Assembly (NCBI RefSeq): GCF_023276435.1
Contig: NZ_JALLPO010000004.1
Location: forward strand, 214,200-278,199
Source: Sphaerisporangium perillae
Lineage (GTDB): Bacteria; Actinomycetota; Actinomycetes; Streptosporangiales; Streptosporangiaceae
Direction: 5' to 3'
Length of the DNA stretch: 64,000 nucleotides
Below the pieces are notes generated by a model. It made no database searches and was not told where the DNA came from. It saw nothing but the letters and a program-made list of their open reading frames with translations. Positions within the stretch are counted from its first letter, which is position 1. Each line of letters begins with the position of its first letter. Of this stretch, positions 1 through 64,000 are shown one piece after another. A program made the translations under genes and the position numbers.

Positions 1-65
1 GGGTGGGGGTGTGACGCGGAGGGGGCGGGCGGGGGGGGGTTGGGGGCCGCCCGCCCTCCCGCCAC

Positions 66-103
66 GGGGGGCGCCCCTCTGAGGAGGCAGGAAGGGCGCC
101 CTT
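66..103 (-). terminator. Possible terminator after the CHAP hydrolase gene
   Basis: Two copies of the self-complementary 8-mer GGGCGCCC (69-76 and 94-101) are 17 bases apart and can pair into a GC hairpin about 30 bases past the stop of the CHAP gene. There is no T-tract, as is usual in high-GC actinomycetes. The rest of 1-130 is a G-rich stretch in which I see no gene. Confidence 0.35.
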
Positions 104-130
104 TGGGGTGAGGTTCTGGTGCGAGGGACC

Positions 131-808
131 TCAGGCGGCGTAGCTCGGGTAGCCGTACCCCGCGACCTGCGAGGTCGGGCGGGTGCGGATCTCGACGGCG
201 CCGTTGCCGGTGTTGCCCTCGACGGTCTTGATGGTGCCGTCGCCGTTGTCCTTGATGACGAAGCCGACGTGGTCGATGTCGTCGAAGTCCTTCTGGCCGC
301 TCCAGGCGAAGAACACGACCGCGCCGGGCTTCGGCGTGTCGCCCCAGCGGTCGTGCGCGGCGAACCACTTGGCGTGCTCGACGGTGTAGGCGTCGCTGCC
401 GACGGTGTCCTGCATGCCGAGCTGAGTGCCGACCCAGGAGACGAACATGTCGCACCACGAGGCGTTCGCGAACCCGGCGATCGAGCCCCCGTCTCTCGCC
501 ACGGTTTCCTTGGCCCGGGGGGAGTTCATGTACCAGCTGTGGAACTTCGTGCCCCCGCCGGCGCTGTCCTCGGAGATGCCGACCTGCTTCTCGGCGAGGC
601 TGAGGAGCTGCTGCGCGGACACCCGCGCCGGGGTCCTGGCGTGCTTGGCCATCGCGCCGCCCGCGACCTTGACGATCCCGTCCTTCGGGGCGGAGTCGGC
701 GTGCGCCGCGAGAGCGGTTCCGGTCACGGCCTGAGCGATCACGAGTCCGCCGAACGCGAAAGCCTTCAGTTGGTTCTTCGGGGTATCCAGAAGCCGATGT
801 ATGAACAT
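131..808 (-). CDS. Secreted CHAP-domain peptidoglycan hydrolase
   Basis: A 225-residue protein starts with an export signal (hydrophobic core FGGLVIAQAVTGTALAAHA, about residues 18-37). A CHAP (cysteine/histidine amidohydrolase-peptidase) domain fills the C-terminal half. Catalytic Cys119 lies in ASWCDMF and His180 in DIDHVGF; a polar VEGNTG motif follows near residue 197. Such enzymes cleave peptide cross-links or amide bonds of peptidoglycan outside the cell. The start is ATG at 808. A TTG at 814 has better spacing (8 bases) from the GAAGGAG ribosome site, and TTG at 835 is the far upstream limit. A c-di-AMP riboswitch ends just before this ribosome site, so expression is probably tied to cell-wall/osmotic signalling, as for other actinobacterial wall hydrolases. 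Confidence 0.85.
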   Translation of the reverse strand: MFIHRLLDTPKNQLKAFAFGGLVIAQAVTGTALAAHADSAPKDGIVKVAGGAMAKHARTPARVSAQQLLSLAEKQVGISEDSAGGGTKFHSWYMNSPRAKETVARDGGSIAGFANASWCDMFVSWVGTQLGMQDTVGSDAYTVEHAKWFAAHDRWGDTPKPGAVVFFAWSGQKDFDDIDHVGFVIKDNGDGTIKTVEGNTGNGAVEIRTRPTSQVAGYGYPSYAA

Positions 809-836
809 GGACAAGTGGGAAACTCCTTCTTCCAAG

Positions 837-960
837 CCGCCTACCGGGTTAGCTGACGGGTTCGGGCGTGAAGGTTCGTCCTACGGGCGCGTCCGCGGGC
901 GCGCTCGATTCACCCCAAGGGATGTGGGTCCCCGGCTCCGCGTGATACGGATTCGGCGGT
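837..960 (-). promoter_or_regulatory. c-di-AMP riboswitch (ydaO/yuaA class)
   Basis: Read on the minus strand, the leader holds the signature blocks of this class in order: CCGCCGAATCCG, GGAGCCGGGGACCCA, TTGGGGTGAATCG, a variable arm, GTAGGACGAACCTTC, then CCCGAACCCGTCAGCTAACC and GGTAGGCGG. The outermost stem pairs CCGCC (956-960) with GGCGG (837-841). In actinobacteria this class commonly precedes Rpf, NlpC/P60 and CHAP wall hydrolases and turns them down when c-di-AMP is high. The closing stem ends about 8 bases before the GAAGGAG ribosome site, so control could act on translation as well as on termination. Confidence 0.9.
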
Positions 961-1685
961 AGCACGTCACGGCGGGAGATGGATCTCCGCGATGGACCGG
1001 CCGCGCTTTGGCAATCCCGGCGGCATGGGCGAGTCGCCCAGATGGGCGGTTCCCGTGCCGGGATTCCCATGAGAGTAATACATCGGACAAACAGCCGCAA
1101 ACAGGACAAACGTCTTGGCTGCTTCTGGGGACGCCACGGCAAAGCGGGCCGCCTCCGCTTGATCGACGGTCGGCTCGGAAACCGCTTACCACGCGGCTGA
1201 TCTGCGTCGGCCTGAGTAAAGACCTCAGTCGGGGGTAGAGAAGGGAGATCTTTTCTGGGAGGTCAGGGACGATCTCCCAGCCGTGGGTGAAAGTGATACT
1301 CGAGACGAGTGGCACCCCTGTTGTCAAACGTCACCCTCGCGACAGGAGTGATCTGACGGGGCCGCTGTGACCCGCGACCGGACACCCTCCGGGGCGCGGC
1401 CCGGAGTGATCCGGGAGGCGTGCCCGGCGCCGGCGGCCGGGTGTCGGGAGGCGGGAAATCCACGTGGGAAAGGAATGGCGCGCCCGGCCGGGAAAGCGGA
1501 TTACGCCGTCCATGATCCGCGGATAGGCCCGTCTTGACCGTTCTTGTCCGGTCCGATCGCCGTTATCGGGCGTGACCGGCATTTCCCCATCTGGGAACGG
1601 CCCGGCCGCCGTTGTCCGCTGTTCATCGGCCGTTCCCCCCCGCGTCGGATCGCGCGGCTACGTTGCATGCGTCGTGAACGTGTCA
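961..1685. other. Long intergenic region between the riboswitch and the glycopolymer locus
   Basis: I find no convincing gene here. On the minus strand GTTTGTCC occurs twice (1104-1111 and 1085-1092) just before TGTATTACT (around 1075-1082), a plausible -10 region for the riboswitch transcript, which would then have about 110 bases of extra leader. The remainder (1200-1685) is GC-rich with no open frame showing actinomycete codon bias. Confidence 0.4.
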
Positions 1686-2705
1686 ATGCCCGGCGTGGAG
1701 AGGAACGGTCGAAGCCGCGTGCGGGAGCAGGGGTCGGCCGTCGCCTGGGTGGAGTCCCCCCTCCAGCTGCTGTGCGCGGTCGAGGCACGGCACGCCGGAG
1801 TGGTCGGGCCCGGCACCCGTGTGGTGATCCGCGGCAGGCTGCCCGGCCTCCGCGTGACCCGCGCCGAGCTGGACGCGCTCGACCTGCCCGCCGGGCTGCG
1901 CATCGAGACCGCCGAGCAGGCCATGCCGCGCCCCGGGCGCCATGCCGCCTGGGTGCTCGGGGACGCCTTCTCCGGCAGGATGCAGCTCACGTCGCTGACC
2001 GCCGCCCCCGCGCGCATGGTCGTCGTGGACGACGGCCTGGCCACGATCCGCCTCCTCGAGCTGCTCACCGCCGGGCCCGCCACCCCGCTGCTGCGCGCCC
2101 GCGCCGAGGCCCGGACGTCCCGGCGCGCCCTCGGCCTCGCGGCCGGGATCCGCCTGCGGGCCGCGGCCAGGGCGGGGAGGCTCACGGTGTTCACGGCCCT
2201 GCCCGTCCCCGCGAAGCTCGCGAACGCCGTGCGGGAGCTCGGGGCCGAGCTGATCACCCACGACTTCGCCTGGCTGCGCTCCCAGCCCGCCGTCGCCCAT
2301 CCCCGTCCGCGCGAGAACACGGTGGTCCTCGGCACCTCGCTGGTGCGCAACGGGCTGATCCACCGTGACCGCTACCTCGGCTGGCTCTTCGCGCTCGAAG
2401 GGCCGCTGGCCTACTACCCGCACCGGCGGGAGGACCCGGGCGACCTCGCGGCGGTCCGCGACCACCCCGGCGTCACCGTGTACGACGGCGGGGTCCCGGT
2501 CGAGATGACCCTGCGCGACCTGCGCCCGGGCCAGCGCGTGCTGAGCCTGCCCTCCACGGCCGTCACCTCGCTGCGCGTCCTGCTGTCCACGCGCGGCGTG
2601 CCCGTCGAGACCGTGGACGTCCCCGACGACTGGTGGACCCCCTCCGCCTCCGTCTCCCTCCGATCGCATCTCCAGATGTTCGCGCACGAAAGGGCTTCTC
2701 CTTGA
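1686..2705 (+). CDS. Putative glycosyltransferase (sialyltransferase-like) of the glycopolymer locus
   Basis: The protein is about 339 residues from ATG 1686; no clear ribosome site marks the start, and GTG at 1674 or about 1719 is possible. Near the N-terminus it has VAWVESPLQLLCAVEA, which resembles the ESPLQL opening of GT52-type sialyltransferases, and it has a GT-B-like alternation of short hydrophobic strands. No membrane segment or signal peptide is visible, so it should act in the cytoplasm. It overlaps the next gene by four bases and converges on the nonulosonate operon, so a role in building or decorating a sialic-acid-like polymer is inferred. The family assignment rests on one motif and context. 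Confidence 0.6.
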   Translation: MPGVERNGRSRVREQGSAVAWVESPLQLLCAVEARHAGVVGPGTRVVIRGRLPGLRVTRAELDALDLPAGLRIETAEQAMPRPGRHAAWVLGDAFSGRMQLTSLTAAPARMVVVDDGLATIRLLELLTAGPATPLLRARAEARTSRRALGLAAGIRLRAAARAGRLTVFTALPVPAKLANAVRELGAELITHDFAWLRSQPAVAHPRPRENTVVLGTSLVRNGLIHRDRYLGWLFALEGPLAYYPHRREDPGDLAAVRDHPGVTVYDGGVPVEMTLRDLRPGQRVLSLPSTAVTSLRVLLSTRGVPVETVDVPDDWWTPSASVSLRSHLQMFAHERASP

Positions 2706-3991
2706 GCCGGGTTCTCGCTGTGGCCGATTCGGACTCCTATCTGAAGTGGGCGGCGGGCCTGCTCGACCAGCTCCCGGCCGGTTGGACCTCGACGCTGGCC
2801 GTGGTCCGCACGCCCATCGTGCCCTCTCTCGGGCAGATCGCCGCCGCGGTCAGCGGGACGCGGTCCGCCGAGGCGGACCCGCCCGCCGTCGTGTCGGCGC
2901 GGGCACTGCGCCGGCTCGCCGAGCGGGTCAGGCCCGACGCCATCCTCCTCGCCTGCACGGGCCCCGTGGTGGACGTGCTCGTGAGCGACGTGTTCGACGG
3001 GCTGAGCCCTCGTCCGGCGCTCGTGTCCGGCCTTCCGGGCATCTCGATCCCCGCCACCGAGAAGGCCTGGCTGTACCGGGGCGGCTGTGACCTGTTCGTC
3101 GTGCACAGCGGCAGGGAGGTCGAGGAGTTCGGGCGGATCGGCAAGGAGCTGGGCGCCGCCGGCTCGATGGCCCTGGCCCGCCTTCCCTACCTCGACCACG
3201 GCGGCCGGGCCGGGAACACCGGCGACCGCCTGGTCTTCCCGCCCGCCCTCGCCGCCCCGGCCCCGGCCACGCCCGGGGCCGCCCAGGTCCCGCCCGTGAA
3301 GCGCCGGGTGGTGTTCGCCACCCAGGCCAAGGTGCCGAAGCGGCGGGAGGAGCGCGAGAGCATCCTGCTGTCCCTGGCACGGCTGGCCGATGACCGTCCC
3401 GACCTGGACGTCGTGGTCAAGCTGCGCGCTCTGGAGCACGAGCGCCAGACCCACAACGAGCGGCACCACTACGAGCGGCTGTGGCGGTCGCTGGCGGAGA
3501 CCGGCGCGGTGCGCCCCGGCGCCGTGCGGTTCGCCGCGGGCGCCATGCACGAGCACCTCGCCGAGGCGGCGGCGTTCGTGACGGTCAGCTCGACGGCCGC
3601 TCTGGAGGCGATCGCCGGCGAGGTCCCCCTGCTGATCCTGTCCGACTTCGGGGTCAGCGCGGAGATGATCAACCTGGTCTTCGAGGACAGCGAGTGCCTC
3701 GGCACCTTGGAGGACCTGGCCCGCGGCGACTTCCGGCAGCCTGCCGCCGCCTGGTGCGACGCCAACTACTTCCACGATCCGGCCGCGAGCGACTGGGTGA
3801 CCCGGCTCGGCACGCTGGTGGAGGACGCGCGCGCGGGCAGGCTGGGCCCGGTGCGGCCGCTGCTCGCGGGCCCCGAGCACGCCGCCGCCCGCCGCCGCGC
3901 CCGCCTGCGGGTGGAGGTCCCTCCGAACGTGCTCCGCGCCGGCTACCGCACGGCCCGCCGCATGCGCCGCTACCTGAAGGCGCTCGGCTAG
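2702..3991 (+). CDS. Putative glycosyltransferase (DUF6716-like)
   Basis: A 429-residue protein starts at TTG 2702, inside the stop of the previous gene (TTGA overlap), with AAAGG nine bases upstream. It opens with SRVLAVADSDSYLKWAAGLL. The C-terminal half has GT-B features: a KRRVVFATQAKVPKRR strand, the region LDVVVKLRALEHERQTHNE, and AAFVTVSSTAALEAIAGEVP, which matches the donor-binding region of CapB/polysialyl-type transferases. It resembles actinomycete proteins listed as DUF6716 putative glycosyltransferases (recalled, not searched). Translational coupling to 1686-2705 suggests the two act together on one polymer. Confidence 0.65.
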   Translation: MSRVLAVADSDSYLKWAAGLLDQLPAGWTSTLAVVRTPIVPSLGQIAAAVSGTRSAEADPPAVVSARALRRLAERVRPDAILLACTGPVVDVLVSDVFDGLSPRPALVSGLPGISIPATEKAWLYRGGCDLFVVHSGREVEEFGRIGKELGAAGSMALARLPYLDHGGRAGNTGDRLVFPPALAAPAPATPGAAQVPPVKRRVVFATQAKVPKRREERESILLSLARLADDRPDLDVVVKLRALEHERQTHNERHHYERLWRSLAETGAVRPGAVRFAAGAMHEHLAEAAAFVTVSSTAALEAIAGEVPLLILSDFGVSAEMINLVFEDSECLGTLEDLARGDFRQPAAAWCDANYFHDPAASDWVTRLGTLVEDARAGRLGPVRPLLAGPEHAAARRRARLRVEVPPNVLRAGYRTARRMRRYLKALG

Positions 3992-4013
3992 CCCGGCATC
4001 TCGCGGCGGCCCG

Positions 4014-4053
4014 CCGTATCGATCCGCGTCGGCGATCCCGCGGGTCGATACGG
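4014..4053. terminator. Bidirectional terminator between convergent glycopolymer operons
   Basis: A 15-base inverted repeat, CCGTATCGATCCGCG (4014-4028) with CGCGGGTCGATACGG (4039-4053), has one G-T pair and a 10-base loop. It sits exactly between the stop of the rightward gene (3991) and the stop of the leftward gene (4054). Confidence 0.75.
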
Positions 4054-5322
4054 TTAGCGGGAGAGGGCGCGGCGCAGGCGGCTGAGGGGGCGGGGCCTGG
4101 CGGGCTCGGAGGCCGGCAGCAGCCCGACGGAGGTCAGGCGGCGGTTCTTGAAGTAGCGCGGGTCGGGGCCGTGGGTCTCGATGTGGCGGGCGGCGGCGTC
4201 GCGAAGCGCCGGGTAGGCCTCGCTCTGCATGCAGAAGCCGACGGCCTCGACCAGCGAGGGCAGGTCGGCGGCCGGGGGCTCGGTGATCGACCCGTCCTCC
4301 GAAAGGCGCGGCACGGTGGCGTCGACGATGGTCACCGGGATGCGGTTGCTGTTCTCGTAGGGCGCGAGCCGTTCGAGCACCGTGTCGCAGCCCATGGTGG
4401 CGATCGGGATGCCGAACAGCCGGTGCGCGGTCGTCAACGCGGTGGAGAAGCAGCCGACGACCAGCTTCGGGCGCAGCGCCAGGAAGCAGGCCTCCGCCGG
4501 CACGGTCTCGCCGGCCACGCTCAGCTCGACGCCCAGCTCGCGCGCCACCGCCCGCATCAGGCGGGCGTGGTGGCCTCCGGCCGCCGGGTGCGGCTTGAAC
4601 AGCACGCTGCGGTGCCCGCGCGCGGCGAGGGCGCGCAGCATGGCCGCGTGCAGCTCGGCCTCCTCCTCGGCGGTGACGATCTCCAGGGCCGAGAGGTACT
4701 GGCCGAGGATGACCGCGTCGCCGGACAGGCCGCTGGCCGGCGGCATCTCCTCCAGCACCTTGCGGAACGCCGCGTCGGGCAGCGGGTCGGGTGCGACGCC
4801 CACCTCCCGCAGCAGGAGCGGGGTGAGGCCGGGCACCAGGTCGAGGTGGAGGAGCCGGGTGATCCGCCCGGAGATCTCCTGCGGCAGCGGGTCGCGCGTC
4901 GGCCCGTAGCTCATCAGCCCGTCGGAGTACACGGTGATCGGGCAGTCGCGGATCAGCGCCGCCACCGTCCTGGCCGGCGGCACGGCCACCGACTCGAGGA
5001 TCAGTTCGGCCGGGCCGTCGTCCAGCGACAGGTAGGAGCGCACCAGGCGTTCGAGCATGGGCACCTCGATGACGCGGGCCTTCCAGTCGGAAGGGTGCAG
5101 CGGTGCCAGGATCTCGTTCCAGGACCGGACCTCGTCGAAGCGCGGCCGCAGCGCGGCGAAGCCGGGGGCCTCGTCCAGCGACGGGGTGATCTCCGGGATC
5201 GCGGCGTTGTTGGACACCAGCAGGATCCTGCGCCCGTCGTGCGGGCCGAACCTGCCCGCGTCCATCGCGGCGGCCAGCGTCATCGTCCCGAACAGTGTGG
5301 AGCTGTAGAAGACCTGGGTCAT
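4054..5322 (-). CDS. Polysialyltransferase-family glycosyltransferase (GT38-like)
   Basis: A 422-residue cytoplasmic protein opening MTQVFYSSTLFGTMTLAAAM. It resembles the alpha-2,8-polysialyltransferase family (POLYST). The donor-site motif SVLFKPHPAAGGHHARLM lies in the middle, and PKLVVGCFSTALTTAHRLFG, with the ST pair of these enzymes, follows. The family transfers CMP-activated nonulosonic acid to the growing end of a chain. The gene is last in a three-gene minus-strand operon: its ATG overlaps the stop of the GT2 gene (ATGA) and the CMP-sugar enzyme is encoded first. That arrangement supports a polymerase for a sialic acid- or Kdn-like cell-surface polymer. Actual substrate not determined. 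Confidence 0.8.
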   Translation of the reverse strand: MTQVFYSSTLFGTMTLAAAMDAGRFGPHDGRRILLVSNNAAIPEITPSLDEAPGFAALRPRFDEVRSWNEILAPLHPSDWKARVIEVPMLERLVRSYLSLDDGPAELILESVAVPPARTVAALIRDCPITVYSDGLMSYGPTRDPLPQEISGRITRLLHLDLVPGLTPLLLREVGVAPDPLPDAAFRKVLEEMPPASGLSGDAVILGQYLSALEIVTAEEEAELHAAMLRALAARGHRSVLFKPHPAAGGHHARLMRAVARELGVELSVAGETVPAEACFLALRPKLVVGCFSTALTTAHRLFGIPIATMGCDTVLERLAPYENSNRIPVTIVDATVPRLSEDGSITEPPAADLPSLVEAVGFCMQSEAYPALRDAAARHIETHGPDPRYFKNRRLTSVGLLPASEPARPRPLSRLRRALSR

Positions 5323-6281
5323 GAGAGGCGCTCCTCGGGCTCTGTGCGACGTCGGGGGAGCAGCGGGCCGAGCAGGGCCAGGCGCTCGGCGTCCAGCCCG
5401 GTCTCCTCCAGCATGGCCGCGGGGAGGCCGGCGAGGACGTCCTGCGCCCTGGCCTCGAAGCGGGCCCGCAGGGCGGGGGAGAACCGGTCGCCGAGCTCCA
5501 GGTGGTGCGCCAGCAGGGCGCAGAAGGTGCGCACCGCCTTGGGCAGCAGGTGCGGCTCGCCTTCGATCTGCTTGAACACCAGCTCGAACGCGTCGAAGAA
5601 GTGGAGCTGCCGCTCGTCGCCGACCTGGGTCAGTGAGGAGGGCACGAGCCGGCGGTAGAAGACCCCGGCGATGGAGGCCACCGCGAACGAGCGCGCCTCG
5701 CGGTGCAGCCGCCAGATCCAGGGGCGGTCCTCGGCGGTGTGCAGGTGGCCGGGGAAGGCCAGCAGATCCCCGAGCGCGCGCCGGTAGACGCCCGCCCAGG
5801 CGTAGGGGTAGTCCACCATGGTCTTGGCGCCGGCGGGCAGGATGCGGTCGCGGGGGTCGAGCACCACGCCGCGCCTTGCCTCCGGCGCGCGGTGGACGAC
5901 CCGCTTGCGCCCCTCGACCTGGACGTGGTCCACCCGGACGAAGTCGCAGCCGAGCCCGTCGATCGCGGCCACCAGCTCGGCGAGGTACCCCCGCGCCAGC
6001 CAGTCGTCACCGTCCAGGAAGGTGACGTACCGGCCGGACGCGAGGGACAGGCCGTGGTTGCGGGCGTCGGCCAGCCCGGCGGGGGAGGCGTTGCGCAGCA
6101 CGGTCAGGCCGGGCAGCTCGTCTCGGAAGTCGTCGATGATCTGCGGGGTCGCGTCCACCGACCCGTCGTCCACGACGATGAACTCGAAGTCCGGCCGCGC
6201 GTTGCGCCGCAGCGAGGCCAGCGCGTCGGCGATGAACGGCGCGCCATCTCGCACCGGCACCACGACCGACAGCGTTATCAC
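5319..6281 (-). CDS. Family 2 glycosyltransferase
   Basis: A 320-residue protein starts at GTG 6281, chosen because the GT2 fold begins immediately (VITLSVVVPVRDGAPFIADA) and the previous gene stops 15 bases upstream. N-terminal GT-A motifs are VVDDGSVDATPQII (nucleotide binding) and YVTFLDGDDW, with the metal-binding DxD. The C-terminal half, including FYRRLVPSSLTQVGDERQLHFF, is typical of wall-polymer GT2 enzymes such as TagF-associated or capsular types. There are no membrane segments. It lies between the CMP-nonulosonate enzyme and the polysialyltransferase-like gene, overlapping the latter by four bases, so it probably makes the linker or a side residue of the same polymer. Confidence 0.85.
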   Translation of the reverse strand: MITLSVVVPVRDGAPFIADALASLRRNARPDFEFIVVDDGSVDATPQIIDDFRDELPGLTVLRNASPAGLADARNHGLSLASGRYVTFLDGDDWLARGYLAELVAAIDGLGCDFVRVDHVQVEGRKRVVHRAPEARRGVVLDPRDRILPAGAKTMVDYPYAWAGVYRRALGDLLAFPGHLHTAEDRPWIWRLHREARSFAVASIAGVFYRRLVPSSLTQVGDERQLHFFDAFELVFKQIEGEPHLLPKAVRTFCALLAHHLELGDRFSPALRARFEARAQDVLAGLPAAMLEETGLDAERLALLGPLLPRRRTEPEERLS

Positions 6282-6295
6282 CGGCGTCGCCCCGG

Positions 6296-8356
6296 TCAGA
6301 CGGTGACGCGTCGCAGGCGGGCCTTCGGCGCCTCCTCGCCGGGGAACACCCGCTTGACGCCGTCGCCGAGCGCGGACTCGATGATCCGGATGTCGCGGAC
6401 CAGGTGCTCCAGGCCGCTCGGCTCCAGCGAGGCGGCGTGGTCGGACCCCCACATCGTGCGGTCCAGGGTGATGTGGCGCTCCACGGTCACCGCGCCGAGC
6501 GTGACGGCGGCGAGGGAGATCTGCAGCCCCCGCTCGTGCCCGGAGTAGCCCACCGGGACGCCGTACCGGTCCTGCAGCGTGATGATCGTGCGCAGGTTGG
6601 CCTCCTCCGGCGGCAGCGGGTAGGTGGAGGTGGAGTGCATGATCACCAGCTTGGAGGTGCCGAGGATCTCCACGGCCTGGTCGATCTCCTCGAGCGTCGA
6701 CATGCCGGTCGACAGGATGAGCGGCTTGCCGGTGGCGGCGAGCCGGCGCAGCAACTCGTGGTCGGTCACGCTGGCCGAGGCGACCTTGTGCGCGACGACG
6801 TCCATCGCCTCCAGGAAGTCCACCGAGGGGACGTCCCAGGGGGAGGCGAACCAGTCCAGGCCGCGCTCGGCGCAGTACTTGGCGATCTGGGTGTACTCGT
6901 CGGCCTCGAACTCCACCCGGTACTTGTACTCCAGGTAGGTCATCTCGCCCCACGGCGTCTGGCGGATCTGGTCGCGCTGGTGCATCGGCACGGCGATCTC
7001 CGGCGTGCGCTTCTGGAACTTCACCGCCTGGCAGCCGGCCTCGGCCGCGACGTCGATGAGGCGGCGCGCGATGTCCAGGTCGCCGTTGTGGTTGATGCCG
7101 ATCTCGCCGATGACGTACACCGGCTGCCCCGGCCCGACCAGCGACTCGCCGATCTGGACAGGGGTGCCCTTGACGCGGATCGTGGCGCGCGGGCCCGCGG
7201 CCGTGGGCTCGGCGTCGACCGGCCGGGCGGCGAGGACGCGGTCGCACAGCTCCCGCACGGCGCCCGCGCCGCCCTGGTGGTCGAGGACGATGCGGGCGGC
7301 GGCCCGCACCCGGGGGTGGGCGTCGGGCACGGAGACCGGCCAGCCGACGAGCTCCATGCAGCCGAGGTCGTTGAGGTCGTTTCCGACGTAGGCCACGCGG
7401 GCCGGGTCCAGCCCCTCGATGCTGAGCCAGTCGCGCAGGGCGGTCTGCTTGGAGGCCAGCCCCTGCAGGACGGGCACGCCGAGCTTGCGGGCGCGGGCGG
7501 CCACCACCGGGTTGCGCTCGGTCGACAGGACGAGCAGCTTGACGCCGGACCGCTTGAGCAGGGCGATCCCGAGGCCGTCGGAGCGGCTGACGGCCACCAT
7601 CTCGCGGCCCTCCTGGTCGACGTAGACCAGGTCGTCGGTGTGCACGCCGTCGAAGTCGGTGACGACCGCGTCCACGTCGAGCGGCCCCGGCCGGTCCACG
7701 AACGGCGCCAGCGCCCGTACGATCTCCAGGTCCTCGGGGGTGTCGATCTCGACGGCGTGGCGGGAGGGCACGGGCTGGACCGCGACGGTGCCGAAGAACC
7801 GGTGCCCGTGCTCGCGCAGTCCCGCGGTGCGGATGGCGTAGAAGGCGCCGGTCTCGCGGTAGTCGGGCTCGCGGTCCTGGCGGCGCGGCCGGTGGGCCGG
7901 GTCGTGGTTGACCCCGCTCACACCGCCGTCGCCGGCGCTCCACACGAACTCGTGGGTCGGCAGGCCGGAGAACACCACGTCGGCGGTGCCGTCGAGCACC
8001 TTGGCGATGGCGGCGTCCAGGTCGGCCGGGTCGATGAAGGCGCTGGTGCACTGGACGAGGACGACGATCTCGGGGTCGGCGTCGAGCTGGTCGAGCGCGT
8101 GGAGCAGCGCCGACTCGCTGGAGGCCGTCGCGCCGCTCAGCTCGGCGGGGCGCTCGATCACCCGGGCGCCGGCGGCGGCCGCCGCGGCGGCGATGCCGTC
8201 GTGGTCGGTGCTGACGACCACCTCGTCGATGAGCTCGGCCCCCGTGCAGGAGGCCACCGCGCGGGTGACCAGGGGCGTGCCGCCCACCTTGGCCAGGTTC
8301 TTGAGCGGGACGCCCGCAGAACCTCCACGGGCGGGGACGACGGCCAGGACTCGCAA
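6296..8356 (-). CDS. Trifunctional nonulosonate enzyme: NeuA-HAD phosphatase-NeuB fusion
   Basis: A 686-residue fusion. Residues 1-220 are a CMP-nonulosonate cytidylyltransferase, with signature VVPARGGSAGVPLKN and the later QCTSAFIDP. Residues 228-375 are a KdsC-like HAD phosphatase: nucleophile Asp234 in TDFDGVHTDD, VLSTERNPVVAARA, and the acidic motif VGNDLNDLGCM. Residues 400-686 are a NeuB-type synthase TIM barrel: GEIGINHNGDLDIA, VKFQKR, ASPWD, STGMSTLEEID, GYSGHERG, VERHITLD. It could condense a sugar phosphate with PEP, dephosphorylate the product and activate it with CTP. The chain stops at KARLRRVTV, where NeuB normally continues into its SAF (antifreeze-like) domain, so that domain is absent. 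It is first in the operon. Neu5Ac versus Kdn cannot be told from sequence. Confidence 0.9.
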   Translation of the reverse strand: MRVLAVVPARGGSAGVPLKNLAKVGGTPLVTRAVASCTGAELIDEVVVSTDHDGIAAAAAAAGARVIERPAELSGATASSESALLHALDQLDADPEIVVLVQCTSAFIDPADLDAAIAKVLDGTADVVFSGLPTHEFVWSAGDGGVSGVNHDPAHRPRRQDREPDYRETGAFYAIRTAGLREHGHRFFGTVAVQPVPSRHAVEIDTPEDLEIVRALAPFVDRPGPLDVDAVVTDFDGVHTDDLVYVDQEGREMVAVSRSDGLGIALLKRSGVKLLVLSTERNPVVAARARKLGVPVLQGLASKQTALRDWLSIEGLDPARVAYVGNDLNDLGCMELVGWPVSVPDAHPRVRAAARIVLDHQGGAGAVRELCDRVLAARPVDAEPTAAGPRATIRVKGTPVQIGESLVGPGQPVYVIGEIGINHNGDLDIARRLIDVAAEAGCQAVKFQKRTPEIAVPMHQRDQIRQTPWGEMTYLEYKYRVEFEADEYTQIAKYCAERGLDWFASPWDVPSVDFLEAMDVVAHKVASASVTDHELLRRLAATGKPLILSTGMSTLEEIDQAVEILGTSKLVIMHSTSTYPLPPEEANLRTIITLQDRYGVPVGYSGHERGLQISLAAVTLGAVTVERHITLDRTMWGSDHAASLEPSGLEHLVRDIRIIESALGDGVKRVFPGEEAPKARLRRVTV

Positions 8357-8529
8357 GGTGACTCCCTGATATGCGGCGTGCGAGCGCGCCGGCCTCGGCG
8401 GCCTCGCGCTCGTAAGGTGTCATGCACGCTAACCAGCGGCACCGTCCAGGAAGGGGAGTGCGAGCTGAACGCCCAGCGTCACTCCTGTTAACTCTTGGAG
8501 CACCGGCCGCCGGGGGAGGGAGCCGCCCC

Positions 8530-9891
8530 TCACTCGATGAGCGACAGCCGCAGCACGAAGCGGGTGCCCTCGGGGACGTCCTCGACGTGCAGCGTTCCCC
8601 CGTGTGCGATGGCCACGTCGCGCGCGATGGCGAGCCCGAGGCCGGTGCCGCCCTTGTCCCTGCTGCGGGAGGTGTCCAGCCGGGTGAAGCGGTGGAAGAC
8701 CCGCTCGCGGTCCTGCTCGGCGATGCGGTCGCCGTCGTTGGTGACGGTGAGCGCGGCGGAGCCGCGCGAGGCGTACACCTCGACCCTCACCGTGCTCGCG
8801 GCGTGCCGCTGGGCGTTGTCCAGCAGGTTGCCGATGACCCGGAACAGGTGGGTCCGCACGCCGAGCACGGTCACGTCCTCCTGGAGGTCCGCGATGATCG
8901 GTGTCCGGGCGGGCCGGCGCGCGATCTCCTCGGCGGCCAGCTGCCCGAGATCGACGCTCTCCTGCGCGGCGGGCCCGCCCGAGCCGAGCCTGGCCATGAA
9001 CAACAGGTCGGTGACGATGGTCTCCAGCCGGTCGGTGTCGCGCAGGGCGCCGGGCACCAGCGTGCCGACGTCGGTCTCCTCGGGGTGCAACATCGCCTCC
9101 TCGAGCTGGGCGCGGAGTCCGGCGATGGGCGTGCGCAGCTCGTGGGAGGCGTCGGCGGCGAACCGGCGCTGCTGCTCGACCGAGTGCTCCAGGCGGGCGA
9201 GGGTGCTGTTGACGGTCCTCGCCAGGGTGGCGATCTCGTCGTCTCCCGGTGGCTCCCGGACGCGCCGGGACAGGTCGCTGGCGGTGATGTGGGCGAGCTG
9301 TGCCTGGATGTGGTCGATGATGCGCAGGTTGCGGTCGGCGGACTTCCAGGTGGTCCAGCCGACCAGGCAGGCGAGGGCGGCGATCTGCAGGCCGACGGCC
9401 ACGTCCAGGACGCGGGTGGACAGCACGGCCGGGGTGTGCGCGGCGGCGTACACGACGGGGGAGCCGGGCGCGGCGCCGGCGAGGGTGGCCGTCACGTGGA
9501 AGCAGTCGGTGGAGAAGTTCTGGCAGGTCGTGAAGTCCACGAAGTCGTGCGGCATGACGGGCCGCAGGTCGCTGAGCGGCGGCAGCTTCTGGCCCTCGGC
9601 CGTCGAGGCCAGGATGTGGTGCCCGGGGCCGACCACCTGGATGACGGTGACGTCGTCGGGGCCGGGGGCGATGGGGTTGCGCAGTTCCGCGTCCCGGTAG
9701 GCCACGGCGACCCGCGAGGCGGCCTCCCTGGTCTCACGCCAGATGGCGTTGGCGACCGTGCCTCTGATGACGATGTCGGCCGCGACGCCGAGGGGTATCA
9801 GGAACAGGCCCGCCAGTACGAGGGCAAGGAGGGTCACCCGCCCTCTGATCGACCGAGGCCAGATGGCGGCCCATGGGAGGGGCATTGGCAA
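8530..9891 (-). CDS. Orphan sensor histidine kinase
   Basis: A 453-residue membrane kinase. The first membrane helix (about 18-42) is followed by an extracytoplasmic sensor of about 130 residues with two cysteines (TTCQNFSTDCF). A second helix lies near 165-185, then a HAMP linker, and a HisKA box FAADASHELRTPIAGLR with phospho-acceptor His. ATPase motifs are NLLDNAQRHA (N box), VTNDGDRIAEQDRERVF (G1/F) and GGTGLGLAIARD (G2). The G1 box reads NDGDRI where DDGPGI is usual. No response regulator lies nearby: the neighbours are the nonulosonate operon and a divergent beta-helix gene, so its partner must be elsewhere. Confidence 0.88.
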   Translation of the reverse strand: MPMPLPWAAIWPRSIRGRVTLLALVLAGLFLIPLGVAADIVIRGTVANAIWRETREAASRVAVAYRDAELRNPIAPGPDDVTVIQVVGPGHHILASTAEGQKLPPLSDLRPVMPHDFVDFTTCQNFSTDCFHVTATLAGAAPGSPVVYAAAHTPAVLSTRVLDVAVGLQIAALACLVGWTTWKSADRNLRIIDHIQAQLAHITASDLSRRVREPPGDDEIATLARTVNSTLARLEHSVEQQRRFAADASHELRTPIAGLRAQLEEAMLHPEETDVGTLVPGALRDTDRLETIVTDLLFMARLGSGGPAAQESVDLGQLAAEEIARRPARTPIIADLQEDVTVLGVRTHLFRVIGNLLDNAQRHAASTVRVEVYASRGSAALTVTNDGDRIAEQDRERVFHRFTRLDTSRSRDKGGTGLGLAIARDVAIAHGGTLHVEDVPEGTRFVLRLSLIE

Positions 9892-10112
9892 AGGCTACTC
9901 GCGCCGATCTCTTTCAAGATCCGCGAGCCGGGAAAGACGTTTCCAAGGGATGGCAAACTCCCCCGGCGAGCGCCCGGATCGCGGGGCTCCGCCGCTTAGC
10001 GTCCGGCGTGCCGGATCATCGGATCCGGTTGCCGCAGGTTGGGGTCTCCCGGTGGGGGGCGCTGACCGCTACCGTGTGCGGCAGCGATCCTTTTGAACCA
10101 AAGTGTGGGGTT

Positions 10113-11465
10113 ATGGCGCCGAAAGCTTGGCGAGCCGGTCTGTCTTTACCGTTGACTTCTCTGCTGCTCGCCGTTCCGGCGGCGGCGCGAGCCCTACCAG
10201 AGGAACCCGCGGGGGCGGTGGCCGGACCACAAGCCGGAACCGGCCGTGCCGCGCCGGATCTGGAACGGTCCGGAGCCGCGGGAAAGGTGTTCTACGTCGA
10301 TCCCCGCGAGGGCGACGACGAGGCGCCGGGGACGTCTCCCGGCAAGGCGTGGCGGTCGCTCGAGCGGGCGAGCTCGGCCCGCCTGCGCCCGGGGGACACG
10401 CTGCTGCTGAAGCGGGGCGGCAAGTGGAAGGGCACGCTGACGCTCAAGGGCAAGGGCACCAGCGCGCGGCCCATCACGGTGGGCGCCTACGGCAAGGGCG
10501 CGCGGCCGAAGATCAGCGGCAGGGAGGACGACTGCGTGGTCGTCACCGGATCGTACTGGCGCGTCTCGGAGTTGCGGGCGAGCGACTGCGGGTGGGCGGG
10601 CTTCCGCGTCGACGGGCGCCACAACGACCTGTGGGACCTGTACGCCGACCGCAACGTCACGGGCGTGTGGATCAGCGAGCGCGGCGGGCGCAACGTCCTG
10701 CGCAACAGCCAGATGGTCGGCAACGACCGGATGAGCGTCGACGACCCCGAGCCCGACAACGACTCCGGCGCGTTCGGGGTGCTGTTGAACGGCGACGACA
10801 ACCGGGTCGTCGGCAACCTGATCGTCGGCAGCTACGCCGCGAGCCAGGACTACGTCACCGACGGCGCGGCCGTGGAGATCTACGACGGCGACCGCAACAT
10901 CGTCGCGCACAACGTCGCTCGCGACAACGAGACCTTCACCGAACTCGGCCATCGGCCCGGCGCGACCTCCGACGGGAACCTGTTCGCCAACAACGTGGTG
11001 ACCTCCTCGCGCAAGCGAGGCTCGTTCCTCATCACGCGCGGCGCCGGGCACATCGTGGGCCCGGTCAGGGGCACGGTGGCGGTGCACAACTCGGTGTACC
11101 TGCCGGCACGCGAGACCATCGGCTTCTCCTGCGCGGACGGCTGCTCCACGAAGGTCCTCAGACTGCGCAACAACATCGTCAAGATCGGTGGAACGGTGGG
11201 GTTCGAGGACGGCTCGGGGATCGACGACGCGGGCGGGGTGTACGACGGCAAGCTCGGGGAGTTCAAGCCGGGTCACCGGTCGATCCGCGCCGACCCGCGC
11301 TTCGTGAGCCGCCGTGACCTGCGGCTACGCGAGGGGTCACCCGCTATCGGGCAGGGCGTGCCGCTCGGGGCATCCTGGTACGGCGGGGCGTCGATGGCCC
11401 ACGACGTGGCGGGACGGGCCATCCGCCGCTCGAAAAATCCGGATGCAGGTGCATATCAATACTGA
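10113..11465 (+). CDS. Secreted right-handed parallel beta-helix protein
   Basis: A 450-residue protein starts at ATG 10113 behind GTGTGGGG. A signal peptide covers about residues 1-28 (LSLPLTSLLLAVPAAARA). The mature part opens with FYVDPREGDDEAPGTSPGKAW, the usual start of the pectate-lyase-like beta-helix superfamily. Repeated short strands with Asn/Val ladders follow (NVLRNSQMVGN, NRVVGNLIVG, NIVAHNVARDNE, NLFANNVVTS). Members bind or cleave acidic or other polysaccharides. No catalytic triad can be assigned with confidence, so enzyme versus binding protein is open. It is expressed divergently from the orphan kinase; the 220 bases between them hold no other gene. Confidence 0.8.
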   Translation: MAPKAWRAGLSLPLTSLLLAVPAAARALPEEPAGAVAGPQAGTGRAAPDLERSGAAGKVFYVDPREGDDEAPGTSPGKAWRSLERASSARLRPGDTLLLKRGGKWKGTLTLKGKGTSARPITVGAYGKGARPKISGREDDCVVVTGSYWRVSELRASDCGWAGFRVDGRHNDLWDLYADRNVTGVWISERGGRNVLRNSQMVGNDRMSVDDPEPDNDSGAFGVLLNGDDNRVVGNLIVGSYAASQDYVTDGAAVEIYDGDRNIVAHNVARDNETFTELGHRPGATSDGNLFANNVVTSSRKRGSFLITRGAGHIVGPVRGTVAVHNSVYLPARETIGFSCADGCSTKVLRLRNNIVKIGGTVGFEDGSGIDDAGGVYDGKLGEFKPGHRSIRADPRFVSRRDLRLREGSPAIGQGVPLGASWYGGASMAHDVAGRAIRRSKNPDAGAYQY

Positions 11466-11572
11466 CTTGGACTTATTTCGTACATATCTCCGGAACATTC
11501 GTGAAACCTCCATCGGCAACCCTGTGTGGCGTGGTGCAGTGGATGAAAGAAACAGGAGGTCGGCCCGTACGC

Positions 11573-11605
11573 GTGGCGCGGCTTGACATACAGAGGCGGT
11601 GGTGA
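11573..11605 (+). CDS. Possible 10-codon leader peptide before the ACT-domain gene
   Basis: GTG 11573 opens a short frame (VARLDIQRRW) that stops at 11603-11605, overlapping the start of the ACT-domain gene. The only strong ribosome site of this region, AGGAGGT (11554-11560), lies 12 bases before it, while the ACT gene itself has a weak site. Re-initiation or coupling is possible. This is inference from spacing alone. Confidence 0.25.
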   Translation: MARLDIQRRW

Positions 11606-12234
11606 AGGTGCTGAGAGTACGGGTGTCGCTTCCTGACCGTCCCGGCGTGCTCGGCCAGGTGGCCCGGGCGTTCGGGGTTCTCGGCGCGGACATCCTCCAG
11701 GTCACGGTCCTGGAGCGGGAGGGCGGCCGGGCGGTGGACGACTTCACCCTGTCGTGGCCGGGCGGATTCGTCCCCGACGAGCTGCGCGAACGCCTGTCGG
11801 TCGTGCCGGGTGTGCGTATCGAGGGAGTGTGGCCCACCAGGGAGATCCCGGGCGCCAGCCCCGACTACGACCTGCTCGGCCACGTCGCCTCCGACGCGGG
11901 CAGGGCCTTCGTCACGCTGGTGGACGCGGTGCCCGACCTGGTCAGCGCCGAGTGGGCCGTCGCCGTGGACTCCGACACCGGCGCCGTCGTGCACGGGAGC
12001 TGGCAGGCGCCGGGCGTGGAGGAGATGCCCGACCTCACGCCGCTGCGGCCGTCGGCGTTCAGCGAGGGGCCGCTGCACCTGCTCAGCCTGCCGGTACGGG
12101 CCGCCGGTCTGCACCTGGTCGTGGCCCGCTCGCAGGGGCCGGCCTTCCACCAGGTGGAGCTGGACAAGATCGTGCGGGTGGTGGAGATCGTCGCGCTGCT
12201 CGCGACCTCGACCGTGGACCGTACGGTGGCATGA
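11599..12234 (+). CDS. ACT-domain amino-acid-sensing protein
   Basis: A 211-residue soluble protein. Residues 1-72 form an ACT domain (LRVRVSLPDRPGVLGQVARAFGVLGADILQVTVLERE), the ligand-binding fold that senses amino acids in metabolic enzymes and regulators. The remainder (LLGHVASDAGRAFVTLVDAVPDLVSAEWAVAVD onward) resembles a degenerate GAF-like sensor and has no catalytic motif. GTG 11599 is used because the frame is closed by TGA at 11584; the second GTG at 11602 is equally possible. It stands alone between the beta-helix gene and the convergent sugar ATPase gene. Role unknown; a small-molecule-responsive regulatory partner is likely. Confidence 0.75.
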   Translation: MVKVLRVRVSLPDRPGVLGQVARAFGVLGADILQVTVLEREGGRAVDDFTLSWPGGFVPDELRERLSVVPGVRIEGVWPTREIPGASPDYDLLGHVASDAGRAFVTLVDAVPDLVSAEWAVAVDSDTGAVVHGSWQAPGVEEMPDLTPLRPSAFSEGPLHLLSLPVRAAGLHLVVARSQGPAFHQVELDKIVRVVEIVALLATSTVDRTVA

Positions 12235-12268
12235 CGCGGCCGGGACCCGGGACGGAAAGGCGAAGCCG

Positions 12269-12289
12269 CGCCGGCGGCGGGAGCCGGCG
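12269..12289. terminator. Hairpin between convergent ACT and sugar-ATPase genes
   Basis: CGCCGGC (12269-12275) and GCCGGCG (12283-12289) form a perfect 7-base stem with a 7-base loop in the 71-base gap between two converging stops. Flanking CCG/CGG can extend it with a bulge. Confidence 0.4.
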
Positions 12290-12305
12290 GCGCGGAGGGC
12301 GCCGC

Positions 12306-13604
12306 TCAGCGGCGGGGCGGGTCGATCCGGTTGCCCTGCTGCGTGAACAGCATGAGCCTGCTGAGGTCCACCGCGACGCGGCCGTGCTCCCCGGCGCGCC
12401 ACACCGGACGGGAGCCGAGCCGCACCACCAGGTCGGCGCGGCGGTGGTGGCCGCTGCCGACGGGAGGCGCCTCCTCGGCGACCTGCTCCTCGGCGCCGGA
12501 CATCAGGCGCCGCATCACCGCGCGCACCTTGCTCGCCGGGCCGCCGGCGGCGTGCCCGTTGCCGTTGGCGTACCCGTTGACCGTCGCCGGACCCGGCTCC
12601 GGGGCGGGCACCGCGGGGATGCCCACCTCCAGGTAGGCGAGCCATTCGTGGCCGTGGTACTCAAGCGCCCTGACCCTGCCGGTGAAGTGCGGGCCGTCGA
12701 CGCCTTCGGGGATGGGCGTCAGCCCGTCCGGCCGGATGCCGACGATGATCTGGCTGCCGGTGTGCTGGGAGACCGCGTAGGCCCGGGGATCGGTCCAGGG
12801 CATCGTGATCTGGTGCAGCCCGAAGTCCAGGGAGATGTATTGGTTCTGCGGGGTCCGTACCATCGCCGACAGCAGGTTGAGCTGCTGCGAGCTGAGGAAC
12901 GCCGCCACGAACGCGGTGGCCGGGTCGTTGTAGATCTGCCCCGGGGTGCCCACGTCCTGCAGAATGCCGCGGTTCATGATGGCGATGCGGTCGGCCAGCG
13001 TGAGGGCCTCGACCTGGTCGTGCGTCACGTAGATCGTCGTCACGCCGAGCGCGCGGACCAGCGAGGAGATCTCCATGCGCAGCTCGGTGCGCATGCCCGC
13101 GTCCAGGTTGGACAGCGGCTCGTCCATGAGGAACAACGACGGCTGCCTGACGATGGCCCTGCCCATGGCGACGCGCTGGCGCTGCCCACCGGAGAGCGTT
13201 CCAGGGCGGCGGTCCAGCGTCTCGTCGATATGTAAGGCGCGGGACAGCTCGATGACCCGTTCTCTGATCATGTTCGGGTCGGCCTTGGCGATCTCCAGCG
13301 GGAAGGAGAGGTTGCCGCGGACGCTGCGGTGCGGGTAGAGGGCGCCGTTCTGGAAGACCATCGCCACATCGCGGTCGCGGGGAGCGAGGTCGTTGGCGAT
13401 CCGCCCGTCGAGGTAGAGGTCTCCGGAGGTGATCTCCTCAAGGCCGGCGATCATGCGGAGCAAGGTGGACTTGCCGCATCCCGATGGTCCGAGCAGGACG
13501 AGGAGCTCGCCCTCCTCCGCGCGCAGGTTCATGCGATCGACCGCGAGATGCCCCCCGGGGTACACCTTCGTCACGCTGTCGAGAACGACGGTACTCATCG
13601 TCAC
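12306..13604 (-). CDS. Sugar ABC transporter ATPase (MalK/MsmK/UgpC type)
   Basis: A 432-residue ATPase with Walker A GPSGCGKST, a Q-loop at MVFQNGALYPH, signature LSGGQRQRVAMGRAIVR, Walker B LFLMDEPLSNLD and switch His in YVTHDQ. The C-terminal MalK-like regulatory (TOBE) region begins near residue 240 (IIVGIRPDGLTP). About 60 Gly/Ala/Asn-rich residues (including ATVNGYANGNGHAAGG) interrupt that region near residue 330. It should energise the divergent binding protein and permeases at 14.0-17.2 kb. GTG 13604 is five bases after GGAGG; ATG 13598 is the alternative. Actinomycetes often use one such ATPase for several sugar importers. Confidence 0.9.
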   Translation of the reverse strand: MTMSTVVLDSVTKVYPGGHLAVDRMNLRAEEGELLVLLGPSGCGKSTLLRMIAGLEEITSGDLYLDGRIANDLAPRDRDVAMVFQNGALYPHRSVRGNLSFPLEIAKADPNMIRERVIELSRALHIDETLDRRPGTLSGGQRQRVAMGRAIVRQPSLFLMDEPLSNLDAGMRTELRMEISSLVRALGVTTIYVTHDQVEALTLADRIAIMNRGILQDVGTPGQIYNDPATAFVAAFLSSQQLNLLSAMVRTPQNQYISLDFGLHQITMPWTDPRAYAVSQHTGSQIIVGIRPDGLTPIPEGVDGPHFTGRVRALEYHGHEWLAYLEVGIPAVPAPEPGPATVNGYANGNGHAAGGPASKVRAVMRRLMSGAEEQVAEEAPPVGSGHHRRADLVVRLGSRPVWRAGEHGRVAVDLSRLMLFTQQGNRIDPPRR

Positions 13605-14016
13605 TCGTTCCTCCCGGGCGTGGAAGCCCGGATCCAGCCGTCATTGTGATTGATGAGGTAGTACATCGCGTGCCGGGCCGTCGTGTCCATACGTGGCGTG
13701 AGAAAACGCTCATCTACCGGTTACTTGACCGTTGTCTGTTCGTTGAGGTCAGGAAAGGTGCCGACCGGTGAGGCCCTTGGGAGGTTACATACCGTGTGAT
13801 CCCTCTGGTGCCGATGAGTACCGCTCGCCTGGTCGGTCCGGGTAATGCCCGTGTAATGACGGACGTGTCACAATTTGCAGAAAGTTTCCGAAAGGTCTTT
13901 CACGTCAGTTCACATGGCTGTTACGTTCCGCGTACCCCGGTGATGCCGCCTGCCCTCGGGGAGGCGGCGGCGACGCCGAACCTCTGGGCAATGGAGCTGA
14001 GCAAGGAGTGCACACA
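13605..14016. other. Divergent promoter region of the alpha-glucoside transporter
   Basis: These 412 bases separate the leftward ATPase from the rightward binding-protein gene and hold no gene. The only clear element is the pair of adjacent palindromes at 13880-13901, listed separately. I could not place -35/-10 boxes with confidence for either direction. Confidence 0.5.
13880..13901. promoter_or_regulatory. Candidate LacI-family operator upstream of the binding-protein gene
   Basis: Two abutting palindromes, GAAAGTTTC (13880-13888) and GAAAGGTCTTTC (13890-13901), lie 116-137 bases before the solute-binding-protein start. Their GAAAG/CTTTC arms resemble LacI-family operators of actinomycete sugar operons. 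The likely ligand is the LacI regulator encoded at 18891-19916. Confidence 0.4.
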
Positions 14017-15315
14017 ATGCGGCGAGGCATCTCGGTCGCGGCGACAGCCGCGGCGCTCGCGCTGGCGGTATCCGCCTGCGGCGGCGAGGACACCACCAAC
14101 CAGTCGGCCGCCCCGGCCAAGAGCGTCGACGCCGCGGCCGTCTCCGGCGAGGTGACGTGGTGGGACACCTCCGACGCCACCAACGAGGGTCCCGTCTTCC
14201 AGGAGCTGATCAAGGACTTCCAGGCGAAGTACCCGAAGATCAAGGTCAACTACGTCAACGTGCCGTTCGCCGACGCGCGTGACAAGTTCAAGACGGCGGC
14301 GCAGAGCGGCTCGGGCGCGCCTGACGTCCTCCGCACCGATGTCGGCTGGGTCGCGGAGTTCGCCTCCCTCGGCTACCTGGCCCCGCTCGACGGCACCGCC
14401 GCCGTCGACAAGCCCGAGGAGTTCCTCGCCTCCCCGGCCGCGAGCGGCAAGTACAACGGCAAGACGTACGGCATCCCGCAGGTCACCGACACGCTCGGCC
14501 TGCTGTACAACAAGGAACTGCTGAAGAAGGCCGGGTACGACGCGCCGCCGGCGACCATGGCCGACCTCAAGAAGGTCGCCCTCGACGTCAAGTCCAAGAC
14601 CGGTGCCGACGGCATCGCGCTGAACGTCGACGCCTACTTCCTGCTGCCGTTCATCTACGGCGAGGGCGGCGACTTCGTCGACGTGGCCGGCAAGAAGATC
14701 ACCATCTCGTCGCCGCAGACGGTGGCGGGCGTCAAGATCGTGGAAGACCTGATCAAGTCCGGTGCGACCGTCAAGCCGGCCGTGCAGGACAGCTACACCA
14801 ACGCCGAGACCGCCTTCAAGGAAGGCAAGGTCGCGATGATCTTCAACGGCCCGTGGTCCAACACCGACAACCTCGGCGGCAAGGTCTTCAAGGACAATCC
14901 CGACAACTTCGGTGTCGCCCCGGTTCCGGCCGGTTCGGTGAAGTCCGGCGCCCCGGTCGGCGGCCACGACTACACCGTCTACGCCGGCTCGAAGAACCTC
15001 GACGCGTCCTACCTGTTCACCCGGTTCATGGCCTCCACCGAGAGCCAGGCCAAGATCGCCGGCAAGCTGGGCCTGCTGCCCACCCGCACGCCCGCGTACA
15101 GCGCGGCGGAGGCCACCGCCAACCCGAAGATCGCCCAGTGGCAGAAGCCGATGGAGGCCGCGGTCGAGCGTCCCTGGATCCCCGAGGCCGCTTCGCTGTA
15201 CGAGCCGCTCGTTCAGGGCTACCAGAAGCTGGCCACCGGCGGCACGGCCACCGAGCCGATGCTCCAGGACGTGGCCAAAACCTACCAGGGCATCCTCAAG
15301 GGCTGGAGCCTCTGA
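14017..15315 (+). CDS. Maltose/oligosaccharide-binding lipoprotein (family 1 solute-binding protein)
   Basis: A 432-residue lipoprotein. The lipobox is LAVSAC with lipidated Cys21, then a Ser/Ala/Thr-rich tether. The binding domain begins with SGEVTWWDTSDATNEGPVFQELIKDF and contains KVAMIFNGPWSNTDN and WQKPMEAAVERPWIPE, typical of the MalE/maltodextrin group. ATG 14017 is eight bases after AAGGAG; GTG 14008 lies upstream but is badly placed. It is first of the rightward operon binding protein-MalF-MalG-glucosidase-LacI. It sits on the outer face of the membrane and delivers alpha-glucosides to the permeases. Confidence 0.92.
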   Translation: MRRGISVAATAAALALAVSACGGEDTTNQSAAPAKSVDAAAVSGEVTWWDTSDATNEGPVFQELIKDFQAKYPKIKVNYVNVPFADARDKFKTAAQSGSGAPDVLRTDVGWVAEFASLGYLAPLDGTAAVDKPEEFLASPAASGKYNGKTYGIPQVTDTLGLLYNKELLKKAGYDAPPATMADLKKVALDVKSKTGADGIALNVDAYFLLPFIYGEGGDFVDVAGKKITISSPQTVAGVKIVEDLIKSGATVKPAVQDSYTNAETAFKEGKVAMIFNGPWSNTDNLGGKVFKDNPDNFGVAPVPAGSVKSGAPVGGHDYTVYAGSKNLDASYLFTRFMASTESQAKIAGKLGLLPTRTPAYSAAEATANPKIAQWQKPMEAAVERPWIPEAASLYEPLVQGYQKLATGGTATEPMLQDVAKTYQGILKGWSL

Positions 15316-15318
15316 CCG

Positions 15319-16314
15319 ATGACGACGCAGGTCGTTGACGGCACGGCCGCGGGCGCGACCGCCCGCGGCCGTGCCCGCCGCCCCAAGCCACAAGGGAGGG
15401 CGGGCCGGTTCCTCTCCCGGCACTGGTACGCCTGGGCGATGTGCGCGCCGGTCGTCGTCGTCACGCTCGTGCTGATCGGCTACCCGCTGGTGCGCGGCGT
15501 CTATCTGTCGCTCACCGACGCGACCGAGGCCAACATGGGCCGCACGATCGGGATGAACCACATCCCCTCGACGTACGAGTTCGTCGGGCTGGCCAACTAC
15601 ATCGACATCGTGACCTCCAGCGAGTTCCTCTCCCGGCTCACCTGGACGATCATCTGGACCGTCGTCTGCGTCGCGCTGCACTACGGGATAGGCCTCGGCC
15701 TCGCGCTCCTGCTCAACCGGCCGCTGCGTTTCCGCTCCCTCTACCGCATGCTCCTCGTCCTCCCGTGGGCGGTGCCCGCCTTCGTGTCGGCGTTCATCTG
15801 GCGCTACCTGCTGAACGGCGAGTTCGGCGTCGTCAACGCCATGCTGCGCGCCGCCGGCTTCGGCGGCATCAGCTGGCTGGACGAACCGTTCTGGGCCAAG
15901 GCGTCGGTCATCGCGGTGAACGTCTGGCTCGGAGTGCCGTTCATGATGCTCGCGCTGCTCGGCGGCCTGCAGGCCATCCCGCGCGAGCTGTACGAGGCGG
16001 CCGAGGTCGACGGCGCCACGCCGTGGCAGCGCTTCAGGCACATCACCCTGCCCGGGCTGCGCCCGGTGTCCAGCACGGTGGTCCTGCTCGGCACCATCTG
16101 GACCTTCAACCAGTTCCCGGTCATCTACCTGGTCACCAAGGGTGGGCCCGGCGGGTCCAGCGAGATCCTCGTGACCTATGCCTACCGGCAGGCGTTCGAA
16201 GGCATCAGGAACTACTCCGGCTCGGCCGCGTGGGGACTGCTCATCCTCGCGCTGCTCGTCGTCATGGCCGTCGGCTACCGCCGGGCGCTACGCAAGCAGG
16301 GGGAGGCATGGTGA
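15319..16314 (+). CDS. Sugar ABC transporter permease (MalF type)
   Basis: A 331-residue inner-membrane permease beginning three bases after the binding-protein stop. Six predicted helices follow a basic N-terminal tail (ARGRARRPKPQGRAGR). The EAA loop that contacts the ATPase is ELYEAAEVDGATPWQRFRHITLPGLRP. SEILVTYAYRQAF near the end is typical of MalF-type subunits that accept maltose/trehalose-like sugars. It pairs with the MalG-type permease that overlaps its 3' end. Confidence 0.92.
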   Translation: MTTQVVDGTAAGATARGRARRPKPQGRAGRFLSRHWYAWAMCAPVVVVTLVLIGYPLVRGVYLSLTDATEANMGRTIGMNHIPSTYEFVGLANYIDIVTSSEFLSRLTWTIIWTVVCVALHYGIGLGLALLLNRPLRFRSLYRMLLVLPWAVPAFVSAFIWRYLLNGEFGVVNAMLRAAGFGGISWLDEPFWAKASVIAVNVWLGVPFMMLALLGGLQAIPRELYEAAEVDGATPWQRFRHITLPGLRPVSSTVVLLGTIWTFNQFPVIYLVTKGGPGGSSEILVTYAYRQAFEGIRNYSGSAAWGLLILALLVVMAVGYRRALRKQGEAW

Positions 16315-17183
16315 GCACGGTGAGTCACGCGCGTACCTCGCGGGCCGGGGGACGCTACTCGCGACGACCGGGCGCGTCGCTGGCCCTGCACGCCACGCTC
16401 GTCGTGACGAGCCTGGTCGCGGTCTTCCCGGTCGCCTGGCTGATCCTCACCTCGATCAAGCCGAGGAACGCCTGGCAGTCGACCACGGTTCAGCTCTTCA
16501 ACAACCCCAGCCTGGACAACTACATCCAGGTGCTCGGCCAGACCGCCTTCCCGCGCTGGTTGTTCAACTCGCTGTTCGTCGCCCTCCTGACCACCGCGCT
16601 GGGCGTGGTGCTCTCGGCGACCACCGGCTACGCGGTCAGCCGCTTCCGGTTCCCGGGCTTCCGGTCGATCATGTGGATGCTGCTGATCACGCAGATGTTC
16701 CCGGTGGCGACCCTGATCGTGCCGATCTACAACCTGCTGGCCGGCCTGGGGCTGATCAACCAGTTCCCCGGCCTCGTGATCGCCTACCTGACCACGACCG
16801 TCCCGTTCTGCGCCTGGATGATGAAGGGCTACTTCGACACCGTTCCGGTGGAGATCGACGAGGCGGGACGGGTCGACGGGCTCACTCCCTTCGGCACGTT
16901 CTGGCGGCTCATCCTGCCGCTGTCCAAGCCCGGACTGGCCGTCGCGGCGTTCTACTCCTTCATCACCGCCTGGGCGGAGGTCGCGTACGCGACCGCGTTC
17001 ATGACCGGGGACGACAAGTACACCCTCGCCGTGGGCCTGGGGCAGTTCGTCGGCCAGCACAAGGCGGAGTGGGGTCTGCTGACCGCCTCCTCGGTGCTGA
17101 TCGCGGTGCCGGCGGCGGTGGTCTTCCTGCTCGTCCAGCGCCACCTCGTCACCGGCCTTACCGCCGGTGCCACGAAGTCGTAA
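16308..17183 (+). CDS. Sugar ABC transporter permease (MalG type)
   Basis: About 291 residues from ATG 16308, seven bases before the end of the MalF gene; the ribosome site AGGGGGAGG lies immediately upstream, and GTG 16311 is an alternative start. Helices begin at ALHATLVVTSLVAVFPVAWLIL. The EAA loop is PVEIDEAGRVDGLTPFGTFWRLILPLSKP. The C-terminal TAGATKS is the usual MalG ending. It forms the channel with the MalF-type subunit. Confidence 0.92.
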   Translation: MVSTVSHARTSRAGGRYSRRPGASLALHATLVVTSLVAVFPVAWLILTSIKPRNAWQSTTVQLFNNPSLDNYIQVLGQTAFPRWLFNSLFVALLTTALGVVLSATTGYAVSRFRFPGFRSIMWMLLITQMFPVATLIVPIYNLLAGLGLINQFPGLVIAYLTTTVPFCAWMMKGYFDTVPVEIDEAGRVDGLTPFGTFWRLILPLSKPGLAVAAFYSFITAWAEVAYATAFMTGDDKYTLAVGLGQFVGQHKAEWGLLTASSVLIAVPAAVVFLLVQRHLVTGLTAGATKS

Positions 17184-17194
17184 CACCACCGTGG

Positions 17195-17209
17195 TATCAG
17201 ATTCTGATA
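17195..17209. promoter_or_regulatory. Perfect 15-base palindrome before the glucosidase gene
   Basis: TATCAGA-T-TCTGATA (17195-17209) lies between the MalG permease and the GH13 gene. It directly follows a second palindrome, ACCAC-C-GTGGT (17185-17195). The pair could be an operator giving the enzyme its own control, or an RNA processing or attenuation hairpin. Confidence 0.35.
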
Positions 17210-17232
17210 TTTCGGAGAATCGGGGGATCCCA

Positions 17233-18849
17233 ATGACCGACGTGGTCCGCGAAGCCCGTCCCGTCCAGGCGGGCACCCGCTGGTGGCGGGACGCGGTCAT
17301 CTACCAGGTCTACGTGCGCAGCTTCGCCGACGGCAACGGCGACGGCGTCGGCGACCTGCTCGGCGTCCGCAGCCGGCTCGACTACCTGGCCGAACTGGGC
17401 GTGGACGCCATCTGGCTGACGCCCTTCTACACCTCCCCGATGGCCGACTTCGGCTACGACGTCGCCGACTACCGGCAGGTCGATCCGATCTTCGGGACCC
17501 TCGCCGACGCCAAGGCGCTCATCGAGGACGCCCACCGGTACGGGATGCGGGTCATCATCGACGTGGTGCCGAACCACACCTCCGACCGGCACGCCTGGTT
17601 CGAGGCGGCCGTCCAGGCCGGGCCCGGCAGCCCCGAGCGTGAGCGGTACCTCTTCCGCGAGGGCAAGGGCGAGGTGGGGGAACTGCCCCCCAACGACTGG
17701 GAATCGATCTTCGGCGGCCCGGCGTGGACGCGGCTGCCCGACGGCGAGTGGTACCTGCACCTGTTCGCCGCCGAGCAGCCCGACCTCAACTGGGAGCACC
17801 CCGAGGTCCACGCCGAGTTCGAGGCGATCCTGCGCTTCTGGCTCGACCTCGGCGTCGACGGCTTCCGCATCGACGTCGCCCACGGCATGGTCAAGGCGCC
17901 GGGGCTGCCCGACATCGGCTCCGCGGGGCAGGTCGAGATGCTCGGCACCGCCGTCCTGCCGTACTTCGACCAGGACGGTGTGCACGAGATCCACCGGACC
18001 TGGCGCCGCGTGCTCGACTCCTACGACGGCGAGCGCATCGGCGTCGCCGAGGCCTGGGCGCCGTCACAGGAGCGCCTCGCCCGGTACGTCCGGCCCGACG
18101 AGCTGCATCAGGCCTTCAACTTCCACTTCCTGAAGACGCCGTGGGACGGGGAGATGCTCCGCGCGGTGATCGACGAGTCGCTCGCCACCGTCGGCCCGGT
18201 CGGCGCGCCCACCACGTGGGTCCTGTCCAACCACGACGTCAAGCGGCACGTGACCCGGTACGGCCACGGCGACCTCGGCCTGCGCCGCGCCCGGGCGGCG
18301 GCGCTGATGATGTTCGCCCTGCCCGGCTCCACCTACGTCTACCAGGGTGAGGAGCTCGGCCTCCCTGAGGTGCTCGACCTGCCCGACGAGGTCTGCCAGG
18401 ACCCGCAGCGGCTGCGCGACCCCGACGACGGCCGCGACGGGTGCCGGGTCCCCATCCCGTGGGCGCACTCCGAACCGCCCTTCGGGTTCAGCCCGCCGGG
18501 CATCGAGGAGACCTGGCTGCCGGTCCCGGAGGAGTGGGGCCCGCTCAGCGTGGAGTCCCAGCTCGGCGACCCCGGCTCGACGCTCTCGCTGTACCGCGCG
18601 GCGCTGCGGCTGCGGCGCGAGCACCCAGCCCTCGGCGACGGCACCCTCACCTGGCGGGAGTCCCCCTCCGGAACCCTGGTGTTCACCCGGGACGAGGCGT
18701 TCGCCTGCACCGTGAACACCACGGGCGAGCCCGTCGAGCTGCCTCGCCCCGGAAACCTGCTCCTCGCGAGCGCCCCCGTGGCGGTCGAGGGGGAGACCGT
18801 CCGGCTGGCGCCCGATTCCGCAGCGTGGTGGGCGCTCGGCGATGCGTAA
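17233..18849 (+). CDS. GH13 alpha-glucosidase (oligo-1,6-/maltose-type)
   Basis: A 538-residue cytoplasmic glycoside hydrolase with the GH13 conserved regions in order: DVVPNH (region I, about 110-115), GFRIDVAH with nucleophile Asp214, GVAEAW with acid/base Glu273, and SNHD with Asp335. The opening WWRDAVIYQVYVRSFADGNGDGVGDL marks the alpha-glucosidase subgroup rather than extracellular amylases. No signal peptide, so it hydrolyses sugars already imported by the ABC transporter encoded just upstream. ATG 17233 follows GGGGGA by seven bases. Confidence 0.92.
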   Translation: MTDVVREARPVQAGTRWWRDAVIYQVYVRSFADGNGDGVGDLLGVRSRLDYLAELGVDAIWLTPFYTSPMADFGYDVADYRQVDPIFGTLADAKALIEDAHRYGMRVIIDVVPNHTSDRHAWFEAAVQAGPGSPERERYLFREGKGEVGELPPNDWESIFGGPAWTRLPDGEWYLHLFAAEQPDLNWEHPEVHAEFEAILRFWLDLGVDGFRIDVAHGMVKAPGLPDIGSAGQVEMLGTAVLPYFDQDGVHEIHRTWRRVLDSYDGERIGVAEAWAPSQERLARYVRPDELHQAFNFHFLKTPWDGEMLRAVIDESLATVGPVGAPTTWVLSNHDVKRHVTRYGHGDLGLRRARAAALMMFALPGSTYVYQGEELGLPEVLDLPDEVCQDPQRLRDPDDGRDGCRVPIPWAHSEPPFGFSPPGIEETWLPVPEEWGPLSVESQLGDPGSTLSLYRAALRLRREHPALGDGTLTWRESPSGTLVFTRDEAFACTVNTTGEPVELPRPGNLLLASAPVAVEGETVRLAPDSAAWWALGDA

Positions 18850-18890
18850 AGTAACCCCTTGACCTCCTCCCCCTTGCTCAAGGAGATTCG

Positions 18891-19916
18891 ATGAACGGCA
18901 ACGCGCGGCTCGCCGACATCGCGGCCCAGGCGGGTGTCAGCGAGGCCACGGTCAGCCGTGTCCTGAACGGCAAGTCCGGCGTGTCGGCGAGCACCCGGCA
19001 ACTCGTGCTGACGGCGCTCGACCTCATGGGGTACGAGCGCCCGCAGCGGCTGCGCCAGCGCAGCCACGGCCTGATCGGCCTGGTCACGCCCGAGCTGGAC
19101 AACCCGATCTTCCCGGCGTTCGCCCAGGCGATCGAGAAGTCGCTGACCCAGCACGGCTACACGCCCGTGCTCTGCACGCAGAGCCCGGGCGGAGCCCCCG
19201 AGGACGAGTTCACCGAGCTGCTGCTGGAGCGCGACGTCAGCGGCATCGTCTTCGTCTCCGGGCTGCACGCCGACACCACCGCGCGTATGGACCGCTACAC
19301 CAGGCTGACCGACCGCGGGCTGCCGATCGTCCTGGTCGACGGCTACAGCGAGCACATCGAGGCGCCGTTCATCTCTCCCGACGACCGCATGGCGGCGCGC
19401 CTGGCCGTGCAGCACCTGGTCGACCTCGGCCACGAGCGCATCGGCCTGGCGCTCGGCCAGCGGCGCTTCGTCCCGGTCATCCGCAAGATCGAGGGCTTCA
19501 CGCAGGCGATGTCGCAGCTGCTCGGCGTCTCCGACTGCGAGGAGCTGATCCAGCACTCGCTGTTCTCCGTCGAGGGCGGGCAGGCCGCCGCGTCGGCGCT
19601 CATCGAGCGCGGCTGCACCGGCATCGTCTGCGCCAGCGACCTGATGGCGCTCGGCGCGATCCGCGCCGCCCGCGAGCGCGGCCTGTCGGTGCCGGGGGAC
19701 GTCTCGGTCGTCGGTTTCGACGACTCACCGCTGATCGCCTTCACCGACCCGCCGCTCACCACCGTCCGCAAGCCGATCGGCGCGATGGCCTCGGCGGCGG
19801 TCCAGACGCTGCTCGAGGAGATCAGCGGAGCCTCGCCCAAGAACATCGAGCTGGTCTTCCAGCCCGAGCTCGTCGTCCGCGGCTCCACCGGCTCCGGCCC
19901 CCTCGTCAACCGCTGA
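18891..19916 (+). CDS. LacI-family regulator of the alpha-glucoside operon
   Basis: A 341-residue repressor. The N-terminal LacI helix-turn-helix is RLADIAAQAGVSEATVSRVLNGKSGVSAST, with a hinge helix near residue 50. A periplasmic-binding-protein-like sensor follows (LIGLVTPELDNPIFPAFAQAIE, IVCASDLMALGAIRAARERGL, SVVGFDDSPLIAFTDPPLTTVRKP). ATG 18891 follows AAGGAG by six bases, 41 bases after the glucosidase stop, so it closes the operon. It presumably represses the operon until maltose-like inducers bind. Its last 11 bases overlap the convergent monooxygenase gene. Confidence 0.92.
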   Translation: MNGNARLADIAAQAGVSEATVSRVLNGKSGVSASTRQLVLTALDLMGYERPQRLRQRSHGLIGLVTPELDNPIFPAFAQAIEKSLTQHGYTPVLCTQSPGGAPEDEFTELLLERDVSGIVFVSGLHADTTARMDRYTRLTDRGLPIVLVDGYSEHIEAPFISPDDRMAARLAVQHLVDLGHERIGLALGQRRFVPVIRKIEGFTQAMSQLLGVSDCEELIQHSLFSVEGGQAAASALIERGCTGIVCASDLMALGAIRAARERGLSVPGDVSVVGFDDSPLIAFTDPPLTTVRKPIGAMASAAVQTLLEEISGASPKNIELVFQPELVVRGSTGSGPLVNR

Positions 19917-21123
19917 CCTCCATCGACTCGGCCGGCGACTGGGCCGGCCCCGTCCTCCCGGGCTCCCGGTCCGCGGCGAGACGGCGTCGTACCCACGCAC
20001 CGGCCGCCGCGGCCGGCCACAGGCGGGTGGCGAGGTTGCGGGCGACGATGCCGCCCCTGGTCGCCGGGATGAGCAGCGACGCGGCCTGCGCGACTCCCTG
20101 CTGCCTGGGCTCGACCAGCACCCGGTGCCTGGTCTCGTACCGGCGGAAGGCCGACCGGTGGCCGGCGGGATCGGCGGCCAGCTCGTCGGCGAGGACGGAG
20201 GCGCCCGCCATGGCGAGGGTCGAACCGTCCCCGAACAGCGACACACAGGACGCCGCGTCCCCGAGCAGCGCGACCCGGCCGTTCGACCATTGAGGGAGAC
20301 GCACTTGGCTGACGGAGTCGAAGTACAGGTCATCGGTGGCCCGCACCTGGTCCAGCAGCTCGGGCACCCGCCAGTGGTCGTCCGCGTACGCGGCGGTCAG
20401 CAGCCGCTTGTGCAGGCCGGTGTCGCGGTGGTCGAAGCCCGGCACCTCCGGGCCGCGGAACATGAAGGCCGCCAGGGCGTGGCCGCGCACCGGGTGAAGG
20501 GCGACCGCCCTGCCGGGCGTGTTGTACATGACCATCTCGCGCCCGCGCATGGCCGGGCCGTCGACCGGCATGGTCGCGACATAGACCCCCATATGGCGCA
20601 CGAAGCCGGACTCCGGCCCGAAAGCCAGCCGGCGCACCGCCGAGTGCAGCCCGTCGGCCCCGATCACCAGGTCGAAACGGCGCGGGGCGGCACGCTCGAA
20701 GGTGACGTCCACCCCGTCCTCGTCCTGGTCCAGGGTGACGATGGTGTCGTCGAACAGCAGCTCGGCACGGTCCTGGCCCGCCTCGAACAGGATCGAGGCG
20801 AGCTCGCCGCGCGGCACCTCCACCTCGCGGCTGCCGGCGGCCCGTTGCACGGCCCGCATGTTGACCCGGCCGACGCGCCGCCCCGAGGCGTTGACGAAGC
20901 TCATGCCCGTCATGTTCAGGGCGGCCTCGCGCAGGCGCGGCATCAGGCCCATCCGCTCGGCCACCTCCACGGCGGGACCCCTGACGTCCACCGGGCTCCC
21001 GCTGGACCGGAACGCCGCCGCGCGTTCGACGATGGTGGGACGGAAGCCGTGCCGTGCCAGCCAGTACGCCAGCGTCGGCCCGGCGATGCCGGCCCCCGAG
21101 ATCAACACTGTCCGTGCCCGCAT
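19906..21123 (-). CDS. FAD-dependent aromatic monooxygenase family protein
   Basis: A 405-residue flavoprotein of the PHBH/TetX-like class. The N-terminal dinucleotide-binding motif VLISGAGIAGPTLAYWLARHG is followed by RSSGSPVDVRGPAVEVAERMG. The second FAD motif is DLVIGADGLHSAVRRLAF, and the conserved GRVALLGDAASCVSLFGDGSTLAMAGA lies near residue 290. These enzymes hydroxylate small organic molecules or antibiotics with NADPH and oxygen. AGGAGGAG precedes the ATG. It is divergent from a TetR gene across two TetR-like operators, so it is probably the TetR target. Confidence 0.9.
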   Translation of the reverse strand: MRARTVLISGAGIAGPTLAYWLARHGFRPTIVERAAAFRSSGSPVDVRGPAVEVAERMGLMPRLREAALNMTGMSFVNASGRRVGRVNMRAVQRAAGSREVEVPRGELASILFEAGQDRAELLFDDTIVTLDQDEDGVDVTFERAAPRRFDLVIGADGLHSAVRRLAFGPESGFVRHMGVYVATMPVDGPAMRGREMVMYNTPGRAVALHPVRGHALAAFMFRGPEVPGFDHRDTGLHKRLLTAAYADDHWRVPELLDQVRATDDLYFDSVSQVRLPQWSNGRVALLGDAASCVSLFGDGSTLAMAGASVLADELAADPAGHRSAFRRYETRHRVLVEPRQQGVAQAASLLIPATRGGIVARNLATRLWPAAAAGAWVRRRLAADREPGRTGPAQSPAESMEVSG

Positions 21124-21153
21124 GCTCTCCTCCTGGAGTCACCGGCGAGTCTG

Positions 21154-21199
21154 CTGACCGCCGGTCAGTACGGACGCTACAGCCCTGTCCTCCGGTCAG
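21154..21199. promoter_or_regulatory. Two TetR-type operators between the monooxygenase and regulator genes
   Basis: A perfect 15-base palindrome CTGACC-GCC-GGTCAG (21154-21168) and a near-perfect copy CTGTCC-TCC-GGTCAG (21185-21199) have starts exactly 31 bases apart, about three helical turns. They fill the 97-base divergent gap, as expected for autoregulation plus control of the monooxygenase. Confidence 0.65.
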
Positions 21200-21220
21200 T
21201 CAATCGATAGGCTCATTCAC

Positions 21221-22006
21221 GTGGCAGAGACACCACCGGACACCCGGGCGCGCATCCTCCAGGTCGCGATGGACGAGTTCGCCGCGCGCGGCTACCACGC
21301 GACGTCGGTCCGCGAGATCGCCGAGCGCGTGGGCGTGACCAAGACGGCCGTGCTGTACCACTTCCCCGGCAAGGCCGACATCGTCGGCGCGCTGGCCGAG
21401 CCGATGCTCGCCGACCTGGACGCGGCGATGGCCGCGGCCGGCCTGCCCGATCCCGCCGGCGCGCGGTGGGCCGCCATCGAAGGCCTGCTCGATGTTTGGC
21501 TGGCCCACCGCTACCTGCTGCGCATGAACCTCTACGACCTGGCGCTGGCCGCCACGGGTACGGTCTTCCGGCGCTTCCGTGACGGCATGATGCGCGCGAA
21601 CACCCTGGTCGCGGGCCCTGATCCGGATTTCGACGGCCGGGTGCGGGCCGCCCAGGCGATCGCGATGCTGTCCGACCCGGTGGTGTTGTTCGCCGACGCC
21701 CCGGTCGAGGCCCTGCGCGCCGCCGTGCTGCGCGGCGTCCACCGGCTCCTCGGCGACGCCGGGCCCCGATCTCGCACGGCCACCGGCCCGGACACCGAGC
21801 CCGCCGAGCCCACCGAGCCCGCCGCCCCGGCGGCGCGCGTGCGTCCCGGGCGAGGCCGGCGAGGGCGGCCGGGGGTCATGAGCCCGTCCATGGCGGACAC
21901 CGCCCGGCGCATGTACGCGGCGGGGAGCACGGCCACCGAGATCGCCGCCGCGCTCGGCGTCTCCCGTGCCACGGTCTACCGCCATCTCACAGACACCGAC
22001 CATTAA
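21221..22006 (+). CDS. TetR-family regulator with a second, C-terminal helix-turn-helix
   Basis: A 261-residue regulator. Residues 9-55 are a canonical TetR DNA-binding domain (ILQVAMDEFAARGYHATSV, VGVTKTAVLYHFPGKADI). A TetR ligand domain runs to about residue 185. A Pro/Glu/Thr-rich linker and a basic stretch (RPGRGRRGRPG) follow. Residues about 218-258 then form a resolvase/Hin-type helix-turn-helix, TARRMYAAGSTATEIAAALG followed by VSRATVYRHL. Two DNA-binding modules in one TetR protein is unusual. The start is GTG 21221 with no ribosome site, so the mRNA may be leaderless. Confidence 0.85.
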   Translation: MAETPPDTRARILQVAMDEFAARGYHATSVREIAERVGVTKTAVLYHFPGKADIVGALAEPMLADLDAAMAAAGLPDPAGARWAAIEGLLDVWLAHRYLLRMNLYDLALAATGTVFRRFRDGMMRANTLVAGPDPDFDGRVRAAQAIAMLSDPVVLFADAPVEALRAAVLRGVHRLLGDAGPRSRTATGPDTEPAEPTEPAAPAARVRPGRGRRGRPGVMSPSMADTARRMYAAGSTATEIAAALGVSRATVYRHLTDTDH

Positions 22007-22035
22007 TGAGACCTCTGTGAGACGATTTATGAGAC
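21985..22035. promoter_or_regulatory. Inverted and helically phased TGAGAC repeats before the PfkB gene
   Basis: TCTCACAG (21985-21992) and CTGTGAGA (22015-22022) form an inverted repeat. TGAGAC also occurs three times at 22007, 22018 and 22030, spaced 11 and 12 bases, so all copies face the same side of the helix. This could be a terminator for the TetR gene, an activator site for the kinase gene, or both. Confidence 0.4.
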
Positions 22036-22096
22036 TGGGCCATGCGTGGGTCCAGAACCAGAGAAGGGGATCGGCTTGAACGCATCAGGAGAAGCG

Positions 22097-23011
22097 ATGA
22101 TCACGGCGGACGTGGCGCCGTACGACGTCGTGGTGATCGGGGGAGCGGGGGTCGACACGACGGTCTACGTGCCAGAGCTGCCGCTGCCCTACGCCGACAC
22201 CTACCACGTGCCGCCCGTGGTCGACCGCATCGGCAACACCGGCAGCGGGGTCGTGCTCGGCTGCCACACGCTCGGCCTGCGGTCGGTGCTGATCGACCTG
22301 ATCGGCGACGACCCGCAGGGCGCGCTGATCCGCGCCCATCTCGGCGAGCGCGGCGCGGAGTTCGCCTGGGCGGTGGTGCCCGAGGGCACCCGGCGCAGCG
22401 TCCTGCTCGTCGGCCCCGACGGGCGGCGCACCTCGTTGTACGACCCGCGCGACGCGGCCGGGCGGCGCCTGCCCCGGGAACTGTACGGCCCCGCGATCCG
22501 AACGGCCCGGCACGTCCACGTGTCGATCACCGACTTCTCCCGCCACCTGTATCCCGAGCTGCGCGAACTCGGCGTCCCGACCTCGACCGACCTGCACGAC
22601 TGGGACGGCGAGAACACCTACCACGAGGAGTTCGCCCGCTCCTCCGACCTGGTCTTCCTGTCGGCCGCCGAACTCGCCGACCCCGTCCCGGTGATGCGCG
22701 CCATCCTCTCCGGCGGCCGCGCGTCCCTGGTCGTCTGCACGGCCGGCGCGTCGGGGGCGTACCTGCTCGGCGACGCCTCCGGCGAGGTGACGCACGTCCC
22801 GGCCGCGCCCCTGGCCGGCCCGGTGGTCGACAGCAACGGCGCCGGCGACGCCTTCGTGTCGGGTTTCCTCTACGGGCGCCTGCGCGGCCTGCCGCCGGAG
22901 AAGTGCGCGCGTCTGGGCGCCATCGCGGGCGCCCACGCCTGCACGACCGAGGGCACCCACGAGAACCCCATCGACGAGAAGACCCTGCTCGACGCCTCAG
23001 GGACGATTTGA
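22097..23011 (+). CDS. PfkB/ribokinase-family sugar kinase
   Basis: A 304-residue kinase beginning MITADVAPYDVVVIGGAGVD. The family's N-terminal glycines are in VDRIGNTGSGVVLGCHTLGL, and the C-terminal signature DSNGAGDAFVSGFLYGRL holds the anion hole and catalytic Asp. PfkB enzymes phosphorylate sugars or nucleosides with ATP; substrate cannot be read from the sequence. ATG 22097 is used because CAGGAGA lies 6-7 bases upstream; earlier in-frame starts at 22046 and 22076 lack a site. It stands alone, about 90 bases after the TetR gene. Confidence 0.88.
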   Translation: MITADVAPYDVVVIGGAGVDTTVYVPELPLPYADTYHVPPVVDRIGNTGSGVVLGCHTLGLRSVLIDLIGDDPQGALIRAHLGERGAEFAWAVVPEGTRRSVLLVGPDGRRTSLYDPRDAAGRRLPRELYGPAIRTARHVHVSITDFSRHLYPELRELGVPTSTDLHDWDGENTYHEEFARSSDLVFLSAAELADPVPVMRAILSGGRASLVVCTAGASGAYLLGDASGEVTHVPAAPLAGPVVDSNGAGDAFVSGFLYGRLRGLPPEKCARLGAIAGAHACTTEGTHENPIDEKTLLDASGTI

Positions 23012-23413
23012 ACCGGCCGTCTCACAAGCGTGAGCGCGCCGTTACCATCGCGAGCCCCGCCAGCGCCCCCACCATCCCGGCCCCGGTCCGCAATCGCCGC
23101 CACCGCTTTCCGTCCATTTCACCTTTCCGCCGTTCGTGGCGTCCATGGCTCGCGAAGAGCCCCGTGGTGAAGGCCGGTGAATTCCGGCCGGGGCGCCCCC
23201 TTCATTCCGCGCACGGCCGATATCACGAACAGCGAGATTAGCGGCCCACCCCGCACGAGCCCGGCCGTCCCGCGCTATGACCAAGTCAATACTTGGTTTC
23301 ACGGCCATGGTCCTCGTCTCCCTGTCTCCCAGGAGGCCTGTGGCCACCTTCGGTCACCCGGCGATACGGGCCGACGCCCATGGGGCTGGTAATCGGCCGG
23401 TTCGCCTGACATC
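23012..23413. other. Intergenic region before the oxygenase/NHLP-peptide operon
   Basis: Four hundred bases with no convincing gene and slightly lower GC than the surroundings. The one clear element is the inverted repeat ACCAAGT-CAAT-ACTTGGT (23280-23297), 117 bases before the oxygenase start and possibly its operator. Confidence 0.5.
23280..23297. promoter_or_regulatory. Perfect 18-base inverted repeat, candidate operator of the NHLP operon
   Basis: ACCAAGT (23280-23286) and ACTTGGT (23291-23297) are separated by CAAT in the only long non-coding stretch upstream of the oxygenase-peptide operon. No regulator gene adjoins, so a distant transcription factor is implied. Confidence 0.4.
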
Positions 23414-24646
23414 GTGGGTGACATGTCGGCCGCGTCTGGTGGATCACCACCCGCCTTCGGGCTCGAATGGATTCTCGGTCCCCTGCCTGTCGAGGAATTC
23501 CTGCGGACGCACTGGGAGTTGGAGCCCCTGCTTATAAAAAGAGGGGATCCGTCCTACTTCCAGGATCTGCCGGGCCTGGAGAAAGTCGACGAGTTGATCT
23601 CCGCCGCATCGGGCAGGATGGGCGCGATGGGCGATGGACTCCTGGTCAAATCCGACGGCAACGGCGGCATATCGGAAAAGAAGTTGCGCGTGGGCGCCGA
23701 CGGCATGATGGACATCGAAGAGATCTACAGCTCCTATCACCAAGGCTATTCCCTTGTCGTCAACCAGATCCACCGCAAGTCCCCGGCGGTCGCCCGGCTG
23801 TGCCTGGCACTGGAGACCGAGCTGCATCACCGGGCCGGGGCCAACCTCTACCTGACGCCGCGCCACGGTCAGGGATTCCTGCCGCACGCGGACACGCACG
23901 ATGTCGTGATCCTGCAACTGCACGGGGAAAAGCAGTGGCACATCGGCGAGCCGTCGGTCGACCTGCCGTTGGCGGCGTCCAAGCAGAGACGTCCGCCGTC
24001 GATGCGGGACCACCGCACCTTTCATCTGGAGACGGGCGACGCGCTGTACCTGCCCCGAGGGTTTCCCCATGAGGCGGTGACGAGCGGACGATCATCGTTG
24101 CACCTGACCGTCGGCATCCACGCCTACCGGTGGGTGGATCTGCTGCACGAGGCGCTCAACGCGCTCGCCGACGAGCAGGTCGAGTTCAGAAGGGCGCTGG
24201 CGCCCGGGTTCCTGGATCTGCCGCTGGACTCCACTCGCCTGGCGGCCGTGGCCGAGGAACTGGCGCGGGCGTTGACGCACACGCCGCTGGCCGAACGCGC
24301 CAAGAGCCGGCTCGGCGGCCAGTTGCTCCGAACGCGCAAGGCGGCGCTCAGAAGTCATTTCCGATCGATCGACGCGATCGCGGCCATCACCGAACACTCG
24401 GTCGTGTCGCGGCCACGCGAGCTGCTGTGCCGGGTGCACGCCACTGGCGAGGAGGCGACGATCGAATTCCCGGCCAACTACGTCAGCGGCCCGGTAATGA
24501 TCAAGCCTGCCCTGGAGTTCGTCGCGGCACATGAGCGATTCGTCGTCGGAGACCTTCCCGGTGGTCTGTCGGCCGATCAGAAGGTCGATCTGGTGACTCG
24601 CCTGATCAGTGAAGGGTTACTCGACTACGTAGGGGAGAAGCCGTGA
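23414..24646 (+). CDS. JmjC/cupin-fold Fe(II)/2-oxoglutarate oxygenase
   Basis: A 410-residue oxygenase related to the bacterial ribosomal-oxygenase (YcfD/RoxA, JmjC_2) group. The opening FGLEWILGPLPVEEFLRTHWELEPLLI is the family N-terminus. Iron ligands are His158 and Asp160 in LPHADTHD, and the distal His219 is in LYLPRGFPHEA. A dimerisation/winged-helix-like C-terminal half follows. The family hydroxylates side chains of proteins (Arg, His, Asn, Asp). Here the gene is coupled to two small genes with NHLP leaders: its TGA overlaps the ATG of the first. A peptide-modifying hydroxylase is therefore inferred. GTG 23414 or ATG 23423; neither has a clear ribosome site. Not the housekeeping ribosomal oxygenase by context. 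Confidence 0.85.
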   Translation: MGDMSAASGGSPPAFGLEWILGPLPVEEFLRTHWELEPLLIKRGDPSYFQDLPGLEKVDELISAASGRMGAMGDGLLVKSDGNGGISEKKLRVGADGMMDIEEIYSSYHQGYSLVVNQIHRKSPAVARLCLALETELHHRAGANLYLTPRHGQGFLPHADTHDVVILQLHGEKQWHIGEPSVDLPLAASKQRRPPSMRDHRTFHLETGDALYLPRGFPHEAVTSGRSSLHLTVGIHAYRWVDLLHEALNALADEQVEFRRALAPGFLDLPLDSTRLAAVAEELARALTHTPLAERAKSRLGGQLLRTRKAALRSHFRSIDAIAAITEHSVVSRPRELLCRVHATGEEATIEFPANYVSGPVMIKPALEFVAAHERFVVGDLPGGLSADQKVDLVTRLISEGLLDYVGEKP

Positions 24647-25149
24647 TGGCCACCAGCGATGGGAACAAGGAACCTCCCGAGCCCGCTCCGGCATTCGGCG
24701 ACGAGGACGAACGCCTGTTCCGGCTGTGGTTCGAAAGCCTTGTGCTCCAGGACAAGCGCTATCTGAACAAGGGCCTGGCCGTGCTCGCCCGGATGGCGAT
24801 GGCCGATGAGGAGTTCAGAGCCCGCCTGGTCGACGACCCCGACGGTGCCCTGCACGGCCTGCGCGAGCGGCTCCGGCTGCCTGCCGGTGTCAAGCTGAAC
24901 TTCTTCGACAACACCCACGACAGCTTGAACCTGGTGCTTCCCCCGCGGGCCGGAGACGTCCGCAACCGGACGCATGCGCTGCGCGAGATCCTGCGCTCTC
25001 GCACGACCGAATCCGACGCGTTCCTGTCGGACGACTTCGACTTCTACTTCAACACACACTCCGGGGGCGGCCCCCTGGACCCCGAGAGCGCCGACCCGCC
25101 CATCTTCCTCGGGCCGGACGAGCCCGAATTCCTACCGCCGCCGGAGTGA
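24646..25149 (+). CDS. NHLP-leader-like precursor peptide 1
   Basis: A 167-residue acidic protein. Residues 20-105 match the nitrile-hydratase-like leader pattern of RiPP precursors: helical LARMAMADEEFRARLVDDP, GALHGLRERLRLPAGVKLNF, then FDNTHDSLNLVLPP. After LPP come a charged box ending LREILRSRTTES, an Asp/Phe-rich stretch DAFLSDDFDFYFNTHSGGG, and a Pro-rich acidic tail ending EFLPPPE. There is no GG cleavage motif and no Cys, so it is not a lanthipeptide or sactipeptide core. ATG 24646 is eight bases after GGAG and overlaps the oxygenase stop (TGATG). Likely an oxygenase substrate; product unknown. Confidence 0.75.
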   Translation: MATSDGNKEPPEPAPAFGDEDERLFRLWFESLVLQDKRYLNKGLAVLARMAMADEEFRARLVDDPDGALHGLRERLRLPAGVKLNFFDNTHDSLNLVLPPRAGDVRNRTHALREILRSRTTESDAFLSDDFDFYFNTHSGGGPLDPESADPPIFLGPDEPEFLPPPE

Positions 25150-25154
25150 CCGTG

Positions 25155-25622
25155 ATGGACAGTGACAGGCAGGACGACGAACTCCTCGAGGCCAAGCTCC
25201 TTCTGCGACTGTGGAAGGAGAGCCTGGTCATGCAAGACACCCGCTATCGGGCCAAGGCGCTGCTCAGGCTGGCCGCGCTGGCGATGACCAGCGAGGAGTA
25301 CCGGGCGCGGCTGGTCGGCGACACCCAGGCCGTCCTCAGCGAGATGCGACTGCTGGATGATCTGCCGGAAGGCGTGACACTGAAGTTCTACGACAACACC
25401 TCCGACACTCTGCACGTGGTGCTGCCACCCCGCACACAGGAACTGCACGACCGGCCACTGCCATTCCGCGAGCTACTGCGCTCGAGGACCTCGCAGGACT
25501 CGTTCCTGCTCGACGACATCGACCTGGGCGACTGGAGTGATCTCATCCCGAACGGAGTCGCCGACGGCGGAGACATGGCCATTCTCGACCTACCGATCAT
25601 CGTGCTGCCCGAATCGGAGTAG
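25155..25622 (+). CDS. NHLP-leader-like precursor peptide 2
   Basis: A 155-residue paralogue of the preceding protein. Its leader-like region runs ESLVMQDTRYRAKALLRLAA, TSEEYRARLVGDTQAVLSEM, LPEGVTLKFYDNTSDTLHVV, LPP. It is followed by the same box, here FRELLRSRTSQDSF, an acidic DDIDLGDWSDL and a hydrophobic end AILDLPIIVLPESE. The two proteins share the leader and the LRSRT box but differ in the tail, as expected if the tail is a variable core. ATG 25155 is eight bases after GGAG; an upstream GTG 25146 overlaps the previous stop. It ends the operon. No protease or transporter gene follows. Confidence 0.75.
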   Translation: MDSDRQDDELLEAKLLLRLWKESLVMQDTRYRAKALLRLAALAMTSEEYRARLVGDTQAVLSEMRLLDDLPEGVTLKFYDNTSDTLHVVLPPRTQELHDRPLPFRELLRSRTSQDSFLLDDIDLGDWSDLIPNGVADGGDMAILDLPIIVLPESE

Positions 25623-25659
25623 CGGTCAGGCGCCAGGATCCAGGAGGCCTGCCGCCCTC

Positions 25660-25686
25660 TCGGCCAGGGCGCGAGCGCTCGGCCGA
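25660..25686. terminator. Hairpin between the NHLP operon and the sigma-factor operon
   Basis: TCGGCC (25660-25665) pairs with GGCCGA (25681-25686), enclosing a smaller GCG/CGC hairpin. It is in the 80-base gap between two converging stops. Confidence 0.35.
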
Positions 25687-25702
25687 TCTCCGTCCCCGAC
25701 GC

Positions 25703-25984
25703 TCACCGGCCAGCGGGTGAGGTGTACGAGCGGGTGGGGGCCGGGTCGTTGAAGACGATGTGCGGCTGGTTGCGGGCCTGGTTGAGCGCCCACAGGCCCG
25801 CCACGTCGGCGAGGGTGAAGACGAGCGCCACCAGGACGGCCAGGACGAGCCGCCGCCGGCGTTCCCGGCGTCGCCATTCCGCCTGGACCCGCCGGTAGGC
25901 GTCCGGATCCGCGTGCACACCGCTGGCGAGCGTTTCGAAGACATCGCGTAGCTGGTCTGCGGTGCCGCCCGGGCCGGTGGTCAT
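25703..25984 (-). CDS. Small single-pass membrane protein coupled to the sigma factor
   Basis: A 93-residue protein. The N-terminal half is acidic/hydrophilic (GTADQLRDVFETLASGVHAD), followed by a very basic WRRRERRRR stretch, one membrane helix (about residues 46-68, LVLAVLVALVFTLADVAGLWAL) and a short outer tail. The ATG overlaps the stop of the sigma-factor gene (ATGA). Topology and position fit an anti-sigma-type partner, but it lacks the zinc-binding ASD motif, so this is inference. The paired downstream partners of SigE-family factors in actinomycetes are often such small membrane proteins. Confidence 0.7.
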   Translation of the reverse strand: MTTGPGGTADQLRDVFETLASGVHADPDAYRRVQAEWRRRERRRRLVLAVLVALVFTLADVAGLWALNQARNQPHIVFNDPAPTRSYTSPAGR

Positions 25985-26643
25985 CGTCGCTCCTGCATGA
26001 TCTTGGTCAGCGTGGTCATGCCGCGGTTGGTGTGCGCCTTGACCGCACCGCAGGAGATGTTCATCGCCGCGGCGATGTCGGTCTCCCGCAACCCCAGCCA
26101 GTAGCGCAGGACCAGCGCTTCGCGCTGCCGGACCGAGAGCTGCCGCAGCGCGTCGATCAGTGCTCGCTGGTCGTCGCGGAGCAGTGCGATGCTCTCCGCC
26201 GACCGTTCCAGGTGGGTGCTCCAGTCCGCGTGTTTGCGGACGACCTGCAGGTGACGCAGTCGCATGCGGGTGAGGTTGCAGACCACCGACCGCAGGTACG
26301 GCAGGGCGGCGTCCACCGTGCGCAGGCGGTTCCAGCGGTGGTGCAGCTGGCAGAACGCCTCGGCGACGATGTCCTCGGCGTCGTCCGCGCCGAGCAGCAC
26401 CGCCAGCCGGAGCAGGCCGGTGTAGTGCGTGCCGAACAGCCGGGTCAGCGCGGTCTCGCGGTCCACCTCCGGCAGGCCGGGCGCCGGCGGGCCGGGCATC
26501 GGCGGGCCCAGGCCGGACGACTGCTCCGCCGGCGGGGCAGGGACGGAGGTCTGCTGCGTCGAGGCTGGCGAGGTCTCGACCGGCGGTGCCGGAGCCGGTT
26601 CGACGAGCGCCTGGAGCCGGGTGCCCGGCAGGGGCCCCGTCAT
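25981..26643 (-). CDS. SigE-family ECF RNA polymerase sigma factor
   Basis: A 220-residue ECF sigma factor. About 60 N-terminal residues are a Pro/Ala-rich, disordered-looking extension (PAPAPPVETSPAS, GPPMPGPPAPGLP). Region 2 is TRLFGTHYTGLLRLAVLLGA then DDAEDIVAEAFCQLHHRW, and region 4 is LRQLSVRQREALVLRYWLGL then RETDIAAAMNISCGAVKAHT. It directs RNA polymerase to a small regulon, probably including its own operon. The ATG overlaps the stop of the upstream symporter gene, and its own stop overlaps the small membrane protein, so all three are translated in a coupled way. The Pro-rich extension is unusual for the family. Confidence 0.88.
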   Translation of the reverse strand: MTGPLPGTRLQALVEPAPAPPVETSPASTQQTSVPAPPAEQSSGLGPPMPGPPAPGLPEVDRETALTRLFGTHYTGLLRLAVLLGADDAEDIVAEAFCQLHHRWNRLRTVDAALPYLRSVVCNLTRMRLRHLQVVRKHADWSTHLERSAESIALLRDDQRALIDALRQLSVRQREALVLRYWLGLRETDIAAAMNISCGAVKAHTNRGMTTLTKIMQERR

Positions 26644-28199
26644 CTGACGGTTCCCGCTTCGGGTGGCATGGGGACCGGTCCGTTCATGTCGGGGGAGGGG
26701 AAGGGGGACCTGCTGATCCGGCTCATTCGGTTGCACAGCGGGGTGAGCGCGATGACGACGGCGAGGTTCAACGCCAGGGCGACGACCGCGGCGTACGCCT
26801 GCACCCCCTGGCCGCCCAGGCTCACCGGCACCAGCGAGGAGAAGCCGCTGTAGACCACCATGAGCGTGCCGCCTACCATTCCGGCGCCCCAGCCGACCAG
26901 CAGTGCCTGGTGGTGCAGCCGGCGGGTGAACACTCCGATGACGACGGCGGGGAAGGTCTGCAAGATCCAGACGCCGCCCAGCAGTTGCAAGTTGATGGCG
27001 TCCTGGTCGCGCAGCCCGAAGACGAAGACCACCGCGCCGATCTTGGCACTGAGCGAGACCAGCTGCGCGATCCGTGTCTGGTGCTTGGGCGTGGCCGTCG
27101 GGTGGAAGAGCTCGACGTAGATGTCGCGGACGAACGAGGTCGCCACCGCGATCGACATGACCGCCGCAGGCACCAGTGCGCCCACGGTGAGGGCGCCGAA
27201 GACCAGGCCGGTCAGCGCCGCCGGCATCAGCTCCCTGACGAGCAGGGGCACCGCGGCCTCGGCGCTGCCGGGGGGCGCCTGGATGCCCGCCGCGAGCGCC
27301 GCGACGCCGAGCAGGGCGAACAGCGCGAGCACTCCCGTCCACGCGGGCATGGCGATCAAGGCGCGGCGCAGCGTGTCCGGGCTGGACGCGGCGAACGTGG
27401 CGGTCAGCACATGGGGGTAGAGCAGCAGGGCGAGGGCCGACCCGAGAGCGAGGGTGACGTAGACGGGGAACAGGCCCGGGTCGAGGGTCAGCGAGGCCTG
27501 GTACGCCGGCCCGGCCGACAGCGTGCGTTCCGCGGCGGCGAACATGGGGCCGGGCCCGCCGAGCCTGGCCAGGACGAGGGAGGCCACCGCGAGGGCGGAG
27601 CAGAAGATCGCGGCGCCTTTCATCAGCGAGATGACCGCCGGGGCGCGCAGGCCGTGCCGGTAGGTCGCCACGGCGAGCACCGCGAACACGCCGACCAGCG
27701 CGAGGTCGCCGAGGGCCCCGCGCGGGTAGAGCCCGCCCGCGGACAGCACCGCGCGGATGCCCACCAGTTGCAGCGCGATGTAGGGCATCGTGGCCAGCAC
27801 CCCGGTTACCGCGACGACCAGGGCGAGGGCCGGGGAGCCGTGCCGGCCGCGTACGAGGTCGGCGATGGTGATGTATCCGTGCCGGCGCGCCTCGGCCCAG
27901 AGCCTGGGGAGCAGGACGAAGGCGATCGGATACACGATCACGGTGTAGGGCAGCGCGAAGAACCCGATCGCGCCGGTGCCGTACACCAGGCCGGGTACGG
28001 CGGCGAACGTGTAGGCCGTGTAGATCGTGCCGCCGAGCAGGAACCAGGTCGTCGGCGTGCCGAGCCGCCGGTCGGCCAGCGCCCAGCTCTCCAGGGTCGG
28101 CAGTTCGGGGGGCGGCCGGAACCTGCGCGCGGTGACCGCGAGCAGTGAGGTGCCGCCGAGCACGGCGAAGAACGTTGTCGCACTCATCGGCTCGATCAT
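26640..28199 (-). CDS. SSS-family sodium:solute symporter (monocarboxylate type)
   Basis: A 519-residue transporter with about 13 membrane helices. The family opening is LESWALADRRLGTPTTWFLLGGTIYTAYTF, with later GYITIADLVRGRHGSPALA, ATMPYIALQLVGIRAVL, GALVPAAVMSIAVATSFVRD and LLGGVWILQTFPAVVIG. These match MctP-like carriers of pyruvate, lactate or acetate. It is the first gene of an overlapped operon with a sigma factor and small membrane protein, and it is divergent from a DUF3311 gene, whose relatives normally sit immediately upstream of such symporters on the same strand. The start (ATG 28199 or 28187) has only a weak ribosome site. Confidence 0.88.
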   Translation of the reverse strand: MIEPMSATTFFAVLGGTSLLAVTARRFRPPPELPTLESWALADRRLGTPTTWFLLGGTIYTAYTFAAVPGLVYGTGAIGFFALPYTVIVYPIAFVLLPRLWAEARRHGYITIADLVRGRHGSPALALVVAVTGVLATMPYIALQLVGIRAVLSAGGLYPRGALGDLALVGVFAVLAVATYRHGLRAPAVISLMKGAAIFCSALAVASLVLARLGGPGPMFAAAERTLSAGPAYQASLTLDPGLFPVYVTLALGSALALLLYPHVLTATFAASSPDTLRRALIAMPAWTGVLALFALLGVAALAAGIQAPPGSAEAAVPLLVRELMPAALTGLVFGALTVGALVPAAVMSIAVATSFVRDIYVELFHPTATPKHQTRIAQLVSLSAKIGAVVFVFGLRDQDAINLQLLGGVWILQTFPAVVIGVFTRRLHHQALLVGWGAGMVGGTLMVVYSGFSSLVPVSLGGQGVQAYAAVVALALNLAVVIALTPLCNRMSRISRSPFPSPDMNGPVPMPPEAGTVR

Positions 28200-28253
28200 C
28201 GGCCACCATCCAGGACGCCTGTATTACCTTCATGTTGCGTTGGCCCCGCAGAT

Positions 28254-28289
28254 GGTTTACCCGAAATATCCGTGAAATTCGGGTAAACC
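28254..28289. promoter_or_regulatory. Long perfect inverted repeat in the symporter/DUF3311 divergent promoter
   Basis: GGTTTACCCGAA (28254-28265) and TTCGGGTAAACC (28278-28289) are exact complements with a 12-base spacer. The element is centred in the 146-base gap between divergent starts, about 55-90 bases from each. A dimeric regulator acting on both promoters is the simplest reading. Confidence 0.6.
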
Positions 28290-28345
28290 GGATGGTGCCG
28301 CTCGGCAACCCTGCATCAGACCAAGGAAATTTCCGGAGGGTTGCC

Positions 28346-28585
28346 ATGGCGATTCGCAGGGCGCGGCGGGTGGCTGCGGGTGTCTGTCTGGCCATTCCCG
28401 TTCTGGCGCTCCTGTGGGTGCCGTGGTATCCGCATTCCGCGCCATCGTGGGGCGGAATGCGGTTCTTCTTCTGGTATCAGCTCGTCTGGGTGCCGGGCAG
28501 CGTGGTATTCATGGCCGCCGCCTACGCGCTCCGGCGGGAGCGCGCGCACCGGGCGGATCCGGAACGCGACGAGCGTCACCTCTAG
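28346..28585 (+). CDS. DUF3311 small membrane protein (symporter partner)
   Basis: A 79-residue protein with two membrane helices (VAAGVCLAIPVLALLWVPWY and YQLVWVPGSVVFMAAAYAL). The sequence VPWYPHSAPSWGGMRFFFWYQLVW is characteristic of DUF3311. Relatives usually precede an SSS symporter gene in an operon. Here the intact symporter is on the opposite strand, while a relic of another symporter lies 2.5 kb downstream on the same strand, beyond cstA. ATG 28346 follows GGAGGG by six bases. The stop TAG starts the 33-base tandem duplication. Confidence 0.8.
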   Translation: MAIRRARRVAAGVCLAIPVLALLWVPWYPHSAPSWGGMRFFFWYQLVWVPGSVVFMAAAYALRRERAHRADPERDERHL

Positions 28586-28648
28586 TACGGCTCGGTCCGG
28601 CACCCGGATCTCGAGTAGTACGGCTCGGTCCGGCACCCGGATCTCGAG
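28583..28648 (+). repeat. Perfect 33-base tandem duplication
   Basis: Two exact copies of a 33-base unit (28583-28615 and 28616-28648) begin at the DUF3311 stop codon and end with GGATCTCGAG. Each unit can form the small hairpin TCCGG-CAC-CCGGA. Identity of the copies points to a recent duplication event upstream of cstA. Confidence 0.9.
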
Positions 28649-28711
28649 CTGATCGTTTCCCGGCACGCTCCGTGTCGGTTTCGTCCTGCCCTGAGCTCAG
28701 GAGGATCGTCC

Positions 28712-30871
28712 GTGTCCATAACCTGCACCGGTGGCTCCAAGGTCACCCCCAAATCGATACTCGTATGGACGGTGATCGCGGCGGTGTCCGCGGCCGCCTG
28801 GGGCGTGCTCGCCCTGTCGCGCGGTGAGAAGGTCTCCGCGATCTGGCTGGTGGCCGCCGCCCTCGGCTCGTACGCGATCGCCTACCGGTTCTACTCGCGC
28901 TTCATCGCCCGGCGGGTGCTCGGCGTCGACGACCGGCGGGCCACCCCCGCCGAACGGCTGGACAACGGGGTCGACTACCACCCGACCGACCGGCGGGTGC
29001 TGCTCGGCCACCACTTCGCCGCCATCGCCGGCGCCGGCCCCCTGGTCGGCCCGGTCCTCGCCGCGCAGATGGGCTACCTGCCCGGCACGATCTGGATCAT
29101 CGTCGGGGTCATCCTGGCCGGGGCGGTCCAGGACATGGTCACCCTGTTCTTCTCGATGCGCCGCGACGGCAAGAGCCTCGGCCAGATGGTGCGGGAGGAG
29201 ATGGGCCCGATCGGCGGCGCCGCCGCGCTGATCGCGGTGTTCTCCATCATGATCATCCTGCTGGCGGTCCTCGCCCTGGTGGTGGTGAATGCGCTCGCGG
29301 CGTCCCCGTGGGGCACCTTCTCCATCGCGATGACCATCCCCATCGCCCTGTTCATGGGCTTCTACCTGCGCGTGCTGCGACCCGGGCGCGTCATGGAGAC
29401 GACGATGATCGGGATCGTGCTGCTGCTGGCGGCCATCGCGGGCGGCGGCTGGATCGAGCAGTCCGCCTGGGCCGGCGTCTTCACACTGAGCCCGCAGGCA
29501 CTCGTCATCTGCCTGGTGGCCTACGGATTCCTCGCCTCCGTGCTCCCGGTGTGGATGCTGCTGGCCCCGCGCGACTATCTGTCGACGTTCATGAAGGTCG
29601 GCACGATCGGGCTGCTCGCGCTCGGCGTGGTCTTCGTGATGCCGCAGCTGAGCAACGAGGCGGTGACCGAGTTCGCCATCAGCGGCACCGGACCGGTCTT
29701 CGCCGGGTCGCTGTTCCCGTTCGTGTTCATCACCATCGCGTGCGGCGCGCTGTCGGGCTTCCACGCGCTCATCGCCTCCGGCACCACCCCGAAGATGATC
29801 CAGAAGGAGTCGCAGGTCCGCCTGATCGGCTACGGCGCGATGCTCATGGAGTCGTTCGTCGCCATCATGGCGCTGATCGCCGCGTCCATGCTCGAGCCGG
29901 GCCTGTACTACGCGATGAACGCGCCGGCGGCGCTGCTCGGCACCACCGCCGAGAGCGCGGCCACCGCCGTGGCGCACCTGGGCTTCTCCATCACCCCCGA
30001 CGACCTGCGTGCCGCGGCGCGGGAGGTCCAGGAACAGACCGTGATCGCCCGTACCGGCGGGGCGCCCACCCTGGCCGTCGGCATCGCGCACATCCTGTCC
30101 GGGGTCTTCGGCGGCGCGGCCCTCAAGGCCTTCTGGTACCACTTCGCGATCATGTTCGAGGCGTTGTTCATCCTGACCACCGTGGACGCCGGCACCCGCG
30201 TCGGGCGATTCATGCTGCAGGACACCCTCGGCAACGTCTGGAAGCCGATCGGCCGGGTCAGCTGGAAGCCCGGCCTGTGGGGGACCAGCGCGCTGGTCGT
30301 GCTCGCCTGGGGCTACTTCCTCTACACCGGCGTCAACGACCCGCTGGGCGGTATCAACCAGCTGTTCCCGCTGTTCGGCATCGCCAATCAGCTGCTCGCC
30401 GCGATCGCGCTGACGCTCTGCACCACCATCCTCGTCAAATCCGGCAGGCTCAGGTGGGCCTGGGTCACCGGCATACCTCTTGCCTGGGACGCCGCGGTGA
30501 CCCTGACCGCGAGCTGGCAGAAGGTCTTCCACGCAGACCCCAGGATCGGGTTCTTCGCCCAGCGGGAGCGCTACGCCGACGCGCTGGCGGCCGGCAAGGT
30601 GCTCCCCCCGGCCAAGAACCTCGACCAGATGCACGCGGTGGTCGTCAACTCCACCGTCGACGGCGTGCTCGCGGCCATGTTCGCGCTGCTGGTCATCGTG
30701 GTCATCGCCAACGCGGCGGTCGTGTGCCTGCGCGCCGTGTCCGCCCGCGAGCCGCTGCCGCTGGCCGAGGCGCCCCGGGTCGAGTCGAGCATCGTCGCGC
30801 CCTCCGGCCTGTTCGCCACCGCGGCGGAACGCCGGGAACCGGCACAGGTAGGCGGCGGGGACCGGACATGA
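28712..30871 (+). CDS. cstA: CstA-family pyruvate/peptide transporter
   Basis: A 719-residue membrane protein of the CstA/BtsT (YjiY) family with about 16 helices. Diagnostic segments include the N-terminal YRFYSRFIARRVLGVDD, HHFAAIAGAGPLVGPVLAAQMGYLPG, FHALIASGTTPKMIQKE, LFILTTVDAGTRVGRFMLQD and INQLFPLFGIANQLLAAIAL. E. coli CstA and BtsT import pyruvate. GTG 28712 follows AGGAGG by eight bases. Its stop overlaps the start of the YbdD-like gene (ATGA), the usual pairing. Together with the symporter genes this makes a carboxylate-uptake neighbourhood. Confidence 0.95.
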   Translation: MSITCTGGSKVTPKSILVWTVIAAVSAAAWGVLALSRGEKVSAIWLVAAALGSYAIAYRFYSRFIARRVLGVDDRRATPAERLDNGVDYHPTDRRVLLGHHFAAIAGAGPLVGPVLAAQMGYLPGTIWIIVGVILAGAVQDMVTLFFSMRRDGKSLGQMVREEMGPIGGAAALIAVFSIMIILLAVLALVVVNALAASPWGTFSIAMTIPIALFMGFYLRVLRPGRVMETTMIGIVLLLAAIAGGGWIEQSAWAGVFTLSPQALVICLVAYGFLASVLPVWMLLAPRDYLSTFMKVGTIGLLALGVVFVMPQLSNEAVTEFAISGTGPVFAGSLFPFVFITIACGALSGFHALIASGTTPKMIQKESQVRLIGYGAMLMESFVAIMALIAASMLEPGLYYAMNAPAALLGTTAESAATAVAHLGFSITPDDLRAAAREVQEQTVIARTGGAPTLAVGIAHILSGVFGGAALKAFWYHFAIMFEALFILTTVDAGTRVGRFMLQDTLGNVWKPIGRVSWKPGLWGTSALVVLAWGYFLYTGVNDPLGGINQLFPLFGIANQLLAAIALTLCTTILVKSGRLRWAWVTGIPLAWDAAVTLTASWQKVFHADPRIGFFAQRERYADALAAGKVLPPAKNLDQMHAVVVNSTVDGVLAAMFALLVIVVIANAAVVCLRAVSAREPLPLAEAPRVESSIVAPSGLFATAAERREPAQVGGGDRT

Positions 30872-31053
30872 CCCCGCGATCGATACTGCGCTTCGCCCGC
30901 TGGTACGTCCGCGAGATCACCGGCGCGAGCGGATACGAGCGGTACCTGACCCGGCACCGCTCCCACGCCCCCGGTCCGCCGCTCTCCCGCCGGGAGTACG
31001 AACGGCTGCGCACCGACCAGCTGGACCGGAACCCCGGCGCCAGGTGCTGCTGA
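30868..31053 (+). CDS. YbdD/YjiX-family protein paired with CstA
   Basis: A 61-residue cytoplasmic protein overlapping the end of cstA by four bases. The sequence ILRFARWYVREITGASGYER followed by YLTRHR and a later PPLSRREYERLRTD is the classic YbdD/YjiX pattern. These small proteins accompany CstA-type transporters and are needed for their activity in enterobacteria. It ends in two Cys residues. Confidence 0.9.
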   Translation: MTPRSILRFARWYVREITGASGYERYLTRHRSHAPGPPLSRREYERLRTDQLDRNPGARCC

Positions 31054-31092
31054 GCACCTCACCGTCAGCAGACTCACCGTCAGCCCGGCACC

Positions 31093-31629
31093 GCGCACGG
31101 TGACATCTACACGGCGTACACCTTCATCGCGATCCCGGCGGCGTTGTACGCGACGGGCGCCGTGAGCGGCTTCTTCGCCGTGCCCTACACCATCCTCTGG
31201 TTCACCGGCGTCGCCATGGCCGCCATCACGATCAGCGCGCTCGTGCCCGCCGCGATAATGTCCATCGCCGCGGCCAATCTCGTCAGCCGTAACATTTACC
31301 GCGAGTTCGTCAAGCCGGACGCGAATTCGCGTCAGGAACTCCGGGTTTCCAGAGTCACCTCATTTCTGGTCAAGTTCGGGGCGCTCGCCTTCGTCCTGTT
31401 CCTGGACAGAAGATTCGCCCCGGAATTCCAGCTTCTCGGCGGGGTCTGGATTGTGCAGACCTTTCCGGCAGTCGTCTTCGGGCTTTACACCCGCTGGTTC
31501 CACCCCGGCGCGCTGCTCGCCGGCTGGGCCACCGGAATGCTCTCCGGCACGCTCACCAACTCGGCCGGCGACTACCTCGCGGACGTCGGCGACCCGCACG
31601 TGGAACCCATCCGGGAACTACGGCGCTGA
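31093..31629 (+). pseudogene. Relic of an SSS monocarboxylate symporter with a large internal deletion
   Basis: The frame reads DIYTAYTFIAIPAALYATGA then VSGFFAVPYTILW, which matches symporter residues about 60-100. It then jumps directly to FTGVAMAAITISALVPAAIM, SIAAANLVSRNIYREFVKP and LLGGVWIVQTFPAVVFGLYT, which match the last third. About 220-250 codons between helices 3 and 9 are missing, as are the first 60. The remaining 160-odd codons run without stops to 31629. A TTG at 31144 is the first possible start, with no ribosome site. Compare the intact paralogue at 26640-28199. It directly follows the YbdD gene, so it may be the decayed partner of the DUF3311 gene upstream. Confidence 0.75.
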
Positions 31630-31637
31630 CGCCTGCC

Positions 31638-31688
31638 GGCGGCCGGCGACGAGGGCTCCGTCCGGGCGGAGCATTGGAGCCGGCCGCC
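31638..31688 (+). terminator. Nested-hairpin terminator after the symporter relic
   Basis: An outer perfect 10-base stem, GGCGGCCGGC (31638-31647) with GCCGGCCGCC (31679-31688), encloses a 6-base hairpin GCTCCG (31655-31660)/CGGAGC (31667-31672). It begins nine bases after the relic's stop. Confidence 0.55.
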
Positions 31689-31784
31689 GATTTCCCGGAG
31701 AACCAGGGCGGGCGGGAGGCCGCGCCGGGCCGGCGAGGGCGCACTGTGCTCGCGTAGCGTGATGTATGGCTACGATCGGTGACC

Positions 31785-33218
31785 ATGGGAAGGGTCGTCC
31801 GGAGTCTGGTGCCCGCGCGGCTCGACCGGTTGCCGTGGTCGGGGTTCCACACGCGGCTGGTGGCGGCGCTCGGGGTCGCGTGGGTGCTGGACGGGATGGA
31901 GATCACGATCGCCAGCGCCGTCGGATCGGTCCTGCAGGACAGGCGGACGCTCGGGCTGTCGGCGGTCGAGGTCGGGCTCACCGCCACCGTCTACCTGATC
32001 GGCGAGGTGACCGGGGCCCTGGTGTTCGGGCGGATGTCGGACCGGTTCGGCAGGCGCAGGCTGTTCATCCTGACCCTCGGGCTCTACCTGATCGCCAACG
32101 GGATCACCGCGTTCTCCCCCAACCTGGCCTTCCTGCTGTTCTTCCGCTTCTTCGCCGGGGCGGGCATCGGCGGGGAGTACTCGGCGATCCACTCGGCCAT
32201 CGACGAGCTGATCCCCTCCTACTATCGCGGCCGGGTCGACCTCGCGGTGAGCGGGACGTACTGGTTCGGCGCGATGATCGGCACGGCCGGCACGTACGTG
32301 CTGCTCAACCCGGACATCCTGCCCGTCAACGTGGGCTGGCGGCTCGGCCTGCTGCTCGGGCCGCTGCTCGGCGTGGTGATCTGGGTGCTGCGCCGCCGCC
32401 TGCCCGAGAGTCCCCGGTGGCTGCTCATGCACGGCAGGCAGGAGGAGGCCGAGCGGGCCACGGCGGGCATCGAGGAGGCCGTCCGGCGGAGCGGGAGCCC
32501 GGTGCCGCCGGTGGACCACGGCAAGGCCATGGACTTCCACCCGCACGGCGCGCCGTCCTACCGCGAGATCCTGAGGGTGCTCCTCCGCGAGTACCCCAAG
32601 AGGACCATCCTGGGCGCGACGCTGATGATGAGCCAGTCGTTCCTGTACAACGCGATCTTCTTCACCTACGTGCTGGTGCTGAGCACCTTCTACGGCGTCT
32701 CCCCGCACGACGCCTCCAAGTACCTGTTCGCGTTCGCGTTCGGCAACCTGGCCGGGCCGGTGCTGCTCGGCCGCCTGTTCGACACGATCGGCCGCCGGGT
32801 GATGATCTCCAGCACCTACATCGTCTCCGGCGTGCTGCTGGGCGTGACGGGGTGGCTGTTCAAGCAGGGTGCGCTGAACGCGACGACGCAGACCCTTCTC
32901 TGGTCGGTGATCTTCTTCATCGCCTCGGCGGCGGCCAGCTCGGGCTATCTCACGGTCAGCGAGCTGTTCCCGCTGGAGATCAGGGCGCTCGCGATCGCGC
33001 TGTTCTTCTCGGTCGCCCAGGGCTTCGGCGCCCTCGGCCCGACCGTCTTCGGCGCGCTCATCGGCGACCGCGCCCACCCGGACCCGGCCCGGCTCTTCTA
33101 CGGCTACGCCTTCGCCGCCGCCATGATGGTCTTCGCCGGGCTGGTCGCCCTCTTCCTCGCCGTGAACGCCGAACGCAGATCGCTGGAGGACATCGCCCGC
33201 CCCCTGTCGTTGACCTGA
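31785..33218 (+). CDS. MFS transporter (sugar-porter-like)
   Basis: A 477-residue major-facilitator protein with 12 helices. The loop 2-3 motif GRMSDRFGRRRLFI and its C-terminal repeat GRLFDTIGRRVMI are both present, as are the loop RFFAGAGIGGEYSAIHSAID and the PESPRWLL sequence after helix 6. These mark the sugar/aromatic-acid porter group. The substrate is unknown. GTG 31779 or ATG 31785; a TACGAT -10-like box ends five bases before the GTG, so the message may be leaderless. It stands alone after the nested terminator. Confidence 0.88.
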   Translation: MGRVVRSLVPARLDRLPWSGFHTRLVAALGVAWVLDGMEITIASAVGSVLQDRRTLGLSAVEVGLTATVYLIGEVTGALVFGRMSDRFGRRRLFILTLGLYLIANGITAFSPNLAFLLFFRFFAGAGIGGEYSAIHSAIDELIPSYYRGRVDLAVSGTYWFGAMIGTAGTYVLLNPDILPVNVGWRLGLLLGPLLGVVIWVLRRRLPESPRWLLMHGRQEEAERATAGIEEAVRRSGSPVPPVDHGKAMDFHPHGAPSYREILRVLLREYPKRTILGATLMMSQSFLYNAIFFTYVLVLSTFYGVSPHDASKYLFAFAFGNLAGPVLLGRLFDTIGRRVMISSTYIVSGVLLGVTGWLFKQGALNATTQTLLWSVIFFIASAAASSGYLTVSELFPLEIRALAIALFFSVAQGFGALGPTVFGALIGDRAHPDPARLFYGYAFAAAMMVFAGLVALFLAVNAERRSLEDIARPLSLT

Positions 33219-33273
33219 GCCGTCCCGATCCGGCCGCCCGCCCCCTGGCACGGGGACGGGCGGCCGGGCGGTG

Positions 33274-34299
33274 TCAGAGCAGGCCGCGAGAGGCGAACGC
33301 GGCGCGGACCGCGTCGGCGGCGGTGGCGCCGCCGTGCCGCTGGGCGGCGGCCACGGTCGCTTCGGCGGCGGCGCGGAAGGTGGTGTCCTTGGCGAAGTCG
33401 AACTGCGCGTCGATGATGATCGTTCCGGCTGCGCGGTCGCCGAGCCTGGACCGGATGTCGTACAGCGCGGAGGACCAGATCTCCCCGTCGGCGTGCACCT
33501 CGCCGACCACGTCCTCGGGGTAGTGCTTGGTGCCGTCGAGGCGGCGCAGGCAGTGGGGCGCCGAGGAGGTGTAGGAGACCGAGTCCCAGTCGGCGACGCA
33601 CGCCTCGGGGGTCTTCGCGGGCGTGCCCGTCTTCCAGCTGGTCACGGCGACCGCGAGGTAGTCGCCGAACGCCTCGCCGATCGCGCCGGACTCCAGCGTG
33701 GTGCCGAAGCCGGTGACCTGGCCGTCCTGGACCGAGTGCCCGTATTCGTGGACGATCACCTCGCCGTCCTCGGCGTCGTCCACCCCTCCCTTGCCGAGCG
33801 TGATGTTGGCCTTGTCCTCCCGGAAGAAGGAGTTGTCGCCGCCGTACTGGTTGATCCGCAGCTCGATCTGGCGCTGGTTGACCGGGCGCAGCCGGGAGCC
33901 GAACCCGAGCGACTGGATGTACCGCTGTGCGGTGGTGACCCAGTAGTAGCCCATGACCTGCTCGAACTGGTCGCTGTCGCGGTGCCAGGCGGGGAAGGCC
34001 CCGTCCGCGGCCTGGGCGGCCTTGCCCGTCTCGCTCTTCACCCGGACATAGCGCCCGGTGAGCGTGCCCGAACCGTCCAGATCGGTCAGCGTCACCGTGC
34101 GGTAGGCCGCGGCGAAGGCGGCGCTGTCGCGGTCCTTGTCGTCGCTGAGGGTTTCGTCGCCGCCGCTCTGTACCGGGTTGGGGTAGAAGACGACGGCCGT
34201 GGGGTCGGTGGCGGCCTGAGCGGCGACCGGAGTGAGCACTCCGGTCGCGGTGGCGAGGGCAAGGCAGGCGACGGTTGCACGACGTCGGGGGGTGGTCAC
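33274..34299 (-). CDS. Secreted zinc metalloprotease (M36 fungalysin-like)
   Basis: A 341-residue exported gluzincin. Signal peptide about residues 1-29 (ATVACLALATATGVLTPVAA). Zinc motif H184-E-Y-G-H188, with the third ligand probably Glu209 in GEAFGDYLA. A downstream VHADGEIWSSALYDIRSRLG helix is typical of M36. It lacks the long FTP/PepSY propeptide of fungalysins and thermolysins, so maturation must differ. GTG 34299 follows AGGAGG by eight bases; that site lies in a short GGAG/CTCC hairpin. Role: extracellular protein degradation. Confidence 0.85.
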   Translation of the reverse strand: MTTPRRRATVACLALATATGVLTPVAAQAATDPTAVVFYPNPVQSGGDETLSDDKDRDSAAFAAAYRTVTLTDLDGSGTLTGRYVRVKSETGKAAQAADGAFPAWHRDSDQFEQVMGYYWVTTAQRYIQSLGFGSRLRPVNQRQIELRINQYGGDNSFFREDKANITLGKGGVDDAEDGEVIVHEYGHSVQDGQVTGFGTTLESGAIGEAFGDYLAVAVTSWKTGTPAKTPEACVADWDSVSYTSSAPHCLRRLDGTKHYPEDVVGEVHADGEIWSSALYDIRSRLGDRAAGTIIIDAQFDFAKDTTFRAAAEATVAAAQRHGGATAADAVRAAFASRGLL

Positions 34300-34334
34300 C
34301 GGAGGTTCCTCCTAGAAGCGGGACGATCGTCGCA

Positions 34335-34364
34335 AATGTATGGCTATGATCACTCGCTTGTCAC
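34335..34364 (-). promoter_or_regulatory. Candidate promoter of the secreted protease gene
   Basis: On the minus strand GTGACA (34364-34359) and TACATT (34340-34335) are 18 bases apart. The predicted start of transcription is near 34328, leaving a leader of about 30 bases that contains the AGGAGG site. Confidence 0.4.
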
Positions 34365-34394
34365 GCGAATCTCCCGGCGACGCGGCGCCGCCCA

Positions 34395-34418
34395 GGCCGG
34401 CTCGGCAGGCGGCCGGCC
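34395..34418 (-). terminator. Hairpin after the Entner-Doudoroff operon
   Basis: GGCCGGC (34395-34401) and GCCGGCC (34412-34418) form a 7-base perfect stem with a 10-base loop, beginning 19 bases past the eda stop. No T-tract. Confidence 0.35.
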
Positions 34419-34436
34419 GGCTCGACGAGACGGTGC

Positions 34437-35051
34437 TCAGCCGCGCAGGGCGGCGGCCTGGGCGGCGAGCTTCTCGATGCGGGCGTAGTCGCCGGAGGCG
34501 AGCGCGTCGGCGGGGGTGAGCCAGGTGCCGCCGACGCAGCCGACGTTCGGCAGGGCCAGGAACTCCGGCGCCGTCTCCGGCCGGATGCCGCCCGTCGGGC
34601 AGAAGCGCACCTCGGGCAGCGGCCCGGCCAGCGCCTTCAGGTAGGCGATGCCGCCGGCCGGGACCGCAGGGAAGAACTTCAGCTCGGTCAGGCCGCGTTC
34701 GGCCAGCGCCAGCACCTCCGAGGCGGTGGCCGCGCCCGGCAGGAACGGCAGGCCGCTGCCGAGCATGGCGTCGAGGAGGGTGGGCGTGCTGCCCGGGCTG
34801 ACCAGGAAGCGCGCGCCCGCGTCCGCGGACGCCCGCACGTCGGCGGGGGTGCGTACCGTGCCCGCGCCGATGACGGCGTCCGGCACCTCCGCGGCGATCC
34901 GGCCGATCGCCTCAAGGGCGCAGGAGGTGCGCAGTGTCACCTCGATGACCGGCAGGCCGCCCGCGACGAGCGCCCGCGCGAGGGGGACCGCCGTCTCCAC
35001 CCGGTCGATCACGACGACCGGGACGACGGGGGCGAGGTCGAGGATGCTCAC
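34437..35051 (-). CDS. eda: KDPG (2-keto-3-deoxy-6-phosphogluconate) aldolase
   Basis: A 204-residue class I aldolase that splits KDPG into pyruvate and glyceraldehyde-3-phosphate, the last step of the Entner-Doudoroff pathway. Visible family motifs are [46 protein letters not shown], the Schiff-base lysine in LTELKFFPA, and [21 protein letters not shown]. It is last in the operon and its ATG overlaps the glucokinase stop (ATGA). Confidence 0.95.
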
Positions 35052-36121
35052 TGGGCCGTGCTCCTTGCCACAGGGGACGCCTCGGGATGGGCGTCCGGAA
35101 GAATCGAAGTCGTCCGCCGGGCGGGGGAGGCCACGGCGGCGGCGGGCCGGCCGTCCTGGCCGGACACGCGCTGGGCGAGCCAGGCCGCCGCGCCGGTCAG
35201 CGCCGGCTGCTCGGCGACGATCACCGTGGTCGCGATGCCGGTCAGGTAGCCGGACAGCACGAAGTTGGCGTCGAAACGGCGGCGGAAGTCACTGCCCTGG
35301 ATGCGGTCGACCATCCTCGGCACGATTCCACCCCCGAGATACACCCCGCCGTGCGCGCCCAGCGTGAGAGCGACGTTCGCCGCGAAGCTCCCCAGCAGCC
35401 CGCAGAACACCTCAACCGTACGCGCGCACAGCGAGTCGTCCAGCCGGGTGACGATCTCGGAGGCGGGAAGCGGGGTCGCGGGGACGCCCTCCACGAGCGC
35501 GAGCCCGTGGCGCAGCCGTACCAGGCCCGGACCGGACAGCAGGTGCTCGGCGTCCACGAACGACATGCCGTCGGCGCGCAGCGCCCGCACGACCTCGAAC
35601 TCCAGGTCGGTGACGACGGGCGCCGAGACGTGGCCGCCCTCGCCGGGCACGGGGACCCAGCCGCCGCGCGCGGGGACCAGCGCGGCGACGCCGAGCCCGG
35701 TCCCGGGGCCGAGGACGGCCTTCACCATGTCCGGCGCGGGGGCGGGACGGCCCAGGGACGCCAGCTCGCCGGCCGCCAGGTGCGGCAGGGCGAGCGCCAG
35801 CGCCTCGAAGTCGTTCAGCAGCTCGACGTGCGGGATCCCCAGCTCGGTGACCGACCCGGACCAGTCGGCGTTGGTCAGCCGGTAGCGGTCGGCGTTGACC
35901 GGCCCGGCGATCGCCAGGCAGGCGGCGGACGCCCGCACCCCGCCGGCGTGGTCGGCGAGGTAGCACCCCACCGCGTCGGGCAGGCCGCCGAACTCGGCGC
36001 CCGGCAGCACGGCGATCGACTCGGGCCGGCCACCGGGCCGGGTGACCAGGCCGAAGCGGGCGTTCGTCCCGCCGATGTCGGCGACCAGCCAGGGCCGCTC
36101 CGGAGAGGGCACGGCGGTCAC
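35048..36121 (-). CDS. glk: Glucokinase (E. coli Glk type)
   Basis: A 357-residue kinase making glucose-6-phosphate. It starts at GTG 36121, overlapping the edd stop (GTGA). Motifs are [14 protein letters not shown] (phosphate loop), [16 protein letters not shown] (catalytic Asp), [11 protein letters not shown] and VPGEGGHVS. This is the Glk (PF02685) family rather than the ROK-type glucokinase most actinomycetes use. About 35 extra residues at the C-terminus (from [14 protein letters not shown]) are low-complexity. Fused by overlap into the Entner-Doudoroff operon. Confidence 0.92.
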
Positions 36122-37968
36122 GCGCGGCCCTCCGCGCCGCTGATGGCGAAGATGCCGGCGCCGCGCTCCGCCGGTCCCGCCGCGCGGCGGAACGCGGCGA
36201 ACAGCTCGCGCCCGGTGCCCACCCACTCGTCGTCGCGCAGCGGCCGTCCCTCGGGCGTACGGGCGGCCAGCTCGCTCGCGGGGACCAGCAGGTCCAGCGT
36301 GCCGCTGGTGGAGTCGAGCCGGACCAGGTCGCCGTCGCGGACCAGAGAGATCGGGCCGCCGTCCGCCGCCTCCGGCGAGAGATGGATGGCGGCGGGCACC
36401 TTGCCCGACGCCCCGGACATGCGGCCGTCGGTGACGAGCGCGACGCGCTGCCCCCGGTCCAGCAGCACGGCCAGGGGCGGGGTCAGCTTGTGCAGCTCGG
36501 GCATGCCGTTGGCGCTCGGCCCCTGGTAGCGGATCACCGCGACGAAGTCCTGGCCGTCCAGCTCGCCGGCCTGGAAGGCGGCGAGCAGCTCGGCCTGGTC
36601 GTCGAACACCTTCGCGGGGGCCTCGATCACCAGGTGCTCGGGCTTGACCGCCGACACCTTGCTGACCGCGCGGCCGAGGTTACCGCTGAGCATGTGGATG
36701 CCGCCGTCGGCGGAGAACGGTTCGGCGACCGGGCGCAGCACGTCGAGGTCGGCGCTCTCCGCCGGGCGCTCCTCCCAGATGATCTCGCCCTCCTTCAGCG
36801 CGGCCCCGCTGCGGTAGAGGCCGAGGCCGCGCCCGGCGACCGTCAGCACGTCCCCGTGGAGCAGCCCGTTGTCCAGCAGGTCGCCGATCAGCGCCTGCAT
36901 GCCGCCGGCCGCCTGGAAGTGGTTCACGTCGGCCTGGCCGTTGGGGTACATGCGGGTCAGCAGCGGGACGACCCGCGACAGGGCGGCGAGGTCGTCCCAG
37001 AGCAGCTCGACGCCCGCAGCGGCGGCGATGGCGACCAGGTGCATGGTGTGGTTGGTGGAACCGCCGGTGGCGAGCAGCGCCACGGCCGCGTTGACCAGGG
37101 CCTTCTCGTCGACGACCTCGGCGACGGGGGTGTACTCCTCCCCGTGTGCGGTGATCTCGACGACCCGCCTCGCCGCGGCGCGGGTGAGGCCGTCGCGCAG
37201 CTCGGTGCCGGGGTTGACGAAGGTGGCGCCGGGCAGGTGGAGGCCCATGACCTCCATGAGCACCTGGTTGGAGTTGGCGGTGCCGTAGAAGGTGCAGGTT
37301 CCGGGGGAGTGGTAGGACTTGGCCTCCGCGTCGAGCATCTCGCCGCGGCCGATCTTGCCTTCGGCGAACGCCTGCCGGGCCCGCGCCTTGACCTTGTTGG
37401 GCAGCCCGGAGGGCATGGGACCGGCGGGGACGAAGATGGCCGGCAGGTGCCCGAAGTGCAGCGCGCCGATCAGCAGGCCGGGGACGATCTTGTCGCACAC
37501 GCCGAGCAGCAGCGATCCGTCGAACATGTCGTGGGACAGGGCGACCGCCGTGGCCATCGCGATGACCTCACGGCTGTAGAGCGACAGCTCCATGCCGGCG
37601 CGGCCCTGGGTGATGCCGTCGCACATCGCGGGCACCCCGCCGGCGAACTGGGCGACCCCGCCCGCCTCGCGCACGGCGTCCTTCAGCACGGCGGGGTAGG
37701 TCTCGTACGGCTGGTGCGCCGACAGCATGTCGTTGTACGCCGACACGATCGCGACGCCGGGCCGCTCGTTCCCGCGCAGGGCGAGCTTGTCGCCGGGCGA
37801 GCAGGCGGCGAAGCCGTGGGCGAGGTTGGCGCAGCCGAGGCTCGCGCGGGCGGGCCCGCGTTCCCTGGCCTCCTCGGCGGCCGCGCCGACGCGGCGCAGG
37901 TAGGCGGCCCGGCTGCGCGCGCTGCGCTCGGCGAGGCGTTCGGTGACCTCCTGGACGGTGCGGTTCAC
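36118..37968 (-). CDS. edd: 6-phosphogluconate dehydratase
   Basis: A 616-residue Fe-S dehydratase of the IlvD/Edd family converting 6-phosphogluconate to KDPG. Motifs include [65 protein letters not shown] and [18 protein letters not shown]. Cysteines for the cluster are in AMCDG, GVCDK and GTCTF. Length and the ANSNQ variant fit Edd rather than IlvD. It overlaps both neighbours by four bases. Confidence 0.95.
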
Positions 37969-39473
37969 GGCAGGTCCTCCTCGTGCCAGGCGCGGCCGCT
38001 GCGGCCGAGCAGTTCGTGCGCCGCGGCCGGGCCGGTCGTCCCGGCGGCGTAGGGCTCTGGGAATGCCCCCGCGGATTCCCAGGTGGCGATGATCGGATCG
38101 ATCCAGCTCCAGGCGGCCTCGACCTCGTCCCGCCGCATGAACAGCGTGGGGTTGCCCCCGAGCACGTCCATGAGAAGGCGCTCGTACGCCTCGGGCACGC
38201 GAGCCTGGAAGGTGTCGGCGAAGCTCAGGCTGAGCGGGACGGGCCGTGGGACGACCTCGCCCGCGCCCGGCTCCTTGGCCATGATGTGCAGGTGGATGCC
38301 CTCGCTGGGCTGCAGCCGCAGCACCAGCCGGTTGGGCCCGCCGCCGCCGGGGAAGATCGAGTGCGGCACGTCCTTGAACTGGACGACGATCTCCGAGCGG
38401 CGGTAGGGCATCCGCTTGCCGGTGCGCAGGTAGAAGGGCACGCCGGCCCAGCGCCAGTTCCGCACCTCGGCCCGGATCGCCGTGAAGGTCTCCACGTGGC
38501 GCGAGGCCTCGGTCGGCGCGGTCTGGTCGGGCTCGTCGAGGTAGCCGGGGACGGGCCGGCCGCCCACCTCCCCGGCGACGTACTGCCCGCGCACGGTGAA
38601 GCGGTCGGCCTCGCCGCCGCTGATCGGCCGCAGGGCCTGCAGGACCTTCACCTTCTCGTCGCGGATCGACTCGCGGTCATGGCGCGGAGGCGGCTCCATC
38701 GCGACCAGGCAGAGAAGCTGGAGCAGGTGGTTCTGCACCATGTCGCGCAGCGCGCCCGCGTGGTCGTAGTAGCCGCGGCGCCCCGGCGTGCCGACGGACT
38801 CGGCGGCGGTGATCTGGACGTGGTCGATCCACAGGGAGTTCCAGATCGGCTCGAGGAAGGCGTTGGCGAAGCGCAGCACGAGCAGGTTCTGGACGGTCTC
38901 CTTGCCCAGGTAGTGGTCGATGCGGAAGATCTGGCGCTCCTCGAAGATGGCGCCGACCTCGTCGTTGATGGCCCGGGCGCCGGCCAGGTCGCGGCCGAGG
39001 GGCTTCTCCAGGACGACCCGGGAGCGCGGGGTCACCAGGCCCGCCTCGTGGATGCCGCGGCAGAACGGGCCGAACGTCATCGGGGGGCTCGCCAGGTAGA
39101 AGATGCGGTCGATGTCCTCCCGCCCGGCGAGCAGGTGGGTGAGCGGCCGCCAGCCGTCCAGGTCCCCGGCGCCCACGTCGACCGAGACGTGGTGCAGCCG
39201 CCGCAGGAACCGCTGCCAGCCCTCGGCGTCGCCGGCGTGCAGGCCGGGCCGGACCTCCGCCTCGACCTTGCCGCGGAAGTCGGCGTCGGTGAGCCCGCCG
39301 CGCGACATCGCGATGATGCGGGTCTCGGGGGCGAGGCGGCCGTCGCGGTCGCAGTGATAGAGGGCGGGGAGCAGCTTGCGCATGGCGAGGTCGCCGGTGC
39401 CGCCGAACAGGATGAGGTCGGCCACATGGGCGGTGGCACGCTCGGACGCGGTCGTGGGCGATGGCTCAGGCAC
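37965..39473 (-). CDS. zwf: Glucose-6-phosphate 1-dehydrogenase
   Basis: A 502-residue dehydrogenase that oxidises glucose-6-phosphate to 6-phosphogluconolactone. The nucleotide motif is [20 protein letters not shown] and the active-site sequence [43 protein letters not shown] is also conserved. First gene of the zwf-edd-glk-eda operon. No lactonase gene is in the operon. GTG 39473 follows CGGAGC by about seven bases. Its promoter faces the divergent ROK gene. Confidence 0.95.
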
Positions 39474-39510
39474 GGGAAAAGCTCCGTAGATCTACCAAGT
39501 GAGGACAGAC

Positions 39511-39524
39511 CGGACACTAGTCCG
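39511..39524. promoter_or_regulatory. Inverted repeat in the zwf/ROK divergent promoter
   Basis: CGGAC (39511-39515) and GTCCG (39520-39524), separated by ACTA, lie in the 129-base gap between zwf and the ROK gene, 38 bases before the zwf start. Candidate operator for the ROK regulator. Confidence 0.35.
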
Positions 39525-39602
39525 ATCTTTGGTCGCACACAACCGCAGTTTTGCTATTTGAGATGAGGAACTTAGGAATTTCAGATTACAAAAGAGGTGT
39601 GG

Positions 39603-40868
39603 TTGACTTGGCCGATGGGTCGACGATCAGCCGCCGCGCTCGCCAGCAGCGGTGAGGTGCTCCACCTCATCCGCACCGGCGAGGCCGTGACTCGGGCCGA
39701 CATCGGCAGGGTGACCGGGCTGTCGCGCCCCGCCGTGGCGCTGCGGGTGTCCGGGCTCCTCGAACACGGCCTGGTCGTGGAGCACACCGACGGGCCCTCC
39801 ACCGGGGGCCGCCCGCCGGCCCGGCTGGCCTTCAACGCCGCCGGGGGCGTCGTCCTGGTCTCCTCGCTCGGCGCCAGCCGCACCCAGATCGCCATGTGCG
39901 ACCTGGCCGGCCGCGAGCTGGCCCGTACCGACCTGGAGATCGACGTCGAGCGCGGCCCCGACGTGGTGCTGCCGCTGCTGATGGACGTGTGGGCCGACCT
40001 GCTGGGGGAACGGCCCATGTCCCAGGTCAGGGGCGTCGGCCTCGGGGTTCCCGCGACCGTCGAGTTCGCGGCGGGCCGCACCGAGAGCGCCCGGGTCATG
40101 GCGAGCTGGACCGGCGTGATGATCCCGCCGCTCATCTCGGCGCGCTACCCGGTGCCGGTCTTCGTCGACAACGACGTCAACGTCATCGCGATGGGCGAGT
40201 ACCAGGAGGCGTACGCGGGAGAGGTCCGCGACCTGCTCTTCGTCAAGGTGTCGACGCGCATCGGGGCCGGCGTGATCGCCGGAGGCGAGATCCTGCGCGG
40301 GGCGTTGGGCGCGGCGGGGGAGATCGGTCACATCCCGGTCCGCGACGGCGGGGGAGTGCTGTGCCGGTGCGGCAACATCGACTGCGTCGACTCGGTGGCG
40401 AGCGGCACGGCGATCCTGCGTGACCTGCGGGCCCGCGGGCGCGAGGTCTCGTCGCTGGCGGACGTCGTCACCCTGGTGCGGGCCGGTGACGCCGAGACGA
40501 TGACCGTCGTGCGCAGGGCGGGCCGGCTGCTGGGGGAGGTGGTCGCGAGCGCGGTCAACCTGCTCAACCCGGCCGTGGTGGTGCTCGGGGGCGACGTCGC
40601 CGAGCAGTTCCAGCCGCTGGTCTCCGGGGTGCGCGAGGTCGTCTACCGGCGCTCGACGGCGCTGTCCACCCGGAGCCTGCGCATCGAGCGCAGCCGTCTC
40701 GGCCCGAGCGCGGGCATCACCGGCTGCGCTCTCATGGTGATCGACCACATCCTGGCGCCGGAGGTGGTCGACGCCTCCATCGGCGCGCTCAGCGGAGGCA
40801 CAGCAGGTGGTTCAGGGCTCGCTCCAGCGCATGCGGGCCGTCGACCGGTGACGGCCAGGGGATTCTGA
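39603..40868 (+). CDS. ROK-family transcriptional regulator
   Basis: About 421 residues. An N-terminal winged helix (SGEVLHLIRTGEAVTRADIG then RVTGLSRPAVALRVSGLLEH) is followed by a ROK sugar-kinase-like domain: VGLGVPATVEFA, VFVDNDVNVIAMGEY, GAAGEIGHIPV. The zinc motif is GVLCRCGNIDCVDSVASG, with the CxCGxxGC pattern modified to CRCGNIDC. It probably senses glucose or a phosphosugar and controls the divergent Entner-Doudoroff operon. TTG 39603 is the best-placed start (five bases after GAGG); ATG 39615 is the alternative. Its last 80 bases overlap the convergent DUF2470 gene. Confidence 0.88.
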   Translation: MTWPMGRRSAAALASSGEVLHLIRTGEAVTRADIGRVTGLSRPAVALRVSGLLEHGLVVEHTDGPSTGGRPPARLAFNAAGGVVLVSSLGASRTQIAMCDLAGRELARTDLEIDVERGPDVVLPLLMDVWADLLGERPMSQVRGVGLGVPATVEFAAGRTESARVMASWTGVMIPPLISARYPVPVFVDNDVNVIAMGEYQEAYAGEVRDLLFVKVSTRIGAGVIAGGEILRGALGAAGEIGHIPVRDGGGVLCRCGNIDCVDSVASGTAILRDLRARGREVSSLADVVTLVRAGDAETMTVVRRAGRLLGEVVASAVNLLNPAVVVLGGDVAEQFQPLVSGVREVVYRRSTALSTRSLRIERSRLGPSAGITGCALMVIDHILAPEVVDASIGALSGGTAGGSGLAPAHAGRRPVTARGF

Positions 40869-41511
40869 TGAGCGCCGGCTCCTCGATCCCCGAGCGCACG
40901 GTCGCGCCGTAGCGGTCGAGCTCCCACAGCCACGGCTCGCGCACGGGCTCGCCGAGCAGTGACCGCACGGCGCGGCAGAGCTGCTCGCGGTGCGCCTCGT
41001 TCACGTGGCGGAGCATGCGCTCGGCCGTGTCGAGGACCGGGTCGGGCCCGGCGGCGAGGTACTCCTCGGCGTCCAGCATCCCCGACTCCTGCCCCGCCAG
41101 GTAGATCACGTAGCCGACGTCGACGCGGAACAGGCGCGGACCGGTCAGGCTTCCCTCCACGGCGGCGAACAGCGCCTCGTCCGGGCACCTCCCGGCGACG
41201 GCCACGGCCGCCTCCCGCATCTCCGCGGCCGGCACGGCCTGCGCCCAGCCCTGCACCTTCAGCAGGCCGCGCGGATGCTCGATACCGCCCAGCGTGCGGG
41301 TGGCCACGAGGTCCACCGTCACCACGACGTCGTCCCCGACCGGGAGGGCATGCAGGGGCTCACCCCTCTTGACCAGCAGCAACGGCCGCCCGGCGTCGTC
41401 CACGCCGCCCTTGGCGGCGTGCGCCGAGCCGTCGAGGGAGACATGGGTCGGCGCGGAGGCGCGGGCGAGGCCGCGGACGCGTTCGGTGATCGGCGGGACC
41501 TTCACGTGCAT
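40789..41511 (-). CDS. DUF2470/HugZ-like protein
   Basis: A 240-residue soluble protein. The N-terminal part (RVRGLARASAPTHVSLDGSA, LLLVKRGEPLHALP, VDLVATRTLGG) is a split-barrel flavin/haem-binding fold like pyridoxamine-phosphate-oxidase relatives. The C-terminal part (MLRHVNEAHREQLCRAVRSL then LGEPVREPWLWELDRYGATV) is a DUF2470 domain. Proteins of this build include the haem-degrading HugZ group. The promoter region carries strong iron boxes, so iron-repressed haem/iron metabolism is inferred. ATG 41511 is used. Confidence 0.75.
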   Translation of the reverse strand: MHVKVPPITERVRGLARASAPTHVSLDGSAHAAKGGVDDAGRPLLLVKRGEPLHALPVGDDVVVTVDLVATRTLGGIEHPRGLLKVQGWAQAVPAAEMREAAVAVAGRCPDEALFAAVEGSLTGPRLFRVDVGYVIYLAGQESGMLDAEEYLAAGPDPVLDTAERMLRHVNEAHREQLCRAVRSLLGEPVREPWLWELDRYGATVRSGIEEPALIRIPWPSPVDGPHALERALNHLLCLR

Positions 41512-41551
41512 GGACTGGCTCCTCGGTCGGATGTGGCGTCACGCGCCTGCT

Positions 41552-41585
41552 TAAGGTTAGGCTTGCCTTACTTAGGATTACCTAA
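41552..41585. promoter_or_regulatory. Iron boxes (IdeR/DmdR type) between DUF2470 and S4 genes
   Basis: Positions 41552-41570 (TAAGGTTAGGCTTGCCTTA) agree with the IdeR/DtxR consensus TTAGGTTAGGCTAACCTAA at 15 of 19 bases. A second shorter inverted repeat, TTAGG-ATTA-CCTAA (41572-41585), abuts it. The elements lie 41-74 bases before the DUF2470 start and 17-50 bases before the S4 start, covering the likely promoters of both. Confidence 0.75.
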
Positions 41586-41601
41586 CCATAGAGAGGTCAA
41601 C

Positions 41602-42216
41602 GTGCGCTACACCGGACCCAAAGTGCGGCTGTCCCGGCGGGCCGGCCTTCCGCTGACCGGGAAGGCCGTCCGGTACTTCGAGAAGCGGCCCTACCCGCCG
41701 GGCGAGCACGGACGCAAGACCAACCGCCGCGCCGCCGGCGACTACAGCCTGCGGCGCATGGAGAAGCAGAAGCTGCGCTGGTACTACGACGTCTCCGAGA
41801 AGCAGATGCGCAGGTACTGGAACCTCGCCCTGCGCAGGCCCGGGCGTTCGGGCGCCGAGCTGGTCTCGCTGCTGGAGACCCGCCTGGCCTCCCTGATGCT
41901 CCGCTCCGGCCTCGCCCCGTCCATCTACGCCGCCCGGCAGTACGTCACGCACGGGCACGTCACGGTCGACGGGCGCAAGGTGAACATCCCGAGCTACCTC
42001 GTGCGGCCCGGCCAGACCGTCGCCGTACGGCCGAGGTCACGGTCCATGCAGCCCTTCGTGGCGGCGGCCGAGGGCACCTACGCCGACCAGGTCACCGCTC
42101 CCTACCTGGAGGTGGCCCTTGAGGACCTGCGGTTCACACTGCTCGCCCGGCCCGAGCGCGCGCAGATCCCCGTCCTGGTGGACGAGCAGCTCGTCGTCGA
42201 GCACTACTCGCGCTGA
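41602..42216 (+). CDS. rpsD: Ribosomal protein S4
   Basis: A 204-residue S4, opening VRYTGPKVRLSRRAGLPLTGKA. The conserved KRPYPPGEHGR and the S4 RNA-binding domain (SLLETRLASLMLRSGLAPSI, QYVTHGHVTVDGRKVNIPSY, LVRPGQTV) are intact, and it ends VVEHYSR. It contains no cysteine, so it is the zinc-free form. It is more like the Streptomyces S4 than the mycobacterial one. The gene is not in the rpsM-rpsK-rpoA cluster and lies next to a DUF2470 gene, as I recall for Streptomyces. GTG 41602 is preceded by GAGAGG. The iron boxes upstream are unexpected for a ribosomal gene. Whether a second S4 exists elsewhere cannot be seen. Confidence 0.93.
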   Translation: MRYTGPKVRLSRRAGLPLTGKAVRYFEKRPYPPGEHGRKTNRRAAGDYSLRRMEKQKLRWYYDVSEKQMRRYWNLALRRPGRSGAELVSLLETRLASLMLRSGLAPSIYAARQYVTHGHVTVDGRKVNIPSYLVRPGQTVAVRPRSRSMQPFVAAAEGTYADQVTAPYLEVALEDLRFTLLARPERAQIPVLVDEQLVVEHYSR

Positions 42217-42276
42217 GCGACGCTCCGGCGGCAGGGGGCGGCGCGAGCAGCCAGGGCCGGCGCGAGGCGGCAGGAG

Positions 42277-43137
42277 TCAGCGCAAGGAGGAGGCGTCCGC
42301 GCGGGACGGCGGCAGGGCCCCGCCGGACGGCGGCGCCTCGCGGGACGGCGCCTCGCGGGACGGCGGGACCTCGGGGGACGGCAGGACCTCGCGCAGGGCC
42401 GCGATCTCGGCGCGGAGCGCGGCCAGCTCTGCGGCCATCCCGTCGCCGGGCTGGCGCTCGCGCTGGTGCTCCTCCTCCATCGCGCTCACGACCACGGCGA
42501 TGAAGAGGTTCAGCACGACGAACGTGCAGATGAGCACGAAGATCACGAAGAACACCCACGCCGACGGGTGCCGCTCCATGACCTCCCTGTTGATCTCCGA
42601 CCAGCCGTCGCCGGTCATCGTCTGGAACAGCGTGAACAGCGACGTCGGCAGGTCGCCGAAGTACTCGGGGGTCGTCGCGCCGTACAGCTTGGTGCCCATC
42701 ACCGACGCCACGTAGAGCACCAGGGCCAGCAGCACGGCGATCGAGGTCATGCCGGGGACCGCGGTGAGCAGGGCCGCGACCACCCGGCGCAGGCTCGGCA
42801 CCACCGAGATCAGCCGCAGCGCCCGCAGGATGCGCAGCGCCCGCAGCACCGACAGCCCGCCCGCGGTCGGCATGAACGACACGGCGACGATCACCGTGTC
42901 GAAGACGTTCCACGGGTCGAGCAGGAACCGCGCCCGGTACACGTACATCTTGGCCAGCAGCTCGGCGACGAACACGTACAGGGCGGCGTGGTCCACCACG
43001 TGCAGCACGGTGCCGTACGACGCGGTCGCCGAGGGGGAGGTCTCGATGCCCAGGGTCGCCGCGTTCACCACGATGACGGCGATGATCGCGCGCTGGAACC
43101 ACGTCGATTCGAGGGCCTGACGGACACGATCACGCAT
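42277..43137 (-). CDS. Bacterial voltage-gated cation channel (NaChBac-like) with atypical filter
   Basis: A 286-residue six-helix channel subunit. The S4 voltage sensor has Arg at every third position (R99, R102, R105, R108 in VLRALRILRALRL). The pore loop is TLFQTMTGDGWSEI with filter T175-G-D-G-W-S180. The S6 helix is VFFVIFVLICTFVVLNLFIAV. A C-terminal heptad coiled coil (AAELAALRAEIAALREVL) is as in BacNav tetramers. It differs from NaChBac (TLESWAS) by Gly for Leu, Asp for Glu and Gly for Ser in the filter. The tail holds short PPSREAPSREAPP repeats. ATG 43137 is used because the family begins here; earlier in-frame starts lack ribosome sites. Confidence 0.88.
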   Translation of the reverse strand: MRDRVRQALESTWFQRAIIAVIVVNAATLGIETSPSATASYGTVLHVVDHAALYVFVAELLAKMYVYRARFLLDPWNVFDTVIVAVSFMPTAGGLSVLRALRILRALRLISVVPSLRRVVAALLTAVPGMTSIAVLLALVLYVASVMGTKLYGATTPEYFGDLPTSLFTLFQTMTGDGWSEINREVMERHPSAWVFFVIFVLICTFVVLNLFIAVVVSAMEEEHQRERQPGDGMAAELAALRAEIAALREVLPSPEVPPSREAPSREAPPSGGALPPSRADASSLR

Positions 43138-43239
43138 GGGGGCGAGCACTCCAGGAGTCGGAGACCGGGATGCGCAAGATCCTAGAGGTCTGTCCGGCTC
43201 CGCCCCCATCTGACCGCCTCGACGGCCGCGGGGGTTTGC

Positions 43240-43473
43240 TCAGTGCGGCGGGCCGTAGGGCTCGATGGGGGGGTCGGTGAACGGGCCGCCCGCCGGCGGG
43301 CTGACCCGGCGGCCGGCCTCCTCCTCGACGCGCACCGCGTACAGGCCCTGCTCGGGCATGAGAGGCACCAGCCCGTAGTCGGTGTCGACCTCGTCCTCGG
43401 TGAGACCCAGCTGCCGCATGGCCTGTTCGAGGGTCGCCTCCGAGGGGGCGAGCTGCACGGTGACCAGGACCAT
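43240..43473 (-). CDS. Small protein encoded next to the subtilase
   Basis: A 77-residue soluble acidic protein beginning MVLVTVQLAPSEATLEQAMRQLG. The middle part, TEDEVDTDYGLVPLMPEQGL followed by YAVRVEEEAGRR, reads as a small beta/alpha fold, then comes a Pro-rich tail. I do not recognise a named family. It lies 47 bases downstream of a cytoplasmic-looking subtilase on the same strand, so a protease-associated inhibitor, chaperone or substrate role is possible. ATG 43473 was chosen because the upstream extension has no coding character. Confidence 0.65.
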   Translation of the reverse strand: MVLVTVQLAPSEATLEQAMRQLGLTEDEVDTDYGLVPLMPEQGLYAVRVEEEAGRRVSPPAGGPFTDPPIEPYGPPH

Positions 43474-43520
43474 GGCCCCCACGCTACGCGTCCCCGCCGG
43501 GCCCGTACACGAGGGCCCCC

Positions 43521-44885
43521 TCACAGCCGCTGACGCGCCGTCCGCCGCTTCAGCGCCGACAGCAGCGACGCGGTGTCGGCGATGCCGTACCCGTAGTCGT
43601 AGTCGAACCCCACGTCGCTGCGGTCCTCGGCGGTGCGGTGCAGCAGGGTGCGCAGCTGGCTCGGGGAGATCTGGGAGGCGGGCCAGCGGGTGCGGATCGC
43701 GGCCACGAGCCCGGCGGCCACCGGGCAGGCGGCCGAGGTGCCCGAGTCGGGCGTGTCATCGCCGAACGCCTTGGAACCGGAGAAGTGCGTGTAGGCGCAG
43801 ATGTCGGGCTTGTGGTCGCTCAGCCGCCCCGGCCCCTGCGAGGAGTAGCCCACCCGCTCGCCGCTCGTGTCGACGCCGCCGACCGACAGGACCTGCGGGT
43901 GGGAGTTGGCGCCGACGATGGGACGGCCGGGAAAGCCGCACCGGCGGTCCTTGCACTCGAGACCGCAGTTGCCCGCCGCGAACAGGATGTCGGCGCCCGC
44001 CTGCTCCAGGCTGCCCACGATGATGTTGAACGGGTGGGCCGCGTTGTCGGAGTAGTTGCCCGGCTGCCCGGGAGGCAGGTCCCAGAGCGGGGAGAACGAC
44101 CCCCAGCTGTTGCTGACGACCAGGGCCCGGGTGGCGGCGGGCTGCGCGTCGAGGACCGAGCGCAGGTGGGCGAACGCGGCCACCGCGTCGGAGAGCAGGC
44201 CGTCCATGGCCGTGCCGCCCTGCCGCCGCGAGAGCAGGACCGGCACGTCGATCAGCGTGGCGCGCGGAGCGGCGATGAGCGTGTCGAAGGCGCACATCGT
44301 GCCGTGGTCGACGGCGAACCCTCCGGCCTGGCCGGAGACGCCGGATGGGTTCCAGCTCCGGTCGTGGTCGACGGTCACGTCCCTGCCGAACTGACGGGTC
44401 ACGTGGGCGGCGTTGACGCCGGTGTCGCAGACCGCGAGCGCCACGCCCGTGCCGTCGTAGCCCTCGGCCTGCAGCTCGGTCACCCGCATCAGGCGGGCGA
44501 CGTCCTGCCAGGTGCCGACGGAAGGGGTGCCCGCGCAGGTGAGGCTGGTCTCGATCACCGGGTCGGCGTAGACGCCGATCACGTCGCGGGCGCGGCCCGG
44601 CAGCAACGCCAGGCGCGCGGAGCTCTCGTCGTCGGAGATCTCGCCGCGCACCAGGACCGAGGCCTCCTCCGGCGCCATGGAGAACAGCAGCGGCTGGTTG
44701 AGCGACAGCGGATCGCCGCCGGCGGTGGCCGGCCGGGCCCTCGGCAGGGCGACGGGGGTGTAGGAGTGGTCGAGCGCGACCCCGGGAAGGCCGTCGGTGA
44801 CGTCCGCGGTGGTGGCGGTGAGGTCGGGCGCCGCCACGGCGGCGACGATGTCGGGAGAGGGACGGAGCTGGATCAGGACCCGCAT
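43521..44885 (-). CDS. S8-family subtilisin-like serine protease without signal peptide
   Basis: A 454-residue protease with the full S8 triad: Asp154 (ALAVCDTGVN), His194 (FAVDHGTMCAF), Ser384 (DSGTSAACPVAAG), and oxyanion Asn306 (LFAAGNCG). About 130 N-terminal residues (MRVLIQLRPSPDIVAAVA onward) may be a propeptide/I9-like domain. There is no signal peptide or membrane anchor, so the enzyme is intracellular or exported by another route. Paired Cys at C307, C311 and C316 (NCGLECKDRRCGF) could bind metal or form a disulfide. The partner small gene follows 47 bases downstream. Confidence 0.88.
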   Translation of the reverse strand: MRVLIQLRPSPDIVAAVAAPDLTATTADVTDGLPGVALDHSYTPVALPRARPATAGGDPLSLNQPLLFSMAPEEASVLVRGEISDDESSARLALLPGRARDVIGVYADPVIETSLTCAGTPSVGTWQDVARLMRVTELQAEGYDGTGVALAVCDTGVNAAHVTRQFGRDVTVDHDRSWNPSGVSGQAGGFAVDHGTMCAFDTLIAAPRATLIDVPVLLSRRQGGTAMDGLLSDAVAAFAHLRSVLDAQPAATRALVVSNSWGSFSPLWDLPPGQPGNYSDNAAHPFNIIVGSLEQAGADILFAAGNCGLECKDRRCGFPGRPIVGANSHPQVLSVGGVDTSGERVGYSSQGPGRLSDHKPDICAYTHFSGSKAFGDDTPDSGTSAACPVAAGLVAAIRTRWPASQISPSQLRTLLHRTAEDRSDVGFDYDYGYGIADTASLLSALKRRTARQRL

Positions 44886-45074
44886 GAGGACACCACCCTG
44901 AGATCGCTAAGACGGGGACCTCACCACGTTCCTGCATGGGTGAGGACCGCGTCCACCAGCAGAAATGCCGCGCCGCCTGGCATATCCGGTAAACGCCTGC
45001 GAATCGCCGGAGAAATTTTCGGCGTGGACGACGATCATCGCGGTCGCGCGTGAGGCTTTCGCGAAACGCGGCGG

Positions 45075-47138
45075 GTGACTACGTTGAGACCCGTGATCGC
45101 CGAGGTCGAAACCCCGTCCCGTCCCGAGCCAGGCACCACAGGAGAGCACTGGATACCTGTGCGCCCGAGGTTGGTGGTGGCCAGCGCCTTCATGTTGTTC
45201 CTGGAGCTGGCGCTGATCCGCTGGACCGGGTCCAACATCGTCCACCTCAGCTACTTCACGAACTTCGTGCTGCTTGGCTCGTTCCTCGGCATCGGCCTGG
45301 GCTTCCTGCGCGTCGGGCGCAGCGGCAGGCAGCCGTACTACTCACCGGTCGTCCTCGCGCTGCTGGTCCTGGTCGTCTTCTTCTTCCCGGTGACCGTGAA
45401 CCGCGAGACCGAGGGCGTCCTGTACTTCACCAGCCTGTCCACCAGCGGGCCGCCCGCCTGGGCCATCCTCCCGGTGGTGTTCGCCGCCGCGGCGCTGGTG
45501 CTCATGGGGCCCGCCGAGATGGTCGGCAGATGCTTCCCCGAGCTGCCGCGGCTGGACGCCTACCGCTTCGACCTCATCGGCAGCCTCACCGGCATCGCGA
45601 TGTTCTCGCTGCTGTCGTTCGCGAGCGCGCCGCCGGTCGCGTGGGGCCTGATCGCGGCGTGCGCGTACGGCGTGCTGCTCCAGCCGCGCTCCCTGCTGCG
45701 CTACCTCGGGCTCGTCACCGTGCCCTCGCTGGTCATCGTCGCCGCCCTCGGGGTGGAGACGCTCACCGCGGGCGCGCTGTGGTCTCCGTACTACAAGGTC
45801 ACCTACCAGCGCCACTACCTCGGCGACGTGCCGATCATGGACATCGCGGTCAACGGCATCCCCCACCAGCAGGCGATCCCGGCCGTCAACCGGCTGCAGT
45901 GGGAGCGCCAGTACGCCCTGCCCTACGAGCGTGCGGCGGCGGCCGGCCTCGACGACGTGCTCATCGTCGGCGCGGGCAGCGGCACCGACGTGGCCATCGC
46001 CCTGTCCAAGGGCGCGAAGCACGTGGACGCGGTGGAGATCGACCCCAAGCTCAGGGAGCTCGGCGGCCTCTACCATCCCGACCGGCCCTATGACGACCCG
46101 CGCGTCACGACCCACATCACCGACGGCCGCGCCTACCTCGAAGGCACCGGCAAGAAGTACGACCTCATCCTGTTCGCCCTGCCCGACTCGCTCACCCTGG
46201 TCTCTGGAGCCAGCTCGCTCCGCCTGGAGAGCTACCTGTTCACCCAGCAGGCCATGCGCGCCGCGCACGACCACCTCAAGCCGGGCGGCGCCTTCTCGAT
46301 GTACAACTACTACCGGGAGGAGTGGCTGGTCGACCGGCTCGCCTCCACGGCGCAGGCCGCCTTCGGGCACAAGCCCTGCGTCGACGAGGTCGGCGCGGGA
46401 CGGCAGGCGGTGATCACCGCCGGGATCACCGTGGCCGACCAGCGCTGCGAGGGCGAGTGGACCGGCGCGAAGGCCGACACGCCGCCTCCGGCCGTGGACG
46501 ACCGTCCCTTCCTGTACCTCCACGGGCGCGACATCCCGTCCATCTACCTCATCGCGCTCGGATTGATCCTCCTGGTCAGCATCGTCGCGGTCCGCGCGGT
46601 CGCCGGGCCGTTCCGCCGGATGCGGCCCTACGCCGACCTGTTCCTGCTCGGCGTCTCGTTCCTGTTGCTGGAGACCAAGAACGTCACCGGGTTCGCGCTG
46701 CTGTTCGGCACCACCTGGGTCGTCAACGCCATCGTGTTCGCCGGAGTGCTCGTGGCGGTGCTGGCCGCGGTGGAGGTGACCCGGCGCTTCCGCACGCCGC
46801 CGTTGCCGGTCATGTACGCCATCCTGCTCGGCGGGCTGGTGCTCGCCGCGCTGGTGCCCAACTCCTGGCTGCTCGGCCTGCCGCTGCCGCTGCGGGCGGT
46901 GTGCGCGGTGGTCGTCGCGTTCCTGCCGATCTTCGCCGCCAACGTGGTGTTCGCCAAGCGCTTCGCCGACACCGCCGACGCCACCGTGGCCTTCGGCGCC
47001 AACCTCCTCGGCGCCATCCTCGGCGGCTGCCTTGAGTACCTCTCGCTCATCATCGGCTACGAGGGTCTCCTGGTCGTCGCCGGCCTGCTGTACCTGGGAG
47101 CCTTCGCCCTGCTTCCGCGCACGGCCAGAGCCCTCTAA
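45075..47138 (+). CDS. Polytopic membrane protein with a spermidine-synthase-like domain
   Basis: A 687-residue protein. About seven N-terminal helices (from LVVASAFMLFLELALIRWTG) lead into a soluble Rossmann domain at about residues 290-450: DDVLIVGAGSGTDVAIALSK, HVDAVEIDPKLRELG, DDPRVTTHITDGRAYLEGTG. This domain resembles aminopropyltransferase/SpeE folds. Six more helices follow (from LIALGLILLVSIVAVRAV). Such fused proteins are widespread but uncharacterised; a membrane-bound methyl- or aminopropyl-transferase-like activity is inferred. GTG 45075 is the longest start without a clear ribosome site; GTG 45093 is possible. Confidence 0.8.
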   Translation: MTTLRPVIAEVETPSRPEPGTTGEHWIPVRPRLVVASAFMLFLELALIRWTGSNIVHLSYFTNFVLLGSFLGIGLGFLRVGRSGRQPYYSPVVLALLVLVVFFFPVTVNRETEGVLYFTSLSTSGPPAWAILPVVFAAAALVLMGPAEMVGRCFPELPRLDAYRFDLIGSLTGIAMFSLLSFASAPPVAWGLIAACAYGVLLQPRSLLRYLGLVTVPSLVIVAALGVETLTAGALWSPYYKVTYQRHYLGDVPIMDIAVNGIPHQQAIPAVNRLQWERQYALPYERAAAAGLDDVLIVGAGSGTDVAIALSKGAKHVDAVEIDPKLRELGGLYHPDRPYDDPRVTTHITDGRAYLEGTGKKYDLILFALPDSLTLVSGASSLRLESYLFTQQAMRAAHDHLKPGGAFSMYNYYREEWLVDRLASTAQAAFGHKPCVDEVGAGRQAVITAGITVADQRCEGEWTGAKADTPPPAVDDRPFLYLHGRDIPSIYLIALGLILLVSIVAVRAVAGPFRRMRPYADLFLLGVSFLLLETKNVTGFALLFGTTWVVNAIVFAGVLVAVLAAVEVTRRFRTPPLPVMYAILLGGLVLAALVPNSWLLGLPLPLRAVCAVVVAFLPIFAANVVFAKRFADTADATVAFGANLLGAILGGCLEYLSLIIGYEGLLVVAGLLYLGAFALLPRTARAL

Positions 47139-47158
47139 CCCGCCCCGGATACACCGAA

Positions 47159-47190
47159 GGCCGGCCCGGGCGTGCAGCCGCGGGCCGGCC
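47159..47190. terminator. Bidirectional terminator between converging genes
   Basis: GGCCGGCCCG (47159-47168) and CGGGCCGGCC (47181-47190) are perfect complements. A GGC/GCC pair extends the stem into the 12-base loop. It is in the 88-base gap between the spermidine-synthase-like and LCP genes. Confidence 0.65.
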
Positions 47191-47226
47191 CGGTACAGGG
47201 CAGGCGGGGGACCGGTGCGGGACCGG

Positions 47227-48801
47227 TCAGAAGCCGCAGGCCTCCTGGAGGGTCTTGGCGGCGGCCTTGCTCTGCTGGTTGGGGGTCGGGGTCTTCACCG
47301 GGGTGGAGGCCGTCGGGGTGCGGGAGGGGGCGGGGGTCGCCGCGGAGCCGCCGCCGCTCGGGGTGGGGGTCGATCCCGACGGCGAGGAGCTCGCGCCGGG
47401 GCTCGCGGTCACGCCCGCGGCCAGGGTCTTGGTCCCGGCGCGCTCGGACTCCTTGATCGCCTGGGTGGTGAGGCGGCGGATCTTCAGCCAGTCGGCGGCG
47501 CCGGGCCAGATGGTGGGCGGCACGAACTGCAGGCTCGTGGTCTTGCCGTCCTTGACCTTCAGGGCGAGCGGCACCAGGTGCTCCAGCAGGTCGCGCGGGA
47601 TGTCGGTGCGGAACATGTGCCGGGTGGCCGTGGCGATCTTGCTGAAGTTCGCGAGCACGACGCTGGGCGTGGCCTGGTTGAGAAGAGCGCCCATGATGCA
47701 GCGCTGCCGGCCCATGCGGGAGAAGTCGTCGCTGCCGACGCGGGAGCGGCCGTACCAGAGCACGTGCTCGCCGTCGAGCAGGTGGGTGCCCGCCTTGATC
47801 GTGCCGGCCGTGCCGAAATGGCCGCCCCACGGCGTGTCCTGCTCGACGCGGACCTCCAGGCCGCCGATGGCGTCGATGAGGGCGGCGAAGCCGAACATGT
47901 CGACGATCGCGTAGTAGTCGACCTTGATGCCGAGCGTGTGGCCGATGGCGCTCTTGAGCTCCTGGGGGCCCTTGCCCTTGCCGAGGTGGTCCTCGGCGTA
48001 CTGCCACACCTCGTTCAGCAGGCCCTGCCCGGAGTCGCCGGTGAACCCGTTGGGGAACCGCGCGGCGAGCGGGTCGCCCTTGGGGAAGCGGACGAACTGC
48101 AGGTTGCGCGGCAGGCTGAACATCACCGCGTTGCCGGTTCTGACATCGACGCTGGCCACGGTCATGCTGTCGGTCCGCACGCCGGTCCTGTTGCCGGCGG
48201 CGTCCCCGCCGATGAGCAGGAAGTTCACCCGGCGGCGGCCGTTCCACGGGTCCTCCTGCTTGACCGGCGCCACGGTCGTGCCCGGCTGCTGCTGGAAGAT
48301 CGCGTCCGCGGTCTCGCGCACGGTCATCATGCTGCTCGCCGTCAGGGCGAAGGGCGCCATGACGCTCACGCACAGGACGCCGACCACGATGCCCGAGATG
48401 ATCTGGCCGGTCTGCGGGAGCCGGTCGGGGCCGAGGGCGATGTAGGAGGTGATGATGAGCGCGAACCACGCCAGCGCGCCGAGCGCCGCGGCGATGACGA
48501 TCCCCAGCAGCGTGCTGTCCTTGACGGCGAGGCCGACGTTCGTGCCGAGGACGACCGCGAAGACGACGCCGGCGACGAGCAGCAGGCCGAAGGCCCCGAG
48601 CAGGATGAACCCGGTCCGCCGGCGGCCGGCCCGCAGGTGGGCCGCGCCGGGGACGATCGCGGACAGGCCGGTCCATCCGATGATCGAGGCGGTGGTGGGA
48701 GCCTTGGCGAAGCGGGGAGTGGCGGTGTTCCGCCTCGGGGCGGGTTCCCCGGGGCCGTCTCCGGCCGCCTCCCCCGCTGTTCGGCCCTGAGGCGTGGTCA
48801 C
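47227..48801 (-). CDS. LytR-CpsA-Psr (LCP) family cell-wall polymer ligase
   Basis: A 524-residue protein. Four hydrophobic segments occupy about residues 38-155 (from ASIIGWTGLSAIVPGAAHLR), then an extracellular LCP domain: VNFLLIGGDAAGNRTGVRTD, DSMTVASVD, SLPRNLQF, VDYYAIVDMFGFAALIDAIG, GGLEVRVEQD and SRVGSDDFSRMGRQRCIM. The conserved Arg and Asp residues of the polyprenyl-phosphate site are present. The C-terminus is a Ser/Thr/Pro-rich tail ending EACGF. LCP enzymes attach anionic glycopolymers to peptidoglycan, so it is a possible partner of the nonulosonate polymer locus. GTG 48801 is preceded by GGGAG. Confidence 0.9.
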   Translation of the reverse strand: MTTPQGRTAGEAAGDGPGEPAPRRNTATPRFAKAPTTASIIGWTGLSAIVPGAAHLRAGRRRTGFILLGAFGLLLVAGVVFAVVLGTNVGLAVKDSTLLGIVIAAALGALAWFALIITSYIALGPDRLPQTGQIISGIVVGVLCVSVMAPFALTASSMMTVRETADAIFQQQPGTTVAPVKQEDPWNGRRRVNFLLIGGDAAGNRTGVRTDSMTVASVDVRTGNAVMFSLPRNLQFVRFPKGDPLAARFPNGFTGDSGQGLLNEVWQYAEDHLGKGKGPQELKSAIGHTLGIKVDYYAIVDMFGFAALIDAIGGLEVRVEQDTPWGGHFGTAGTIKAGTHLLDGEHVLWYGRSRVGSDDFSRMGRQRCIMGALLNQATPSVVLANFSKIATATRHMFRTDIPRDLLEHLVPLALKVKDGKTTSLQFVPPTIWPGAADWLKIRRLTTQAIKESERAGTKTLAAGVTASPGASSSPSGSTPTPSGGGSAATPAPSRTPTASTPVKTPTPNQQSKAAAKTLQEACGF

Positions 48802-48886
48802 AAGTGCTCCCTCATGACGGTCGGAATCCTGCCGTCAACCAGGAGAAACCCATCAGTGGCCCCCCGCCGGTTCACGGATTTCCAGG

Positions 48887-48892
48887 ATTCTA
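48887..48892 (-). promoter_or_regulatory. Candidate -10 box of the LCP gene
   Basis: TAGAAT read on the minus strand at 48892-48887 lies about 85 bases before the LCP start. The matching -35 region is weak (CAGTGA-like, 17 bases upstream). The rest of 48802-49049 holds no gene. Confidence 0.3.
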
Positions 48893-49049
48893 ACCCCCAT
48901 ACCTGGACATCACTGACGCAAAGCCAATATTGGGGTATCGGACCGTAACGCGAAGGTGAAGAGCTCTCGCGGCCTGACAGGCGATGTCAACGCGCCGGGG
49001 CCCGATGTCAAGCCTCCGGGACGCCCCGGCCTGCCCGGACGGCGCCGGA

Positions 49050-49087
49050 GACCGGCCGCCCGGGTGGGGGTGCCCAGGCGGCCGGTC
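49050..49087 (-). terminator. Terminator after the YpfJ-type metallopeptidase gene
   Basis: An 11-base perfect stem, GACCGGCCGCC (49050-49060) with GGCGGCCGGTC (49077-49087), encloses a loop that itself can pair GGG with CCC. It begins five bases after the stop. Confidence 0.6.
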
Positions 49088-49092
49088 GTCCG

Positions 49093-50643
49093 CTACGAGG
49101 TCGAGGAGGCGGAGGCGAGCCAGGTGTTGCACTGGAAGGCCTTGGTCCGCTCGTAGCCCTGCCTGAACCAGCGGCCGCTGTTCGGCGGGCTGCCGTGGTC
49201 GCGGGGGTACCCCGGCCAGTCGCCGACGTTGGAGAAGAAGTAGTACAGGTTGTTGCGGCGGGTCGCCGGGATCGGGTAGCCGGCCGCCACAGACCTCATC
49301 CACATGCCGCTGAAGCAGTTCGCCTGCAGCTCGTACCTGCGGCTCAGCGCGAGCCTGCCGCTCTGCGTCCGCGAGGACAGCGTCTTGGTCCACCAGGAGT
49401 TGGCCAGCCCGGACAGCTGCTGCACGTGGTGACCGTACTCGTGGGCCATCATGCCGGTGAACGCGCCGTGCCAGCTGGAGAGCGACCCGTACCCCCGCTG
49501 GTTGCCCCTGCCCTGTGCCATCGCCGAGGTCGAGGCGTAGATCGTCGAGTTGCGCGGGCAGTAGTAGGGGACGATGCTTCCCCGCTGCGGGAAGTCGCCG
49601 CACGCGCCCCGTCCCCCTCGTGCGGTGATGGCGTAGTGGGGCGGGGCGAAGGCGATGCCGACGCGGCCCAGCGCGGCGGACCACGTCCGGTTCATGCACT
49701 GCCCCGTCTTCAGGATCAGTGACCTCAGCTGGGCGTTGTTGAAGACATTGGTCGGGGCGGCGCGGCAGTTGGTCCGCGGCAGGGTGCCCACCCGGTAGAC
49801 CGTGTTCCCGGTCAGGCTGGTGTTCAGCTTGGGCAGGCTCTTGGCGGTGCTCGTCTCCGACGTGGAGTCGGAGGTGTCGCGGGTGGGCGTCGCCTTGGAG
49901 GAGGACGTCGGGAACGGCTTCGGGGTGTACGGCTTGAAGGTCGGCGCCACGAAGGTCGGGATCGCCACCGGAGAGGTCGGGTCGGGGTGACGGGTGCTCT
50001 TGAACAGCGCGGAGCCGATCACCAGCAGCACGAACACGGCGGCGATCACGCCGAATAGGCCGCCGATGACGCCCCCCGCGCTGGACTTGCGCCGCGGCGG
50101 GCGCCAGTGCGGCGGCATCGGGCCGCGCGGCCCGTACGGGCCGCCGGGCGGGCCAGGGGGAGGGGCCCAGCCCGGGGCGGGAAGCTGCGCCGGGTAGGGC
50201 GCCTGGCCGCCGCGCGGGTACGGCCCAGGGCCGCCCGGGGGCGGGTACGGAGCCTGGCCGCCTCCGGGGGGATACGGCTGCCCGCCGCCCGGCGGGTACG
50301 GCGCGGTCCCCGGCGGGTAGGGCCGCCCCCCTCCCGGCGGGGGAGCCTGGTGCGGCGGCCCCTGCGGGGGCTGCGGCCCTCCCGGCCCCTGCGGCGGGTA
50401 CGGCTGCCGGTAGGGCGACTGGGGCGGGGGCGGCTGGGCGGGTCCCGGCTGTCCCTGGGGCGGCCGGCCCTGCGGCGGGTACCCGGGCGGTGGCTGCCGC
50501 GGGTCGCGTGGCGGCTGCGGCGGGCCGGAAGGAGGGGCCGCCGGCCCGCCGGGACGTCCGGTCCATGCCGGGTCCTGGGGCGGCGGATAGGGATGGCGTC
50601 CGCCGGATGGTGGTGGAAGTGGGTGCTGTCCGTTACCCGCCAT
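49093..50643 (-). CDS. Membrane-anchored neutral zinc metallopeptidase (YpfJ family)
   Basis: A 516-residue protein. Residues 1-190 are an extreme Pro/Gly/Tyr-rich cytoplasmic tail with repeats of the PYPPGGGQ kind. One membrane helix follows (about 202-222, GGVIGGLFGVIAAVFVLLVI), then a Ser/Thr linker. The extracellular peptidase domain has the zinc site MMAHEYGHHVQQLSG and the downstream RRYELQANCFSGMWM. Several cysteines (NCRAAP, GQCMNR, GACGDF, YYCPR) could form disulfides. Function of the YpfJ family is unknown; wall-associated proteolysis is likely. ATG 50643 is used because the AAAGGGGG site is upstream. Confidence 0.9.
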   Translation of the reverse strand: MAGNGQHPLPPPSGGRHPYPPPQDPAWTGRPGGPAAPPSGPPQPPRDPRQPPPGYPPQGRPPQGQPGPAQPPPPQSPYRQPYPPQGPGGPQPPQGPPHQAPPPGGGRPYPPGTAPYPPGGGQPYPPGGGQAPYPPPGGPGPYPRGGQAPYPAQLPAPGWAPPPGPPGGPYGPRGPMPPHWRPPRRKSSAGGVIGGLFGVIAAVFVLLVIGSALFKSTRHPDPTSPVAIPTFVAPTFKPYTPKPFPTSSSKATPTRDTSDSTSETSTAKSLPKLNTSLTGNTVYRVGTLPRTNCRAAPTNVFNNAQLRSLILKTGQCMNRTWSAALGRVGIAFAPPHYAITARGGRGACGDFPQRGSIVPYYCPRNSTIYASTSAMAQGRGNQRGYGSLSSWHGAFTGMMAHEYGHHVQQLSGLANSWWTKTLSSRTQSGRLALSRRYELQANCFSGMWMRSVAAGYPIPATRRNNLYYFFSNVGDWPGYPRDHGSPPNSGRWFRQGYERTKAFQCNTWLASASSTS

Positions 50644-50846
50644 TTCGCGCGCCCCCTTTCCCGGCCGCATTAGGCCGAGCGTTCTCCCCTGTCACAAGAT
50701 CCACATTCTGGACCATTTTGGACAGAACTCTACTCATTTCCCAATAGTCACGCATGTAGCGGTATCTGGTTACATTCTGAAATCATCCAAGGTGATCTCT
50801 GCGATGTTCCGGAATCGCCGCACCCCTCTGCCCTAGCTTCGATTCC

Positions 50847-51716
50847 ATGAATCTGCAGCAGCTGCGTTATGTGGTCGCCACTGCGGAGCACCGCACCATG
50901 ACCGACGCGGCCCGATCGCTTTACATCGCGCAACCCGCGCTTTCCCGCGCGATTCGCGACTTGGAACGTGAACTGGGCATGACGCTTTTCGCGCGCTCCG
51001 GGCGAGGGGTCGTCGTGACGGCACAGGGCCGCCGCGTCGTGAAGCTCGCGAAGGAGGCGCTCGACGCCGTGCACGAGATCGAGGCGCTGGCCACCCACAC
51101 GCATTCGGGGACGAGCGAGCTGCGCATCGCCACGCCCCCGACCCTGGAACCCGCGCTGGCCGGGCGGCTGCTTCCGAGCTACGTCTCGGAGCATCCGCGG
51201 GTACGGGTCCAGATCGTCCGGTGCGACGGGCGTGACGGCGTCGTGAACGCCGTCAGGGAGCAGCGCGCCGACCTCGGGCTCACCGACCTGCCCGTGCCGG
51301 CCGACCTGGTGAGCCACCCGCTGGAACGGCAGGAGATCGTGCTGATCTCCCCGCCCGGCCTGGACCTGCCCGGCTCGGTCGCGATGAGCCGCCTGAACGG
51401 CATGAGGATCGTCCTCCCGCCGCCGGGCAGCGGGCGGCGCAGGGAGTTCGAGCAGCTGTTCGCCGCCCACGGCGTACGGCCGGTCGTGGCCGCCGAGACC
51501 GACGAGCGCGGTGGCTGGCCCGCCACCGTCCGCTCCGCCTCGGCGTCCCTGCTGGGCTACCGCGGCATGGCCGAGCAGGCCGTCCGGGCCGGGCTCGTGG
51601 TGCGCTCCCTCGACCCGCCGTTGCGGCGCATCATCGCGCTGGTGCACGCTCGCCGGCGCCTTCCGGGAATGGCGCAGGATTTCCTGACCATCGCGGAGAG
51701 CGCGTCAGCGATCTGA
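50847..51716 (+). CDS. LysR-family transcriptional regulator
   Basis: A 289-residue regulator. The N-terminal LysR winged helix is MNLQQLRYVVATAEHRTMTD then AARSLYIAQPALSRAIRDLE. A two-lobed effector domain starts at LRIATPPTLEPALAGRLLPS. It is divergent from the YpfJ peptidase gene across 203 bases, which contain no other gene; that gene is its most likely target by position only. Effector unknown. Confidence 0.92.
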   Translation: MNLQQLRYVVATAEHRTMTDAARSLYIAQPALSRAIRDLERELGMTLFARSGRGVVVTAQGRRVVKLAKEALDAVHEIEALATHTHSGTSELRIATPPTLEPALAGRLLPSYVSEHPRVRVQIVRCDGRDGVVNAVREQRADLGLTDLPVPADLVSHPLERQEIVLISPPGLDLPGSVAMSRLNGMRIVLPPPGSGRRREFEQLFAAHGVRPVVAAETDERGGWPATVRSASASLLGYRGMAEQAVRAGLVVRSLDPPLRRIIALVHARRRLPGMAQDFLTIAESASAI

Positions 51717-51801
51717 GCCGTTTTGGAGCGTTCCCGAGCGGCCGGGACGCCTGCCCGTGGCGCGAGCGCGCTCGGTGGCGACCTGGCGTACGCTTGCGGC
51801 G

Positions 51802-52641
51802 ATGCCTACTCTGCGCCTGCGCGACCGTGAGTTCCGGCCGGGCGAATTCGCCGTCATGGCCGTCGTGAACCGCACCCCCGACTCCTTCTACGACCGGGGC
51901 AGGACTTTCGGGTTCGACGCGGCCCTCGCCGCCGTCGACGCGGCGGTCCAGGCGGGCGCCGACATCGTCGACATCGGCGGGGTGAAGGCGGGCCCGGGCG
52001 ACGACGTGGACGCCGCCGAGGAGATCCGCAGGGTCGCCGACCTGGTCGCGGCCGTGCGCCGCGCCCATCCCGACCTGGTGATCAGCGTGGACACCTGGCG
52101 CGCCGAGGTCGGCGAGGTGGTCGCCCAGTCCGGGGCCGACCTGCTCAACGACACCTGGGGCGGCCCCGATCCGGGCCTCGCCGAGGTCGCCGCCAAGTAC
52201 GGCATCGGGCTGGTGTGCGCCCACGCCGGCGGCGTCACCCCGAGGACCCGCCCCCACCGCATCGCCTACGACGACGTGGTGGCCGACGTCGTCTCCCACA
52301 CCGTCGCCCTCGCCGAGCGCGCCGTGCGGGCCGGCGTGCGCGAGGACGCCATCCTCATCGACCCGGCCCACGACTTCGGCAAGAACACCTGGCACTCCCT
52401 GGAGATCAGCCGCAGGCTCACCGAGCTGGTCGGCACGGGCTGGCCGGTGCTCGTCGCCGTCTCCAACAAGGACTTCGTGGGGGAGGCGCTCGGCGGGCTT
52501 CCCGTCGAGGAGCGCCACGCGGGCACGATCGCCACGCTGGCCGTCTCCGCCTGGCAGGGGGCGCGGGTGTTCCGCGTGCACGACGCCGCCTCGGCCCGGG
52601 CCGCCCTCGCCACCGTGGAGCGCCTGCGCCGTCAGCCGTAG
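51802..52641 (+). CDS. FolP2-like dihydropteroate-synthase homologue
   Basis: A 279-residue TIM-barrel protein of the dihydropteroate synthase family. MAVVNRTPDSFYDRGRTF matches the pterin-binding start, and DLLNDTWGG, CAHAGG, LIDPAHDFGKNTWHSL and LVAVSNKDF are also present. The loop that is GGESTRPG in true DHPS reads GGVKAGPGDDVD, so the conserved Ser-Thr-Arg is lost. That is the pattern of mycobacterial FolP2, which lacks DHPS activity. A folate function is therefore unlikely. ATG 51802 is chosen because the family starts here. No folate genes adjoin. Confidence 0.82.
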   Translation: MPTLRLRDREFRPGEFAVMAVVNRTPDSFYDRGRTFGFDAALAAVDAAVQAGADIVDIGGVKAGPGDDVDAAEEIRRVADLVAAVRRAHPDLVISVDTWRAEVGEVVAQSGADLLNDTWGGPDPGLAEVAAKYGIGLVCAHAGGVTPRTRPHRIAYDDVVADVVSHTVALAERAVRAGVREDAILIDPAHDFGKNTWHSLEISRRLTELVGTGWPVLVAVSNKDFVGEALGGLPVEERHAGTIATLAVSAWQGARVFRVHDAASARAALATVERLRRQP

Positions 52642-54086
52642 ATGACGGACAGGAACCTGATCAATATCGCCTCGCGGGTCTTCGCGGGCAGGGCGTCCAG
52701 CACCGCGTTGACCACGGCCATCTCCGGCTGGCCCTCCCCGCCGAGGTCCACGCCGACCGAGGCGGCCAGCTCGGTGAACGTCGCGTCGTCCAGCGCGTCC
52801 AGGTCGAGGGTGGCCAGTAGCTCGGCCAGCCCCTCGGGCACCCGCGCCGGGCCCCTGAGCCTGGCGGCCGCCGCCGAGGCGGCGATCACCTCGAGCATCG
52901 CCTCGACGCCCGCGAGCGTGACCCCGGTGACCGTGACGTGCAGGTTGGCGGGGATTCCCGCGTAGGACAGCTGGGGCTGCAGGAACCAGCCGAGCTTGCG
53001 CGCCTCGTCCGACAGCACGAACACGTCGACGTCGTCACCGGCGAACGCCACCAGCGACGACTCGGGCTCGCCGAGCACCCGCAGCCCGGGGATCGCGCCG
53101 ATGCCGTCGATGAGCCTGCGCGTGGCGGTGAGCGTGTCGCGGGCGAGATCGAGGTAGCCCTCGCCGCCCAGCGCGTTGAGGGTCGCCCACGCGCCGCCGA
53201 GCGGGCCGGCCGACTTCGAGCTCTGCACGGTGGCGTTGATCACCGTGTAGCCGGGCCAGGCGGCCGAGGCGAAGTACGCGGCGCGGCGCAGCGCGGGGTC
53301 GGAGAACAGCACGACCGAGGCGCCCTTCGGAGCGTAGCCGAACTTGTGCAGATCGCAGGAGATCGACGTCACGCCCGGCACCGACAGGTCGAACGGCGGC
53401 ACCGGCGCCCCCGCCCGGGCCAGCCAGGGCAGCAGCCAGCCGCCGACGCAGGCGTCCACATGGCACAGCACCCCGCGCGCGGCGGCGAGCGCCGCGATCT
53501 CGGTGACGGGGTCGACGACGCCCTGCGGGTAGGACGGCGCCGAGGCCACCACCAGCACGGTGTCGGGCGTGATCGCCCCGGCCACGGCCGCGGGGAGGGC
53601 GCGGAAGGTCACCGGGTCGACAGGGACGGGCGCGACCTCGACGCCGAGGTAGTGGGCCGCCTTGTGGAACGCCGGATGGGCGGTGACCGGCACCACGATG
53701 CGCGGTCGTCCGGCGACGGGGCGGGCGTCCCTGGCGGCCTTCACCGCCAGCATGATCGACTCGGTGCCTCCGCTGGTGAAGATGCCCGGGGTGCCCGGCC
53801 CGCCGCCGAGCAGCTCCGCCACCGCCCCGACGACCTGCCGCTCCATCGCGACGGCGCTCGGGAACGCCGTGGGGTCGAGGGTGTTGACCTCCAGCATCTC
53901 GAAGTAGGCGCGGGCCGCCGCGTCGTGCACCTCGGGCCGGCCGGTGTCGTAGACGTAGGCGGTGACCTTGCCGCCGCGGACCTGCAGGTCGTGCCGCTTC
54001 AGTACGGAGATCTCCGCGAGGAGCTCCTCGGCGGATCGGCCGTTCTCGGGAAGCACGTGGTTCTCCCTCGCCAGATGGTGCGGCAT
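52632..54086 (-). CDS. PLP-dependent lyase/decarboxylase (sphingosine-phosphate-lyase-like group II)
   Basis: A 484-residue fold-type I PLP enzyme. Segments are GKVTAYVYDTGRPEVHDAAA, FTSGGTESIMLAVKAARDA (phosphate cup), VVPVTAHPAFHKAAHYLGV, HVDACVGGWLLPW with Asp211, and SCDLHKFGYAPKGAS with Schiff-base Lys248. The closest group is sphingosine-1-phosphate lyase/tyrosine decarboxylase-like. Bacterial members cleave phosphorylated long-chain bases or decarboxylate amino acids; the substrate is unknown. A C-terminal 60-residue extension (LAELLATLDLDALDDATFTE) is added. It overlaps the convergent FolP2 gene by ten bases. Confidence 0.85.
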   Translation of the reverse strand: MPHHLARENHVLPENGRSAEELLAEISVLKRHDLQVRGGKVTAYVYDTGRPEVHDAAARAYFEMLEVNTLDPTAFPSAVAMERQVVGAVAELLGGGPGTPGIFTSGGTESIMLAVKAARDARPVAGRPRIVVPVTAHPAFHKAAHYLGVEVAPVPVDPVTFRALPAAVAGAITPDTVLVVASAPSYPQGVVDPVTEIAALAAARGVLCHVDACVGGWLLPWLARAGAPVPPFDLSVPGVTSISCDLHKFGYAPKGASVVLFSDPALRRAAYFASAAWPGYTVINATVQSSKSAGPLGGAWATLNALGGEGYLDLARDTLTATRRLIDGIGAIPGLRVLGEPESSLVAFAGDDVDVFVLSDEARKLGWFLQPQLSYAGIPANLHVTVTGVTLAGVEAMLEVIAASAAAARLRGPARVPEGLAELLATLDLDALDDATFTELAASVGVDLGGEGQPEMAVVNAVLDALPAKTREAILIRFLSVIYG

Positions 54087-54111
54087 CGCGCGTGATCGGC
54101 GAGGGACGCTA

Positions 54112-54324
54112 TCACGAGGTTCCGGGCAGGCGGAACATGCGATCGACCACCAGATGGAGATGCCTTTCGAAGCGCTCGCGAAGGGCGGTGTCGGGAGGCC
54201 CGGGAATGTGGCCCATCACCGTTCCGGCGGTGGTGATGCCCTGGACCATCCAGATGATCGTCCATATACCGAGCTCCAGTCCACCTCCGGGTCCAGGTAG
54301 CCCGCCTCGATCGTTGCGCGTCAT
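54112..54324 (-). CDS. Possible small protein after the sensor kinase gene
   Basis: A 70-codon frame whose ATG overlaps the kinase stop (ATGA). It encodes a Gly-rich start, one hydrophobic stretch (LGIWTIIWMVQGITTAGTVM) and an amphipathic end RERFERHLHLVVDRMFRL. No family recognised. The overlap is the main support; the codon usage is only moderately typical. Confidence 0.4.
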   Translation of the reverse strand: MTRNDRGGLPGPGGGLELGIWTIIWMVQGITTAGTVMGHIPGPPDTALRERFERHLHLVVDRMFRLPGTS

Positions 54325-55811
54325 GGAACGGAACGGCTCAGGGGCAGCCGGACGACCGCCCGCACGCCCGGATCGGCGTCCTCCAGATGGACCGAGCCGC
54401 CGTGCGCCCGCACGGTCTCGCGGACGATGGCCAGGCCCAGCCCGGCCCCGCCGTCGTCGCGGCTGCGGGCGCTGTCGAGCCGGGTGAACCGGTTGAACAC
54501 CCGCTCCCTGTCGGCCTCGGGGATGCCCGGGCCGTCGTCGGTCACCGTGACCACCGCCTCCCCCCGCGCCGCCCGCAGCTCGACGCCGACCCGCGAGCCG
54601 GCGTGCCGTACGGCGTTGTCCAGCAGGTTGACCAGCACCCGCCCGAGATCCAGGGCGTCACCGTCGACGACCGCCGGCTCGACCCCGGTGACCTTCACCA
54701 CGGCCTGGTCGTAGCGGTCCGCCGTCGCGCCGATCAGCTCTGCGAGGTCCACGGGCAGCCACCGGACCGGGCGGCGGTGCTCGTCCAGGCGTGCCAGGGT
54801 CAGCATCCCCTCGGCCAGCCTGCTCAGGCGCAGGGTGTCCTCCAGGACGTCCTCGGCGGTCTCGCGCCACTCCTGCCCCTCCGGGTGGCCGAGCGCGACC
54901 TCCAGCTGGAGGCGGATGCTGGCGAGCGGGCTGCGCAGCTCGTGGGCCGCGTCGGAGACGAGGGCGCGCTGCGAGGCCTCGGCCGCCTCCAGCCGGGCGA
55001 GCATGTCGTTCAGCGTGGTCGCCAGCTCCTGCACCTCGTCGCGCGCCTCGGGCACGGGAAGCCGGTGGGCCCGGGCGGTGCCGCTGATCTCGGCCGCCCC
55101 GCGGCGCAGCGCCGTGATCGGCCGCAGCGTCCGGCCGATGATCACCCAGCTCGCGGCGCCGAGGAGCACGAGCAGCATCGGCGTGCCGACGACCAGCATG
55201 TGAACGGTCGTGGTGAGGCTGTCGGCGACGTCCTTGAAGGACCGCGCGGCGATCACCGTCCTGCCGTGGTCGGCGCGCAGGATCACCACGCGCAGCGGGC
55301 CCGGGATCCCGTACGGGTCGCCGTCCACGAAACGTCCCCGGCCGTCGCTGGGGGCCGAGCCCCGCTCGCGGGCGCTCACCAGCGGCACCAGCCGGTCGGT
55401 GCCCAAGGTCACGTGGGTGATGCGCCCGCGCGCGTCGAGCACCTGGATGATGGTGCCGTCGGAGACGGCGACGGGATCGTACAGCCGGCCGTCGTCGGCG
55501 AGCGCGACCACGTCCCTGGCCCGCTGGTAGGCGATCTTGTCGGTGGAGTCGACGAGCGCCTGGCCGAGCACGCCGACCAGCAGCCAGGCCGCGGCTCCGA
55601 GCGCCACGGCCAGGGCGGCCGAGGCGGAGGCGGTCAGCCGGAAGCGCAGGCTCCTGCGCCGCCACCACGCCACCGGCGCCCTCGCCGCCGCGCCGATGGT
55701 CTCCCGCTCGCCCATGTGGCCCGCGCCGATGGTCTCGCGCTCGTCCGTGCGGCCCGCGCCGGTCGTCCCCTGGTGCTGCGGGCGGGCGGCGCCGGGCGGG
55801 TCAGCCGCCAT
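54321..55811 (-). CDS. Sensor histidine kinase of a two-component system
   Basis: A 496-residue membrane kinase. The N-terminus carries a near repeat (DERETIGAGH / GERETIGAAA) before the first helix (LTASASAALAVALGAAAWLLV). An extracellular sensor of about 110 residues follows, then a second helix (MLVVGTPMLLVLLGAASWVI) and HAMP. HisKA is LVSDAAHELRSPLASIR; the ATPase motifs are NLLDNAVRHAG, VTDDGPGIPEADRERVF and GGAGLGLAIVRE. Its start overlaps the response regulator gene by 11 bases. Probably senses an envelope signal and phosphorylates that regulator. Confidence 0.93.
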   Translation of the reverse strand: MAADPPGAARPQHQGTTGAGRTDERETIGAGHMGERETIGAAARAPVAWWRRRSLRFRLTASASAALAVALGAAAWLLVGVLGQALVDSTDKIAYQRARDVVALADDGRLYDPVAVSDGTIIQVLDARGRITHVTLGTDRLVPLVSARERGSAPSDGRGRFVDGDPYGIPGPLRVVILRADHGRTVIAARSFKDVADSLTTTVHMLVVGTPMLLVLLGAASWVIIGRTLRPITALRRGAAEISGTARAHRLPVPEARDEVQELATTLNDMLARLEAAEASQRALVSDAAHELRSPLASIRLQLEVALGHPEGQEWRETAEDVLEDTLRLSRLAEGMLTLARLDEHRRPVRWLPVDLAELIGATADRYDQAVVKVTGVEPAVVDGDALDLGRVLVNLLDNAVRHAGSRVGVELRAARGEAVVTVTDDGPGIPEADRERVFNRFTRLDSARSRDDGGAGLGLAIVRETVRAHGGSVHLEDADPGVRAVVRLPLSRSVP

Positions 55812-56475
55812 CGCCCATCAGCCGGTAGCCCGCCCCGCGCACGGTCTGCAGGGCGTTGCGCCCGAACGGGACGTCGATCTTCCTGCGCAGATAGCCGACG
55901 TAGACCTCGACCACGTTGGGGTCGGTGTCGTAGGTGTCCCAGACATGCTCGAGGATCTCCGACTTCGACACGACCTCGCCGGGCCGGCGCAGCAGGTACT
56001 CCAGCAGCCCGAACTCGCGCGGCGTCAGGTCGATCGGCGTGCCGCCGCGCGCGACCGCGCGCCCCGCCGGGTCGAGGGTGAGATCGCCCGACCGCAGCAC
56101 CGCCGGGCGGCGCCGGGCGCCGCGCCGCATCAGGGCGCGCAGGCGGGCCACCAGCACCACGTAGGAGAACGGCTTGGTCAGGTAGTCGTCGGCGCCCAGA
56201 TCGAGGCCGTCGGCCAGGTCGTACTCGCCGTCCTTGGCCGACAGCATCAGGATCGGCACCCAGTTCTCCTCGGCGCGCAGCCGCTTGCACACGTTGTAGC
56301 CGGAGAGCCTGGGCAGCATGATGTCGAGCACGACCACGTCGTAGTCGCCCTCGCGCGCCAGATGCAGGCCCTCCTCCCCGTCATGGGCCAGGTCGACCGC
56401 GAAGCCCTCGGCCTGCAGGCCGCGCCGAAGCGCGGCGGCCATCCGCCTCTCGTCCTCCACGACGAGCACGCGCAT
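55801..56475 (-). CDS. OmpR-family response regulator
   Basis: A 224-residue regulator. The receiver domain has MRVLVVEDERRMAAAL, phospho-acceptor Asp in DVVVLDIMLPRLSG, LMLSAKDGEYD and DYLTKPFSY. The winged-helix domain has IDLTPREFGLLEYLLRRPGE, VVSKSEILEHVWDTY, VEVYVGYLRRKID and TVRGAGYRL. First gene of the two-gene system, divergent from the LolA-like/ABC operon. The repeats at 56523-56629 are the likely binding sites for itself and for that operon. Confidence 0.95.
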   Translation of the reverse strand: MRVLVVEDERRMAAALRRGLQAEGFAVDLAHDGEEGLHLAREGDYDVVVLDIMLPRLSGYNVCKRLRAEENWVPILMLSAKDGEYDLADGLDLGADDYLTKPFSYVVLVARLRALMRRGARRRPAVLRSGDLTLDPAGRAVARGGTPIDLTPREFGLLEYLLRRPGEVVSKSEILEHVWDTYDTDPNVVEVYVGYLRRKIDVPFGRNALQTVRGAGYRLMGDGG

Positions 56476-56522
56476 ACGTCAACCCCTTCAAACGATGTGT
56501 CCCCCCATCTTGGCCCTTCCCG

Positions 56523-56629
56523 GCTGAGACCCCGCTGAGAGGCCGGGGCCGGGCCAACGCCTCCGCGAGCTGCGAGGACACCTGCTAGAGGGAGGCCCGC
56601 TGAGAACCCTCTCAGCTCGTCTCAGCTTC
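56523..56629. promoter_or_regulatory. CTCAGC-type repeat array, candidate response-regulator boxes
   Basis: GCTGAGA occurs at 56523-56529 and 56534-56540 (11-base step) beside the regulator's own promoter. GCTGAGA (56599-56605) and TCTCAGC (56610-56616) form an inverted repeat, and TCTCAGC recurs at 56620-56626 (10-base step) beside the LolA-like gene. Five copies within 104 bases in a divergent promoter region suit tandem binding by the adjacent OmpR-type regulator. Confidence 0.65.
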
Positions 56630-56692
56630 GGCACAGGGGCCGGGCGGCAGTCTGCCGGTATCGGATCGCACGACATACCGTTGAGGAGTGAC

Positions 56693-57868
56693 ATGCCGTC
56701 CCAGTCGAGAAGATCACGCGCCGTGAGGTGGGGAGTCCCGGTGGCCGCCATCGCCGTGGTGGGTGCCGCGGTCGGCACCGGACCGGTGATCGCCGCCGTA
56801 CAGGGTGACCCCACCCTGCCCGACCGCACCGCCGAGCAACTGCTCGCGGAGGTCGCCAAGACCGCGCGCCAGAGTCAGCCGCCCGCCATGTCGGGCACCG
56901 TCGTGGAGACCGCGTCCCTCGGCCTGCCCTCGCTGCCGATCCCCGGAGGGTCCAGCAGCTCGCCGATGTCCCTGCTGTCGGGGTCCCACACGCTGAAGGT
57001 CTGGTACGGGGGCGACGACCGGCTGCGGCTCGCGCTGCCCGGCCCGATGAGCGAGACCGACCTCATCTCCACCGGCAAGGGCGAGGCGTGGGTGTGGCAG
57101 AGCGACGCCAACACCGCCACCCGCTACAAGCTGCCCGAGGGCAAGGCGGGCGCCCACGCCACCCCGTCGGTGCTGCCCACCGCCAAGACCCCGAGCGACG
57201 TGGCCGCCGAGGTGCTCAAGGCGGCGGACGGCAACACGTCGATCAGGGTCGAGAACGGCCAGCACATCGCGGGCCGCGCCGCCTACCAGCTCGTCCTCAC
57301 CCCCAAGGCGTCCACGTCCCTGGTCAAGGAGGTCAGGCTCGCGCTCGACGGGGAGAACTACATCCCGCTGCGCGTCCAGATCTACGCCAAGGGCACGGCC
57401 GAGCCGGCGTTCGAGGTGGGCTTCACGCAGGTGACGTTCTCAACGCCCGCTCCGGAGAACTTCGCCTTCACCCCGCCCGCCGGGGCCAAGGTCGAGGAGA
57501 AGACGCTCGGCGCCGGGGACGGGAGTTCCGGTGACCAGGGCGCGGAGACCCCGCAGGCCGCCGACGCGGCGCGGTCCAAGCTGCGCACCTTCGGCAGCGG
57601 CTGGGGCACCATCGCGGAGGTGCCGTTCTCGCTCGCCGACCTCGCCAAGCCCGCCACGGGTGAGCGCGGCGGCAAATGGGGCGGCGAGGGCGACCCGGCC
57701 AAGGTGGCCGACTCGCTGCTGAAGTCCGCCAAGCAGGTCTCCGGCCCCTGGGGCAGCGGCAAGGTCCTCCAGACCAAGCTGGTCTCGGCGCTGTTCACCG
57801 ACGACGGCCGGCTGCTCGTGGGCGCGGTCACCCCCGAGGCGCTGGCAGAGGCGGCCGGACAGAAGTGA
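56693..57868 (+). CDS. LolA-like/RseB-like secreted or anchored protein
   Basis: A 391-residue exported protein. The N-terminal helix (RWGVPVAAIAVVGAAVGTGPVIAA, residues 13-36) serves as signal or anchor. The body has a LolA/RseB-type half-barrel: PDRTAEQLLAEVAKTARQSQ, LKVWYGGDDRLRLALPGPMS, EAWVWQSDANTATRYKLP, GRAAYQLVLTPKAS. In actinomycetes such proteins accompany ABC exporters and two-component systems and may sense or carry lipids. ATG 56693 is five bases after GAGGAG. Its stop overlaps the ATPase start (GTGA). Confidence 0.82.
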   Translation: MPSQSRRSRAVRWGVPVAAIAVVGAAVGTGPVIAAVQGDPTLPDRTAEQLLAEVAKTARQSQPPAMSGTVVETASLGLPSLPIPGGSSSSPMSLLSGSHTLKVWYGGDDRLRLALPGPMSETDLISTGKGEAWVWQSDANTATRYKLPEGKAGAHATPSVLPTAKTPSDVAAEVLKAADGNTSIRVENGQHIAGRAAYQLVLTPKASTSLVKEVRLALDGENYIPLRVQIYAKGTAEPAFEVGFTQVTFSTPAPENFAFTPPAGAKVEEKTLGAGDGSSGDQGAETPQAADAARSKLRTFGSGWGTIAEVPFSLADLAKPATGERGGKWGGEGDPAKVADSLLKSAKQVSGPWGSGKVLQTKLVSALFTDDGRLLVGAVTPEALAEAAGQK

Positions 57869-58872
57869 CCATGGTGACGATGGGGGAGGGGGCGCACGAG
57901 GCGGCGCCCCCTCGGGTGGCCCCGGAGACGGCCCCTTCCAGCGACTGCTCGATCATCGCGCGCGGGCTCACCAAGCGCTTCCGCGGCGGGCAGGTCGCCG
58001 TCGACGACCTCCACCTGGCCGTGCCGCGCGGGTCGGTGTTCGGCTTCCTCGGCCCCAACGGGTCGGGCAAGACGACGACGATCCGCATGCTGCTCGGCCT
58101 CACCCAGCCCACCAGCGGCGGATGCGAGGTGCTCGGCCGGCCGATGCCCGCCGGGCTCGCCGACGCGCTGCCGAGGGTCGGAGCGCTCGTCGAGGGCCCG
58201 GCCTTCTACCCGTACCTGTCGGGCGAGGCGAACCTGCGCCGGTACGACGCCGCCGACCCCACCTCCGACCCCCGCACGGTGACGGCTCGCGTCGGCGCCG
58301 CCCTCGACCGGGTGGGGCTGGCCGCCGCGGCGGGCAAGAGATACCGTGCCTACTCCCTCGGCATGCGCCAGCGCCTGGCCATCGCCGCCGCGCTCCTCGG
58401 CCCGCGTGAGCTGCTCGTCCTCGACGAGCCGACCAACGGGCTCGACCCGCAGGGCACCCGGGAGGTGCGGTCGCTCATCAAGGACGTCGCCGCCGACGGC
58501 ACCACCGTCTTCGTCTCCTCCCACCTGCTGGGAGAGGTGGAGCAGATGTGCACCCACGTCGGGGTGATGCGCACCGGAAGGCTGGTCGCGCAGGGGCCGA
58601 TCGCCGAGCTGCGGGCCGGCCACGCGCCCCGGGTCCGCGTGGAGACCCCGCACACCGCCCAGGCGGCGTCCCTGCTCGGCCGCCTCGGGCTCACCGACGT
58701 CCGCACCGCCATGGAGGAGGTCACGGCCGAGCTGGGCGACCACACCCCCGAGGGGATCTGCGCCGACCTCGTCGCCGACGGCGTGGCCGTACGCGGCTTC
58801 GCCGTCGTGCGCCCCAGCCTCGAAGAGGTCTTCGTCGGCCTGACAGGAGAGGGTTTCGATGTCAACGCTTAG
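57865..58872 (+). CDS. ABC exporter ATPase
   Basis: A 335-residue ATPase of the CcmA/NatA (drug/lipid exporter) group. Walker A GPNGSGKTTT, signature YSLGMRQRLAIAAALLG, Walker B LLVLDEPTNGLD, switch VSSHLL. The ABC domain is followed by the usual C-terminal 80 residues (RVRVETPHTAQAASLLGRLG). The signature reads SLGMRQR where LSGGQ is canonical, as in many of these exporters. GTG 57865 overlaps the LolA-like stop; ATG 57871 is the alternative. It pairs with the permease that overlaps its end by 14 bases. Confidence 0.92.
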   Translation: MTMVTMGEGAHEAAPPRVAPETAPSSDCSIIARGLTKRFRGGQVAVDDLHLAVPRGSVFGFLGPNGSGKTTTIRMLLGLTQPTSGGCEVLGRPMPAGLADALPRVGALVEGPAFYPYLSGEANLRRYDAADPTSDPRTVTARVGAALDRVGLAAAAGKRYRAYSLGMRQRLAIAAALLGPRELLVLDEPTNGLDPQGTREVRSLIKDVAADGTTVFVSSHLLGEVEQMCTHVGVMRTGRLVAQGPIAELRAGHAPRVRVETPHTAQAASLLGRLGLTDVRTAMEEVTAELGDHTPEGICADLVADGVAVRGFAVVRPSLEEVFVGLTGEGFDVNA

Positions 58873-59920
58873 CAGCGCCACGCCTGCGGGCGACGTGAAG
58901 GACTCCACCGCGCCCCCCGGCGCGACGAACCCGGCCGGGGGCGCCGGCGCGACTGACCCGGACGGGGGCACCGGCGCGGGCTTCCACGGGCCGTCCACCG
59001 GGTCCGGGACGGGTACGCGGCCGGCCCTCGCCGCCGGAGAACAGCTGGGTTCGGCCGCCGGAGAGCGGCTGGTTTCGGCCACCGGTGTGCCGGTGAGGCC
59101 CTCCGCCCCCCGGGCGGCGGTGCGGCTGCTCGCCTCGGAGCTGGGGCTGACCTTCCGCAAGCCCCGCAACATCGCGATGCTGATCGTGCTCGCCTGCGTG
59201 CCGGTGCTGCTCGGCGTCGTGCTGCGGGTGGTCGGCGGGGACAACGACGCGCCTTCGCTCATCACCCAGGTGGCGGGCAACGGGCTGATGCTGACGTTCG
59301 CGGCCATGACGCTGCTGGTCGAGCTGCTGCTGCCGCTCGCCGTGGCGGTGGTCGCGGGGGACGCGATCGCGGGCGAGGCCGGTGGCGGCACCCTGCGCTA
59401 CCTGCTCACCGCCCCCGCCGGGCGCACCCGCCTGCTGGCCGTCAAGTTCGCCAACGTGTCCGTCTTCGCGCTGGTCGCCTGCTCCGTCGTGGCGGCCGCC
59501 GCGCTGATCACCGGCTTCGCGCTGTTCCCGGTGGGCCCGGTCACGCTGCTGTCCGGCTCGACGATCTCCATCGCCGACGGGCTGCTGCGCATCCTGATCG
59601 TCACGGGGTACGCCGCCGCGGGGATGGCGGCGCTGGGGGCCGTCGGCCTGGCCGTCTCGACGCTGACCGAGGTTCCGATCGGCGCGGTCGCGGCGACCGT
59701 CGTGGGCGTGGTGTTCTCCCACGTCCTAAGTGTGATCCCGCAGCTCGAGCCGGTCCGGCCGTACCTGCTGACCTCCTGGTGGTCCTCCTTCGACGGCGCG
59801 CTGCGCGATCCGGTGGCCACCGACGTGATGACCCAGGGGTTGCTGGTCTTCGCGGCCTACACGGTGATCTGCGGCTCCCTCGCCTGGGCCCGCTTCTCCA
59901 GCCGCGACATCACCAGCTGA
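58859..59920 (+). CDS. ABC-2-type exporter permease
   Basis: A 353-residue permease with six helices from about residue 102 (NIAMLIVLACVPVLLGVVLRV) and the ABC-2 loop DAIAGEAGGGTLRYLLTAPA. Roughly 85 N-terminal residues are low-complexity Gly/Ala/Thr/Pro, with near repeats AAGEQLGSAAGERLVSATG. ATG 58859 follows AGGAGAGG by seven bases and overlaps the ATPase gene. With the LolA-like protein it probably exports a lipid or drug under the adjacent two-component system. Confidence 0.88.
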   Translation: MSTLSSATPAGDVKDSTAPPGATNPAGGAGATDPDGGTGAGFHGPSTGSGTGTRPALAAGEQLGSAAGERLVSATGVPVRPSAPRAAVRLLASELGLTFRKPRNIAMLIVLACVPVLLGVVLRVVGGDNDAPSLITQVAGNGLMLTFAAMTLLVELLLPLAVAVVAGDAIAGEAGGGTLRYLLTAPAGRTRLLAVKFANVSVFALVACSVVAAAALITGFALFPVGPVTLLSGSTISIADGLLRILIVTGYAAAGMAALGAVGLAVSTLTEVPIGAVAATVVGVVFSHVLSVIPQLEPVRPYLLTSWWSSFDGALRDPVATDVMTQGLLVFAAYTVICGSLAWARFSSRDITS

Positions 59921-60230
59921 ACCCAGCCGCCCCTCACCTCCCCGCTGACCACTTCTCCGCCACCCCGGTCCTCCCCTAGCCCTCCGCCGGGGGAGGGCTC
60001 ATTCCCCAGACCGGGGTGGCGGAGCGTGAAGGCGGCCGGCCGAGCCAGGCGCAGGGGGAGGTGGGCACGCATGACGTTCACATGGTGTCACGCCTGGCGA
60101 CAGCCTGTCTCCGCAGAACGTTCCACGATCGGCGCTCTTCTACCGTCTGGGCGTAGTGTCTGCCGCTTGGAGAAGTTTGTCGCTACTGTTGCCCGCGTTC
60201 GCTGGTTCTCTGAGGGGCGAGGTGGTGACC
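59921..60230. other. Intergenic region between the exporter operon and a small membrane protein
   Basis: Three hundred and ten bases. The first third holds the nested hairpin at 59955-60024; the rest has no convincing gene. A weak TACTGT -10-like box near 60185 could serve the next gene. Confidence 0.4.
59955..60024 (+). terminator. Large nested inverted repeat, probable terminator
   Basis: An outer perfect 16-base stem, CTCCGCCACCCCGGTC (59955-59970) with GACCGGGGTGGCGGAG (60009-60024), encloses an inner perfect 8-base hairpin AGCCCTCC (59978-59985)/GGAGGGCT (59992-59999). It starts 35 bases after the permease stop. Far stronger than needed for termination alone. Confidence 0.6.
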
Positions 60231-60737
60231 ATGCGGCACTTCCTGGGACTGCTGCTTGGCGTCGTCGTGACGGCGGTTCTCCTGGCCGGCACCGGCTGGG
60301 CCTCTCAGGACGCGGCCCGAGGGGTGGTGAGCGGCGTCGCCGCCACGATCGATCCGGCGCGGGACACCAAGGCGCTCGTCGGCCTCGGCGCCATGCTCGC
60401 GGCCGGTCTCATCCTCGGCCTGGTCGTGGCGGGCAGGGTGTCGCCGCTCGCGACGTTCGTCCCCTCGATGGTGCTGCTGGCGTGGACCGTGATCTACACG
60501 CTCGACGTGAACCGCGCGCTCTCGCTGGCGCCGACCGACCCGTCCATGCACCCGATGATCGTCCAGGCGGGCAAGGGCATGCAGGACCTGCTGGCGAAGG
60601 GCGTCTTCGCCATGCTGGGGATCGCGCTGTTCATCCCCGTGCTCATGCCGTCCCGCTGGGCCGGCCGCCGCAGGGATCTGGGCGAGGATTACGAGGAGGA
60701 GACCGCCCAGCCCGTGGGTGGCGGCGGCTACTACTGA
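60231..60737 (+). CDS. Four-helix membrane protein of unknown function
   Basis: A 168-residue protein with four hydrophobic segments: HFLGLLLGVVVTAVLLAGTG, ALVGLGAMLAAGLILGLVVA, LATFVPSMVLLAWTVIYTLD and GVFAMLGIALFIPVLM. A short acidic tail rich in Glu/Gly ends GGGGYY. No family recognised. ATG 60231 follows GAGG by eight bases. It converges on the ABC ATPase gene with only 11 bases between stops. Confidence 0.7.
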   Translation: MRHFLGLLLGVVVTAVLLAGTGWASQDAARGVVSGVAATIDPARDTKALVGLGAMLAAGLILGLVVAGRVSPLATFVPSMVLLAWTVIYTLDVNRALSLAPTDPSMHPMIVQAGKGMQDLLAKGVFAMLGIALFIPVLMPSRWAGRRRDLGEDYEEETAQPVGGGGYY

Positions 60738-60748
60738 CCGGGCGGCGG

Positions 60749-61525
60749 TCAGAGGCGGGCCTGCCGCGTGTAGAGGCGGGTGACGACGTCCTCGATGGAG
60801 GTCTCGTCGGGGGCGGTGGCCTTGAGGTCCTCCACGGTCCCGTCGAAGGCCAGGCTGCCGTGGTCGATCAGCATCACCCGCCGGCAGAGCCGCTCGATGT
60901 CGCCCAGATCGTGCGTCGTGAGCAGCACGGTGGTCCCGCGCTCGGCGTTGAGCGTGCGGAGGAAGTCCCGCACGGCCGCCTTGCTCACCACGTCGAGCCC
61001 GATGGTCGGCTCGTCGAGCACCAGCACGAGCGGGTCGTGCAGCAGCGCCGCGGCGATGTCGCCCCGTACGCGCTGCCCGAGGCTGAGCTGGCGGACGGGC
61101 TTGTCGAGGAAGGCGCCGAGCTCCAGCACCTCGCACAGCTCCGCCAGCCGCTTCCGATGCTCCTCGCGATCTACTTTGTAAAGGAGCCGGATCAGGTGAA
61201 AGCTGTCCTTCAGCGGCAGGTCCCACCACAGCGTCGTCCGCTGCCCGAACACCACGCCGATGCGCCGCGCGAGCGCCGTACGGCGGCGGGAGGGGTCCAG
61301 GCCGGCCACCTCGATGTGCCCGCTCGTCGGCGCGAGGATGCCGGTCAGCATCTTGATGGTGGTGGACTTCCCCGCGCCGTTCGGCCCGAGGTAGCCGACG
61401 AACTCCCCGGCGGCCACCTGGAAGGACAGGTCGCGCACGGCGTGCACCACCCGGGTCTCCCCGCGCAGCCACCCTTTCTTGCGGCGCAGGGTGAAGGAAC
61501 GGCCGACCCCGTCGAGCTCGATCAT
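60749..61525 (-). CDS. ABC exporter ATPase (second system)
   Basis: A 258-residue ATPase. The start MIELDGVGRSFTLRRKKGWL leads to Walker A GPNGAGKSTT, the Q-loop region VVFGQRTTLWWDLP, signature LSLGQRVRGDIAAALLH, Walker B VLVLDEPTIGLD and switch TTHDL. FGQRTTLWWDLP is typical of the group paired with the ABC-2 family 'DUF990-like' permeases. ATG 61525 is six bases after GGGAG and two bases past the permease stop. Last gene of a three-gene operon. Confidence 0.92.
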   Translation of the reverse strand: MIELDGVGRSFTLRRKKGWLRGETRVVHAVRDLSFQVAAGEFVGYLGPNGAGKSTTIKMLTGILAPTSGHIEVAGLDPSRRRTALARRIGVVFGQRTTLWWDLPLKDSFHLIRLLYKVDREEHRKRLAELCEVLELGAFLDKPVRQLSLGQRVRGDIAAALLHDPLVLVLDEPTIGLDVVSKAAVRDFLRTLNAERGTTVLLTTHDLGDIERLCRRVMLIDHGSLAFDGTVEDLKATAPDETSIEDVVTRLYTRQARL

Positions 61526-61527
61526 GG

Positions 61528-62316
61528 TCAACTCCCGGTGGAACGGTAGCGGCGGAGCCCGGCCCGCCAGGCGAGCCCGGCCACGCAGGCCAGCGCGAGC
61601 GCGGCGACCGGCGCGAGGAAGCGCAGCCAGTACGGCAGGCCGAACGGATCGGGGCGGCCCAGGATGAAGAGCCCCGGCTGCCAGTTGACGAAGGCCAGCG
61701 GCACGATGAAGGTCACCGTCCGCACCAGGTCGCTCCCGTACACGGTGAGCGGGTACTGCGTGAGCTGGCCGCCGCCGTAGGTGAAGGCGTTGGCCACGTC
61801 GGGCGCGTCGGTCAGCAGGAATTGGATCGCGCCGCCGAGGGTCCAGATCGCGGTGAACAGGACGATGCCGCACAGCACCATGAGCGGGATCATCCAGGCG
61901 CGCTGCCAGGGCACGTGGAGGTGGGCGAGGGCGATCGCGAGCACGGTCGCCGCCTGGGCGGTGCGGCCGAGGCGCTGGAAGGTGAAGCGGTCCACCGCCA
62001 TCTGGATGAACGGGCTCACCGGCCGGATGAGCATCGAGTCGAACGTCCCCGCCCGCACGTGCTGGCTCAGCTTGTCCACGTTGCCGAAGAGCATGTCGGC
62101 GAGCGCGAAGGACATCCCGGAGGTGCCGTACAGGAACATCACCTCGGGCAGGGTGAAGCCGCCGAGGGACGTGGTGTGGGCGAAGATCACCGCGATCGCC
62201 GCCATGTCCAGGCCGGTGACGATGAACGAGCCGACGGTGAGCAGCGCCATGGACAGCGGATACTGGGCGGCGGCGCGGGTCCAGGTGACCGCCAGCAGCA
62301 CGTAGGTTCTCGCCAT
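61528..62316 (-). CDS. ABC-2-type permease (second subunit)
   Basis: About 262 residues with six helices. GTFDSMLIRPVSPFIQMAVD is the diagnostic coupling loop of this permease family, and PLTVYGSDLVRTVTFIVPLAF is also conserved. It pairs with the homologous permease gene ending two bases upstream of an in-frame TTG (62331). ATG 62316 was chosen, but the TTG 62331, just after the previous stop, is equally possible. Confidence 0.88.
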   Translation of the reverse strand: MARTYVLLAVTWTRAAAQYPLSMALLTVGSFIVTGLDMAAIAVIFAHTTSLGGFTLPEVMFLYGTSGMSFALADMLFGNVDKLSQHVRAGTFDSMLIRPVSPFIQMAVDRFTFQRLGRTAQAATVLAIALAHLHVPWQRAWMIPLMVLCGIVLFTAIWTLGGAIQFLLTDAPDVANAFTYGGGQLTQYPLTVYGSDLVRTVTFIVPLAFVNWQPGLFILGRPDPFGLPYWLRFLAPVAALALACVAGLAWRAGLRRYRSTGS

Positions 62317-62332
62317 TTGGAAAACGCCCAAC

Positions 62333-63004
62333 TCAACCGCCCTGGATGACGACTTTGCGGCGGGCGGACCGCGTGGCCAGAGCGCCGAGCCCGAGCACCG
62401 CCGCCACCCACGCCGCCTGGAAGGCGAGCGCGCCGAGGACGTCGCGCTTGCCGAGGTAGACGTCGGCCGGCACCTGCACCATCGCGGCCCAGGGCAGTGC
62501 CTGGGCCAGCGTGCCGAGCCAGCCGGGGAACAGCACCAGGGGAAGGATCATGCCGCTGAAGAAGGTCGTCATGACCAGCGACAGCGACTGGACGCCCCGG
62601 TCGTCCACGATCCAGCAGCTCGACAGCGCGACCAGGTAGCGAAGGCCGAAGCTGACCACGACGCCGAGGGCCATGGAGACCAGGAACGCTGCCCAGGTGG
62701 CGGGGTCCCCGGGGACGCGGATCCCGAAGAGCGCGGCGCCGACCAGCGTGGGCGGGACGCTCCTGGCGAAGAACAGGAACGCGGCGCGGCCGAGGTCGTC
62801 GGCCAGTGTCCAGAGCTGGAGTGAGGCCGGCCGGACGAGGTCGAGGGCGACGTCGCCGGTGCGCACGCGCTGGGCGAGCTGCAGCCCGCCGCCGAAGACC
62901 TCCATGGGCCCGATGAACGCCTGGGTGAGGAAGCAGAAGGTGACAGCGTCGATGACGTCGTATCCGGCCAGGCCCGGGCGGGTGTGCCACAGGGCGATCA
63001 GCAC
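62333..63004 (-). CDS. ABC-2-type permease (first subunit), apparently lacking a normal start
   Basis: From GTG 63004 the frame gives 223 residues, beginning VLIALWHTRPGLAGYDVIDA and including the coupling loop RTGDVALDLVRPASLQLWTL. Family members are about 260 residues. The same frame continues upstream with convincing family sequence (LYLTIFRYGFRRHAAYRAAA, LAGAFTNTIFGILRAY), so GTG 63004 would delete the first membrane helix. Upstream, GGAGGT (63132-63127) stands eight bases before codon TTC (63118-63116), where a start codon should be. Either the start has been lost, a non-standard start is used, or there is a sequence error. Confidence 0.75.
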   Translation of the reverse strand: MLIALWHTRPGLAGYDVIDAVTFCFLTQAFIGPMEVFGGGLQLAQRVRTGDVALDLVRPASLQLWTLADDLGRAAFLFFARSVPPTLVGAALFGIRVPGDPATWAAFLVSMALGVVVSFGLRYLVALSSCWIVDDRGVQSLSLVMTTFFSGMILPLVLFPGWLGTLAQALPWAAMVQVPADVYLGKRDVLGALAFQAAWVAAVLGLGALATRSARRKVVIQGG

Positions 63005-63160
63005 GTACGCGCGGAGGATGCCGAAGATCGTGTTGGTGAACGCCCCGGCGAGGGCCGCGGCACGGTAGGCGGCGTGACGGCGGAAGCCGTACCTGAAGAT
63101 CGTCAGATAGAGCGGGAAGGTCGCGCACCTCCAGGGACGGCGGGATAGGTATTCTAACCA
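63005..63160 (-). other. Upstream coding extension, ribosome site and -10 of the permease gene
   Basis: The permease frame is open from 63004 to beyond 63150 without ATG, GTG or TTG. Codons 63118-63005 encode family-like sequence. GGAGGT lies at 63132-63127 and a -10-like TAGAAT at 63157-63152, which together place translation near 63118. The codon there is TTC. Confidence 0.55.
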
Positions 63161-63501
63161 GCCGCACCCGCCCGGCCCGTGGCATTCCGGTGCCCGGCCG
63201 GGCGCGTCCCGGGGTCACCGCCGGGTGCGATGGACCGGGCGCGGCGGCGCGTGTCAGCGCACGCCGGCCTCGGCGAGACCGCGGTCAGGCCGTAGGCGTC
63301 GTACTCCCGGGATACTAGACGTCTGCAGTTTGTCCGCTTCCTCGAGGAGATGCGGCGCAACCTCAGCTGAGTCCCTTATGGACCCCTATCAGGTCAAATG
63401 TTCTGTTTGCCTCTCGACATCTGGTGTAAACGGCGTGTAAACCAGGGTATACGCCTGAGCATAGAACGGTGTTCGGTTGGTATGGCTTGTGGAGGGTCAC
63501 C
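63161..63501. other. Intergenic region before the esterase gene
   Basis: No complete gene found. Near 63424 the octamer GTGTAAAC is directly repeated (63424-63431 and 63435-63442, 11-base step) inside a CTGGT...ACCAG inverted pair (63421-63445), a candidate activator or repressor site 60-80 bases before the esterase start. A short frame ending RLQFVRFLEEMRRNLS at about 63371 has no start and may be a gene remnant. Confidence 0.4.
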
Positions 63502-64000
63502 ATGGGGTGGGAGATCGACGCGGACATCCATCCCGTGTATCCGATCAGCTGGCGTGCCAGCGTGTTCAACGGCCTCATGCGGGGCACGACCAAGCCCTTG
63601 TCGGCGCTCCTGCTCCGCCACCCCCTCGGCATGGCCGCCGTCATGCGCGTCGCCTCCCTCGGAGAGCGACTCCCGCTGCCGATCCCCTCCCACGTCCGCA
63701 TCGACAAGGCCTCGGGCGGCTCCGAATGGGTACGTGCCGGGGACGATCTGGATGAGAGCAAGGTGGTGCTCTACTTTCACGGCGGGGCCTACTTCTTCTG
63801 CTCCCCGGCGACGCACCGGCCGATCACCTGGCGCCTGTCGGCGGCCGCGCGGCGCCCGGTGTACGCCCTGAACTACCGTCAGGGACCGATCCACTCGCTG
63901 AGCGAGTCGCTGGCCGACGCCCTGGACGCCTACCAGGGGCTGGTAGACCACGGGTACGCCCCGCAGGACATCCTGGTCGCCGGCGACTCCGCCGGTGGTC
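63502..64000 (+). CDS. Alpha/beta-hydrolase, HSL-family esterase (cut by window end)
   Basis: The first 166 residues of an esterase/lipase. The oxyanion motif HGGAYFF (in VVLYFHGGAYFFCSPATHRP) and the nucleophile elbow GDSAGG at the window edge identify the hormone-sensitive-lipase family. The N-terminal cap opens MGWEIDADIHPVYPISWRAS. No signal peptide, so it is cytoplasmic. ATG 63502 is five bases after GGAGGG. The catalytic Asp and His lie beyond the window. Confidence 0.88.
   Translation, partial: MGWEIDADIHPVYPISWRASVFNGLMRGTTKPLSALLLRHPLGMAAVMRVASLGERLPLPIPSHVRIDKASGGSEWVRAGDDLDESKVVLYFHGGAYFFCSPATHRPITWRLSAAARRPVYALNYRQGPIHSLSESLADALDAYQGLVDHGYAPQDILVAGDSAGG

Follow-up and report, generated by a model that had tools for sequence, protein, structure and literature searches.

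Proteusins such as polytheonamide carry an NHLP leader, are sometimes acted on by a 2OG hydroxylase, and depend on radical SAM epimerases and a C39 exporter. ROX-type JmjC enzymes modify ribosomal proteins, where their known targets are Arg and His residues. Beyond these two classes, several published systems combine some of the parts discussed here. Passages of Bregman et al. 2025 (PMC12710340) describe fish and algal proteins in which PF08007 is joined to an RRE-like fold, with the closest bacterial homologues (~30% identity) in RiPP-like contexts; these share the PF08007 domain with the oxygenase presented below, but the passages mention no pairing with an NHLP protein, no precursor and no family of Asp-rich peptides, unlike our system. 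As excerpted from PMC12707348 and PMC12257519, the JmjC enzyme BipG and the cupin-like PbsQ hydroxylate ornithine in a biphenomycin-type ribosomal precursor—the kind of substrate we propose for our oxygenase—yet differ from it in their ornithine target and in clusters holding an MNIO, an arginase and a B12 radical SAM enzyme, a likeness drawn from description rather than sequence. PflA/PflC and PosA/PosC, in the relevant part of PMC12636437, join an NHLP-type precursor to a 2OG enzyme with no protease nearby, as at our locus; unlike ours, however, the enzyme is of the HEXXH type, and the pfl cluster adds an MNIO-nitroreductase, a GNAT and transporters. Our searches found no literature combining JmjC, NHLP and RiPP (two papers of 2025 fell outside their scope, Xia et al. 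on RiPP macrocyclisation by 2OG enzymes and Kim et al., which bears on Asp chemistry), and none joining a nitrile hydratase leader with JmjC.

The DNA analysed here, called the window throughout, is a stretch of 64,000 nucleotides from Sphaerisporangium perillae. Between positions 23414 and 25622 it holds three same-strand genes, one for a JmjC_2 oxygenase and two for small proteins (P0002 and P0003), with the following features:

23414..24646, + strand: JmjC_2 (PF08007) Fe(II)/2OG oxygenase, 410 aa (Pfam, 90.9 bits, E 6.1e-26)
23885..24070, + strand: iron triad His158 (23885–23887), Asp160 (23891–23893) and His219 (24068–24070), from a 12-row alignment
24395..24628, + strand: C-terminal domain of the oxygenase, residues about 328–405, candidate RRE-like/winged-helix precursor-binding domain (weak hhalign match)
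24644..24648, + strand: TGATG stop/start overlap from the oxygenase to P0002, read from the sequence
24646..25149, + strand: small protein 1 (P0002), candidate precursor (TIGR03793 E 1.5e-7, below cut-off)
24787–24948, + strand: NHLP-like stretch of P0002, residues 48–101 (TIGR03793)
25009..25146, + strand: acidic Pro-rich tail of P0002, residues 122–167, candidate core, without Lys, Arg or Cys
25155..25622, + strand: small protein 2 (P0003), candidate precursor (TIGR03793 E 1.7e-6 and TIGR01323 E 6.8e-7, both below cut-off)
25260–25457, + strand: NHLP-like stretch of P0003, residues 36–101 (TIGR03793)
25494..25619, + strand: acidic tail of P0003, residues 114–155, candidate core, without Lys, Arg, His or Cys

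The oxygenase reading frame starts at a GTG, with an alternative ATG at 23423. A first-pass annotation had spoken of three overlapping genes; this is true of the oxygenase and P0002, which share the TGATG, whereas overlap between P0002 and P0003 requires a GTG start at 25146, the ATG at 25155 leaving a 5-base gap. Fifty-six genes were called in the window and 36 of them scanned with Pfam (part at E ≤ 1e-3 or looser, part at E ≤ 1e-10 only), and among these 36 we found no radical SAM, LanM, YcaO or C39 domain. General ABC transporter genes at 12306, 57865 and 60749, an S8 peptidase gene at 43521 and a Zn peptidase gene at 49093 all lie apart from the operon. The first-pass annotation had likewise listed radical SAM, LanM, cyclodehydratase, C39 protease and dedicated transporter as missing, and none was found beside the operon. 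Its view that proteusin-type routes do not fit agrees with the scan: the NHLP-like leader is held in common with proteusins, but the radical SAM epimerase and its partners, C39 included, are absent from the 36 genes scanned. A promoter scan for sigma-70 types returned no site at the operon, against 0.2 expected. Elsewhere in the window (4054–8356), a polysialyltransferase-like protein is encoded near a NeuB/cytidylyltransferase fusion.

With a score far above the gathering cut-off of 22 bits, the oxygenase belongs to the JmjC_2/Cupin_4 family (PF08007), and His158, Asp160 and His219 are invariant across the 12 aligned rows, E. coli RoxA among them, in agreement with its original description as an Fe(II)/2OG oxygenase with intact iron ligands. 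The solved structures closest to it by sequence are NO66 and MINA53; with these and RoxA/YcfD it shares both sequence kinship in the JmjC part and the iron triad. Against a 12-sequence PqqD-like profile, the C-terminal domain gave a weak hhalign match (probability 3.5%, E 0.012; three control segments, E 0.096–0.2). It is plausible by analogy that this domain binds the small protein, since RRE-like folds fused to PF08007 are reported in the pertinent passages of PMC12710340.

P0002 and P0003 are paralogues, as first proposed, at 45% identity. Both match the TIGR03793 profile significantly (31.1 and 27.8 bits), yet below its curated cut-off of 50.9 bits, and at E ≤ 0.01 so do three of the four members of the small-protein family, which comprises the window's two proteins and one each from Streptomyces cirratus and a genome labelled G249. 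A profile built from three members matches the solved NHLP leaders 8tb1 (E 9e-6) and 9cjx (E 1.3e-3) as well as nitrile hydratase alpha 1v29 (E 5e-8), the protein that P0003 also resembles through TIGR01323. The NHLP leader pattern that the first-pass annotation had recognised, and for which it had suggested an HMM search, is thus backed by significant homology, though short of the curated score. A 201-aa NHLP-like protein from Streptomyces (L095, 1306–1911) scores 51.8 bits against TIGR03793, above the cut-off, in a short locus without JmjC. The metal site of nitrile hydratase alpha is a CxLCSC motif; none of the four small proteins contains a cysteine, and they are therefore not nitrile hydratases. 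We also rejected a phage or defence origin: the small proteins have no PHROG match, the three PHROGs that the oxygenase does match are of unknown function, and PADLOC flagged none of the three proteins.

Mean pairwise identity among the four small proteins, which are 155–176 aa long, is 49% in the leader-like region and 33% in the tail. All four tails are free of Cys, hold 0, 0, 3 and 9% Lys plus Arg, and keep a D-D/N-x-D motif, with a DPPI/DLPI end in three; Asp129, Asp132 and Asp145 (P0002 numbering) are invariant. Conservation in the tails could also reflect a folded acidic segment, a point against the RiPP-like reading given below. In the tail of P0003, the lack of Arg, His, Lys and Cys makes the Arg/His chemistry of ribosomal oxygenases such as RoxA impossible.

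The unit that recurs is the oxygenase with one small protein—a pair, not a trio—and it is found in two further genomes. In S. cirratus (L017), the single relative from one genome-collection scan, the oxygenase is 48–49% identical and one small protein lies directly downstream; in G249 (L024), which belongs to the window's family, the oxygenase is 57% identical and adjoins a small protein matching our profile at E 1.6e-42. At all three loci the small gene, as called, begins at or before the oxygenase stop. The survey of the trio across actinomycetes that had been suggested thus recovered the pair, but not the third gene. The pair is real but rare. In overlapping genome samples (the family, class-level and Streptomyces scans scoring at most 9–12 candidates per genome), the small-protein profile matched 5 of 297 family genomes, namely the window's own, G249 and three weak matches (two nitrile hydratases and one NHLP-like protein with no JmjC in its locus). 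The class-level sample yielded 4 matches in 394 genomes, strong only for the window's own, and the genus of G249 yielded 3 in 54, strong only for G249. Among 392 Streptomyces genomes 19 matched, strongly only S. cirratus, and 12 of 14 weak loci checked there carry the nitrile hydratase motif.

The flanks of G249 and the window have nothing but the pair in common, and beyond the pair those of S. cirratus have no more in common with the window than paralogues of general ABC, two-component and aldehyde dehydrogenase genes. This last comparison may overlook some genes, as the gene caller missed low-GC genes in L017 (and in L073 and L116; in several loci it also picked the antisense frame for repeat peptides). 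GC content is lower than the surroundings at each locus: 65.2% for the trio in a window of 71.4%, 55.5 in 70.6% for the S. cirratus pair, and 68.8 in 72.3% for the G249 pair. Given flanks without other shared orthologues and low GC throughout, the pair is probably a mobile two-part module that spread horizontally. Plasmid records held no copy of P0003 at E ≤ 0.01. Neither a protease nor an exporter, including any of C39 type, was seen in the 11 flank genes scanned at the S. cirratus and G249 loci, which agrees with the window operon; in S. cirratus, one general ABC ATPase gene lies at a distance of ~5 kb.

Relatives of the oxygenase were collected from 60 related genomes (25 with a match), 392 Streptomyces (194), 396 phylum-level genomes (59) and plasmid records (152), and the neighbourhoods inspected are those of the best-scoring ones. 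We built two maximum-likelihood trees of 47 rows, with E. coli RoxA as the single RoxA representative and NO66/MINA absent; the second omitted 15 of 62 JmjC rows (L074, at <300 aa, and 14 loci that include L008 and L081 but are for the most part of repeat-peptide types). In both, the oxygenases of the window, S. cirratus and G249 form one clade (100/99) far from RoxA, whose branch measures 3.7–4.6 as drawn. The smallest set holding the cyanobacterial RiPP-associated and type A/B JmjC rows is supported at 96/94 in the first tree and 98/96 in the second, with the clade of three inside. L122 and L123, neither of which has a called peptide gene next to it, are nearer to this clade in the second tree than the cyanobacterial rows are (95/91), and the nearest outside relative, L116 (genome G1210; 354 bits), groups with the clade there at 100/98. 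L116 adjoins a short ORF of ~61 aa, which fails the acidic-tail test described below, and an aKG-HExxH peptide beta-hydroxylase (TIGR04267, E 3e-21); we found no NHLP-like protein in its locus. Only 5 of 10 congeners of the window's species have any oxygenase match, the best (E 4e-39) being of another type (L080), so the enzyme is not a housekeeping one. On the basis of both trees, with their one RoxA, and of this patchy distribution we rejected a RoxA-type ribosomal oxygenase, and the grouping that would have spoken for housekeeping function was not observed.

The neighbours of these relatives are varied. Pseudanabaena relatives adjoin LanM, Nif11 and NHLP exporters, those of Streptantibioticus adjoin radical SAM and YcaO-TfuA genes, and LanB/LanC occur beside JmjC in a congener of S. 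perillae (L080, LanB-type). On one Streptantibioticus plasmid (L029, 1317–8776), two JmjC genes stand in a single series with a gene for a putative precursor of 92 aa, a YcaO-TfuA fusion and a radical SAM gene whose best model is StsB. In Streptomyces, a 48-aa DPVI-like repeat peptide accompanies JmjC, an S9 peptidase and an ABC transporter (L028 annotated, L069 scanned, L068 and L070 similar); these loci (L028 5805–7200, L068–L070) look like a self-contained cluster, whose S9 peptidase is weakly lasso-isopeptidase-like. Peptides of 50–57 aa rich in Asp/Asn occur with an ABC transporter in L071 and L072, L079 being similar and the L074 peptide lying 2 kb off. Asp-Gly-Gly-Ala repeat peptides stand beside JmjC in, for example, L075, L077, L078 and L084 (with Suc_Fer in L077, the sole one scanned), and Asp-Gly/Asp-Thr repeat peptides in L117, L119–L121, L124 and L126–L129. 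Across L075, L077, L078, L084, L117, L119–L121 and L124–L130 the arrangement is JmjC with an upstream Asp-repeat peptide, often followed by a ~300-aa protein, which in L077 is the Suc_Fer protein; such peptides look like a widespread family that is barely mentioned in the literature searched. Of the short precursors from genera other than Streptomyces, many have a D/E-rich I-x-T/V leader motif in common. Separately, a 7.9-kb mobilizable E. coli plasmid (L131, 2708–3601) bears a cupin gene with a tblastn match to the oxygenase, adjoined by an ABC transporter and a 232-aa protein gene. As far as these sequences go, the window operon appears to represent an uncommon and compact offshoot of a broad JmjC_2 group often encoded beside short, commonly Asp-rich peptides. 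The novelty claimed in the first-pass annotation is accordingly narrower than stated: the pertinent passages of PMC12710340 contain no NHLP pairing, but they allude to the wider group, and because they mention JmjC-RRE-like homologues in RiPP-like contexts, such proteins are already known and the NHLP-partnered pair is a variant of them.

Thirty-seven tails, hand-picked with acidity in mind from called genes beside JmjC, all contain Asp (37/37), followed by Ser (35), Ala (34), Pro (27), His (21), Asn (17) and Arg (8). Candidate peptides of L011, L027, L029, L030, L060 and L080 were omitted from this set and checked separately; of these eight peptides, three lack Asp throughout the final 30 residues (L027, L030 at 8109, and L080 at 1487), the L027 and L030 peptides adjoining cyanobacterial relatives and the former holding four Asn. 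A short neighbouring ORF with an acidic tail was present at 18 of 62 JmjC genes versus 4 of 87 control genes in a first test, whose thresholds missed the Asp-Gly-Gly-Ala repeats; four further settings were therefore run, and gave 25 versus 2, 26 versus 2, 21 versus 1 and 42 versus 5. The window's own tails pass the first test and fail the other four. Under these four, L122 passes three and L123 none; the six outlying rows (L008, L010, L011, L012, L060 and RoxA) pass none either.

We think it fairly probable, reasoning from sequence, that the locus encodes a minimal RiPP-like system. The NHLP-like domain of the small protein would act as leader and be bound by the oxygenase, perhaps through the C-terminal domain of the enzyme, which would then hydroxylate Asp/Asn in the acidic tail, with Asp129, Asp132 and Asp145 as the first candidates; enzymes from other loci may afterwards cleave off and export the tail, or the protein, once modified, may remain intracellular. 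This is close to the first-pass reading of a hydroxylase-only RiPP or non-secreted modified protein, of which the NHLP-like leaders, the RoxA-distinct oxygenase, the conserved pairing and the failure to find another RiPP enzyme beside the operon have held up, while leader-guided Asp/Asn hydroxylation is a step that we infer. A variant without any cleavage or export, in which the small proteins are full-length intracellular substrates hydroxylated for, e.g., a metal-binding or regulatory role, is unlikely in our estimate. It would agree with the missing protease and exporter beside all three pairs, with proteins rather long for precursors, with the retained tail motifs, and with the full-length NHLP precursor seen in lysates in the Pseudomonas Os17 work, as relayed in part of PMC12636437; the tails are, however, more divergent than the leaders, and some related JmjC clusters do include ABC transporters or an S9 peptidase.

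Less likely still, the small proteins might be partner or adaptor subunits of an oxygenase whose true substrate, e.g. a ribosomal protein, lies elsewhere. The resemblance of their domain to part of nitrile hydratase alpha, the ribosomal substrates of ROX-type enzymes and the JmjC relatives that have no recognised peptide gene all suit this idea, but it sits poorly with the distance from RoxA, with the patchy occurrence among congeners and with the many relatives that adjoin short peptide genes in place of an NHLP-like domain. That the operon is decayed or non-functional seems very improbable: its rarity, atypical GC and lack of a sigma-70-type promoter match would be compatible with decay, against which stand intact reading frames, conserved iron ligands and a gene overlap kept in three genera. 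A broader reading, compatible with the minimal RiPP-like system and held more tentatively, is that actinobacterial PF08007 JmjC enzymes represent a large RiPP superclass which beta-hydroxylates Asp (or Asn) in Asp-rich ribosomal peptides, yielding beta-hydroxyaspartate metal ligands. In the window's branch, an NHLP-like domain would have replaced the short leader with its D/E-rich I-x-T/V motif, and a dedicated exporter would have been lost or would never have existed. We regard this as possible but doubtful; the Asp-free candidate peptides of L027, L030 and L080 led us to trim our confidence in the minimal RiPP-like system slightly, and in the superclass a little more.

If the minimal RiPP-like system is real, its two-gene hydroxylation module would rank among the smallest RiPP-like systems, and ROX-type JmjC enzymes would have been recruited as peptide tailors next to a wide range of dissimilar precursors. 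For the Asp-repeat peptides that recur beside JmjC there would then be a testable prediction: Asp hydroxylation and, possibly, metal binding.
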